A stretch of DNA of 33,525 bases from a virus. Shown one piece after another: positions 1 through 33,525 of this stretch. The position numbers were made by a program, and so were the translations under genes. Numbering within the stretch: position 1 is the first letter of the stretch; each line of letters opens with the position of its first letter. Location of the stretch: IMG/VR virus record IMGVR_UViG_3300010373_000102, positions 1 to 33,525 of that record; one strand, given 5' to 3'. The notes under the pieces are model-generated. The model searched no databases, was not told the origin of the DNA, and saw only the letters and a list, made by a program, of their open reading frames with translations.

Positions 1-276
1 CCGCACGGGCCGCCGCACGGGCCGCCGCACGGGCCGCCGCATGGGACGCCGCATGGGACGCCGCACGGGACGCCGCACGGGCCGCCGCAGGGGACGCCGC
101 AGGGGACGCCGCAGGGGACGCCGCAGGGGCCGCCGCAGGGGCCGCCGCAGGGGACGCCGCAGGGGACGCCGCACGGGCCGCCGCAGGGGCCGCCGCAGGG
201 GCCGCCGCATGGGCCGCCGCATGGGACGCCGCATGGGACGCCGCATGGGACGCCGCAAGGGCCGCCGCAGGGGCCG
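1..276. repeat. 12-bp tandem repeat array, 23 units
   Basis: Twenty-three uninterrupted 12-bp units with consensus CCGCANGGGMCG start at the first base, so the array may extend further left. Ten of the 12 positions are identical in every unit. Only position 6 (C, T, G or A) and position 10 (C or A) vary. The array lies in a coding frame and gives a four-residue repeat. No frame on either strand contains a stop within it, so the choice of frame rests on the sequence downstream. Confidence 0.97.
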
Positions 277-362
277 AGCTTAAACCGACCACCAAGTGGC
301 TGCAGGCGAGCGCGCTGCGTCTGGTGAACGAAATGATCGATGTCGTTGAGGTGCAGCCGTGA
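1..362 (+). CDS. C-terminal part of an alanine-rich tetrapeptide-repeat protein
   Basis: The 5' end lies outside the window; the frame begins at base 3. The repeat reads Ala-X-(Ala/Asp)-Ala, with X being Arg, Trp or Gly, and continues for 92 residues. A non-repetitive tail of about 28 residues (ELKPTTKWLQ...VVEVQP) follows and ends at TGA 360-362. This frame was chosen because its stop overlaps the GTG of the next gene (GTGA), as elsewhere in this operon, and because the tail looks like ordinary protein. The alternative frames give MGRR or PHGP repeats and end soon after the array. The repeat should form long helices with aromatic or charged faces. The function is not recognised. Alanine-rich repeat tails of this kind occur in phage and plasmid proteins of unknown role. 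Confidence 0.7.
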   Translation, partial: ARAAARAAARAAAWDAAWDAARDAARAAAGDAAGDAAGDAAGAAAGAAAGDAAGDAARAAAGAAAGAAAWAAAWDAAWDAAWDAARAAAGAELKPTTKWLQASALRLVNEMIDVVEVQP

Positions 363-550
363 ACGCCATCCCCGACGCCATCGCCCGCGCCCTCGCGCCA
401 TGGACGCCGCCCACAGAAGCGCAGTGGGCCACTGCTGACCTCGAAGCGGTGCGCCGCAAACAAAACGATCCGTTCCGCCAGCGCGAAGCTGATGCTGCGA
501 TGCGCCGCGAGATGGATTTTGACCAGATGCAAAGGAGCTACAGATCATGA
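359..550 (+). CDS. small phage protein, unknown function (63 aa)
   Basis: It starts at GTG 359, which overlaps the upstream stop, and ends in an ATGA overlap with the next gene, so it is very likely translated by coupling. The protein is soluble, with a Pro/Ala-rich first third and a highly charged Arg/Gln/Asp-rich second half (RRKQNDPFRQREADAAMRRE) likely to be helical. There are no membrane segments, cysteines or recognisable motifs. It sits in the early accessory operon and is not recognised. Confidence 0.7.
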   Translation: MNAIPDAIARALAPWTPPTEAQWATADLEAVRRKQNDPFRQREADAAMRREMDFDQMQRSYRS

Positions 551-828
551 GCAAGCCAGCAACGATAGAAGTATTCATTCACTGGGAAAAAGACCACGAC
601 GGCTTTGTTGCATGGCCATATGACCGGACGCAGTTCGCAACGCCGGGGGTTTTTTTTGTCAAACAACAGACCATCACCGTAGAAATTCCCGACGACTTCG
701 ACCCGATTCCCGGCCAGGTCGCCGCCATCAAAAAGCACCAGCAGGAACTCAAGGCCGCGTTTGCGAAAAAGATGATGGAGCTGGATAGCGATCTGGCGAA
801 CCTGCTTTGCATAGAGAGCGCTGTATGA
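547..828 (+). CDS. conserved small phage protein (93 aa)
   Basis: It starts at ATG 547 (ATGA overlap with the previous gene) and ends in another ATGA overlap. The N-terminal half is beta-rich (IEVFIHWEKD) and carries the segment VEIPDDFDPIPGQVAAI. A charged helix follows, and the protein ends LLCIESAV. The IPDDFDP motif with a C-terminal LLCIE is a pattern remembered from small early proteins of lambdoid and betaproteobacterial phages, none with a known role. A run of eight T residues at 648-655 codes for Phe-Phe. Confidence 0.8.
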   Translation: MSKPATIEVFIHWEKDHDGFVAWPYDRTQFATPGVFFVKQQTITVEIPDDFDPIPGQVAAIKKHQQELKAAFAKKMMELDSDLANLLCIESAV

Positions 829-1025
829 GCCTTGCCCTCTCACTCAAGCGCGCATTCCGCAAACTCACGCCTGCAGAGGTCGCGGCTATCGAGCTGGCCG
901 ATGCCGAGTTGGCAAAGCTGCAGGCGCAGACAGCGATGGAATTCGCGGCCAGCGTTGTGGATTACAACAGCACGCGCATCAAACGGCTCAAGACGTTTCT
1001 GGCAAAGGGAGAAAAGAATGACTGA
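825..1025 (+). CDS. small coiled-coil phage protein (66 aa)
   Basis: The start at ATG 825 was chosen because it overlaps the previous stop (ATGA); an in-frame start at 807 would overlap more and lacks an SD. The protein is helical: SLKRAFRKLTPAEVAAIELA, then a heptad-like Leu/Ala pattern through LAKLQAQTAMEFAASVVDYN, then a basic end. Pattern LTPxExAxxELxxAELAxLxAqtAxEyAxxxvxYn is a familiar small phage protein layout of unknown function. It may be a structural or adaptor helix. Confidence 0.75.
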   Translation: MSLALSLKRAFRKLTPAEVAAIELADAELAKLQAQTAMEFAASVVDYNSTRIKRLKTFLAKGEKND

Positions 1026-1119
1026 GTATCAACAATCGCCGCGTCGCAAGTGGGAAGACCTCGCGCTGGCTGTGGCTGTGCTGCTGGCTCTTGCTGTGGT
1101 GATTGGAGCGATGCAATGA
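1018..1119 (+). CDS. small single-span membrane protein (33 aa)
   Basis: ATG 1018 has a good Shine-Dalgarno sequence (GGGAG about 7 nt upstream, inside the previous gene). The protein has a polar N-terminus (MTEYQQSPRRKWEDL) and one hydrophobic helix (residues 15-31, ALAVAVLLALAVVIGAM), which suggests an N-in single-span protein. It overlaps the previous gene by 8 nt and the next by 4 nt. Its function is unknown; it could be a small host-modulating membrane peptide. Confidence 0.65.
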   Translation: MTEYQQSPRRKWEDLALAVAVLLALAVVIGAMQ

Positions 1120-1415
1120 ACGCACCCCACCACCCCAACGTCGAAAAGCTTCTTGACGGCACCGACTGGCGCCTGATCCGCGAAGAAGAAGCACAGCACG
1201 TCAACGCAGCCTATGAGCGCGCACACCGGGCGTGGGTCGCTCGTAATGAAGGCGAGGCGAACTCGCAGATGCAGAGATTCACGCCGCCGTTTGTCAGGCA
1301 CGAAGAGGTCCAAGCCAAACCTGACCGGACGACTGCGCGCGTACTGATTGGCTATTTGCTGATTACTGCTGTGTGTGTCGCCATGGCTGTGGCGGCACTG
1401 AATTATTTCCGTTGA
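1116..1415 (+). CDS. C-tail-anchored membrane protein, unknown function (99 aa)
   Basis: The start at ATG 1116 was chosen for the 4-nt overlap with the previous stop and a GGAG about 8 nt upstream. Residues 1-75 are hydrophilic and helix-prone (WRLIREEEAQHVNAAYERAH). Residues 76-96 form one hydrophobic helix (VLIGYLLITAVCVAMAVAAL), so the protein is probably tail-anchored. Together with the preceding gene it makes a pair of adjacent membrane proteins at the end of this gene block. The next promoter overlaps its last codons. Not recognised. Confidence 0.7.
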   Translation: MNAPHHPNVEKLLDGTDWRLIREEEAQHVNAAYERAHRAWVARNEGEANSQMQRFTPPFVRHEEVQAKPDRTTARVLIGYLLITAVCVAMAVAALNYFR

Positions 1416-1441
1416 CAACGGGGAAAATGATGTGCAATAAT
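1412..1441 (+). promoter_or_regulatory. sigma70-like promoter upstream of C4/CI-like RNA
   Basis: The -35 TTGACA (1412-1417) is perfect. An 18-bp spacer leads to AATAAT (1436-1441), a 5/6 match to the -10. The predicted start is near 1448. It overlaps the end of the preceding gene and faces the structured RNA and the Erf-containing gene block, matching the arrangement of constitutive promoters in front of the P4 CI and P1 C4 RNAs. Confidence 0.65.
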
Positions 1442-1804
1442 TCGTTCGTCATCGGGTGGATCCTTGACGCGCACACGAGCCCTAAGCTGTGTGCATCTGG
1501 CTTAAATGCCAATCCTGATCCACCCGGGAGATGCACACAGCTTAGGGCTTTTGCGTTTCCGGACCGCACTCCGAGCGAGATCACTGGGCCTGCATGGGCC
1601 GCGCGGAAGGAAACACAGGCCATCGATTCACCCCGATTGCGCCTCGCGGCCTTTTTCAGAGGGACCGCACAAGTTGTCCTGTACATGGTGAGACGAGCAG
1701 GCCACCGATGGAATCTGAACCTCAAGGGACTCTGGGCATTGGCCGGGAGCGGGATGAAAGCCTTCGCTTATCACCCTTGGGCAACCTATGGAGAAATGAA
1801 ATGA
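1427..1804 (+). CDS. possible Ash/Icd-like ORF overlapping the immunity RNA
   Basis: The open frame starts at ATG 1427 and runs through the structured RNA to TGA 1802-1804, where it overlaps the ATG of the next gene (ATGA). That overlap supports real translation. In P1 and P4-type systems the antisense RNA overlaps or precedes Icd/Ash-type ORFs. The product (125 aa) is Arg/Pro/Trp-rich, with AFAFPDRTPSE followed by RLRLAAFFRGTAQVVLYMVR, a layout reminiscent of Ash/Icd-like proteins. The promoter start near 1448 lies after this ATG, so translation from that promoter would need a later start, such as ATG 1685. It may be coding only in its 3' part, or only a conserved RNA. Confidence 0.4.
   Translation: MMCNNSFVIGWILDAHTSPKLCASGLNANPDPPGRCTQLRAFAFPDRTPSEITGPAWAARKETQAIDSPRLRLAAFFRGTAQVVLYMVRRAGHRWNLNLKGLWALAGSGMKAFAYHPWATYGEMK
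1453..1555 (+). ncRNA. C4 / P4-CI-like antisense immunity RNA candidate
   Basis: A perfect inverted repeat pairs 1478-1498 with 1529-1549; its left core is AGCCCTAAGCTGTGTGCATC. The loop holds a small hairpin, TGGC-TTAAAT-GCCA, and the segment GATCCACCCG (1517-1526). That segment is exactly complementary to CGGGTGGATC at 1453-1462, just after the predicted transcription start. The stem is followed by TTTTGCGTTT. In P4 a loop sequence (seqB) of the CI RNA pairs with a leader sequence (seqA) to end transcription early, and P1 C4 works in a related way. The stem sequence, the TAAATGCCAATCCTGA loop and the upstream complementary box fit that family as remembered. A downstream seqC-like box was not found by eye. 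Confidence 0.6.
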
Positions 1805-1914
1805 TGAAAGACCTCTTTGAAGCCCTGACCGAAGCTATCAAGGCCGGGATTGCGCGCTGGCACTTTGTGCGCTATATGCAAAGCGGGCACAGCCCGGACG
1901 AACAGCCGTTTTAA
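1801..1914 (+). CDS. small protein upstream of erf (37 aa)
   Basis: ATG 1801 has GGAG 7 nt upstream and overlaps the stop of the ORF before it. The second codon is also ATG. The product is a short amphipathic helix (MMKDLFEALTEAIKAGIARW) and a polar tail ending DEQPF. The stop is followed at once by the AAGGAG of erf, so the two are likely translated from one message. Not recognised. Confidence 0.6.
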   Translation: MMKDLFEALTEAIKAGIARWHFVRYMQSGHSPDEQPF

Positions 1915-1924
1915 GGAGAATTAA

Positions 1925-2512
1925 ATGAAGCAAATTGCAGCCGCCTTACTCAGGGCAAAGATGGCATTCGGCCCGGCTCTCAAGTCGAAGACGAACCCGG
2001 CTTTCAAAAGCAAGTATGCCGACTTGGCGGCCTGCCTTGAGGCCGTCGATCAACCGTGCCTTGATAGCGGCATCGTGTTGTATCAAGAGACTTTCGAGGA
2101 TGCCAGTGGCGTGACCGTTGAAACCGTCTTCCTTCACGAATCAGGCGAGGCGCTGCGCTGCGGAAAACTGCATGTCCCTGCCAGCAAGCAAGACCCGCAG
2201 GGGTACGGCTCTGCATTGTCGTATGCGAGACGGTATTCATTGATGACCGCTTGCGGCATTGCAGCAGAGGACGACGACGGAAACGCAGCCAGCAAACCCA
2301 ACGGCAAACCCGCAACCCAGTCGGCCGAAGGCGCCGGCGACGACAGCCCAAAAGCAGTTGCACGGCGATTGTGCACGGGCGTGTCGGCCGGCGATGCAGC
2401 CGGCGCGGCCATCTATCTCGCCGGGATGCCGCGTGCCAGGCTTGATGCTATTTGGGCGTTGATCGATGCCCCAACTCAAGACAAATTAACGGCCGCATGG
2501 CCAAAGGATTGA
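1925..2512 (+). CDS. erf: Erf-family single-strand DNA annealing protein
   Basis: The start at ATG 1925 has a near-perfect AAGGAG 6 nt upstream. The protein has 195 aa. The Erf core occupies residues 1-120: KSKYADLAACLEAV (28-41), a Gly-rich DPQGYGSALSYARRYSL (90-106) and an acidic EDDDGN (115-120). A Ser/Pro/Ala-rich linker and a small C-terminal helical domain follow. The family (P22 Erf) promotes annealing of complementary strands for phage recombination and genome circularisation. The neighbouring DnaQ-like exonuclease could supply single strands. P22 Erf has about 204 aa, so this is full length. Confidence 0.93.
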   Translation: MKQIAAALLRAKMAFGPALKSKTNPAFKSKYADLAACLEAVDQPCLDSGIVLYQETFEDASGVTVETVFLHESGEALRCGKLHVPASKQDPQGYGSALSYARRYSLMTACGIAAEDDDGNAASKPNGKPATQSAEGAGDDSPKAVARRLCTGVSAGDAAGAAIYLAGMPRARLDAIWALIDAPTQDKLTAAWPKD

Positions 2513-2514
2513 TC

Positions 2515-3180
2515 ATGGAACGCTACTGCTCAATTGATGGATGCGATAAGCACTCAGAAAAGCGAGGATGGTGCGCAATGCATTACCGGCGATGGTTGGT
2601 GCATGGCGATACATCGGTAACGCTAAAAGCAGCCAATGGCGACGGCTACATGCAGGGTGGCTATCTTGGCCATCAGATTGATGGTGTGCGCGTGTTCGAC
2701 CACGTACGGGTTGCAGAGATGGCGCTTGGCAAGCCGCTGCCGCTTGGCGCCGTCGTCCACCATGTCAACGAGATCAAGACGGACAACACGCCAACGAATC
2801 TTGTAATTTGTCCCGACAAGGCCTATCACAACTTGATTCATGCGCGAATGCGTGCAATGGATGCATGTGGCGATCCAAATAAGCGACCGTGTAGGTACTG
2901 CAAAAAATATGACGCTCTGGAAAACATGCGCGTCTACCCGAATGGAAAAACTCACTCCTACTGGCACGTCGAGTGCAACCGTGCTGCGTCACTGAAAGTG
3001 TATTACGCGAAGCCGGTGCCAAAAAATCGCGGCGGCGCATTGGTCCTCAATGGAGAGCGTGGCTCATATGCATATTGGAGTGACAAAACTGGCTTGAAAA
3101 TCTCAACCATTTCCATGCGTATTAGCAAATACAACTGGCCGATTGAACGGGCTTTAACCGAAGGAGCGAGAAATGCTTGA
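2515..3180 (+). CDS. HNH endonuclease with zinc-binding clusters
   Basis: The start at ATG 2515 was chosen for its SD (AAGGA, 7 nt); 221 aa. Residues 5-23 hold a Cys/His cluster (C5, C10, C20, H23). Residues 78-110 are an HNH core: GAVVHHVNEIKTDNTPTNL with H82-H83, then N92, N95 and a helix with H105 and H109. A second cluster (C126, C129, H151, C154) follows. The C-terminal GLKISTISMRISKYNWPI resembles the DNA-binding module of phage HNH homing enzymes. It lies between erf and the exonuclease and overlaps the latter by 8 nt. It is likely a free-standing homing-type nuclease that nicks or cuts DNA with a metal ion. Its base composition is slightly more AT-rich than its neighbours', consistent with insertion. 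Confidence 0.88.
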   Translation: MERYCSIDGCDKHSEKRGWCAMHYRRWLVHGDTSVTLKAANGDGYMQGGYLGHQIDGVRVFDHVRVAEMALGKPLPLGAVVHHVNEIKTDNTPTNLVICPDKAYHNLIHARMRAMDACGDPNKRPCRYCKKYDALENMRVYPNGKTHSYWHVECNRAASLKVYYAKPVPKNRGGALVLNGERGSYAYWSDKTGLKISTISMRISKYNWPIERALTEGARNA

Positions 3181-3970
3181 AAGATACCTGTACCTCGACA
3201 TCGAGACAATTTGCGCCCAGCGCCCCGACGTGCTGGAAGAAATCCGCGCCGGCAAGCGGGCCGAGCTTGACGCGGCCATTGCTTCAATCCGGCCACCAGG
3301 CAACTACAAGAAGCAAGAAACCATTGAGCAATGGATGGTCGAGGAAGCCCCCAAACAGGCCCAGGCGCTGCGTGATGCGTTTGAGGCTGACGTGGATAGC
3401 GCCTACCGCAAGACGGGTCTTGATGGCTCGTTTGGTCAGGTCTGTGTGATCGGCTACGCCATTGATGACAACGATCCGCAGGCGATCGCGGTGTACGACT
3501 GGAAACAGCCATCAGCCGAGGCGTCACTGCTGGCTGACTTTGCCGAGGCGCTCGAGCAGGAAATCGCCGTCTCCAACATGCGCAGCATCTGCGTGGTCGG
3601 GCATAACGTGGCGCAATTCGATCTGCGCTTTCTGGTGCAGCGCTCGATTGTGAACGGCATCAGGCCGCATCCGGTCATTGCGCACGCTGCCCAGGCCAAA
3701 CCTTGGGAGAGCGAGCGGATATTCGACACCATGGTCCAGTGGGCCGGCGTGGGCAATCATATCAAGCTGGACAAGCTGTGCAAGGCGCTGAGCATCCCGA
3801 CGCCGAAGGGCGATCTGGACGGCTCGAAAGTGTGGGATTTCGTGCGCGATGGCCGCATTGATGAAGTCGCTGCGTATTGCCTGCGCGACGTGGCAGCGAC
3901 CCGATCTGTGCATCGCCGGCTCACGTTTCAGGAAGTCGAAGTGATGGAACTGGAAGACGTGCCAGCGTAA
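3173..3970 (+). CDS. DnaQ-like 3'-5' exonuclease (PolB exo2 type)
   Basis: ATG 3173 has a strong AAGGAG. The 265-aa protein shows the DEDD exonuclease motifs. ExoI is LDIET (D9, E11), ExoII is GHNVAQFD (143-150, D150) and ExoIII is YCLRD (235-239, D239), followed by a conserved helix AATRSVHRRL. The FDT motif (184-186) before ExoIII is also typical. The family matches predicted 3'-5' exonucleases related to the PolB proofreading domain, found beside phage recombinases. It probably degrades DNA ends to feed Erf-mediated annealing. There is no polymerase domain. Confidence 0.85.
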   Translation: MLERYLYLDIETICAQRPDVLEEIRAGKRAELDAAIASIRPPGNYKKQETIEQWMVEEAPKQAQALRDAFEADVDSAYRKTGLDGSFGQVCVIGYAIDDNDPQAIAVYDWKQPSAEASLLADFAEALEQEIAVSNMRSICVVGHNVAQFDLRFLVQRSIVNGIRPHPVIAHAAQAKPWESERIFDTMVQWAGVGNHIKLDKLCKALSIPTPKGDLDGSKVWDFVRDGRIDEVAAYCLRDVAATRSVHRRLTFQEVEVMELEDVPA

Positions 3971-4064
3971 CCCTTACGGCCCGGCGAAAGCGGATGGTCG
4001 GCTCCAGGGGATGCTCAGGGGCTGGCTGCAGCGAGTAGGTGGGCCACCAATTGAAAGCACGAAC

Positions 4065-4295
4065 ATGTTTTGTACGCCAGCTAAAACCGTGATCGCCGCG
4101 AAACAGCATCGATGCACCTGGTGCGGCCAATCGATACAAAAAGGCGAGTCGCATGAAGTATGGAAGTCGGTAGATGGTTCCTGGTTCACGAACCGCATGC
4201 ACCCGGAATGCAATAAGGCGTTGAACGCAGAAATGGACTATTACGGCGACGACGAATATATCGCGTTCTCAAACGAACGACCAACAAAGGAATGA
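4065..4295 (+). CDS. zinc-ribbon-like small protein (76 aa)
   Basis: The start at ATG 4065 was preferred because FCTPAKTVIAAKQHRCTWCG is a natural N-terminus for this type of protein. ATG 4011 (AGGGG just upstream) would add 18 residues. C-W-C-G (CxxC near residue 17) and a later H-x-E-C pair form a probable zinc site, with the spacing KGESHEV...GSWFTNRMHPEC. Small phage proteins with CxxCGxxIxKG...HxxC are common near recombination genes. The function is unknown; DNA or protein binding is possible. The next gene starts 1 nt after its stop. Confidence 0.7.
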   Translation: MFCTPAKTVIAAKQHRCTWCGQSIQKGESHEVWKSVDGSWFTNRMHPECNKALNAEMDYYGDDEYIAFSNERPTKE

Positions 4296-4296
4296 C

Positions 4297-4929
4297 ATGA
4301 CCCACGAAAAACGCGAGCTAACGGATGAGCAAATAACGAATATCTGGCATCTGTGCATGGCCATTGATACCGCCGAATTTTGCCAGGAATTCTCGCGCGA
4401 GCTTATTGCCGCCGACCGGGCGCTCAACGCTGATGCGGGGGTGATGCCTAATGCCGTGACGGAAGAGATGGTTATCGCTTACCTGACGGCCAATGACAAG
4501 TATTGGCGCGAGACGGATGCACTGCCCTCTAAAAATCCAAGTCGATGGCGGCAAGGGACCCCATCGGAGGCGACTCGCGTTTCTCTGGAGGCCACGCTCG
4601 TCGCTGCACCCACACCACCAGCCGAGCAGCGGGGAGAGCAGGAGCCCGAGCCAGCTTACGGCTACGCTTGCCGCTTAGCAGAGGCTCTGCACAAAAAACA
4701 TTTTCGAGGAATAGAGCATCAGCATTGGCGACTTCTGCCCGACACACTTGGAGTGCTAACACAAATAGACAACATGGTGTGCGGTTTGGTAGACCCCGAC
4801 AGCCTCGCCGAACTGCGGGCCAAGGTGGAGGGGCTGCAGACCGTGCATTTTGTCGGCGTAGATGAAGTGCTTATTCGCAGGAATGCCGTGCTGGCAGAAA
4901 TCGACAAGATGCTGGGAGAGCAGCGATGA
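4297..4929 (+). CDS. modular phage protein of unknown function (210 aa)
   Basis: ATG 4297 lies 1 nt after the preceding stop, with AAAGG upstream. The protein is modular. Residues 1-50 are helical and acidic, and residues 51-90 hold the module AVTEEMVIAYLTANDKYW. A Pro/Glu-rich linker (about 100-118) leads to a conserved-looking block of about 35 residues (HWRLLPDTLGVLTQIDNMVC). The C-terminal part is coiled-coil-like and ends IDKMLGEQR. WxxLPDxxGxLxQIDNM is remembered from many phage early proteins of unknown role. The protein looks assembled from exchangeable modules. It overlaps the next gene by 4 nt. Confidence 0.75.
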   Translation: MTHEKRELTDEQITNIWHLCMAIDTAEFCQEFSRELIAADRALNADAGVMPNAVTEEMVIAYLTANDKYWRETDALPSKNPSRWRQGTPSEATRVSLEATLVAAPTPPAEQRGEQEPEPAYGYACRLAEALHKKHFRGIEHQHWRLLPDTLGVLTQIDNMVCGLVDPDSLAELRAKVEGLQTVHFVGVDEVLIRRNAVLAEIDKMLGEQR

Positions 4930-5438
4930 GCGAATGTCAAACACCCCTGATTGATCGTCTGCGAAGTATCCCCAAAGATGCCCGCTTACTTTATGATCAC
5001 GGCGCATTTGAGACAAGCAGTTACCCAGTTGGTGACTTGTGCTTTCGCGCAGCAGAAGAAATAGCAGCCTTGCGGACAGCTCACTCCCGGCCAGCACCGC
5101 GGGGAGTGGCGGAGGTGATGCGGTTGGTTGACCGCTTGACCAGTGAGGTAAACGGACTACATCACACGCCAAACGGGAATAAAGATGGCGCATATGCGCG
5201 GTGTGAAACCGCCCGCGGTGAACTTGAGCAAACCATCACCGCCCTCGTGCATGAGCGGGATGCTCTGCGGGCTCGCGTGGCTGAGCTGGAGCAGGATGCG
5301 GCGCGGTACAAGTTTCTTCGGCATTGTGACGCACCGAGGCTACATCAACTTGTTGAGGTTGACGGCTTCGAAAAGTTTGACAAGACCGTTGATTCCGCCA
5401 TCGCAGCCTCAAAGGACAACAAAAATGCCAATATTTAA
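4926..5438 (+). CDS. coiled-coil phage protein (170 aa)
   Basis: ATG 4926 overlaps the preceding stop and has a GGAGAG SD. The N-terminal half (CQTPLIDRLRSIPKDARLLY, then LCFRAAEEIAALR) looks like common phage early modules. Residues 100-130 form a strong coiled coil (LEQTITALVHERDALRARVA). The C-terminal ELEQDAARYKFLRHC...FDKTVDSAIAA is a module that recurs in phage hypothetical proteins. The function is unknown. It overlaps the next gene by 14 nt. Confidence 0.75.
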   Translation: MSECQTPLIDRLRSIPKDARLLYDHGAFETSSYPVGDLCFRAAEEIAALRTAHSRPAPRGVAEVMRLVDRLTSEVNGLHHTPNGNKDGAYARCETARGELEQTITALVHERDALRARVAELEQDAARYKFLRHCDAPRLHQLVEVDGFEKFDKTVDSAIAASKDNKNANI

Positions 5439-5688
5439 GGTGTGGTGGCCTCTCATGGGTCAGCAACAATCGGACGGCGCTATGTTTCAAGCGCGTGACG
5501 AAGAGACCGCTGCGTCAAGGTGGGGGGAATGGTATGACGGCCACAGTGCCGAATACTCGATTGTGGGGGGTCAAGACGCCGATGTGCTGGTGCTCGCAGA
5601 TGGGGGAACTGACCCCGTCAAAGTGACCGTGGTCGGAGAAATGACGAGAAGCTATCGAGCGCGACCCGCAAAGGAGCCCAAGCCATGA
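5425..5688 (+). CDS. small hypothetical protein (87 aa)
   Basis: The start at ATG 5425 has AAAGGA about 8 nt upstream; the longer in-frame start at 5185 would overlap the preceding gene heavily. The product is beta-rich and soluble: MPIFKVWWPLMGQQQSDGAM, then RDEETAASRWGEWYDGHSAE, then VLVLADGGTDPVKVTVVGEM. The layout (PxFKVWxP...ARDxExAAxxWAEWxD...VxVxGExxPxY) is a known small phage protein type without assigned function. It ends in an ATGA overlap with the DUF1643 gene. Confidence 0.75.
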   Translation: MPIFKVWWPLMGQQQSDGAMFQARDEETAASRWGEWYDGHSAEYSIVGGQDADVLVLADGGTDPVKVTVVGEMTRSYRARPAKEPKP

Positions 5689-6206
5689 AAAGCAATGCCT
5701 TGATCTCCGATTGCGGCAAGTTCCGCTACCACCTGTGGCGTGAGTGGGACGAGAATTTGCCCCGCTTTCCTTTCATCATGCTCAACCCGAGCACGGCCGA
5801 CGCCAGCGAGGACGATCCAACGATCCGCAAGTGCATCGGCTTCGGCAAGCGACTTGGATTCGGCGGCATCGACGTGTTCAACTTATTCGCCTACCGCGCC
5901 ACAAAGCCCGCCGATCTGCGCAACAACGGCTACCAGATTGGCCCTGAAAACGACCGCATCATGACGGCACGGATGGCCGATATGAAGATGGACGAGCGAG
6001 GCTACGTGATCTGCGCATGGGGCGCCAACGCACGCTACCTGCGGCGCCCGCAGGATGTTCGATCGCACATGGCTCTAGCTGGCGTGCGTCTGCTGGCCCT
6101 GCGCCGGCTGTCCGATGGGACGCCTGAGCACCCGCTGATGCTGCCCTACTCGTGCCAGCCGGTATATCTCAATGGCGATCCATACAAGCGGAGCGTGACA
6201 CCATGA
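5685..6206 (+). CDS. DUF1643-family protein
   Basis: 173 aa, starting at ATG 5685 (4-nt overlap). The diagnostic segment is FIMLNPSTADASEDDPTIRK (residues 30-49), followed by CIGFGKRLGFGGIDVFNLFA and RATKPADL, then a Rossmann-like second half with VICAWGANAR. These match the DUF1643 family, widespread in phages, plasmids and defence-associated loci. Its biochemical role is unknown to me, though a nucleoside- or nucleic-acid-related enzyme has been suggested by fold arguments. It is complete in length. It lies in the accessory operon, not next to packaging or lysis genes. Confidence 0.85.
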   Translation: MKSNALISDCGKFRYHLWREWDENLPRFPFIMLNPSTADASEDDPTIRKCIGFGKRLGFGGIDVFNLFAYRATKPADLRNNGYQIGPENDRIMTARMADMKMDERGYVICAWGANARYLRRPQDVRSHMALAGVRLLALRRLSDGTPEHPLMLPYSCQPVYLNGDPYKRSVTP

Positions 6207-6418
6207 CCTACTGGGCCATCAAGTACCTGCCGATGTGGGGCCGAGGCAGCGGATTCATCGACGAACGGACCATCAGCACGCGCCGCAAGTGGGCGTGGGA
6301 AACATTCGAAGACGGGCATGCGACCGCGACGAACACCTACAAAAATGAATTGCGCGCACGCCGCCGCGCCGGGATGATCCGCGCCGTCAAGATTAAGATT
6401 GTGGAGGTTGAATCATGA
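6203..6418 (+). CDS. small basic hypothetical protein (71 aa)
   Basis: ATG 6203 overlaps the DUF1643 stop (ATGA). The protein begins TYWAIKYLPMWGRGSGFIDE and is basic and aromatic (RRKWAWETFEDGHATATN), with an Arg-rich helix and a C-terminal strand VKIKIVEVES. There are no membrane spans. It could bind nucleic acid, given its charge, but no motif is recognised. The ends overlap neighbours on both sides. Confidence 0.7.
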   Translation: MTYWAIKYLPMWGRGSGFIDERTISTRRKWAWETFEDGHATATNTYKNELRARRRAGMIRAVKIKIVEVES

Positions 6419-6690
6419 CCACTGACAAAATTCGCGCTGAGTTTGAGGCCGATGCCGGGCCGATGGGGTTTGATCTAAGGCGCCAGTCTATCGCTGTGCC
6501 AGAGCCGTGGGCCGAGTATGTCGATCTGGACACCGGGCATCGTTGGGCTGGATGGCAAGCCGCCACCCTGGCAGAGCGGGAGCGGGCGGCGAAGATGTGC
6601 GAGGCCGAAGCTGAGGTATGGGGTAGTGATGAGGCGTATTCGGCCGCTGCGGGTTGTGCAAGGAAAATCAGGAAGGGCGAGATGCCATGA
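6415..6690 (+). CDS. modular phage hypothetical protein (91 aa)
   Basis: ATG 6415 overlaps the preceding stop by 4 nt. The protein reads IRAEFEADAGPMGFDLRRQS, WAEYVDLDTGHRWAGWQAAT and a charged helix AERERAAKMCEAEAEVW. The pattern FExxxxPxGFDLxR...YxDxxTxxRWAGWQAA is a recurring module in phage early proteins of unknown role. It ends in an ATGA overlap with the next gene. Confidence 0.75.
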   Translation: MTTDKIRAEFEADAGPMGFDLRRQSIAVPEPWAEYVDLDTGHRWAGWQAATLAERERAAKMCEAEAEVWGSDEAYSAAAGCARKIRKGEMP

Positions 6691-7064
6691 CCGATCGTGA
6701 ACTGCTGGAGCGGGCGGCAAAGGCCATCGGGCACGGCTTGGAATGGGTTTCAGTCAAGCTTGATGACGTTGTTGCGCCGCGCCTAACAGATTCAAACCCA
6801 TTTTGGTTCAATTGGCCGCGATGGAATCCGCTCGCCGACGACGGCGACGTGTTCCGGCTCTGTGTTGACCTTGGCATAAGGTTGACCCAACACCTCGGCA
6901 TGGTGATTGCCAGCTTTCCATTTGTCGATGGCGTCAATCTTAGAAAAACATTGTGCGAGGAGATTCTAGGAGACCGTCGAAAAGCATCGCGCCGGGCTGC
7001 CGTTCGCGCTGCTGCGGCTATCGGTGAGGTGATTGAGTATCCGAACGCGCCACTTCCCGCTTAA
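6687..7064 (+). CDS. phage hypothetical protein, last gene of the + strand operon (125 aa)
   Basis: ATG 6687 overlaps the preceding stop (ATGA). Features are TDRELLERAAKAIG at the N-terminus, FNWPRWNPLADDGDVFRLCV in the middle and RRAAVRAAAAIGEVI at the C-terminus. The WNPLxDDGDxFRL and RRAxVRAAAxIG motifs are familiar from small proteins of temperate phages with no defined activity. It converges on the - strand lysis cluster; the last 47 nt overlap the end of the opposing gene at 7018-7194. No terminator was seen between the two operons. Confidence 0.8.
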   Translation: MTDRELLERAAKAIGHGLEWVSVKLDDVVAPRLTDSNPFWFNWPRWNPLADDGDVFRLCVDLGIRLTQHLGMVIASFPFVDGVNLRKTLCEEILGDRRKASRRAAVRAAAAIGEVIEYPNAPLPA

Positions 7065-7194
7065 TCTTTGCGAGGGCAGACCGCACCCCAGCGGCATGCG
7101 CAGGCCGGCCAGCGTCGGCGTGGAACTGGGCCAGCTCGCGCAGCCAGCCCTCGATCTTATCAAGTCGGATGTAAACCATGTAGCGCCGCTTCAC
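7018..7194 (-). CDS. small protein after Rz (58 aa)
   Basis: The start GTG at 7194 overlaps the Rz stop as GTGA, the usual coupling in this genome; ATG 7179 is an alternative. The product is a basic helical protein (MVYIRLDKIEGWLRELAQFH, then AAGVRSALAKIKREVARSD). Its 3' end overlaps the opposing + strand gene by 47 nt. It is the last gene of the late operon; the function is not recognised. Confidence 0.55.
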   Translation of the reverse strand: MKRRYMVYIRLDKIEGWLRELAQFHADAGRPAHAAGVRSALAKIKREVARSDTQSPHR

Positions 7195-7679
7195 CGGTTC
7201 ACGGCCTTGACGGCTGCATCGTACTGAGCTTGGCATTGCTCGAGTTCAGCTTGATACTTGAGGGCATTGGCAGCGAACCGCGCAAGAAATTCGGCATCAG
7301 GTCCGGCGAGATCGGCTCCAGTGGCTCCAGCATGAGCGGTGGCAGCCTGGGGCACGTCCGGGCGACGGGCGGCGCGCTGGCGCAGCTCACCAAGAGCCAC
7401 AGACAGGCGAGCATTGATAGCGTCGATTTGGTCATTTTTGACTTTCTCAAGGATGATGGAATCGGACAAGAGGTCCGCGCTGGTTTGCTTGGCCGTGGCG
7501 ACTTGGGCTGCGATGGCTTTGGCTTGCGCCGCCTTGTCCTTATCCCATCGGGCCTGCACAGTCGCCGCACCGACGTCGCGCTCATGCGTGCGCCAGCTAA
7601 AATAGCCGAGCACCAGCGCGGCGACGAAAGCGCCATACAGCAGCCAGCGGCCTGGGCTGAGCCATGCGAGCGGATTCAT
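7191..7679 (-). CDS. Rz: Rz-like inner-membrane spanin subunit
   Basis: 162 aa, with ATG 7679 overlapping the endolysin stop. The N-terminus has one signal-anchor helix (WLLYGAFVAALVLGYFSW, about 12-29). A long Ala/Gln/Lys-rich periplasmic coiled coil follows (RWDKDKAAQAKAIAAQVATA), and the protein ends in helices near LKYQAELEQCQAQYDAAVKA. The position after the endolysin and the embedded lipoprotein ORF identify it as the i-spanin. With the o-spanin it spans the periplasm and disrupts the outer membrane in the last step of lysis. Confidence 0.88.
   Translation of the reverse strand: MNPLAWLSPGRWLLYGAFVAALVLGYFSWRTHERDVGAATVQARWDKDKAAQAKAIAAQVATAKQTSADLLSDSIILEKVKNDQIDAINARLSVALGELRQRAARRPDVPQAATAHAGATGADLAGPDAEFLARFAANALKYQAELEQCQAQYDAAVKAVNR
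7199..7435 (-). CDS. Rz1: Rz1-like outer-membrane lipoprotein (o-spanin), embedded in Rz
   Basis: This 78-aa ORF starts at ATG 7435 and lies entirely inside Rz in another frame. It begins MTKSTLSMLACLWLLVSCAS: a short positive N-terminus, a hydrophobic stretch and a lipobox LVSC with Cys18. The mature part is Pro-rich (APPVARTCPRLPPLMLEPLE), a hallmark of Rz1 proteins. It is longer than lambda Rz1 (60 aa). After lipidation it should sit in the outer membrane and pair with the C-terminus of Rz. Confidence 0.85.
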   Translation of the reverse strand: MTKSTLSMLACLWLLVSCASAPPVARTCPRLPPLMLEPLEPISPDLMPNFLRGSLPMPSSIKLNSSNAKLSTMQPSRP

Positions 7680-8155
7680 GCGAGCGCTCCACCTGCGGCT
7701 GTATAGGCCGCCTCAAGATTGGCGATTTGGTTTTCGTGCTGCCCATAGCCCGCACCCGGCAAACTGGCCCAGATGTTGGAGCAGCGCGCCACGGCCAGCG
7801 CAAAGTTTCCCATGTCGATCAAAGGCAACGCGCCGCGCTCGCGGATCTGTTGCAGTGCAATGGCGTCTTGCGAATCTGGCGAGAAGTCGGGCAAGCCGAG
7901 CTGGCGCTGATAGACGAAGAAGTAGCGCGCGAGAAGTTGATAACGCCCGGCCGCCGTGCTTGCCAGACCTGGGCGGATCGTCACCAACTTGTTGGGGTGC
8001 GTGGCGTAGCTGGTGAAAAGGTCTGGCTTCGCTGGCGTGGAACCGACGATCACGTTATAACCGTTGTCGGAAATGGCCAGCAGCGCGGGGCCAATCTCAC
8101 TCACAGCCAGCACGTCCAAGAAGGCGCGCCGGTTTTGCGTGATGATCTGGTTCAT
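7676..8155 (-). CDS. R: lambda R-like endolysin (lytic transglycosylase, GH104 type)
   Basis: 159 aa; lambda R has 158. Conserved blocks match closely: NRRAFLDVLAVSE with catalytic-type Glu20, GYNVIVGS, HPNKLVTIRPGLASTAAGRY (53-72), QLGLPDFSPDSQDAIALQQI, RERGALPLID and CSNIWASLPGAGYGQ. It cleaves the MurNAc-GlcNAc bond of murein, forming the anhydro product. It has no signal peptide, so it needs the holin for release. It overlaps its neighbours by 4 nt on each side. One difference from lambda is the segment after Glu20 (IGPALLAISDN instead of GTDNGRQKTRN). Confidence 0.95.
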   Translation of the reverse strand: MNQIITQNRRAFLDVLAVSEIGPALLAISDNGYNVIVGSTPAKPDLFTSYATHPNKLVTIRPGLASTAAGRYQLLARYFFVYQRQLGLPDFSPDSQDAIALQQIRERGALPLIDMGNFALAVARCSNIWASLPGAGYGQHENQIANLEAAYTAAGGALA

Positions 8156-8277
8156 AGTTCATCCTCCATGGCTGGATCGGTCAAAAAGTCGGTGTCAACC
8201 TCGGGCTTTGACCAATCGCGCGTCCATAGCCATTCCAGCAGCGCCATCGCCAGCATGCCGAGCGCAAACCATTTCAT
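8152..8277 (-). CDS. 41-aa single-span membrane protein between holin and endolysin
   Basis: ATG 8277 overlaps the holin stop (ATGA), and its own stop overlaps the endolysin ATG. The N-terminal helix is hydrophobic (MKWFALGMLAMALLEWLW). The tail is acidic (RDWSKPEVDTDFLTDPAMED). Its size and position make an antiholin, second holin or lysis regulator plausible (inference). Ribosome coupling on both sides supports real translation. Confidence 0.6.
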   Translation of the reverse strand: MKWFALGMLAMALLEWLWTRDWSKPEVDTDFLTDPAMEDEL

Positions 8278-8486
8278 GGCTTGTCTTTCGGCGTTTGATC
8301 CACGACGCGCCCCGCCACGCCCAGCACCAGCAGCGCAATCGTGGCGCCCTGCACGAGGTTGTGTGGCATGCTGGCCTTCAGATCGTCGGGGATGAATACC
8401 CAAGCGCCCTGGATCGCACCGGCCAACGTCATGCACCACATGCTGATCCACTTCCAGCAGTGTTCAATGTCATCAACAAGCTTCAT
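8274..8486 (-). CDS. putative holin (70 aa, two membrane spans)
   Basis: ATG 8486 has a perfect AGGAGG SD. It has two hydrophobic helices, WISMWCMTLAGAIQGAWVFI (about 13-32) and ATIALLVLGVAGRVV (about 48-62). The short loop between them is PDDLKASMPHNLVQ, and the end is charged (DQTPKDKP). Size, topology, the WKxxSxxxxxxAxxIQGxWxxxPDDLK pattern and the place just before the endolysin all fit a small phage holin. It should form membrane lesions that release the R-like enzyme. Confidence 0.8.
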   Translation of the reverse strand: MKLVDDIEHCWKWISMWCMTLAGAIQGAWVFIPDDLKASMPHNLVQGATIALLVLGVAGRVVDQTPKDKP

Positions 8487-8495
8487 GATTGCCTC

Positions 8496-8732
8496 CTACT
8501 TGTCGGCCTTACCGCTGAGTGTTTGTTTGATTTCCTGCAATGAATCCATGACGGGTTTCAAAGCGTCTTGTAATCTGTCGTAGCGGATGTACTCATCACT
8601 GATCAAGATGCGCAACGAACCCATGTCTTTTTTCAGGTCTTGCACCGCTCCCCATAACTGCCTAGCGAACCATCCAAGAATCGCGCAGACAATGCTAAGA
8701 AGCCACAAAATGGGCTGGATGTATTCGATCAT
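8496..8732 (-). CDS. membrane-anchored coiled-coil protein of the lysis cassette (78 aa)
   Basis: The start at ATG 8732 (MIEYIQPILWLL) was preferred over an upstream in-frame start at 8780 because that would overlap the preceding gene; AGGG lies about 5 nt before it. Residues 4-25 are a membrane helix (YIQPILWLLSIVCAILGWFA). The rest is a charged, coiled-coil-like domain (AVQDLKKDMGSLRILISDEY, then LKPVMDSLQEIKQTL). The layout resembles XhlA-like lysis accessory proteins, but the sequence is not diagnostic. Confidence 0.7.
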   Translation of the reverse strand: MIEYIQPILWLLSIVCAILGWFARQLWGAVQDLKKDMGSLRILISDEYIRYDRLQDALKPVMDSLQEIKQTLSGKADK

Positions 8733-8739
8733 GGGAGCC

Positions 8740-9063
8740 CTATTTCTCGGGGAGTGGAGGAAGCGGAACCAGCGATGCATTCGCCAGGCAGTGACCCTGC
8801 CCGAAGATGAAATCGATCATCGGCGCGACGATCCTCGCCCAGCGCCTGCCTTCTATCAGGCCGTTGCCGGTGCGCGTCGATATCGTCATGCGGGGCGGTC
8901 CACCGAATAGCGCATTGCCGCATTCATCGAAAGCGACAGCCATCGACTGCGCCCGCGTAGACGATCCCGCAACAGCTTGGGCCAGCATGGCAAGTAGCAG
9001 CACGGGAGCCGCGATGAGACAGGCGAGCCAAAGCAGGAAGAGTTTGGTGCACGTCACGATCAT
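8740..9063 (-). CDS. conserved phage membrane protein upstream of the lysis genes (107 aa)
   Basis: ATG 9063 has GGGAGG 5 nt upstream and overlaps the tailspike stop. It has a Leu/Ala-rich membrane helix (residues 8-33, FLLWLACLIAAPVLLLAMLA). A conserved-looking domain follows: AVAFDECGNALFGGPPRMTI, then RRWARIVAPMIDFIFGQGHC. The pattern DxxxNALFGG...T(I/L)SxRxG...INxxFxxxxHC occurs in small membrane proteins near lysis genes of many proteobacterial phages. The role is unknown. Confidence 0.75.
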   Translation of the reverse strand: MIVTCTKLFLLWLACLIAAPVLLLAMLAQAVAGSSTRAQSMAVAFDECGNALFGGPPRMTISTRTGNGLIEGRRWARIVAPMIDFIFGQGHCLANASLVPLPPLPEK

Positions 9064-11144
9064 GGCCTCCCGAACATGCGGATGTTGAGGATCGCAGAAT
9101 CAACTGCCGTTGCCGAAGTGGGACTCCTCGTGTAGATATAGCAGAGTGATGCGGTCTGATTCGATGCATAGGCAATTGGCGCGTTCGCATCCCCTGAAAA
9201 GACTTCGATGTAGTAATTGGCCGAGCCGTTGAGCGTCGGTGAAATCGTCAGGTTCAATTGCCCCGTCGCGCCGTGCGCTACGCTGAAACTGATCGGCCCC
9301 TGCTGCCACGCAACCGTCGGCGTCGCGCCGCCAGTGACAAGGCACTGGCCTATCGGTTTGCCGGTATTCGGCGGCCACACCAGTTGATCGTCATACGGTT
9401 GGATGTTGGACTGCGGGTAACTCGCGGTCGAGCGGTTGCTATCGAGGATGTAGGTTGTGCAGCCTGCTTTTTCCACCCCCGTCGCATTGATCGTGCCGGT
9501 CCAGTCGCCCGCGCAGTTGATCAGTGTCTGCACCGTATTGCCGCCGTCAGGTTTGATGGCGGCGCCCACGATCTTGGATGTCGTGTGCATGAGGATGCCG
9601 GTTTGCACCTGCTCGAAGTGCAAATCCTGCGCAATCATCATCGTGTTTCCAGCGAGATACACACCACCAGTATTTGGCGACACCCCAGTGGCGCTTGCGG
9701 TTTCGTTCGACGAAAGGCCGGTAGACCATGTTGCAGTCGTCGCGCCGTTGGTCAAGGTGACAAGTCGGTTCTCACCGGTGGAAAAAAGCACATTCCACAC
9801 ACCAGAGGAAAGCGCCCAGTTCGCCGCAAGCGTTGCGCTCGTGGCGCCGCTGGCCGGCCCCGATGCAAACATGACGGTCGCCAGATTCGAAGCGCACTGC
9901 ACCTCGTTCAGGGTCAACGTCATCCACCCGACGCTGTAGCCAGGGAAGCTTGCGTAGATGCCGAACGCGCCAGCGAAGCAGTCCGCTGCCGGGAAAATCT
10001 CGGTGCGGCGAAGCTTGAGTTGCGTGGCGCCACCATAGCCGGTATCAAGCTGAATGCCGTACTGCTTGAACCCATTGATGTAGATGTTGTCGGTGCCACT
10101 CTTTTCCTGCCACGCCGGGGCATAGATGACGGCGTTGACGGCTCCCTGATCGTTGGCATCAAGGCGCATATCGCGCACCATGCAGTTGAACATGGAGCTG
10201 GTTCCGTTCTTCGCCAGAATCATGTTCGCAGCAGCAATGGAGGGATCGGCTTTGATGAGAGTGAAGAACTTTCCCTTGCCCACAAGATGAACGTTGTCGT
10301 GCAGGTTGATCGTGTTCGAGATGAAGAAATCACCACGCTCCAGCGTTACCTCGCCGCCGTAGACCCCATTCACCGTGGCTGCCAGAGCCGTAATGGCCTG
10401 ATTGATCGGGACGTCGTTGTTGACTTTGGCTGAGGGATAGGCCTGCGCCCCAAACCACTCGGCAGGAACAATAGTGACGCCCTGCGGGAGCGCCACCAGA
10501 CCGCCCAATGAGAGGTCAAATATCTGCGTGGCCGGCGCGGCGAATGTCGCGCCCAACGTGATCGTGACGCCGCTAGCTGGCTTGAGGATGGCGCCAGCAG
10601 CAAAACGAAGAATTGCCGGTATTGTGATGTTGCTGTTGACCAGGTACGTGCCGGGCGGCACCAGCAGATCGGTCGCCGGACACGCAGCAAGGAACGCAGC
10701 ATTGTTGGTCGCGCCGTCGCCCACCGCGCCATAGTCGCACACGCTGTATTGGTCGGAGAGTTTGGATGAAAGGGTGCGCCCAACGAAACCGGCGAGGGCT
10801 TTAAACCAACCCACTAACGCTGACCCAAGACTCGCGTTGGTAATGCTTGCCAATGAGCCACTTAAGTCCCCATTCGTGACTTGATCTACCGACCAGATCA
10901 ACACACCGGAGTAATCCTGCAGCACGAATTTATAGATCTGCCCATCCGCCAGCCATACATTGGCCTCTCCACGGCTATTCAAGACTACAGGGTTTGTATT
11001 CGCAGTCCCCCCAGTTGAGTCGGTATAAGTCGGGGCTGGGGTTGATGTGCCGGCTTGATAGGTATAAAGTAACCCTCCTGCTAGGGCATTTCCATTGTTG
11101 TCAACGAAACGTTGGACGGCTAGAGGTGCAAGTTGTGTAGTCAT
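9060..11144 (-). CDS. tailspike with podovirus adapter domain and pectate-lyase-like beta-helix
   Basis: The start at ATG 11144 (MTTQLAPLAVQRF) was chosen over an in-frame TTG at 11153; 694 aa. Residues 1-95 are an N-terminal virion-binding domain of the type LAGGLLYTYQAGTSTPAPTY...NPVVLNSRGEANVWLADGQ. A helical linker follows, then the beta-helix entry motif DYGAVGDGATNNAAF (about 138-152), typical of pectate-lyase-like tailspikes, with parallel strands up to about residue 570. The C-terminal domain (about 590-694) resembles small beta domains at the ends of tail fibres. The protein should bind and possibly cleave the host O-antigen or capsule. No SD is evident, and a terminator lies just upstream. 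Confidence 0.88.
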   Translation of the reverse strand: MTTQLAPLAVQRFVDNNGNALAGGLLYTYQAGTSTPAPTYTDSTGGTANTNPVVLNSRGEANVWLADGQIYKFVLQDYSGVLIWSVDQVTNGDLSGSLASITNASLGSALVGWFKALAGFVGRTLSSKLSDQYSVCDYGAVGDGATNNAAFLAACPATDLLVPPGTYLVNSNITIPAILRFAAGAILKPASGVTITLGATFAAPATQIFDLSLGGLVALPQGVTIVPAEWFGAQAYPSAKVNNDVPINQAITALAATVNGVYGGEVTLERGDFFISNTINLHDNVHLVGKGKFFTLIKADPSIAAANMILAKNGTSSMFNCMVRDMRLDANDQGAVNAVIYAPAWQEKSGTDNIYINGFKQYGIQLDTGYGGATQLKLRRTEIFPAADCFAGAFGIYASFPGYSVGWMTLTLNEVQCASNLATVMFASGPASGATSATLAANWALSSGVWNVLFSTGENRLVTLTNGATTATWSTGLSSNETASATGVSPNTGGVYLAGNTMMIAQDLHFEQVQTGILMHTTSKIVGAAIKPDGGNTVQTLINCAGDWTGTINATGVEKAGCTTYILDSNRSTASYPQSNIQPYDDQLVWPPNTGKPIGQCLVTGGATPTVAWQQGPISFSVAHGATGQLNLTISPTLNGSANYYIEVFSGDANAPIAYASNQTASLCYIYTRSPTSATAVDSAILNIRMFGRP

Positions 11145-11154
11145 TTTTGGCAAT

Positions 11155-11180
11155 AAAAAAGCCCGCTGGTGAGGCGGGCT
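11155..11180 (-). terminator. intrinsic terminator upstream of the tailspike gene
   Basis: On the - strand the stem AGCCCGC / GCGGGCT (7 bp, 7-nt loop) is followed by six T. It sits between the ejection-protein gene and the tailspike, so it should reduce tailspike transcription from upstream. The same hairpin is directly before the start of the + strand gene at 11181. Confidence 0.85.
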
Positions 11181-11336
11181 ATGGGGGACGAAATGGATTT
11201 CTTAAAAAAAGCGCTCTACGTTGTTACTGCAATTGCTGTCAGCTTCGTGACCATAGCGGCGGTCCCGAATCCGTGGGTGATGCTCACGGTGGTCCTTTGT
11301 TTCATCTTCGGGCCGAAAATTTACCGAAGCATGTAA
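11181..11336 (+). CDS. two-span membrane protein, moron-like (51 aa)
   Basis: It is the only gene pair on the + strand inside the late block. ATG 11181 has GAGG 6 nt upstream; ATG 11193 with GGGGGA before it is an equally good start (47 aa). It has two hydrophobic helices, ALYVVTAIAVSFVTIAA and VMLTVVLCFIFG, separated by a short VPNPW turn. A TATAAA box at 11063-11068 with a poor -35 is a weak promoter candidate. Genes of this kind are often expressed from the prophage and alter the host envelope; the function is unknown. Confidence 0.6.
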   Translation: MGDEMDFLKKALYVVTAIAVSFVTIAAVPNPWVMLTVVLCFIFGPKIYRSM

Positions 11337-11494
11337 TGGAGCTTTACCTGTTGATCGTGGCGCTGCTTCGCTTTAATAAGTGGCTCATGAAACACGACCG
11401 GATGCTCTACACGAAAGAGGAAATCGATGAACTGAGGGCGAAATCACTTCGACCCGATGTCCGAGAGCTTCCCCCAAGCCGCAGGATCGACTGA
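11336..11494 (+). CDS. small + strand protein coupled to the membrane protein (52 aa)
   Basis: ATG 11336 overlaps the stop of the preceding gene (TAATG). The N-terminus is hydrophobic (MELYLLIVALLRFNKWL). The rest is charged (KHDRMLYTKEEIDELRAKSL). The last 51 nt overlap the 3' end of the opposing ejection-protein gene. With 11181-11336 it forms a two-gene unit on the opposite strand to all virion genes. Not recognised. Confidence 0.55.
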   Translation: MELYLLIVALLRFNKWLMKHDRMLYTKEEIDELRAKSLRPDVRELPPSRRID

Positions 11495-13810
11495 CGCCTT
11501 AGCTGCCTTGTTGGATCTGAGAATTCCAACGCCGGCTTTAGCTGCGCCATAGGCGCCCAGCGTCTTGATGTTTGCCAACCCCTCCAATCCCGTTTTGACG
11601 GCTCCCAGACCGGCCGCCGTCAAGGTGTTGGAGTTGTTCACGAAAGAGCCCGCTGGCTGCATCGCGGCGCGGGTCGCCACCTTGTTCAACTGCCCGAGTT
11701 GCTGAGAGGTGCGCGCCGGAAACAGGCTGTCCATTTTCGGCCCGAGTTGCCCCATGCCGTTCGAGAAGCTCTTGGCTGCGAACGTTCCGCTCTCGGGATT
11801 CCAGCCGGCTTGCTTCTTGAGGTAATCGATGCCGGCCGCGCCCATGGTCTGCTTTGCCAGGCTGTCGGCGGCCAGGTTCTGCGCCATGTTCGACACGTTC
11901 GACCCCTTGCCGTTGATGATGAACTTGCGCACAAAATCATCGGCCAAGGGGGATGGCGTCCCGGAGGGCACCGCATCATTCACCGCCGCTTTATAGGCCG
12001 GGTCGCTCTCAATGTTCTGGAACCGTTGACGTGCCGCATTGCGCGCTGCGTCGGCCAGCGGCTTGATCGCGGAGGTTTCGGCGGTCATGGGCAACGACTC
12101 CAGAGAATCGCGTACCGTGCTGATGGCCTGCGCTGCGTTGCCGTCGCTGGCCGCGCTGGCCTTGCGGGCCGCCGACGCCAGGATCGTGCGCAGGTTCTCG
12201 AAGTTGTTGTAAGTCATGGGGCCGCCGTCCTGATAGGGTGCCAGCGTCCTTTGAATCTCGGGCGGCAGAAATGCACCCTTGTTGTTGGCTTCCAATGCCT
12301 GATTGGCCGCTGCCATGAAGTCTTTTCCACTGAGTGGGAGTTGTCCGCCGTTCGCATTCGAGAGCGCCTTGTACTTCGCGGAAATATCGGCTTTCACGGG
12401 CGCATCCATGTTTTTGTAGGCATCAACAAGCGTTTGCCCCGCCTCTGCCGGGTGCAGATCCCCGGGGATATCAGGCGCAACAGCTTGACGCTGCACGTCC
12501 AGATTCGCACCCATCGCCTTACCGCGCTCGTTGTAGAACGATGGATCAACCAACGGCTTGGCACCGCCACGTCCGTTTTTCTCGTTGGAGAGTAGAACCG
12601 GATCGCCCGTCACCTCGCCTTGCGTCTGTTTCACCGGCACATCCAGCGTGTCACCTTCCAGATATTTGGCCTGAACAGCGGCAGGCAGCGGCGTCCCCTT
12701 TTTTTCTAGATCGGCAACGGCCTGCTGAAATGCTGGTGTCGCGTCCGCTATGGAGGGGGGAGCCGCATCTGCCGATGTGCCACGCACCTCGACGCGCGGA
12801 ATGCCGTTAATCGGCGCCAGTGTCGCGCCAGGCTGCTCGCTGGGCGTGATGGGCGCAATCGGAGACGGCGCGCCGGGAGGCGCCTCGCTGATCAGTACCG
12901 GCTTGCCGTCCACCAGCTTGTAAAGCGGCTTCGTCGGCAGCGGGTCCAGCGTGGGATCTACGCGCGCCGCTTCGGGCAGAGCCTCGCCGGCAGGCTTGAC
13001 CAGGTCGCTCAATTTGCTGAGGCCACCTTGCACACTCTTGAGGCCGAGCGCCAGGGGAGCTGCTGCACCGATGCCCTTGACCACCGCGCCAGCGCCAGGC
13101 AAACCCACAGAGGCCAGCGCATCGCCGCCCGCATTGCCGACTGCCTGGGTTGCGTTCGGAATCCAGTTCAGCGGGTTGTAACCAGAGCCGAACTGCTTGA
13201 CCATCTGCGCTCCCTCAGCGGTCTTTGGCGTGTAGGTGCCGGCCTGTTCTGTCTCGTGAATCGCGTTCACGGCATCGTTTAGCGCCTTGTCCGTGCCACC
13301 ACCCTGCAATAGCGTCTTGGCGCCTTGGTACAGGCCCGCATATCCCCCTGCGACGGTCGAGCCAAGCGAAGACGCCTGATTCGCGACAAGTTCAGAGAAT
13401 GGCGTTGTGATGGCGCCATTGTTGGGCGCGGCTCCTGGCGCTGGAGCAGCGGGCGCAGCCTGTGCCGGTTTGCTCAGGGCATCAAGCGCATTGCTGAAAT
13501 CGCTGTCAACCGACGCTTGTGTGGGCGATTGCGAAGCTGCGGCCGCGCCAGGAATTCCTGTTAGTTGCCGGTGCATTTCAGTGACGTGATCAAGCAGCAT
13601 CTGACGTGAAGCCGGATCAAGGTTTTTGGCCGATGCGAGTTGACTTTGTGTTGCGTTTATCTCACGCAGGGCGGCTTGTGGATCGGCCCCCATGCCACCC
13701 CCCACCGCCGCCCGCATTTGTGGCTCGGTGCTATAACCGGGCGCAGTGTTCGCGGGTGCCGCATTGCCGCCCACTCCCAGCGCCGACAGAGCGTTGGCAA
13801 AATCATCCAT
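11444..13810 (-). CDS. large ejection / internal virion protein (gp16-like)
   Basis: 788 aa, third in a row of three ejection-type genes; its ATG overlaps the previous stop by 1 nt (TGATG). It is rich in Ala, Gly, Pro and Gln, without cysteine or membrane anchor. Gly/Ala stretches near residues 215-260 (GLPGAGAVVKGIGAAAPLAL) could insert in membranes. A long helical C-terminal half follows (LRTILASAARKASAASDGNA). The order gp7-like, gp20-like, large protein matches P22 genes 7, 20 and 16, whose products are ejected with DNA to form a channel across the envelope. Sequence identity to gp16 is not obvious by eye. Confidence 0.75.
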   Translation of the reverse strand: MDDFANALSALGVGGNAAPANTAPGYSTEPQMRAAVGGGMGADPQAALREINATQSQLASAKNLDPASRQMLLDHVTEMHRQLTGIPGAAAASQSPTQASVDSDFSNALDALSKPAQAAPAAPAPGAAPNNGAITTPFSELVANQASSLGSTVAGGYAGLYQGAKTLLQGGGTDKALNDAVNAIHETEQAGTYTPKTAEGAQMVKQFGSGYNPLNWIPNATQAVGNAGGDALASVGLPGAGAVVKGIGAAAPLALGLKSVQGGLSKLSDLVKPAGEALPEAARVDPTLDPLPTKPLYKLVDGKPVLISEAPPGAPSPIAPITPSEQPGATLAPINGIPRVEVRGTSADAAPPSIADATPAFQQAVADLEKKGTPLPAAVQAKYLEGDTLDVPVKQTQGEVTGDPVLLSNEKNGRGGAKPLVDPSFYNERGKAMGANLDVQRQAVAPDIPGDLHPAEAGQTLVDAYKNMDAPVKADISAKYKALSNANGGQLPLSGKDFMAAANQALEANNKGAFLPPEIQRTLAPYQDGGPMTYNNFENLRTILASAARKASAASDGNAAQAISTVRDSLESLPMTAETSAIKPLADAARNAARQRFQNIESDPAYKAAVNDAVPSGTPSPLADDFVRKFIINGKGSNVSNMAQNLAADSLAKQTMGAAGIDYLKKQAGWNPESGTFAAKSFSNGMGQLGPKMDSLFPARTSQQLGQLNKVATRAAMQPAGSFVNNSNTLTAAGLGAVKTGLEGLANIKTLGAYGAAKAGVGILRSNKAAKASVDPAAWGKLSDIGSK

Positions 13811-15252
13811 CAGAGATGGCCCTGAGTGGAAAGGGATTGAAGATTTTTAAGATGCTGGGCCAGCGTCTTGGCGCCGACTGAGCCAGGACCGCCGATGCTC
13901 TTGAGCACTTGCTGCGCTCCCTCTTGGTCGCCCGTTTTGGTGGCAGTCAGAAACTTGAGCGCGTTCACGTCCGCATTCTGCCCCCACTGCTGATCGAATT
14001 GGCGCTTGGCAAATACGCCATTTCCGCTGTTGCTGATGGCGGTCTGGAGCCCTTGCGCGTACTTTTCCGCGCCCGTGGTCAGAGAATCATTCAGGCGCGC
14101 GATGGTCTTGATAGCGTCAGGCGTGTACTCCAAAGATCCATTCTGTCGAACGGCCGACTCTAGGCCGGCGTTCGTATGCGGCCCCATGGATTGGGCTGCG
14201 GTGGCTGCAGAGCGCTCTAGCATTTTTCCGAGCAGGTTGTAACCGGTTGCAGACTCGCCAGAAAGGTTGTAGCCCGTGGCGCTGGCTATTTTTTGTGTCA
14301 GTGCTCCCAGCGAGCCCGTGCTGAAGTTGCCAGCCTCTGACAGAATGGTTCGATTGATGTCATGAAGGACTGGGGCAGTCAATGCCGCATTTTTGGCGCC
14401 CAGTGATTCCTGTTCGAGTTCCGCCTTGGTGGCGGCACTCTCGCCGGCAGGGTAGCTGATCATGGGCGGTGGCGATGATTGTCCAGAGCCTGGCATGGCC
14501 GCAGGGGCTTGGATGTTTCCGTAGGCGTCTTTGCGCGTGACCAGCGGATTGCCATTGATGTCCGAACCAGTCCCCTGCTGCTGTCCAAGCGGTACGAGTT
14601 GGGTTTGCGTGGTTCCGGGAATGGCTTGTCCAACTGGAGCGGCCAGCGGGTTCGTATTGACTTGTGCAGACTGAATGCCATTCGTAACACCAACGCCGCT
14701 CGGCGCGATGGCTCCAGCCTGTCCCTGTGGCGCCAGTTGACCCGTGAGCGTGTTCTTGAGCATCTGCTGCACTGCGCCGGGAGTATGGATCTGCATCACG
14801 AGCGGAGCCGTTGCGAGCTCTGCCTGTTCGGCGGGAACGCCTTTTGCAATCATCTGGTTCTTGGCTTCAAGGATCGCTTTGGTGGCCGCTTGCGGATCGT
14901 AGTTCGGTCCTTGTGCAGCAATGCGCGGATCATTCATGAGCCCGGATGCTGTCTGCAGCGCCGTCCCCATATAGTCTTTTTGTAGCCCGAACTGAGCCGA
15001 CTGCGCGCCAGTCTGTGCGGTTGAGGTCTTCGCGGCCTGTTCTTGAATCAAGGGCTGCACGTTCGCCGCGCTCACCGTCGCGCCGGACTGCGCGCTGCTC
15101 GACTCGGCTTGCCGCTGTGCCACATCCGCTCCGAACGTCGCTTGATTCCTCTTGTACGTCAGCGCGTTGTTTGCCACATTCAGCATTCCCGATATTTTCT
15201 GCATCGGGTCAGGCGCGACGGCCTGGAGAGGGATAGATGGATCGAGTGCCAT
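13810..15252 (-). CDS. DNA ejection protein (gp20-like)
   Basis: 480 aa, start ATG 15252; P22 gp20 has about 471. It is almost entirely helical and Gln/Ala-rich (TYKRNQATFGADVAQRQAES; ILEAKNQMIAKGVPAEQAEL), with a flexible Pro/Gly/Gln middle (about 170-260) and a helical C-terminus (YAQGLQTAISNSGNGVFAKR). This composition and the position between the gp7-like and the large ejection gene fit the second P22-type ejection protein. It should be packaged in the capsid and released into the cell with DNA. The assignment rests mainly on synteny and length. Confidence 0.75.
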   Translation of the reverse strand: MALDPSIPLQAVAPDPMQKISGMLNVANNALTYKRNQATFGADVAQRQAESSSAQSGATVSAANVQPLIQEQAAKTSTAQTGAQSAQFGLQKDYMGTALQTASGLMNDPRIAAQGPNYDPQAATKAILEAKNQMIAKGVPAEQAELATAPLVMQIHTPGAVQQMLKNTLTGQLAPQGQAGAIAPSGVGVTNGIQSAQVNTNPLAAPVGQAIPGTTQTQLVPLGQQQGTGSDINGNPLVTRKDAYGNIQAPAAMPGSGQSSPPPMISYPAGESAATKAELEQESLGAKNAALTAPVLHDINRTILSEAGNFSTGSLGALTQKIASATGYNLSGESATGYNLLGKMLERSAATAAQSMGPHTNAGLESAVRQNGSLEYTPDAIKTIARLNDSLTTGAEKYAQGLQTAISNSGNGVFAKRQFDQQWGQNADVNALKFLTATKTGDQEGAQQVLKSIGGPGSVGAKTLAQHLKNLQSLSTQGHL

Positions 15253-15255
15253 TTT

Positions 15256-15990
15256 TTAGAACCCTGCAACGTATGCGCTTGGATTGTTCATCGTGCCGTT
15301 GTAGCCAGACGGATTGCTGCCCGCTGTAACTGCCGGCGCTGATGAATTGAGCAGACCATTGAGATACATGTAACCAGCCCCACTACTCAATCCATTGCTG
15401 ATTGCGTTTGCGGATCCAACGGTACCTGCGGCTTGCGCATTACCCGCGCCAGTGATCGTATTGCTGATACCACTTGCATATCCAGCCCCTGTCGTTCCCG
15501 CACCCGCCGCCGCGCTTTCACCTAGGCCAGCGACGCCGCTCAATTGGCCGAAAGTATTCTGCTGAGATGACAGCCATCGGTTGTAGGCATTCTGATAGCC
15601 GGTCGAGGCAACACCCTGGTTGTAGTTGATCAAGCCCTTCAAGGCCGAGCCCGACAAGACGCCGCTGCCAGCCGCCTGTGAGTTTTGCAACGCCTGCTGG
15701 CCCTGGTTCAACTGGAAGTCATAGCCGGGGTCTTTGTTCGCCAGATAGTCGGCCGGCATGAAGTTCCCGCCTAATGACCCATCAGCCATCTTCCCGCTGA
15801 GGGTGGATAGCGCAGTGTTGCCGCCCTGCATGTAGGGCTGCAGATTCGATTGATTCTGCTGGTACATTGCCAATTGCTGGGCGGTGGCATTGTTCGCTGC
15901 GTCCGCTTGCGTATTCGCTGCGCTTTTGGAGGCAGAAGAACTAATAAGGGCACCCCCTAACCCGGCCCCGATGACTGCTGCTGCTACCAT
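15256..15990 (-). CDS. DNA transfer / ejection protein (gp7-like)
   Basis: 244 aa; ATG 15990 overlaps the preceding stop (TAATG). The N-terminus is a Gly/Ala-rich hydrophobic stretch (VAAAVIGAGLGGALISSSAS). Next comes the conserved region AANTQADAANNATAQQLAMY followed by NLQPYMQGGNTALSTLSG. The family pattern is A(A/D)(A/T)Q..A...A....Y..N..NLxPYxxxGxxALxxL. A Gly-rich body follows. This pattern is typical of the P22 gp7 / DNA transfer protein p32 group, ejected first during DNA delivery. Confidence 0.82.
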   Translation of the reverse strand: MVAAAVIGAGLGGALISSSASKSAANTQADAANNATAQQLAMYQQNQSNLQPYMQGGNTALSTLSGKMADGSLGGNFMPADYLANKDPGYDFQLNQGQQALQNSQAAGSGVLSGSALKGLINYNQGVASTGYQNAYNRWLSSQQNTFGQLSGVAGLGESAAAGAGTTGAGYASGISNTITGAGNAQAAGTVGSANAISNGLSSGAGYMYLNGLLNSSAPAVTAGSNPSGYNGTMNNPSAYVAGF

Positions 15991-16448
15991 TATTTATCCC
16001 CTAACCATTTTGAGTAATAGGTTTCGACGGGTGCCGCACCGATGCGCTTGAACAGGGCGCTGGCATCTGCATGCACCTTGGAGCCCATGAACCAGCGCTG
16101 CACGCCGCGGCGTTTCAATTCATGCTCGACGGCACGAAATAGCCGAATGCCGGCGCTCCCTGTCCGTTTGTCCTTTCGCACATAGAAAATATCCATCGTG
16201 CAGGTCAGGCAGGTTTGGTAGTGCAAGCCGGGGGCAATGAAGCCAATGAAGTAGCCGACCAGTTCGCCGGCATCACGCAGCACCACGAACAGCAAACCGC
16301 CTTCGCGCTCGCGCTCGATATACACATCATATTGAGGATCAAGAGGCACTTCGTCCTGATTCAGTGCTAGCTCTTTGTAATGCTCAGGCAAGAGCACCTG
16401 TAATTCCTGCAGCCGCTCTTCAAACGATTCGATGTGGGTTGTAATCAA
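15990..16448 (-). CDS. GNAT-family N-acetyltransferase
   Basis: 152 aa; the start is TTG 16448, overlapping the hydroxylase stop (TTGA). The GNAT core is visible as a beta strand GLLFVVLRDAGELVGYFIGF, a second strand MDIFYVRKDKRTGSAGIRLF with the pantetheine-binding-like R-x-x-G-x-A/G loop (about 92-100), and the helix RAVEHELKRRGVQRWF. The ending, ALFKRIGAAPVETYYSKWLG, is typical. It should transfer an acyl group from acyl-CoA to an amine. Its place between virion genes suggests a virion protein or host surface target, but that is inference. Confidence 0.85.
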   Translation of the reverse strand: MITTHIESFEERLQELQVLLPEHYKELALNQDEVPLDPQYDVYIEREREGGLLFVVLRDAGELVGYFIGFIAPGLHYQTCLTCTMDIFYVRKDKRTGSAGIRLFRAVEHELKRRGVQRWFMGSKVHADASALFKRIGAAPVETYYSKWLGDK

Positions 16449-17014
16449 CGCGAAGTCCTCGCGTCCATGACGATGTGGATCCGGTCATCCGCGCTGTTGT
16501 TGATCACCTCATGCTCTTCCTTGTTATCGAACCACCAGACTTCACCAGGCGCCATGTAGACCTTTTCTTCCCCGGCCCTGAAAACTACGCCTGGCTGGCT
16601 CTGCAGCACTACATGAAAGCGCGTGTAGTAATCGGTATGCGCCGGGGTGTCTCGGTGCGGATAGATAACGCCACCCGGTGCGATCTTATTGATCATCACG
16701 CGGCCCAGGCGCTCGCCCGCGACGTAATGGAACAGGTTGTTGATGATGGGCCGCGCCTCTGGGAGCAGCTTGTACGCTGGGTAATCAATGTTCTCATGCT
16801 GGTCGTATTTGGACAGATGGTTTTTCAGCTCCTCCTCTGTCTCGCAAACCGATTTCACCGGGAAGCGCAGCATGATCGATTCGATCTGAGCGAACGGCCC
16901 TTGCGGGTAGTTACGCAGATAGGTATCTTCTTTCCATAGATCAGGGCGGCGCTTGATCGCCAGCAACAGTGGATTGATATCCAAACCGGCCGAAATTCGC
17001 ATGAAATTTTTCAT
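16445..17014 (-). CDS. 2-oxoglutarate/Fe(II) dioxygenase, aspartyl/asparaginyl beta-hydroxylase type
   Basis: 189 aa; ATG 17014 overlaps the preceding stop. The iron facial triad is readable in VIYPHRDTPAHTD (H120, D122) and in FDNKEEHEVINN (H168), with R178 in DDRIHIVMD as the 2-oxoglutarate anchor. The spacing and the double-stranded beta-helix strands (YYTRFHVVLQSQPGVVFRAG; MAPGEVWWF) fit the Asp/Asn beta-hydroxylase family. It is coupled to the acetyltransferase gene, so the two probably act on the same target or process. Virion-protein hydroxylation is one possibility; not proven. Confidence 0.87.
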   Translation of the reverse strand: MKNFMRISAGLDINPLLLAIKRRPDLWKEDTYLRNYPQGPFAQIESIMLRFPVKSVCETEEELKNHLSKYDQHENIDYPAYKLLPEARPIINNLFHYVAGERLGRVMINKIAPGGVIYPHRDTPAHTDYYTRFHVVLQSQPGVVFRAGEEKVYMAPGEVWWFDNKEEHEVINNSADDRIHIVMDARTSR

Positions 17015-17415
17015 CGTGGCACGAAGGTCATGGTTGGAGGCGCCATGTAGGTGACGCGCAGCTGATCATTGGCGCTCAAGGGGAGAAACCCCCTGAAATT
17101 TCCAGTCGAAAAAAAATTGATACCGTCTCGCGAGAACTCAACATTTTCCAAACCGCCGCCAGAAATAAGCACAGAGCCAACCTGCAGCGACTGGTAGGTG
17201 AACGGAGATGCTCCGACCGTGATGGGAACAGTGGCCCCTCCTTGACCGCCGGCTATCGCATCCTCAAGCGCCGTATTGGACGGCGCTGAGGATCCTCCAA
17301 CCCTGCCATACAGGAACTGGAAGAAATGCACCCACGGCTGCGAGAAATACTTATTCGCATCCAGCGGCATCGCCTGAAATGGCGGGTTCGATACGGTGGT
17401 CTGCGGCAGGCTCAC
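17011..17415 (-). CDS. small virion-associated protein (134 aa)
   Basis: It starts at GTG 17415 in a GTGA overlap with the gp10-like gene. The N-terminal part has PFQAMPLDANKYFSQPWVHF followed by FQFLYGRVGG, a segment seen in small phage proteins beside tail genes. The second half is beta-rich (TVPITVGASPFTYQSLQVGS), with a repeated pattern like a carbohydrate or fibre tip domain. P22 has the needle gp26 in this place, but no long coiled coil is present here. It may be a tail accessory or fibre protein. Confidence 0.65.
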   Translation of the reverse strand: MSLPQTTVSNPPFQAMPLDANKYFSQPWVHFFQFLYGRVGGSSAPSNTALEDAIAGGQGGATVPITVGASPFTYQSLQVGSVLISGGGLENVEFSRDGINFFSTGNFRGFLPLSANDQLRVTYMAPPTMTFVPR

Positions 17416-18923
17416 GCTTGCGTCCCCGCGATCCTGAGCGAGGCCCCGGCCACATCGCGCTTCACAGGGTCGGAAATCCGTACCTCGTAGACCCGGTCAC
17501 GCGCCGCGCCGAGCCGGCGCCAGATGGCCCGGTTTTGTGTCTGCCCGATAGCCCCAAGGCTGGTCCAGTGCTCATTGCCGAAGCTCTGACCACCGTCGTT
17601 TGACCAGCGCAGCATCGCCTGGGGATTGCTGCCCTGTCCCGTAGCCACGCCAGAGCCCGGAAAGAAATCAATCTGCAGGCGCGAATTCAGCACGCGGTTA
17701 CGGTCATTCTTGTCCCACACATGCGGGCACCGACGCACGGCCACGAGCGGATATTGGTCATCTGCAAAAACCTGCCGCGTCTGCTGATAGATACGGCCAT
17801 TGGCATAGTCACCACCCACCCGCATCCCGGCGAAATTCACCAGGCAATTCAGGCGCTGCCGGTGGAATTGGCCCAGGTTCGGATCGAACGATGCGCGTTC
17901 GTGCCACATGCCAGTCGTGAGGTCATAGACCCATGTCACATCGGCAGTCGGGAAGATCAGCACATAGAACTGATGGCCCTCTTCGCTGTAGACATACCCG
18001 ATGGCGTCGGAGATCACCGGGTACTGCGTGAGCGCATACGACAGGGCCGGGTTGCTGACGGCCTTGAATTGATAACCCGTCACCTGAATGACGCTGTTCT
18101 CTCCGCGCTCCGAGCGCCCCAGCCACATCAGATCCGCGCCGGTTCGGGCTACCGACTGAGGCGCCGCGCAACCAATTTGCATCAGGCCGCCCTCAAGACG
18201 AGCAAACGGAAAGAACGTACCGCCTGCGTTGTACCAAGGTTCGGTTGTCGCTTCACCAATCAACCAGAGCTGGCGCCCGTTTTCAATCACGGCCACGAGA
18301 TTGTCGGGGCTATCGTCTTTCAGGGCGAAGTACGTCCCGTCGAAGGGCTTGACGCCATCCCAGTAGACCGGGGAGGTATAGAAGGTCTGCGTGTTCGGCT
18401 CTTGGAAGATAAACCAGCCGTCGATCTCTGCCACCGTGTTGGAGCCGAGGAAAGCCGGGTCAGTCGAATGCGTGAGCACCTTGGTCGTGACGTTGTACAC
18501 ATAAAGATTGGAGCCATCCACAATCACAGCGATCTTGCCGGCGCCGTTGTCACGAATCTTCACCGGCCCGGTTGAGGTCGCCAGCGAGCCGACCGCGGCA
18601 AAGGCAAGCTGTGCCGTGCTGGTGGCCGTGGCTGGCGCGGCAATCGTCGCCAGCACCACTTGCGAGCCGATCACGAACAGCGCCTGAAAGTTACCCGGCA
18701 GCACCCATCCGCCGCGCACTTGTCCCGAGAACGCCGTATTCAATGCAACCAGACCGGGCACACCCAGCAGGCCCAGCGCCACCTTGGCTTCTGCGCCGAT
18801 GATGCCCGGCTGCATGGAGTTGTTCTCGTTGCCGTCGATTTCGACATACCAATTGATCAGGCGTTGCGAATCCTGAGCCGGGTTGGCCGTCTCATACGCT
18901 GGTCCAACGAAGCCCCATTGCAT
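17412..18923 (-). CDS. packaged DNA stabilization protein (gp10-like tail hub)
   Basis: 503 aa; P22 gp10 has 472. ATG 18923 lies just after the gp4-like stop. The start is typical of the family: GFVGPAYETANPAQDSQRLI (residues 4-23), then NWYVEIDG. Family-like blocks follow: WYNAGGTFFPFARLEGGLMQ, IGCAAPQSVARTG, LMWLGRSERGENSVIQVTGY and YSEEGHQFYVLIFPTADVTW. The C-terminal RLQIDFFPGSG...RWSNDGGQSFG...W..LG resembles the usual end of this family. In P22 gp10 binds gp4 and closes the portal channel after DNA packaging. Confidence 0.9.
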   Translation of the reverse strand: MQWGFVGPAYETANPAQDSQRLINWYVEIDGNENNSMQPGIIGAEAKVALGLLGVPGLVALNTAFSGQVRGGWVLPGNFQALFVIGSQVVLATIAAPATATSTAQLAFAAVGSLATSTGPVKIRDNGAGKIAVIVDGSNLYVYNVTTKVLTHSTDPAFLGSNTVAEIDGWFIFQEPNTQTFYTSPVYWDGVKPFDGTYFALKDDSPDNLVAVIENGRQLWLIGEATTEPWYNAGGTFFPFARLEGGLMQIGCAAPQSVARTGADLMWLGRSERGENSVIQVTGYQFKAVSNPALSYALTQYPVISDAIGYVYSEEGHQFYVLIFPTADVTWVYDLTTGMWHERASFDPNLGQFHRQRLNCLVNFAGMRVGGDYANGRIYQQTRQVFADDQYPLVAVRRCPHVWDKNDRNRVLNSRLQIDFFPGSGVATGQGSNPQAMLRWSNDGGQSFGNEHWTSLGAIGQTQNRAIWRRLGAARDRVYEVRISDPVKRDVAGASLRIAGTQA

Positions 18924-18924
18924 T

Positions 18925-19662
18925 TCAGAACCCGCCTGTCAATATAAATCCGGCGTTATTGCCGTTGCTGCTGACAATCGCCATATCCACGCCAGATTCG
19001 GCTTGTGGCGAGCCATTCAGTGATTTGATGACAGCCTTGAATTCCTTGGCGAATCGGCGCACGTCCGGCGGCACAGCGACGCCATATTCGGGGCATAGCA
19101 GTTCAGCGACCGCAAATTGGAGCCCGAGGTAATAGCCGCGCGGCATGCTCAAGGTAGTCGAAAGGTCCAGTGAGGTAAAAACCTGTTCGGTCCACAGGTG
19201 GAATTCGACGTTCGTCTGCGGCACTGGCCAGAAAATCAGGTTCGCCAGCGGATAGCTGGTGTTGTAGTAAGCGATCTTGGGCCATGGACCGGGCTGGCTC
19301 TTGAGGCCAATGGAGCCATATTTTTCCAGCGTCGTGAGTTGGCACGGGAAGTCCACTGATCCATTTCCGGTAGTGATGCGCGAATACGCCTTGTCGATAC
19401 GCAACGGGCGCTCGATGTTGAAATAGCCGGTCAGGCCGACCGTGTAGGATGACTGCCCCGCAGTCAGGGGCAACACCGTCTCGATGTTGTTGTAGACCGT
19501 GAGCTTTTGCGCGCTCCACATATCTAGTAGACCATTCACCGAATCGAGCGCATCCATGGCATCGGCAGCGGCAAGCGTTTCGCCTGGCGCGTATTGACCG
19601 ATCTTGCGCAGAGCGCCCGTGATCAGGTCTAGCGCTGTCTTGGTGGTGGGATCGCTGCTCAT
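18925..19662 (-). CDS. tail accessory factor (gp4-like)
   Basis: 245 aa; ATG 19662 has AGGTAG upstream. The N-terminal helices are TALDLITGALRKIGQYAPGE and ALDSVNGLLDMWSAQKLTVY, followed by a domain with PLTAGQSSYTVGLTGYFNIE and RIDKAYSR. LIFWPVPQTNVEFHLW and a C-terminal helical LGLQFAVAELLCPEYGV complete the pattern of P22 gp4 type head completion proteins. It binds under the portal and recruits the gp10-like protein, encoded next. It is longer than P22 gp4 (166 aa), with an extended C-terminal part. Confidence 0.85.
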   Translation of the reverse strand: MSSDPTTKTALDLITGALRKIGQYAPGETLAAADAMDALDSVNGLLDMWSAQKLTVYNNIETVLPLTAGQSSYTVGLTGYFNIERPLRIDKAYSRITTGNGSVDFPCQLTTLEKYGSIGLKSQPGPWPKIAYYNTSYPLANLIFWPVPQTNVEFHLWTEQVFTSLDLSTTLSMPRGYYLGLQFAVAELLCPEYGVAVPPDVRRFAKEFKAVIKSLNGSPQAESGVDMAIVSSNGNNAGFILTGGF

Positions 19663-19680
19663 GGGCTACCTGATGTTTGT

Positions 19681-19713
19681 AAAAAAGCCGCCGCAGCTTG
19701 TGACCACGGCGGC
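19681..19713 (-). terminator. intrinsic terminator between capsid and tail genes
   Basis: On the - strand the stem GCCGCCG / CGGCGGC (7 bp, 13-nt loop) is followed by six T. It sits after the small gene at 19727-20110 and before the gp4-like gene. It would lower expression of tail and ejection genes relative to coat. Confidence 0.85.
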
Positions 19714-19726
19714 AAGGCAACGAAGA

Positions 19727-20110
19727 TCAGAACGAGTTCAGGTACTCGGTCGGGAAGGCCACGTTAGCTTGGGCTCGATTGATTTCGAACGTGTAGACGC
19801 CGGCAGGAGGCACCAGAGCGCCTGCCGTCACATTGGCGAAAAGGATCTGCACCGTATCCGCTGCGGTCACGGTGGCACCAGCCGGGAACACGCCTGCAGG
19901 CGCGATGGAGGGAACGCCGCAGACAGCGATTTGATCGCCCACCACTACGCCGAGCGCAGCGATGGTGAAAGACTGGCCGGCAGTGATCGCAGCATTCACT
20001 GATGCAGGGGTGATGGATGCCGAGATCAACGCATTCTTTTGAATGTTGCCAATGGATGCCTGGGGTTGCGGGGTCGCAGTGACTGCCGGTCCGAGATTGG
20101 TAGAAGACAT
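19727..20110 (-). CDS. small virion protein after coat (127 aa)
   Basis: ATG 20110 has AAGGAA about 7 nt upstream. The protein is hydrophobic-polar, beta-rich and cysteine-poor (GQSFTIAALGVVVGDQIAVC; DTVQILFANVTAGALVPPAG), ending INRAQANVAFPTEYLNSF. It lies just after the coat gene with terminators on both sides, which suggests a capsid decoration or minor head protein made in moderate amounts (inference from position). No family was recognised with certainty. Confidence 0.7.
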   Translation of the reverse strand: MSSTNLGPAVTATPQPQASIGNIQKNALISASITPASVNAAITAGQSFTIAALGVVVGDQIAVCGVPSIAPAGVFPAGATVTAADTVQILFANVTAGALVPPAGVYTFEINRAQANVAFPTEYLNSF

Positions 20111-20123
20111 GATGGTTTCCTTG

Positions 20124-20151
20124 AAAAAGAGAAGCCCCGGTTAAGGGGCTT
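20124..20151 (-). terminator. terminator-like hairpin after the coat gene
   Basis: On the - strand AAGCCCC / GGGGCTT (7 bp, 6-nt loop) is followed by the pyrimidine-rich TCTCTTTTTC. It begins about 6 nt after the coat stop. The T tract is imperfect, so partial read-through is expected. Confidence 0.75.
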
Positions 20152-20156
20152 TGGGT

Positions 20157-21464
20157 TTAGCCGGCGACGCGCACGCCGAGTTCACGGTACAGCGGAGCCA
20201 CGCCATACAACACGTCCAGACGGGTCGGCAGAGCATCATTGTTAATAGTGTATTGCCGCACCACACGAATCGACACGCCGATGTCCTTGTGCGCCGCACG
20301 CGCCGCCATGTCCACTCCACCCGGCAGCGGCAAGTCGGCCGACACCAGGGTGAATGCATCACGGTGGAACGCCAGCGATTGCGGGCTGATCTTGTTCGTG
20401 GCGAACAGCGTGATGCCGGCCGAGTTGGCAGGCGCCACGCCGACGTTCTGGAACTGGCCGGCCGAGATCACGGCATTCGCCACCGTCACCTGCAGCAGCC
20501 CGGAGCTGTCAGAGGTGTAGGTGCCGCCGACCACATTGCCGAACACGTCGGTAACTGGGACGAACGTACCGTTGCTCGGCGTACCAACAGGCGGACGCAC
20601 CACGAAGCTGCGAAGCGTGGAAGTTGCCGCACGGTTCTGCGGGTTGACCATGTACACACCGGCCATCGTGAACGTGTCGCCCACGTTCAGCGCTGCCGTC
20701 GAAGCGGTCCAGCCCTTGGTCTGCAGCGTGCCAGAGTCAGCCCAACCAGTCGTCAACAGCGCGGAGCTGGTGCCGGTGGTGGAGAACTGCGGCGTGCCGG
20801 CCAGGGTGGCAAACGTCTGCGAGGAGATATTCTGATCCATGTACCAGTCGAAGCCCACGGTCTGGCGACTCATCAGGCCCTTCTTGTACTGCTCGCTGAT
20901 CGAAACCTGCGGGTTGAACAAGCCAGTCAGCGCGCCGACCATGGATGCCTGCGAGAACTGATCCAGAACCATGCAGCGCTCGCCATCACGCGGTGCGCCT
21001 TCGGTGTCCAGCAGGGCGCCAGCGGTCAGGAACGGCGTCAGCGTGGTGGGTGCAGTGCCAGCGGTGCCGATGATGCTCGGGATGCCAATGCGCATTTGCG
21101 TGGCAATGTCGAAGTCAATGCGGTTGGCAATCGTGGCGATCTTGGGTTTCAGAACGCGCTTGCTGAACATGTCCATGGACAACAGCAGGTCGGAGGTGAT
21201 GAACTGCGTATCGACGTGGAACTGATTGGTCAACGACACGGGAATGCTAGATTCCACGAAGTCCTCCACGTTCAGCGCGGGGCCGGCAGTGCCTTTGAAA
21301 CGCGCCGGTTTGCGCACGTTCACGGTATAGCCGATCTTCGCGCCGTCAACGCCAAAGCGGTCGTCGTACTCCTTGTTGATCTTGTCCGCAAGGGTCAGCT
21401 CGTTTTCCAGGATCATCAAGCCTTCGTTGGTGATGTCCGCAATCGTCAGTAAGGTGTTACTCAT
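20157..21464 (-). CDS. major capsid (coat) protein, P22 gp5 type
   Basis: ATG 21464 has GGA 7 nt upstream and starts MSNTLLTIADITNEGLMILE; an in-frame TTG at 21476 is less likely. 435 aa against 430 for P22 gp5. Family features are NEGLMILENELTLADKINKE, YTVNVRKPARF, a Ser/Thr/Gly-rich insertion domain (about 215-320) and the C-terminal VSIRVVRQYTINNDALPTRL followed by DVLYGVAPLYRELGVRV. These are characteristic of the P22 coat family with an HK97 fold. Terminators lie on both sides of the gene. Confidence 0.93.
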   Translation of the reverse strand: MSNTLLTIADITNEGLMILENELTLADKINKEYDDRFGVDGAKIGYTVNVRKPARFKGTAGPALNVEDFVESSIPVSLTNQFHVDTQFITSDLLLSMDMFSKRVLKPKIATIANRIDFDIATQMRIGIPSIIGTAGTAPTTLTPFLTAGALLDTEGAPRDGERCMVLDQFSQASMVGALTGLFNPQVSISEQYKKGLMSRQTVGFDWYMDQNISSQTFATLAGTPQFSTTGTSSALLTTGWADSGTLQTKGWTASTAALNVGDTFTMAGVYMVNPQNRAATSTLRSFVVRPPVGTPSNGTFVPVTDVFGNVVGGTYTSDSSGLLQVTVANAVISAGQFQNVGVAPANSAGITLFATNKISPQSLAFHRDAFTLVSADLPLPGGVDMAARAAHKDIGVSIRVVRQYTINNDALPTRLDVLYGVAPLYRELGVRVAG

Positions 21465-21473
21465 TTCGTTTTC

Positions 21474-21501
21474 CAAACAAAGAGGCCCGCGTCATGCGGG
21501 C
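21474..21501 (-). terminator. terminator-like hairpin between scaffold and coat
   Basis: On the - strand GCCCGC / GCGGGC (6 bp, 5-nt loop) is followed by CTCTTTGTTT. It lies in the 59-bp gap between the scaffold stop and the coat start. The weak T tract suggests a partial terminator or an mRNA-stabilising hairpin at the 5' end of the coat message. Confidence 0.65.
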
Positions 21502-21522
21502 TGTGGTGGTTTGGCTCGGGGC

Positions 21523-22377
21523 TTACTTTCCCTGTCGTCGGCGCCGGTATTCCTCGAAGCTCTCGGCTTTGCCGGGGTTCGAGGCTGCGGCGCCTCTGAC
21601 GGGATTGATAGGCTCGGGAGCCTTCGATTTTTTGGGTGGATCAGAAATCTTGACAGCGGGCTCGGGGTCTGCCAGATCGCTTTCCAGAGAGAGGATTCGC
21701 TTGATCGCGGCCATGGGTTTCATGGCGGCAATGCGCTTGGCCTCTTCCGGATGCAGAGCGAGGTAGTAGGCAATTTCTGGCCCCTGCTCGCTCTCTAGCA
21801 ATGCCTGATGCACATAAGGCGGCACCACCACGTCAGACTTGCCAATGACTTCTGCGTAGTCCGAAATGGCGGCGATGGCCTCCTGCTGGCGCTTGTCCCA
21901 CTGTTGCGCGACTTCGGACTGTTCGGCCTGCTGTCGTGCTTCCAGTTGCTGGCGCTCGCGTTTGGCGATGGCCTCCTGCGCCTTCCAGTCCGTCAGCGCT
22001 TCGATGTAGTCGTCGTCGCTGGTGAACTGGGTTCGCGCGGGTTTGGCCGTCGATTCCATCGGCTGCGCCTGGGCTTTCAGGGTGTCCAATTGCGTTTGCA
22101 GTTCTCTCGCACGCTGCTCGGATGCTTCGGCTTTCGCCTCGGCCTCCTGGCGTTTGTGCGCGAGCTCCACAATGCGCTCTTGCGCGCCCTTCTTCGCGGG
22201 TTTCTGTTCCCCCCCCTCGTTCGGTTTGTCGTCCGGTTTGATCTCTTTCGATTCCTTGCCGGGCTCCTCTGACGCGGGAGCGGCGAGACTTGCCAGAACG
22301 GTATCCTGCGTTTGCACACGGGACATTGCCGCTTCACGCGCGGCGGTCGGGTCAACCTTTTGTTGGTCTACGGTCAT
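21523..22377 (-). CDS. scaffolding protein
   Basis: 284 aa (P22 gp8 has 303); start ATG 22377. It is strongly charged and helical throughout: acidic/Lys-rich KESKEIKPDDKPNEGGEQKP, a long coiled coil AHKRQEAEAKAEASEQRARE, a DYIEALTDWKAQEAIAKRER segment seen in phage scaffold proteins, and a basic end FEEYRRRRQGK that could bind coat. It lies just before the coat gene, as in P22. It should direct coat assembly into procapsids and leave before DNA fills the head. Confidence 0.87.
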   Translation of the reverse strand: MTVDQQKVDPTAAREAAMSRVQTQDTVLASLAAPASEEPGKESKEIKPDDKPNEGGEQKPAKKGAQERIVELAHKRQEAEAKAEASEQRARELQTQLDTLKAQAQPMESTAKPARTQFTSDDDYIEALTDWKAQEAIAKRERQQLEARQQAEQSEVAQQWDKRQQEAIAAISDYAEVIGKSDVVVPPYVHQALLESEQGPEIAYYLALHPEEAKRIAAMKPMAAIKRILSLESDLADPEPAVKISDPPKKSKAPEPINPVRGAAASNPGKAESFEEYRRRRQGK

Positions 22378-22395
22378 GGGTAACGTCCATAAAAC

Positions 22396-22417
22396 GAAAA
22401 AACCCGCCTAGACGGGT
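22396..22417 (-). terminator. intrinsic terminator upstream of scaffold
   Basis: On the - strand ACCCG (short loop CTAGG-type) CGGGT is followed by six T. It is located between the LamG-repeat gene and the scaffold gene. The stem is short (5-6 bp), so it is likely leaky. Confidence 0.75.
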
Positions 22418-22469
22418 CTGCTGTAGTTCGACAGCGGGCGATTTCTGGCTGTACGTGCCAGAGAACGGG

Positions 22470-23909
22470 TTAAACGAGTAGAAGCAACTCTTCTTCTTCG
22501 TCTTCATGCTCATGCGGGCGCACGAACGATGAAATTCTTGTGGGCTCGCCCATGAAAGGCGAGGCGTAGCGGGGCAACTTGGCCCGCTCTATCGTCTGCA
22601 CGATGCCGTGCTTGGCCGCAGGCGGAATTTCTGATTGTTCGGGCGATTTCTGAACAATGACGACACGGGGTGGTTGCTCCCACACCATTCGGGGCAGCTT
22701 CTTGTAGGGGAAGCCTGCTGAGTTCTTTTGCTGCCCTGTCTGCACGACTGTTGGCGCATAACCCGTGATCGTCAGCGTCCCAACGCCAGGTACCAGGCTT
22801 TGCGACAATGCCGCCTGCGTTACAGTGGGCGCGTACCCTGTGAGCGCTATGCTTCCAGCACCGGGCGTCAGCGCCTGGTTTGCCGTCTGCGCGAGCGTCG
22901 GAGCGTATCCAGTAAGCGCAATCGAACCCACGCCCGGCGCAACAGCATGCGGCTGCGCAATGGTCGGCGCATAGCCCGTAATCGCTATCGACCCGACACC
23001 CGGCCCAACGGATTGGCTTCCACCCTGCGTCACTGCCGGGGCATAGCCCGTAATAGCCAAACTTCCAGCGCCCGGAACAAGCGCGACATTCGCGGTTTGC
23101 GCCAGGGTCGGCGCGTAGCCTGTCAGGGCTATGGAGCCAGCGCCTGGGTTAACTGCAGTCCCGCCCCCGCTCGCCGCCTTCAACACCCGGCGCGGGGCTT
23201 TGAAGAGTTGCCAGGGGTTGGCAGATACAGCTGCTATTTGCGCAGGGAGAAGGATCTTCGGAAAGCCTGCGGCGAGCGCTGTTCTCGTTTTCGCGTAGGT
23301 GTAGAAGTCCTCCCGCGTTCCCAACAGAAGCGGCTCCGTGTTCCCTAGCGCCGGTCCTGTATTCCCATATTGCGCCACCGACGACGAAACTGGCAGTCCG
23401 TTGATATAAAAACTAGATACACCAGACGACAGATCTGCGCCACTCGTAACCACCAGACACACCGGGACGCCCGATGGAATGGCGCTTGTCGTGGCCACCG
23501 AGAAGTATGGGGTTGCTGCGGCGCCGCTTCGTGTCAGACGTGCGACACCGCCAGCATCAATGCGCAGCTCGAACGGGTTGTGATCTCCACCGTTACCGAC
23601 GAACCGCGCTAACAAAAAATTGTATTGCGTCGCATCATCAATGATGCCGTACCACAGCAGCGTTATCTCGCCGAGGATGTTGTAGTTGTTTGATGACGGG
23701 AGCGAGGCGTAAGTTGTCCCGCCCGTCAACTTGAGCACGGCGCCTGTCTGCGCAATCGAAACAGCTGCGCCGCCGTACAAGGTACTGACTTGAGAAGGAA
23801 GGACGGCGTCGGATATTGCGCCGCCATTGGGCGCAATCAGGAATTGGGGCGCCCACTCCGGGTTGGGAGTAAGCGGCCCCGCCTGCGGCTGTGTGTAGCG
23901 CGTAGCCAC
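22470..23909 (-). CDS. LamG-like virion protein with six 22-25-residue repeats
   Basis: 479 aa; start GTG 23909, with AGGGA upstream. Residues 40-235 read as a concanavalin/LamG-like beta sandwich: YNILGEITLLWYGIIDDATQ, NPFELRIDAGGVARLTRSG, CLVVTSGADLSSGVSSFYIN and the closing AQIAAVSANPWQLF. Residues 254-394 contain six repeats of PGAGSIALTGYAPTLAQT type. The last 85 residues are basic/Pro-rich and end in an acidic tail (HEHEDEEEELLLLV). LamG-type domains often bind sugars, so a decoration or receptor-contact role is possible. It lies among small virion genes between portal and scaffold. Confidence 0.8.
   Translation of the reverse strand: MATRYTQPQAGPLTPNPEWAPQFLIAPNGGAISDAVLPSQVSTLYGGAAVSIAQTGAVLKLTGGTTYASLPSSNNYNILGEITLLWYGIIDDATQYNFLLARFVGNGGDHNPFELRIDAGGVARLTRSGAAATPYFSVATTSAIPSGVPVCLVVTSGADLSSGVSSFYINGLPVSSSVAQYGNTGPALGNTEPLLLGTREDFYTYAKTRTALAAGFPKILLPAQIAAVSANPWQLFKAPRRVLKAASGGGTAVNPGAGSIALTGYAPTLAQTANVALVPGAGSLAITGYAPAVTQGGSQSVGPGVGSIAITGYAPTIAQPHAVAPGVGSIALTGYAPTLAQTANQALTPGAGSIALTGYAPTVTQAALSQSLVPGVGTLTITGYAPTVVQTGQQKNSAGFPYKKLPRMVWEQPPRVVIVQKSPEQSEIPPAAKHGIVQTIERAKLPRYASPFMGEPTRISSFVRPHEHEDEEEELLLLV
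22728..23150 (-). repeat. six intragenic repeats in the LamG-like virion gene
   Basis: Six tandem coding repeats of 66-75 bp encode PG(A/V)GS(I/L)A(L/I)TGYAP(T/A). The DNA repeats differ at many silent sites while the protein core is kept. They occupy residues 254-394 of the protein. Confidence 0.9.
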
Positions 23910-23912
23910 GGG

Positions 23913-24269
23913 TTAAATCCCTGTCAGTTGCTGCGCGTAGGATTCGACCGTGATTGCATTCGTCGCACCGTTGGTGATCGTGACGTTCACAAACATTGCC
24001 TCGGCTGGCATGTCGCAATTGATGTTGTTCACGCTGCTGTTCACGGTATCGCCGCTGGCCGCATAGAACAGACGCTTGATGCCCGTCGCTTCACCGGTGA
24101 AGAACTGCACTACCGGGGCTGTCGTGGGTGCCGTACCGCCGTTGGTCAGTTTGACGCTCACGAGTGCTCCATAGGCCGTGCTGAGGTTCAATTCGGTCGC
24201 GTTGACCGCCGTAGCCGCTGCCAGTGATTGCGAGGTCAGCAGCGTTGCTGCACTTTTTGTTGCGGCCAT
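23913..24269 (-). CDS. small beta-rich virion protein (118 aa)
   Basis: ATG 24269 with AGGA upstream. It is Ala/Thr/Asn-rich and beta-strand rich (YGALVSVKLTNGGTAPTTAP; MFVNVTITNGATNAITVESY). The placement between portal and scaffold genes and the composition fit a head decoration or minor capsid protein; no specific family identified. It follows the previous gene by 13 nt and precedes the LamG gene by 3 nt. Confidence 0.7.
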   Translation of the reverse strand: MAATKSAATLLTSQSLAAATAVNATELNLSTAYGALVSVKLTNGGTAPTTAPVVQFFTGEATGIKRLFYAASGDTVNSSVNNINCDMPAEAMFVNVTITNGATNAITVESYAQQLTGI

Positions 24270-24282
24270 TTTCTATCCTTTC

Positions 24283-24744
24283 TTACGTCGCGCTCATGAT
24301 GCCCGAAGCATTCGGAGTAACGGTCAGCGTATTGCCCGATGTGGTCAGCGGAATGTCAGCCGGCGTCGAGTCGCCCAGGAAGTAGCCCACCAGCGGGTTG
24401 ACTTTGCCGTTGAGCGTGCCGACCGCGTACACCACGCCGTAGCGCCATGCCGGGATGCCGGTGCCCGAAGCGGTCCATACCTGCGCGGCAGAGGTGAACT
24501 GGACCACCCCAGCCGTTTGCGTGAGCGTGACAGAGGTCAACGTCGCGCCCCCCGTCGTGTAGCCGTTGCCGTTGGCAATCTCATTCGCTGACGGTGTAGA
24601 CCACAGTTCATCGGTCGTCGGTGCTGGCGTCCAAGAGTTGGTAACCAGCGCCAATTTGAACGAGTTCGCGGGGTTCAGCAGATCGGTCGCGCTGAACATG
24701 TTGAGTTTGGTTTTCTGCGAGAAAACGAACGGTCCTGCTGCCAT
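24283..24744 (-). CDS. small virion protein (153 aa)
   Basis: ATG 24744 directly follows the portal stop, with AAGGA in the portal 3' end. The protein reads TDLLNPANSFKLALVTNSWT, NGYTTGGATLTSVTLTQ, WRYGVVYAVGTLNGKVNPLV and GYFLGDSTPADIPLTTSGNT. This layout (FxLALxxxS...GYTxGGxxL...RYxVxY...PLxGYxDxG) is a known phage structural protein type thought to be a head or minor capsid protein. It is probably a head protein; the exact role is unknown. Confidence 0.75.
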   Translation of the reverse strand: MAAGPFVFSQKTKLNMFSATDLLNPANSFKLALVTNSWTPAPTTDELWSTPSANEIANGNGYTTGGATLTSVTLTQTAGVVQFTSAAQVWTASGTGIPAWRYGVVYAVGTLNGKVNPLVGYFLGDSTPADIPLTTSGNTLTVTPNASGIMSAT

Positions 24745-27060
24745 TTAGTATCCTTCCATGCGCCCATCCGGGCCGCGGTTGATTGGTTTGACGGTGTCTC
24801 CGACTTGCACGCCGGTAGCTTTGCCGTCAGGGCCGCGCACGATCTTGCGGGGCGCCTGCAGATGCGCGTGGATGGCGTCCATCTTTCCGGTCATTGCTTG
24901 GATGGCCTCGATCAGAGAGCCGCCATGCGGACTGGCGCTGATATTTGGCGCATCAGAGCCGCCACCCGAGGTCGTATGCACCGTTCCCGGAGATCCGTCG
25001 CGCAGCGCTTGGCGGTGCTCGATCTCCAGATTCGTGGTCGCGTCGATCAGCGTCTGCTGCAGGGATGTAGCGCTCTTGACGCTGGTGTCGTGGACCTGAG
25101 TCTGAGCCTTGAGTTCGGCGCGCTCATGCTCTCCAAGCTCACGCAGATGCAGTCGATGCGTTTCGGCAGCTTCGCGTTTCTCGGTGAGCGCCATTTCGCG
25201 CTGCGTTACTGCAGTCTCGCGCTCGTTGACTCCAAATACCTTAGCTTCCTTCTCCTGCGTGAGCTGCTGCACTTGCTGTTGGAGTTGCTGCATCTGCCCC
25301 ATGGCCTGCGCCAGCATCTGCTTGGCCTTCGGGTCCATGTCTTCGGGTAGCTGCTCATCGATCTTGGCGAGGGGATTCGCCATCGCCAGTCGGTCGGCCA
25401 GGTCGTTCGCCCCCGGCCAGTCCATTTGACGCACGATCAGGTCGCCCGCGATCTTGGCAATCTCGGGCATCGTGCCGAGGAGCGCCATCATGTTCTCGGC
25501 ACCGGCCTCGCGCTTGGTGTCGTAGCCCGGTCCGGTATCCATCACCACGTCGTAGCGGCCCACAGTCAGGTCGTTTAGCACCTTGTCAACGGCCGGCGCA
25601 TTGATCTGCGTGGCCTTCGGGTTGCCATCCTCGCCGATGATGCGGATGGTGCGCTCGGTGTCGTAATAGTGTGGGATCAGGTCCAGCAGGATCAGGCCCG
25701 TCCAGCGAATGGAGCGCGTGAGGTTGTCGTAGAAATGGAAGTTCGACAGATCAGATTGCTGCTGGCGCTTGGCGACCATCGAGCCTGAGGTTTCCTGCCC
25801 CGGCGCACCGAGGGCTGGATCGAACATCCCCGCTACGGCCTTCAAATCCTCTGATGCCCCTTGCGCCGCGTTAACGCTGGCGGTGGGGATCGCTTGAGGC
25901 TGTTGACGTACCGGGCCAGGCAAAACCTGACCCGAATCATCCGTTACAGGCTTCCATTTCAGGCTGCTGTAATTCTTGACGTTGGCGTTGTCCCATTCGT
26001 CCTCGTGGCCCTCATCCTGGCCCTCGATCATGAGATACGGCGCCTTAGGCGCGAGCGCGACGAATTCTGTCTCTTGCGTGCGCCAGAAGTTGTACATCTT
26101 CTGCGGGTCTTTGAGGTTGCGCACCATCCCGTAGCGGATCAACTTATCGCCGTCCAGCAGTTCGGCGCCATAGACCGGGACAACCGGGATGTACTTACCG
26201 GCCCAGTTGCGCTTTTCCAGCTCATCGGCGCCGCTCAGCTTCGACCACTTCACAACGCGCTTCATGGAGTCGCGCTTGTCGATCACCGTCAAGCCGTTCT
26301 GCTGCAGCATCTCCTCGTCGGGCAGGTCAGAGGCGAATACCGTCTTGCCGTTCGATAGACGATATAGCACCTCCGGCGTTTCCTCAATGCGCCAGTATTC
26401 GGCGACCATCACCTCGTCTTTTTTGGCATAGCCGGCCAGATCATCGCCCGGCCCTTTGAAGTCGGACACCTTGGCTTTCGGGTACAGCGCCTCGAAATCG
26501 GCCTTCTTCATCGGTTCGACGATAAGGCACCAGCGCGCATCGGAGCCATCCGGGGCAACGCTCCCCGGGTCGAAGTACACGCTGAACGGGTTGCGGATGC
26601 GCGCGATGCTCAGCTCTTGGTCCCATGTCGTCTCATCGACGTAGTCGGCCAGGATGCGCCAATAGCCCCACCCCATGCGCACTTGGAAGTCAGCGCCCGT
26701 GTCATAGGCGGTGTCCGCGCTGCTCTGCACCTCAATGTGCCGAATCAGGCCCTCGATCACATCCGAGACCTGCTCGTCAGCGCCATCACTGACCGGATGC
26801 ACCTTGATGCGCGGGCGCTGCTGGCGCATGTTGTTGACCACCGAGCGCACGAAAGTATCGGTTTTGTTAATGGTCAGGCAGGGGCGCCGATCCAGCATGC
26901 GCTGCATCTTGATTTCGGCTGGCCATTGGTCGCCCGCGGCAAATTTGAGGTCGTCCTGAGCCGCCGCGCGGTTGCCACCATCGGCCTCAATGGCTAATTG
27001 CAAGCGCGCGCGGGCCTCCTCGCAGACTGTTTTCCGCGAAGATTCAGGGTTTTTTGCCAT
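24745..27060 (-). CDS. portal protein, P22 gp1 type
   Basis: 771 aa (P22 gp1 has 725); start ATG 27060. Characteristic regions are AAQDDLKFAAGDQWPAEIKM, RRPCLTINKTDTFVRSVVNN, RQQRPRIKVHPV, MGWGYWRILADYVDETTWDQ, FSVYFDPGS and RTQETEFVALAPKAPYLMIE. The C-terminal part (about 590-700) is a long Gln/Glu-rich coiled coil (QMQQLQQQVQQLTQEKEAKV), matching the barrel helix of P22-like portals. It forms the dodecameric ring at one capsid vertex through which DNA enters, and contacts terminase and the gp4-like protein. Confidence 0.95.
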   Translation of the reverse strand: MAKNPESSRKTVCEEARARLQLAIEADGGNRAAAQDDLKFAAGDQWPAEIKMQRMLDRRPCLTINKTDTFVRSVVNNMRQQRPRIKVHPVSDGADEQVSDVIEGLIRHIEVQSSADTAYDTGADFQVRMGWGYWRILADYVDETTWDQELSIARIRNPFSVYFDPGSVAPDGSDARWCLIVEPMKKADFEALYPKAKVSDFKGPGDDLAGYAKKDEVMVAEYWRIEETPEVLYRLSNGKTVFASDLPDEEMLQQNGLTVIDKRDSMKRVVKWSKLSGADELEKRNWAGKYIPVVPVYGAELLDGDKLIRYGMVRNLKDPQKMYNFWRTQETEFVALAPKAPYLMIEGQDEGHEDEWDNANVKNYSSLKWKPVTDDSGQVLPGPVRQQPQAIPTASVNAAQGASEDLKAVAGMFDPALGAPGQETSGSMVAKRQQQSDLSNFHFYDNLTRSIRWTGLILLDLIPHYYDTERTIRIIGEDGNPKATQINAPAVDKVLNDLTVGRYDVVMDTGPGYDTKREAGAENMMALLGTMPEIAKIAGDLIVRQMDWPGANDLADRLAMANPLAKIDEQLPEDMDPKAKQMLAQAMGQMQQLQQQVQQLTQEKEAKVFGVNERETAVTQREMALTEKREAAETHRLHLRELGEHERAELKAQTQVHDTSVKSATSLQQTLIDATTNLEIEHRQALRDGSPGTVHTTSGGGSDAPNISASPHGGSLIEAIQAMTGKMDAIHAHLQAPRKIVRGPDGKATGVQVGDTVKPINRGPDGRMEGY

Positions 27061-27070
27061 TATTTGTTGG

Positions 27071-28324
27071 TCAGCCCATCCAGCCGTTTGATTGCGGGAC
27101 GCGCGGGGTGATGATTCGTTTGACGGTCGTTTGTTTCTGTGCGCGCCTCACACCCTCACAGGCATAGCGCAGCGCATCAAGTACGTGGTTGTCTTTGTCG
27201 GCCAGGATTGGCATTACCAACCCTGTCAGCGGATCAGTCTTGTAGCTATACAGAGTCAGTTCATCGGCCAGATGCTTGCAGCGCGGATGCACCACGATAT
27301 CGAAGCTCTTGAGCCATTCGACGCCCTCTTCCAAGCTGCGCGCGCCCTTAACAGCGGACAGGATGCGCGGAAATCCGTTCTTGCGCATGTGGCTGATCGT
27401 CTCGGGCCTCGCGCTATCGGCCACGATGGGCCACTTTTCGGCCTCCGGTACGCTCATGAACAGCTCTGGCAAGTTCACGATCTCGCAGCCCACCATGTAC
27501 GCCTCGTAATCGACGTACAGCGTGCGGCCGTCGATATAGCAGCGCACCAAAACGGAGGGATCGACCGAGAATCCCCAGTCAGCGCCCATCCTGAACGTGA
27601 CACCCTGCGGCGCCTCGAACTCTTCAATGCGCCAGTTACGGAACACGCGGGCTTCGCTGTTCTGCTCGTATTCACCGAGCCAAACGTGCGCGTATTTGTC
27701 CGGGTCGCGCCGCTGGTCGTATTCCATTTCAACGCGGAGCACATCAGGGAAATATGGGTTATCGAGGTAGTTGGCCTGCACCACGATAGAGCCGGGGGGC
27801 GGATTCTCACCCCTCAGTAGTGCATCGACCGGGTCGGTTTCCTTGCGCGGGTTCCAGCTTAGCCATATTTGGGAGTTTGGCTTGCGAATCGTGGGCCTGA
27901 GCATTTCCAGTGAACGGCTGCTAAGTGTCTGAGCTTCTTCCACCCACGCGATGTCATAGCCTTCTAAGGACTTTATCGACTCAGCGGTATGCGACGCCAT
28001 CCCCTGGAAGATGATAATCCCACCGTTGGAGCTATGAATTTTCTTATCTTGGACCTCAAAATAGGCCCCTGCGTTCATCGCCTCTATCTTGTGCTCAAGC
28101 AGTTTCTTAACGGATTGATCAAGACTCTTTTGGTTCTCTCGAACACATACCGCATCTGTCTTGTTAAGCAAAGACCGTTCAATCATCAATTCCGCAAAGA
28201 AATGTGATTTGCCGGATCCGCGCCCTCCATACACCCCAAGGTATCGAGTAGCGTCTCCGTTGGCATCCTCTTCCGCCAACAAGGGCATGAATACCCTTGG
28301 CGTCTCTATCGTCAATCCGCTCAC
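27071..28324 (-). CDS. terL: large terminase subunit (packaging ATPase/nuclease)
   Basis: 417 aa; start GTG 28324, overlapping the HNH gene stop (GTGA). Walker A GGRGSGKS (33-40), Walker B DIAWVEE (124-130) with catalytic Glu, and coupling motif SWNP (156-159). The nuclease half starts near GADWGFSVDPSVLV with metal-binding D249 and continues with VADSARPETI and DNHVLDALRY, further acidic residues. The sequence resembles PBSX/Sf6-type TerL (for example SLEGYDIAWVEEAQ). It drives DNA into the procapsid and cuts the concatemer. Confidence 0.95.
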   Translation of the reverse strand: MSGLTIETPRVFMPLLAEEDANGDATRYLGVYGGRGSGKSHFFAELMIERSLLNKTDAVCVRENQKSLDQSVKKLLEHKIEAMNAGAYFEVQDKKIHSSNGGIIIFQGMASHTAESIKSLEGYDIAWVEEAQTLSSRSLEMLRPTIRKPNSQIWLSWNPRKETDPVDALLRGENPPPGSIVVQANYLDNPYFPDVLRVEMEYDQRRDPDKYAHVWLGEYEQNSEARVFRNWRIEEFEAPQGVTFRMGADWGFSVDPSVLVRCYIDGRTLYVDYEAYMVGCEIVNLPELFMSVPEAEKWPIVADSARPETISHMRKNGFPRILSAVKGARSLEEGVEWLKSFDIVVHPRCKHLADELTLYSYKTDPLTGLVMPILADKDNHVLDALRYACEGVRRAQKQTTVKRIITPRVPQSNGWMG

Positions 28325-28884
28325 ATAAACCTGTTGCTCTTCGACAAATTCTCAGCGGCCGGGAGCACACAGAGATTTGCCGGGACATGCAGGCCACAGA
28401 CCAGCGGATGCGACAGAGGAACCTCGTGGTCTACATGGTACTCAATGCCAGTCTCACGCGTCAGCCGCCTAGCCTCTTCGTAGATAGCCCGGATGGCGCC
28501 GCGATCTGCCCACGCGGGCAATGCCGAGCGCAACTGAGCGCGGCGCGTGCTATTCCACTCATACACTTTGTCCCGGTTTGCAACCCGATATGCGGTTGCC
28601 AGCGCCTTCATGTGCTCGCTCTTGGCCGCATACCTATCCCGAGCACGCTGCATCAGCATTTCTCGGTTCTTCTGGTAATTGGCAGCGATGCGCGCCTTCT
28701 TGGCCTCGATGTTTCGCATGTAGGCAGCGCGGTCTTTAGCTTTTGCGGCTTCCGGATCGGCTAGTCTACGAACCTTTTCCGCATCCCTAGCGCACTCCTT
28801 GCAGCGCGTATGCATCCCATTCTTGCCGTTCTTCGCGTATGCATCAAGGGACTTGGAGACATTGCAAGTCGTGCAGGTTTTCAT
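28321..28884 (-). CDS. HNH endonuclease between TerS and TerL
   Basis: 187 aa from ATG 28884, the start that overlaps the TerS stop; an in-frame start at 28992 would run into terS. An N-terminal zinc cluster (C4, C7, C28, C31; CTTCNVSKSLDAYAKNGKNG) is followed by a basic helical linker and a C-terminal HNH: YHVDHEVPLSHPLVCGLHVP (149-168), N170 and ENLSKSNRF. It overlaps both neighbours by 4 nt. Such genes may be homing nucleases, but HNH proteins beside terminase genes are required for packaging cleavage in some phages, such as HK97. Which applies here is open. Confidence 0.88.
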   Translation of the reverse strand: MKTCTTCNVSKSLDAYAKNGKNGMHTRCKECARDAEKVRRLADPEAAKAKDRAAYMRNIEAKKARIAANYQKNREMLMQRARDRYAAKSEHMKALATAYRVANRDKVYEWNSTRRAQLRSALPAWADRGAIRAIYEEARRLTRETGIEYHVDHEVPLSHPLVCGLHVPANLCVLPAAENLSKSNRFM

Positions 28885-29318
28885 TCCGGAGCCTTTGGAT
28901 CCACAATCTTGCGCACGATCATCTGGATGCCGCCGCCATTCGCACCTTGCAGAGTCTGCTCGATCTTCTCGCCGTACTTCTTGGGCGACCACTTGGCCAG
29001 CAGCTTCAAGCGCGTTTCGATCTGGAGCTTGCGATGGCCCAGCATGTCCTCGCGCACTTCCTTGGTCTTGCCGTCGTCCGTTACCTCGCTGCGGATGCCT
29101 TCCTGAGGGGTGTCGGCAATCTCCAGGGTTTGGGCTGCGATGGCGTCAAAACCCACCTCTCTCGCGCGTGCGAAGCGTGCGGCAAAGGCAGGCTCAGCAT
29201 CAATCCAGTCATAGATCGTGCGCCATGCAGGCATTCCTTCCTCGCGGCAAATGGCGCGCAACGGCTCCCCCTCTGCTATCCGTTCACAAATAGCATCAGC
29301 CACTTCCTGCGAGAACAT
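28881..29318 (-). CDS. terS: small terminase subunit (Sf6 gp1-like)
   Basis: 145 aa; Sf6 gp1 has 140. The N-terminal helix-turn-helix is DAICERIAEGEPLRAICREE followed by GMPAWRTIYDWI (about 8-39). Then come FARAREVGFDAIAAQTLEIA, a central oligomerisation helix QIETRLKLLAKWSPKKYGEK and the Sf6-like end GGGIQMIV. It recognises the packaging site and loads TerL. The packaging site is likely within or close to this gene, as in P22-like phages (established for P22, inferred here). ATG 29318 lies 2 nt after the GroES-like gene's stop. Confidence 0.9.
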   Translation of the reverse strand: MFSQEVADAICERIAEGEPLRAICREEGMPAWRTIYDWIDAEPAFAARFARAREVGFDAIAAQTLEIADTPQEGIRSEVTDDGKTKEVREDMLGHRKLQIETRLKLLAKWSPKKYGEKIEQTLQGANGGGIQMIVRKIVDPKAPE

Positions 29319-29320
29319 GA

Positions 29321-29680
29321 TTACGCCTCGACAGCCTCAGGCATCTCAACGCCCACCACATCACCCATGGTGATCAGCGCGTACCGCTTGCCGTTTTCCC
29401 GGTGCTCGGGATACTCCAGCTCACTGAAGCGCACCACGTCCCCCGCTTGGAGCGTGCGCCGGCAGTCTCCGGCATCGAAGTACATCGGCGTAGGACGTAG
29501 GGTCTTGGGGTCTTTCTTGCCTGGGCCGACAGAAACGACAGTGCCACGGTTGTAGCTCTCCACGGCCTGCCCTTTGCCGCGCCAAGCGTCAATCTTGATT
29601 GGGATAATCAGTCCAGCGATGTTGGTCGGAATGGTTTCATCCAACTCAACCAGGACGCGGTCATGAAGGGGGATCATCAT
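29321..29680 (-). CDS. GroES-like (Cpn10 fold) protein
   Basis: 119 aa from ATG 29680 (TGATG overlap with the 23-aa ORF). It aligns by eye to GroES: MIPLHDRVLVELDE (2-15; GroES IRPLHDRVxVKR), the mobile-loop region TIPTNIAGLIIPI (GGIVIP), RGTVVSVGPGKKD (GxVxAVGxG), LQAGDVVRFSELEY (VKVGDxVxF) and RYALITMGDVVGVE (YLIxxExDIxAI). GroES has 97 aa; this protein has an extra insert near 54-76 and a longer end. Phage GroES homologues (T4 gp31) adapt GroEL for folding of coat proteins. The position just before terS suits a capsid-folding role. Confidence 0.75.
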   Translation of the reverse strand: MMIPLHDRVLVELDETIPTNIAGLIIPIKIDAWRGKGQAVESYNRGTVVSVGPGKKDPKTLRPTPMYFDAGDCRRTLQAGDVVRFSELEYPEHRENGKRYALITMGDVVGVEMPEAVEA

Positions 29681-29748
29681 TTTTTGGCATGCTCCGGTTT
29701 TTTGTACTTGTCGCGCAGGCGCTTGGGAAGAAGGTCGGCGAGCTTCAT
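29677..29748 (-). CDS. 23-aa Lys-rich peptide
   Basis: ATG 29748 has a strong AAGGAA 6 nt upstream and ends in an ATG overlap with the GroES-like gene. The product, MKLADLLPKRLRDKYKKPEH plus AKK, is highly basic. The SD and the overlap argue for translation, which would couple to the co-chaperonin gene. It may serve only as a translational leader. Confidence 0.45.
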   Translation of the reverse strand: MKLADLLPKRLRDKYKKPEHAKK

Positions 29749-29999
29749 GCGGTTCCTTAGTTAAAGTGCCCAGCCCCGCGCGCAATTGGTCGGGAGACAG
29801 CGGATTGCGCCTTGGTTCGTACTGGGCTGCCGGCGTTACAACGCCACTGGCCGGCGCTGGCTTTGCCACTTGCACCTGTGCCGAGCCCTGTCGGGCAGGA
29901 TGGCAACTGCTGGGCAGTGGTGGCGGGAGATTCGCCGCCACGATGCAGCACCTCTTGAACTTGTCGTGTGCGTGGGTGTGATCGGGCGGCAGAAAAGGT
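29749..29999 (-). other. stretch with an uncertain Pro/Ala-rich ORF
   Basis: No secure gene is seen here. Two overlapping - strand frames are open. One begins at GTG 29941 and is in frame with the GroES-like gene, so it could add 87 residues (AKPAPASGVVTPAAQYEPRR, then NPLSPDQLRAGLGTL looks protein-like). The other begins at GTG 29951 and ends with TAA at 29757 (64 aa, low complexity). The first could be a separate small gene ending in a frameshift, or an N-terminal extension of the GroES-like protein. Confidence 0.35.
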
Positions 30000-30108
30000 T
30001 GGCTGACCGGGACTCGAACCCGGCGAACCCGAAGCGCATTCGTGTATTCACCACCCTAAGGGCCCGGTAATAGTGCCGGATTGTTGGGTGCGCTACGGGA
30101 ATCAGCCC
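30000..30108 (-). tRNA. tRNA-like element 1, oversized and probably not a normal tRNA
   Basis: On the - strand a perfect T arm CCGGG-TTCGAGT-CCCGG is followed by TCAGCCA. This pairs at six of seven positions with GGGCTGA found about 100 nt upstream (30102-30108). The interior is 109 nt long in total and forms other hairpins (CCGG-CACTATTA-CCGG; CCC-TTA-GGG; CGAA-TGCGC-TTCG). It has no ordinary D arm or anticodon loop with U33. No CCA is encoded. It may be a degenerate tRNA, a tRNA with an insertion or a tRNA-mimicking RNA. Confidence 0.3.
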
Positions 30109-30113
30109 AAACG

Positions 30114-30137
30114 AAAAAGGCCACCGATTGAGTGACC
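30114..30137 (-). terminator. intrinsic terminator upstream of the late genes (tR'-like)
   Basis: On the - strand GGTCAC / GTGGCC (6 bp with one G-T pair, 7-nt loop) is followed by five T then CG. It lies about 380 nt downstream of the predicted promoter and before all late genes. Readthrough is therefore needed for late expression, as at lambda tR'. Confidence 0.75.
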
Positions 30138-30376
30138 TTGGAAATTTACCGGGTTTCGCGCCGCCACGCGCTGGATTGTCCCGTGTCCCTGTTCGCCATT
30201 GCTGGCTGGCCTGGTGAGGGTTATTAGGGGCCGTCTTTCCGGCCATGTCATGTCGGTGGCCGGCGATGATCTCCGGCTTTTGATTGTACGTCTGTCCGCT
30301 ATTCTGTTGCTGATAATCACTCAGCAAAAGCGCAAAGTGCAGAGGTTTCGCATCATCACTGCGCATTCACCAACAC
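30138..30376 (-). other. gene-free structured leader between tRNA-like element 2 and terminator
   Basis: No convincing coding sequence is seen; the short ORFs on both strands have random-looking composition. On the - strand at least two GC hairpins occur: GGCCG-GAAAGA-CGGCC (30229-30244) and GCCGG-(9 nt)-CCGGC (30259-30277). The stretch would be transcribed from the promoter at 30500-30527. Confidence 0.5.
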
Positions 30377-30459
30377 TGCTGCGGGCTGGACTCGAACCAG
30401 CGACCGGATAATCGAGGCATTTAGCCCCGAACCCTCTCTACCAACTGAGCTACCGCAGG
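30377..30459 (-). tRNA. tRNA-like element 2, near-complete cloverleaf, isotype unclear
   Basis: 83 nt without CCA. Readable parts are acceptor CCTGCGG with CCGCAGC (6 of 7 pairs, position 1-72 is C-C), T8-A9, D arm GCTC-AGTTGGTA-GAG, T arm GCTGG-TTCGAGT-CCAGC and discriminator A. The best anticodon arm is CGGGG-CTAAATG-CCTCG with U33. It is displaced by 4 nt and gives anticodon AAA with T37. The variable region is about 11 nt. The features are close to, but not, canonical, so decoding capacity is uncertain. It begins about 34 nt after the predicted promoter start. Confidence 0.5.
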
Positions 30460-30499
30460 AGTCTTGGCAAATTCTGGAGGCACCTATGCCCCCGACGAC

Positions 30500-30527
30500 A
30501 TAATGCCACGCTTTTTCAGGTTGTCAA
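30500..30527 (-). promoter_or_regulatory. sigma70-like late promoter candidate (pR'-like)
   Basis: On the - strand the -35 TTGACA is perfect (30522-30527). A 16-bp spacer leads to CATTAT (30500-30505), a 4/6 match to the -10. The predicted start is near 30493. It lies just downstream of the stop of the gene at 30537-30917 and upstream of the tRNA-like elements and terminator. Order and orientation parallel lambda Q-pR'-tR'. Confidence 0.6.
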
Positions 30528-30536
30528 GCTTTATTT

Positions 30537-30917
30537 TCAGCACACCCCAGCGCCCACTAGGCGGCGCAGCAGCGTCGTTCTGGCCTCAATCAGAATCGTT
30601 GTGCGCTCGAACGGGTCCGCTGGCAACCGCGGGCTTGTCCATACGTTGTATCCGGTTACGAGGTTGCGGGCCTGCAGCTGGATCGCCGTGCGGTGAACAG
30701 GCTCTAGCTCCCCGATATGGAAGTCGATGGCGTGCATGGTGGTGTTGTGCAGCGTCGAGTCCACCACATCGTTTTCGCTATCCCACTGGCGCGAGGTCTT
30801 CACGTCGACAAACATGGCGCTCGCCCCGTGCGATTGGACGCCGCTCCATGATTTTGCCCAGCGATACCAGCCCGAGATCAGGTCGTCCAGCAGGTTGTCG
30901 GTTTCGTCGCGCACCAT
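30537..30917 (-). CDS. possible late-gene regulator (126 aa)
   Basis: ATG 30917 has AAAGGGG upstream. The protein begins RDETDNLLDDLISGWYRWAK and contains SRQWDSENDVVDSTLHNTTM, HAIDFHIGELEPVHRTAIQL and QARNLVTGYNVWTSPRLPA. The C-terminal helix is RTTILIEARTTLLRRL. This pattern recalls conserved proteins at the end of early operons in betaproteobacterial temperate phages. It is the last gene before the late promoter, the position of Q in lambda, so an antiterminator or late activator role is inferred. No known Q motif is recognised. Confidence 0.6.
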   Translation of the reverse strand: MVRDETDNLLDDLISGWYRWAKSWSGVQSHGASAMFVDVKTSRQWDSENDVVDSTLHNTTMHAIDFHIGELEPVHRTAIQLQARNLVTGYNVWTSPRLPADPFERTTILIEARTTLLRRLVGAGVC

Positions 30918-30927
30918 GCATTCCCCT

Positions 30928-31332
30928 TTATTGACTCAAAGATTGACCGACCGCCGCATTCCAGACGCTCTGCAGCACCAGCGGGCCTTTTCTGTCGGTT
31001 CGACCGTAGTTCTTTTCCCGCTCATAGCGCGGGCTGGGCGTCCCGTTGCGCGGTTTGGGCTTCGGGCATGCCTTGAGCAAACCCTGCTCGATGGCTCCCT
31101 GCCAGTCCGGCCGAACGCTCCAGCGCTGGGGCTTGGCGGTCATATCTTTGGTGAAGAGGCCCATGAGCGCACCTCGGCTCGTGGCCTTGCGCGTGGCGTT
31201 CAGATCGTGGATGCCGGTTCGCTCGTTGATCTCGTAGACATTGGCTGGGCCGCGTGTGAGAATTTCGCAGACTGCGATGATCTTGGGGCCGGGCGGGTGG
31301 CCGCTGGGGCGTCTTGTGGGTTTCTTGCTCAT
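30928..31332 (-). CDS. predicted HTH-like protein (134 aa)
   Basis: ATG 31332 has GGAGG about 8 nt upstream and overlaps the previous stop. Residues 18-60 could form a winged helix (IIAVCEILTRGPANVYEINE; RTGIHDLNATRKATSRGALM). The C-terminal half is basic (RPDWQGAIEQGLLKACPKPK; RYEREKNYGRTDRKG). The region fits DNA binding, and its place before the late-regulator gene suggests gene control. The family is not identified. Confidence 0.65.
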   Translation of the reverse strand: MSKKPTRRPSGHPPGPKIIAVCEILTRGPANVYEINERTGIHDLNATRKATSRGALMGLFTKDMTAKPQRWSVRPDWQGAIEQGLLKACPKPKPRNGTPSPRYEREKNYGRTDRKGPLVLQSVWNAAVGQSLSQ

Positions 31333-31523
31333 TCGGCCACCTCCATCAGCACGTCGCGCTGTCTAAAGATTACGTCCCTCGGTGGCCCTGGCCCATCCAA
31401 GGTTGCAACCACGTCGCCGTCATGACCCATGAATTTGAAGATCAGGTCAACGCTATGAAATTGCGCCATAACCATGCGGTCGCCGGCCTTCACCTTGTTT
31501 CGGTCAAAAGGTTCAAGCTTCAT
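31329..31523 (-). CDS. small hypothetical protein (64 aa)
   Basis: ATG 31523 overlaps the preceding small gene's stop (TCATGA). It is beta-rich (KLEPFDRNKVKAGDRMVMAQ; VDLIFKFMGHDGDVVATLDG), looks like a small SH3-like or KOW-like fold, and ends in RQRDVLMEVAE. There are no membrane segments. The 4-nt overlap with the next gene supports translation. Unknown function. Confidence 0.65.
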   Translation of the reverse strand: MKLEPFDRNKVKAGDRMVMAQFHSVDLIFKFMGHDGDVVATLDGPGPPRDVIFRQRDVLMEVAE

Positions 31524-31633
31524 GACGTCGATTCATAATTGATAGCAGACGGGGTATACACATCACGGCGCGCCGCCTGTTTTAGTTGGTAAATCATGGC
31601 GAGAACTGCAAGATAAACAAAGGTCCGTCTCAT
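31520..31633 (-). CDS. 37-aa small membrane protein
   Basis: This ORF starts at ATG 31633, overlapping the previous stop (ATGA), and ends in an ATGA overlap with the next gene, so it fits exactly into the operon. MRRTFVYLAVLAMIYQLKQA is a short hydrophobic helix with positive flanks. The rest is polar (RDVYTPSAINYESTS). It was recognised from the overlaps rather than from homology. Confidence 0.55.
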   Translation of the reverse strand: MRRTFVYLAVLAMIYQLKQAARRDVYTPSAINYESTS

Positions 31634-31875
31634 GGCAGGATATCCTTGAGCTTCACGCCGTAGGGCGTCACGCAATCGCCATCAATTCCGAAGCTGATCC
31701 GGGATTTAGGGTCTGTCGGGTCTTTCTCAAACCTGATGAGTTCGCCGAACATCGCCATGTTCCGGAGCATCTTGTGCGCAATCGTGGCGTCCATTCCGAA
31801 TTTATCGGCGACCTCGGCGGCGTTTTTAACGCCTTCTTCATGCAGATGCGTCCAGATTTCAGAGTATCTTGTCAT
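31630..31875 (-). CDS. winged-helix-like protein (81 aa)
   Basis: ATG 31875 has AGGAG about 10 nt upstream and overlaps the preceding gene's stop. The segment YSEIWTHLHEEGVKNAAEVA, then DKFGMDATIAHKMLRNMAMF and GELIRFEKD, reads as a winged helix (helix-turn-helix followed by a beta wing). It may be a transcription regulator or a DNA-binding adaptor. It lies in the same operon as the other HTH-like gene. Confidence 0.65.
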   Translation of the reverse strand: MTRYSEIWTHLHEEGVKNAAEVADKFGMDATIAHKMLRNMAMFGELIRFEKDPTDPKSRISFGIDGDCVTPYGVKLKDILP

Positions 31876-32165
31876 GCTGCTACCGGCTCCTTTCGTGGAG
31901 CCCAGGTCAGGGTTTCATCCTCACCGGGGTTGTCGCGGATGGGGCGAAGATAAGCGTCAGGTATGGCGTTTCCGCTCTCGGCTGGAAGGCCACTCCTAAT
32001 CCAAACACCCGCCAGGGAGTTGTTATCCGTCACCCATATTGGGCCAAGAAACGGGGCGAACCGATCGAATCCCGCCGGGTGCAATTCCAAACAGCGAACA
32101 ACCTTCCCCTCGTTGCCGCACACACTCTTCACCACAATCGCTAGATCGCCCTCTTTGCAATTCAT
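31872..32165 (-). CDS. conserved phage protein (97 aa)
   Basis: ATG 32165 has GAGGAGG upstream. The N-terminus KEGDLAIVVKSVCGNEGKVV followed by RCLEL and the C-terminal PDAYLRPIRDNPGEDETLTW are highly typical of a conserved protein in phages of Burkholderia, Neisseria and related hosts. The GDLAxVxxSxxGNxGxxVxCL start resembles an SH3-like or KOW-like beta barrel. The function is unknown. Confidence 0.85.
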   Translation of the reverse strand: MNCKEGDLAIVVKSVCGNEGKVVRCLELHPAGFDRFAPFLGPIWVTDNNSLAGVWIRSGLPAESGNAIPDAYLRPIRDNPGEDETLTWAPRKEPVAA

Positions 32166-32515
32166 AGGACCTCCTCAATATCAAACTCTTCAAACCTCGG
32201 CAACCTAGCCGGCCAGTTTCCATCGGCGCTGATTCGCGCTCGCGTTTGTGCGCCCCACTTCATCGCGAGATACAGCGTCTCTTCCCGTGAAAACAGCTCG
32301 TACCGATCAAACGGTCCGTGGCACCCCTTGGACAGGAAGCTAGGGGCGCACAGCGGGAAGCAGGACAAGTCACTCTGCTTGATACCCTTGCCAGTGGGTG
32401 GTGGGTGGGCTGCTTGGGAGCGGTCATGTAAGCCGCAGTTGGCGCATGGGAGCAACGCGACCAGCCGGCGATATTTCTCCGACCGGACGACGCTTTCTTT
32501 GGGGAAGGATTTCAC
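32162..32515 (-). CDS. HNH-like/Ref-like zinc-binding phage protein (117 aa)
   Basis: The start GTG 32515 (GTGA overlap, AGGAGG 7 nt upstream) was preferred over GTG 32521. It contains RSEKYRRLVALLPCANCG (C-x-x-C), QAAHPPPTGKGIKQSDLSCF, PLC and KGCHGPFDRY, a Cys/His pattern resembling the His-Me (HNH) fold of Ref-like and other phage recombination nucleases. It may be a structure-specific or recombination-linked nuclease. It is next to the NinB-like gene. Confidence 0.75.
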   Translation of the reverse strand: MKSFPKESVVRSEKYRRLVALLPCANCGLHDRSQAAHPPPTGKGIKQSDLSCFPLCAPSFLSKGCHGPFDRYELFSREETLYLAMKWGAQTRARISADGNWPARLPRFEEFDIEEVL

Positions 32516-32970
32516 GCGCACGCCTCCTGCGCATAGACCGGCTCAGCCGGAAATTCCAGCCGCACGCCGCGCCCGCCAAAATCCGCCTGCATGGCCTCGG
32601 CATACCGCGAGAGCTGTGGTTTTGTCATGAGCGACGTGACCGGCCAGCAGCGCATGGCGATGATCTTTTTCTCGTAAGACAGCGGCTTGATCACCGTGTC
32701 GTAAGCCCCGCGGAATTCGTCATCCTCTGCGCGCAGGATCGGCACGCCGTGGTGCAGCTTGCAATAGCACTTCCAGCCCAGCGCGTCATCCTCGGGCAGC
32801 TCGCGGGCCAGTTGTCCGTACCATGCGTGTGTGATGGCGTTTTGCGGAAGGCTGCGATCCTGGCCGGTCTTGACGCTCAGGCGCAGGAATCCGAACTGCC
32901 GCCACATTTCCCGCAGATTGCCAAGGGCGGCTTGCAGCGACTCGGTGCTGTTGATGATGAGGGCGCTCAC
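32512..32970 (-). CDS. ninB: NinB-like recombination protein
   Basis: 152 aa; start GTG 32970, overlapping the preceding stop (GTGA). The NinB family signature is FLRLSVKTGQDRSLPQNAIT (about 28-47), followed by HAWYGQLARELPEDDALGW, CKLHHGVPILRAEDDEF and SLMTKPQLSRYAEAMQADFG. Lambda NinB (Orf) binds DNA and helps phage recombination with RecF-type mediators. It partners functionally with Erf on the left arm. Length agrees with NinB (146 aa). Confidence 0.85.
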   Translation of the reverse strand: MSALIINSTESLQAALGNLREMWRQFGFLRLSVKTGQDRSLPQNAITHAWYGQLARELPEDDALGWKCYCKLHHGVPILRAEDDEFRGAYDTVIKPLSYEKKIIAMRCWPVTSLMTKPQLSRYAEAMQADFGGRGVRLEFPAEPVYAQEACA

Positions 32971-33086
32971 TGCTTTTCCTTCCAATTCGCGTAGGCAGCG
33001 GCTGGCGTGTAGCCAAGACCTGTCCCCCATCGTCCCGGCACCCAGCAGTACCAAAGGCAATCGAGCTTTTTCAGGCGTGGCTTCAC
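32967..33086 (-). CDS. small basic protein (39 aa)
   Basis: The start GTG 33086 overlaps the DUF1064 stop (GTGA), and the stop overlaps the ninB GTG. The product is KPRLKKLDCLWYCWVPGRWG followed by TGLGYTPAAAYANWKEKQ. The pattern with aromatic residues and AYxxWK is a known small phage protein of unknown role. Coupling on both sides supports translation. Confidence 0.65.
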   Translation of the reverse strand: MKPRLKKLDCLWYCWVPGRWGTGLGYTPAAAYANWKEKQ

Positions 33087-33415
33087 GAGACCACCTCCAC
33101 TTGGATCTGATGCACCGTCGCCATGAGGTGTTGTTTCACGCGAAACAATGGCGTGATGATGCCCTTTACGTCTTCGCAAACAACCCGCTTGTTTTTCAAA
33201 TCGAAGTACCGAAAGTCCGCTCTGTAGCGAAGCGCCGGTTTCTTTCGAGCACCGATCACAACCGCAGGCGCGAGCACGTAGACCGGCTGGCGCTCCAGAT
33301 TTGAGATATACCCGGCCCGCTCCAGAATAAGCAGCTCGCCATACCTGCGCGCCTCAGCTTTGGAATCGAAAACTATTCCCGCGACGGTCGTTTTGATTGC
33401 GCCGTATTTGCTCAT
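33083..33415 (-). CDS. DUF1064-family protein
   Basis: 110 aa; ATG 33415 with GGGGAGC upstream. The family signature is SKYGAIKTTVAGIVFDSKAE followed by ARRYGELLILERAGYISNLE and RQPVYVLAP, then YRADFRYFD, VVCEDVKGIIT and FRVKQHLM. The DSKxEA...YxADFxY...VxEDxKG arrangement suggests a small PD-(D/E)xK-like nuclease fold. It belongs to phage replication and recombination operons. Function not proven. Confidence 0.88.
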   Translation of the reverse strand: MSKYGAIKTTVAGIVFDSKAEARRYGELLILERAGYISNLERQPVYVLAPAVVIGARKKPALRYRADFRYFDLKNKRVVCEDVKGIITPLFRVKQHLMATVHQIQVEVVS

Positions 33416-33525
33416 GACTTGCTCCCCGTCCAGCTCGCGACCTGAACTCCGACAAAGGTCAGAAAGAACAGGACGCCCAGTAGCACGAAAGCGAGCACGT
33501 CGAGCGCGAAGATGATGGCTGTGCC
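33412..33525 (-). CDS. membrane protein, 5' end outside window
   Basis: The frame is open from the window edge to TGA 33412-33414, which overlaps the ATG of the DUF1064 gene. The visible 37 residues contain a membrane span AFVLLGVLFFLTFVGVQVAS and a short polar end WTGSKS. The start is not seen. Coupled overlap indicates it belongs to the same operon. Confidence 0.6.
   Translation of the reverse strand, partial: GTAIIFALDVLAFVLLGVLFFLTFVGVQVASWTGSKS

Follow-up and report, generated by a model that had tools for sequence, protein, structure and literature searches.

A phage with a P22-type portal appears likely to control its late operon by a Q-type switch, with a regulator from a new Q-like sequence family and tRNA-derived elements resident in the late leader. 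The stretch analysed, hereafter the window, comprises positions 1 to 33,525 (33,525 nucleotides) of the IMG/VR virus record IMGVR_UViG_3300010373_000102. The identification of the locus as a Q-type antitermination switch is the firmest part of this reading, and we regard it as highly probable; it is rather probable that the tRNA-like elements are processed as tRNA precursors, and a tentative suggestion that such processing is the role for which they have been selected. Q-type switches and phage tRNAs are known, and an Stx2 phage is known to have tRNAs around stx2a in its late region (PMC7946995). What is new is the sequence family, a conserved element at the putative transcript start, a pair of tRNA slots on either side of the terminator and the overlong arms of some tRNA-like forms.

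Gene order and the candidate antiterminator

The late strand of the window is the minus strand, on which the parts of the window described here lie, and its gene order is lambdoid. A Holliday-junction resolvase gene of the nin-type region (33083-33415; PHROG 190, E 3.2e-39) is followed by the gene for the NinB/Orf recombination mediator (32512-33060; PHROG 7283, E 7e-42), small genes, the gene for a 126-aa protein, a promoter, a leader, a terminator and the late genes. Profile matches identify the latter as a GroES-like co-chaperonin, the first sizeable late gene (29321-29680; PF00166, PHROG 3188), the Sf6-type terminase small subunit (28881-29318; PF20901, 2.5e-39), the terminase large subunit (Terminase_3; 27071-28324; PF04466, 8.5e-34) and the P22-type portal. 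The original prediction, made from the sequence of the window alone, had placed regulator, promoter, leader, terminator and late genes in the lambda order; that order holds, with NinB upstream, and late genes do follow the switch. The departure from the lambdoid nin-Q-late order is that packaging genes, not lysis genes, come first. Several relatives likewise have a GroES-like co-chaperonin heading the late operon.

The interval 30000-30917 spans the switch, and conserved leader runs on to about 29757. Comparison with the relative L082, together with an alignment of three sequences, delimits a conserved structured segment before the first late genes (29757-29945) that shares 86% identity with L082 across 237 nt and occurs also in L086, despite different flanking genes. 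Its fold has a z of -2.2, with little covariation; either a packaging site or a structured 5′ UTR is conceivable.

The regulator-like gene of the original prediction is the open reading frame at 30917-30537, whose stop codon lies about 10 nt from the -35 element. Many relatives resemble the window in having this gene directly upstream of the late promoter, while in some small genes lie between. Neither alone nor as a 44-member family did the protein find a match in Pfam, PHROGs or PDB sequences, and a tblastn search of 50,697 phage records with two of the Q-like proteins found none; its relatives come from IMG/VR contigs and from bacterial assemblies, including Polaromonas, Variovorax and Luteibacter.

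Evidence on the nature of the protein comes from its predicted structure. An AlphaFold2 model comprises four helices (pLDDT 80, with low confidence at about 23-47). Compared by VIA-align with entries for the Q protein of phage 21 (Q21) it gave Z scores of 7.8, 7.1, 6.7 and 6.4 (6p18, 6jny, 6p1c and 6jnx), and with AlpA (7xya) 5.8, although Z scores below 8 for a helical protein may reflect a common arrangement and are not proof. The top-ranked entry, 6p18, aligns over 104 residues with an rmsd of 6.0, compared with 3.4 for 6jny. Sigma region 4 was also among the top matches, and it was matched again by a second model, made for a distant member with 26% identity to the protein of the window; the structural matches of that model include no Q21 entry. 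With Foldseek alone, no match reached E 0.001. The models of these two distantly related members thus both predict a helix-turn-helix fold like that of sigma region 4. The whole 21Q fold, with its ring-forming N-terminal part, may be shared, Q21 being the top match, but residues 23-47 are of low confidence, and the second model's list lacks Q21. On these models the 126-aa protein is a probable antiterminator of the Q21/AlpA kind, from a new sequence family.

A conserved promoter, hairpin and terminator

The leaders were compared in a set of 35 that are non-redundant and lie behind the 126-aa gene and its relatives. The promoter of the window, which the original prediction noted for its perfect -35, is of sigma-70 type (30500-30527) and reads TTGACA (30527-30522), 16 nt, CATTAT (30505-30500), with 10/12 matches. 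Promoter scans on their own came near chance (3 found, 1.9 expected); in the leader comparison a -35/-10-like pair was present in each of the 34 leaders examined (the window and 33 relatives), its -10 ending 5-9 nt before a conserved hairpin. Because of this spacing, the conserved block behind it should begin at about +1.

This block, 26 nt long, is common to all 35 leaders (consensus GGAnGGCnnAGnTGCCTCC-ARAATTT) and consists of a hairpin of 18-19 nt followed by A(G/A)AATTT. In the window the hairpin is GGGGGCA-TAGG-TGCCTCC (30476-30493) and is joined by the conserved CAGAATTT box (30469-30476). Conservation covers +1 to +25, where each position of the block carries about 1 bit, and is low in the -35/-10 spacer. 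The box contains a candidate -10-like pause element, CAGAAT (30476-30471); the CARAAT form sits at about +18 to +23. A box pattern with a fixed spacer fails to match the window's own box type.

RNAalifold predicted no pairs in a 30-column alignment of the hairpin, and for this reason we relied on energies and pair counts. The first 19 nt have a mean energy z of -2.05, whereas four positions displaced by 20-45 nt give about 0, and 79% of positions pair, compared with 35-52% when the frame is slid; both contrasts retain some bias, since the register was picked by a weight matrix that favours the true position and the shifted controls leave part of that advantage in place. Double changes number 12, G-U pairs are common, the bulge register differs in some relatives, and column-wise covariation is modest. 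With E <= 0.5 as the cut-off, a covariance model of hairpin and box picked out 37 sites in 765 kb, every one of them in a late leader, although most had gone into building the model. Of six loci kept outside the building, 3 gave hits at E <= 0.0034: L150 (E 1.8e-6) and L153 directly behind the gene, and L156 about 1 kb behind it.

The intrinsic, tR′-like terminator of the window occupies 30117-30139 and runs into a T-run and CG, in agreement with its prediction. Terminator scans alone again performed at chance (5 found, 5.5 expected); tied to the box they did not, with a terminator within 130 nt behind it in 25/35 leaders, where shuffled sequences gave 1.8 +/- 1.2; the usual starting point is 6 nt past the block. 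Ten leaders have no terminator at that distance, among them the window: its terminator lies further down because about 320 nt, including element 1 (see below), separate it from the box, and it corresponds to the terminator of L086, which is without the insert. Inserts between block and terminator, the place that we call slot A, occur in the window, L112, L118, L131, L141 and more. In the window the insert is bracketed, as in L118, by a repeat: the end of the box, GAATTTGCCAAG (30474-30463), recurs as AAATTTCCAAG (30147-30137) before the terminator. Promoter, hairpin and terminator thus recur as a block behind relatives of the 126-aa gene.

Two further observations concern these leaders. In L112, L118 and L141 slot A is taken up by a long stem, CAAAACGCATGCTGATTGG...CAGCAGCCGTTTTG, and CCAAGACT...AGTGTTGGTGAATGCG around element 1 of the window looks homologous to it. 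In L134, L150, L156 and L100 another conserved leader block (TTTGTCC..GGGATCCTATGGAGTGACAAGCGTGG) lies behind the terminator.

tRNA-like elements in the leader

The original prediction of tRNA-like elements stands for both, on different grounds: for element 1 by recognition as a tRNA, for element 2 by its acceptor and T-arm and by conservation. Element 1 (30376-30460, before the terminator) is called by ARAGORN and scores 35.9 bits with the Rfam tRNA model (RF00005; gathering score 29). In its predicted fold the anticodon arm is overlong, with about 11 pairs, a bulge and a 5-nt loop, UAAAU; a 5-bp anticodon stem with a 7-nt loop is absent from that fold. The formal anticodon is AAA (Phe), which is hardly used in bacteria. 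The best match among phage records is a Streptomyces-phage tRNA-Phe (74%). That element 1 is a copy of a host tRNA was considered and rejected: in four bacterial genomes with relatives of the gene, only fragments of the D-arm and T-arm match.

Element 2 (30107-30000, behind the terminator in slot B) combines a 6-bp acceptor and a 5-bp T-stem with a TTCGAGT loop, the D and anticodon arms being replaced by one long interrupted arm. Neither ARAGORN nor Rfam recognises it as a cloverleaf, and a search of phage records with it found no match. Its structure is kept in four sequences (the window, L086, L093 and L094) with two compensatory pairs, C-G to U-A in the T-stem and A-U to U-A in the long arm; in L094 one acceptor pair is broken. 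An element in L046 (4592-4751) follows this plan too: its acceptor is a perfect 7 bp, it ends in ACCA, and its arm extends for about 100 nt. In possessing an acceptor, a T-arm and one long arm, with no evident D-stem, element 2 resembles the tRNA-like domain of tmRNA, and its beginning, GGGCTGATTC, resembles the tmRNA 5′ end, a similarity that serves as a lead only. It differs in being about 108 nt long and in lacking a conserved tag reading frame (read by eye), and the window has no match to an Rfam tmRNA model.

Across 34 relatives, T-arms of tRNA type number 7 in 20.4 kb of leader (plus strand), and the remaining strand sequence of these loci, 399 kb in all, contains 0; for tRNAs called by ARAGORN the counts are 4 in leaders and 0 elsewhere. 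Permissive ARAGORN calls (60% threshold) were mostly noise and were left out of these counts. There are two slots for these tRNAs and tRNA-like elements. The one before the terminator contains element 1 of the window, a tRNA-Thr in L131 and an element in L118; the one behind it contains element 2, tRNA-Trp in both L053 and L082, tRNA-Arg in L121 and elements in L131, L112 and L142. In L046, L048 and L011, comparable elements precede the terminase genes. The leader anticodons are thus those for Trp, Trp, Arg and Thr, with Met or Asn upstream of the terminase in other relatives; since they vary, what is kept is a place in the leader and not a codon. Most relatives have no recognisable tRNA element, and such an element therefore cannot be essential to the switch.

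The placement of tRNA-like RNAs in the late leader had been thought unusual. The placement itself is real, but it is less singular than first supposed, because it recurs in this phage group. Searching the open-access literature we found no paper on tRNA-like leaders in Q-controlled operons, and blastn with the whole leader found no match in phage records. Elsewhere in the relatives we noted a tRNA-Ser-like element that is overlong, has an expanded arm and lies over 2 kb downstream of the terminase large subunit gene (L047:3222-3349) and a match to a group I intron (L002:7019-7739; 67.5 bits).

A proposed mechanism and its alternatives

From the computed features – gene order, conservation of promoter, hairpin and terminator, the predicted fold, and the presence and clustering of tRNA elements – we infer start site, pausing, antitermination and processing as follows. 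RNA polymerase would start at about 30493. The first 18 nt of the RNA would form the hairpin, followed by AGAAUUU, the DNA of which may double as a -10-like pause site. If the 126-aa protein is absent, transcription would stop at about 30117-30112, giving a leader RNA of roughly 380 nt that contains element 1. Were the protein to join the paused polymerase, the terminator would be passed, element 2 and the conserved leader would be made, and transcription would run on into the genes for the GroES-like protein, the terminase subunits and the portal. If the anatomy, which fits Q-type antitermination, is read in this way, then element 1 would belong to a constitutive short leader RNA and element 2 to antiterminated RNA only. 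Host tRNA-processing enzymes, with RNase P acting at the 5′ ends, would most likely cut out both elements, and their excision would separate the late mRNA from its leader.

Processing by RNase P is our favoured guess for the role of the elements, for which the original prediction had offered processed RNAs, antitermination signals or translation helpers. RNase P measures the stack of acceptor and T-arm by length and does not read the anticodon (PMC4919913), and processing is favoured because this stack is precisely what the elements keep. A bolder proposal, which we consider somewhat improbable, is that non-decoding tRNA-like RNAs, with acceptor and T-arm retained and a long structured arm in place of the anticodon arm, form a functional class in the late leaders of this phage group, as processing or regulatory parts of the switch of which one is made before and one only after antitermination, with the Q-like protein loading at the 5′-terminal hairpin element.

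The switches of phage 21, lambda and 82 share with the window the gene order, a promoter followed by an intrinsic terminator, and late genes behind; with Q21 the predicted sigma-region-4-like fold of the regulator is shared as well. The 126-aa protein, in contrast, has no detectable sequence similarity to known Q, the leader holds tRNA elements, and packaging genes come first. The Q sites of lambda and 21 lie in the -35/-10 spacer (PMC6606751), whereas here conservation falls on +1 to +25 and the spacer is not conserved in the group, which counts against the Q reading. AlpA of Pseudomonas aeruginosa, besides the fold match, likewise acts at a promoter followed by a terminator, but it controls host lysis genes from a site between -35 and -10 (PMC9371919). 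The late region of the Stx2 phage is also Q-controlled and holds tRNA genes; it differs from the present case, in which two slots flank the terminator, tRNA identity varies and some variants have overlong arms. Overall the Q-pR′-tR′-like switch originally predicted draws support from the predicted fold, the lambdoid order with NinB and the repetition of the block behind relatives of the gene.

The strongest challenge leaves the switch intact and concerns the tRNA elements, which might be passengers: a late leader may simply tolerate the insertion of tRNA genes, some of them decaying, with no part in the switch. The differences in tRNA identity and slot between relatives, the majority of leaders without tRNAs, the broken acceptor pair of L094 and the comparable placement around stx2a (PMC7946995) all agree with this view, to which we give an appreciable, if less than even, probability. 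Against it, the non-decoding architecture of element 2 is kept in four sequences with two compensatory pairs, and the similar long-arm element of L046 has a perfect 7-bp acceptor and ACCA; together these argue for selection on that shape. Element 2 as an attachment site (the 3′ end of a tRNA) or a chance resemblance is disfavoured to the point of being scarcely credible. Phage attP sites often carry the 3′ halves of tRNAs, but element 2 also has a 5′ acceptor strand, which is paired, its entire shape recurs in relatives at this position, and it sits in the late leader, upstream of the terminase genes.

The regulator itself invites a different question, namely whether it is an activator of late transcription that recruits polymerase to the promoter through its sigma-region-4-like domain and is no antiterminator at all. 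Both models have sigma region 4 among their best structural matches, and the distance from -10 to hairpin is constant within a few nt; yet the promoters already have a good -35 and -10, and an activator leaves unexplained the terminator that lies directly behind in most leaders, so that we consider this unlikely. Still less probable is that the 5′ hairpin is itself an antitermination RNA, independent of protein in the manner of the HK022 put RNA. Its G-U pairs and shifting bulges at the 5′ end are those expected of an RNA over a DNA palindrome, but there is only a single short hairpin, and the block, which was collected behind the gene, turned up at no other place in the loci.

If the locus is taken as a Q-type switch, the Q/AlpA group probably gains one more sequence family, present in phages of Burkholderiales and others, and the conserved element of this probable new Q family lies over the putative transcript start and not in the promoter spacer. 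It also provides a repeated setting for asking why phages keep tRNA genes: the place in the leader is kept, the anticodon changes, and some of the tRNA-like members can hardly decode at all. As dozens of related viruses show the same layout, viral tRNA-like RNAs of an unstudied kind become testable.
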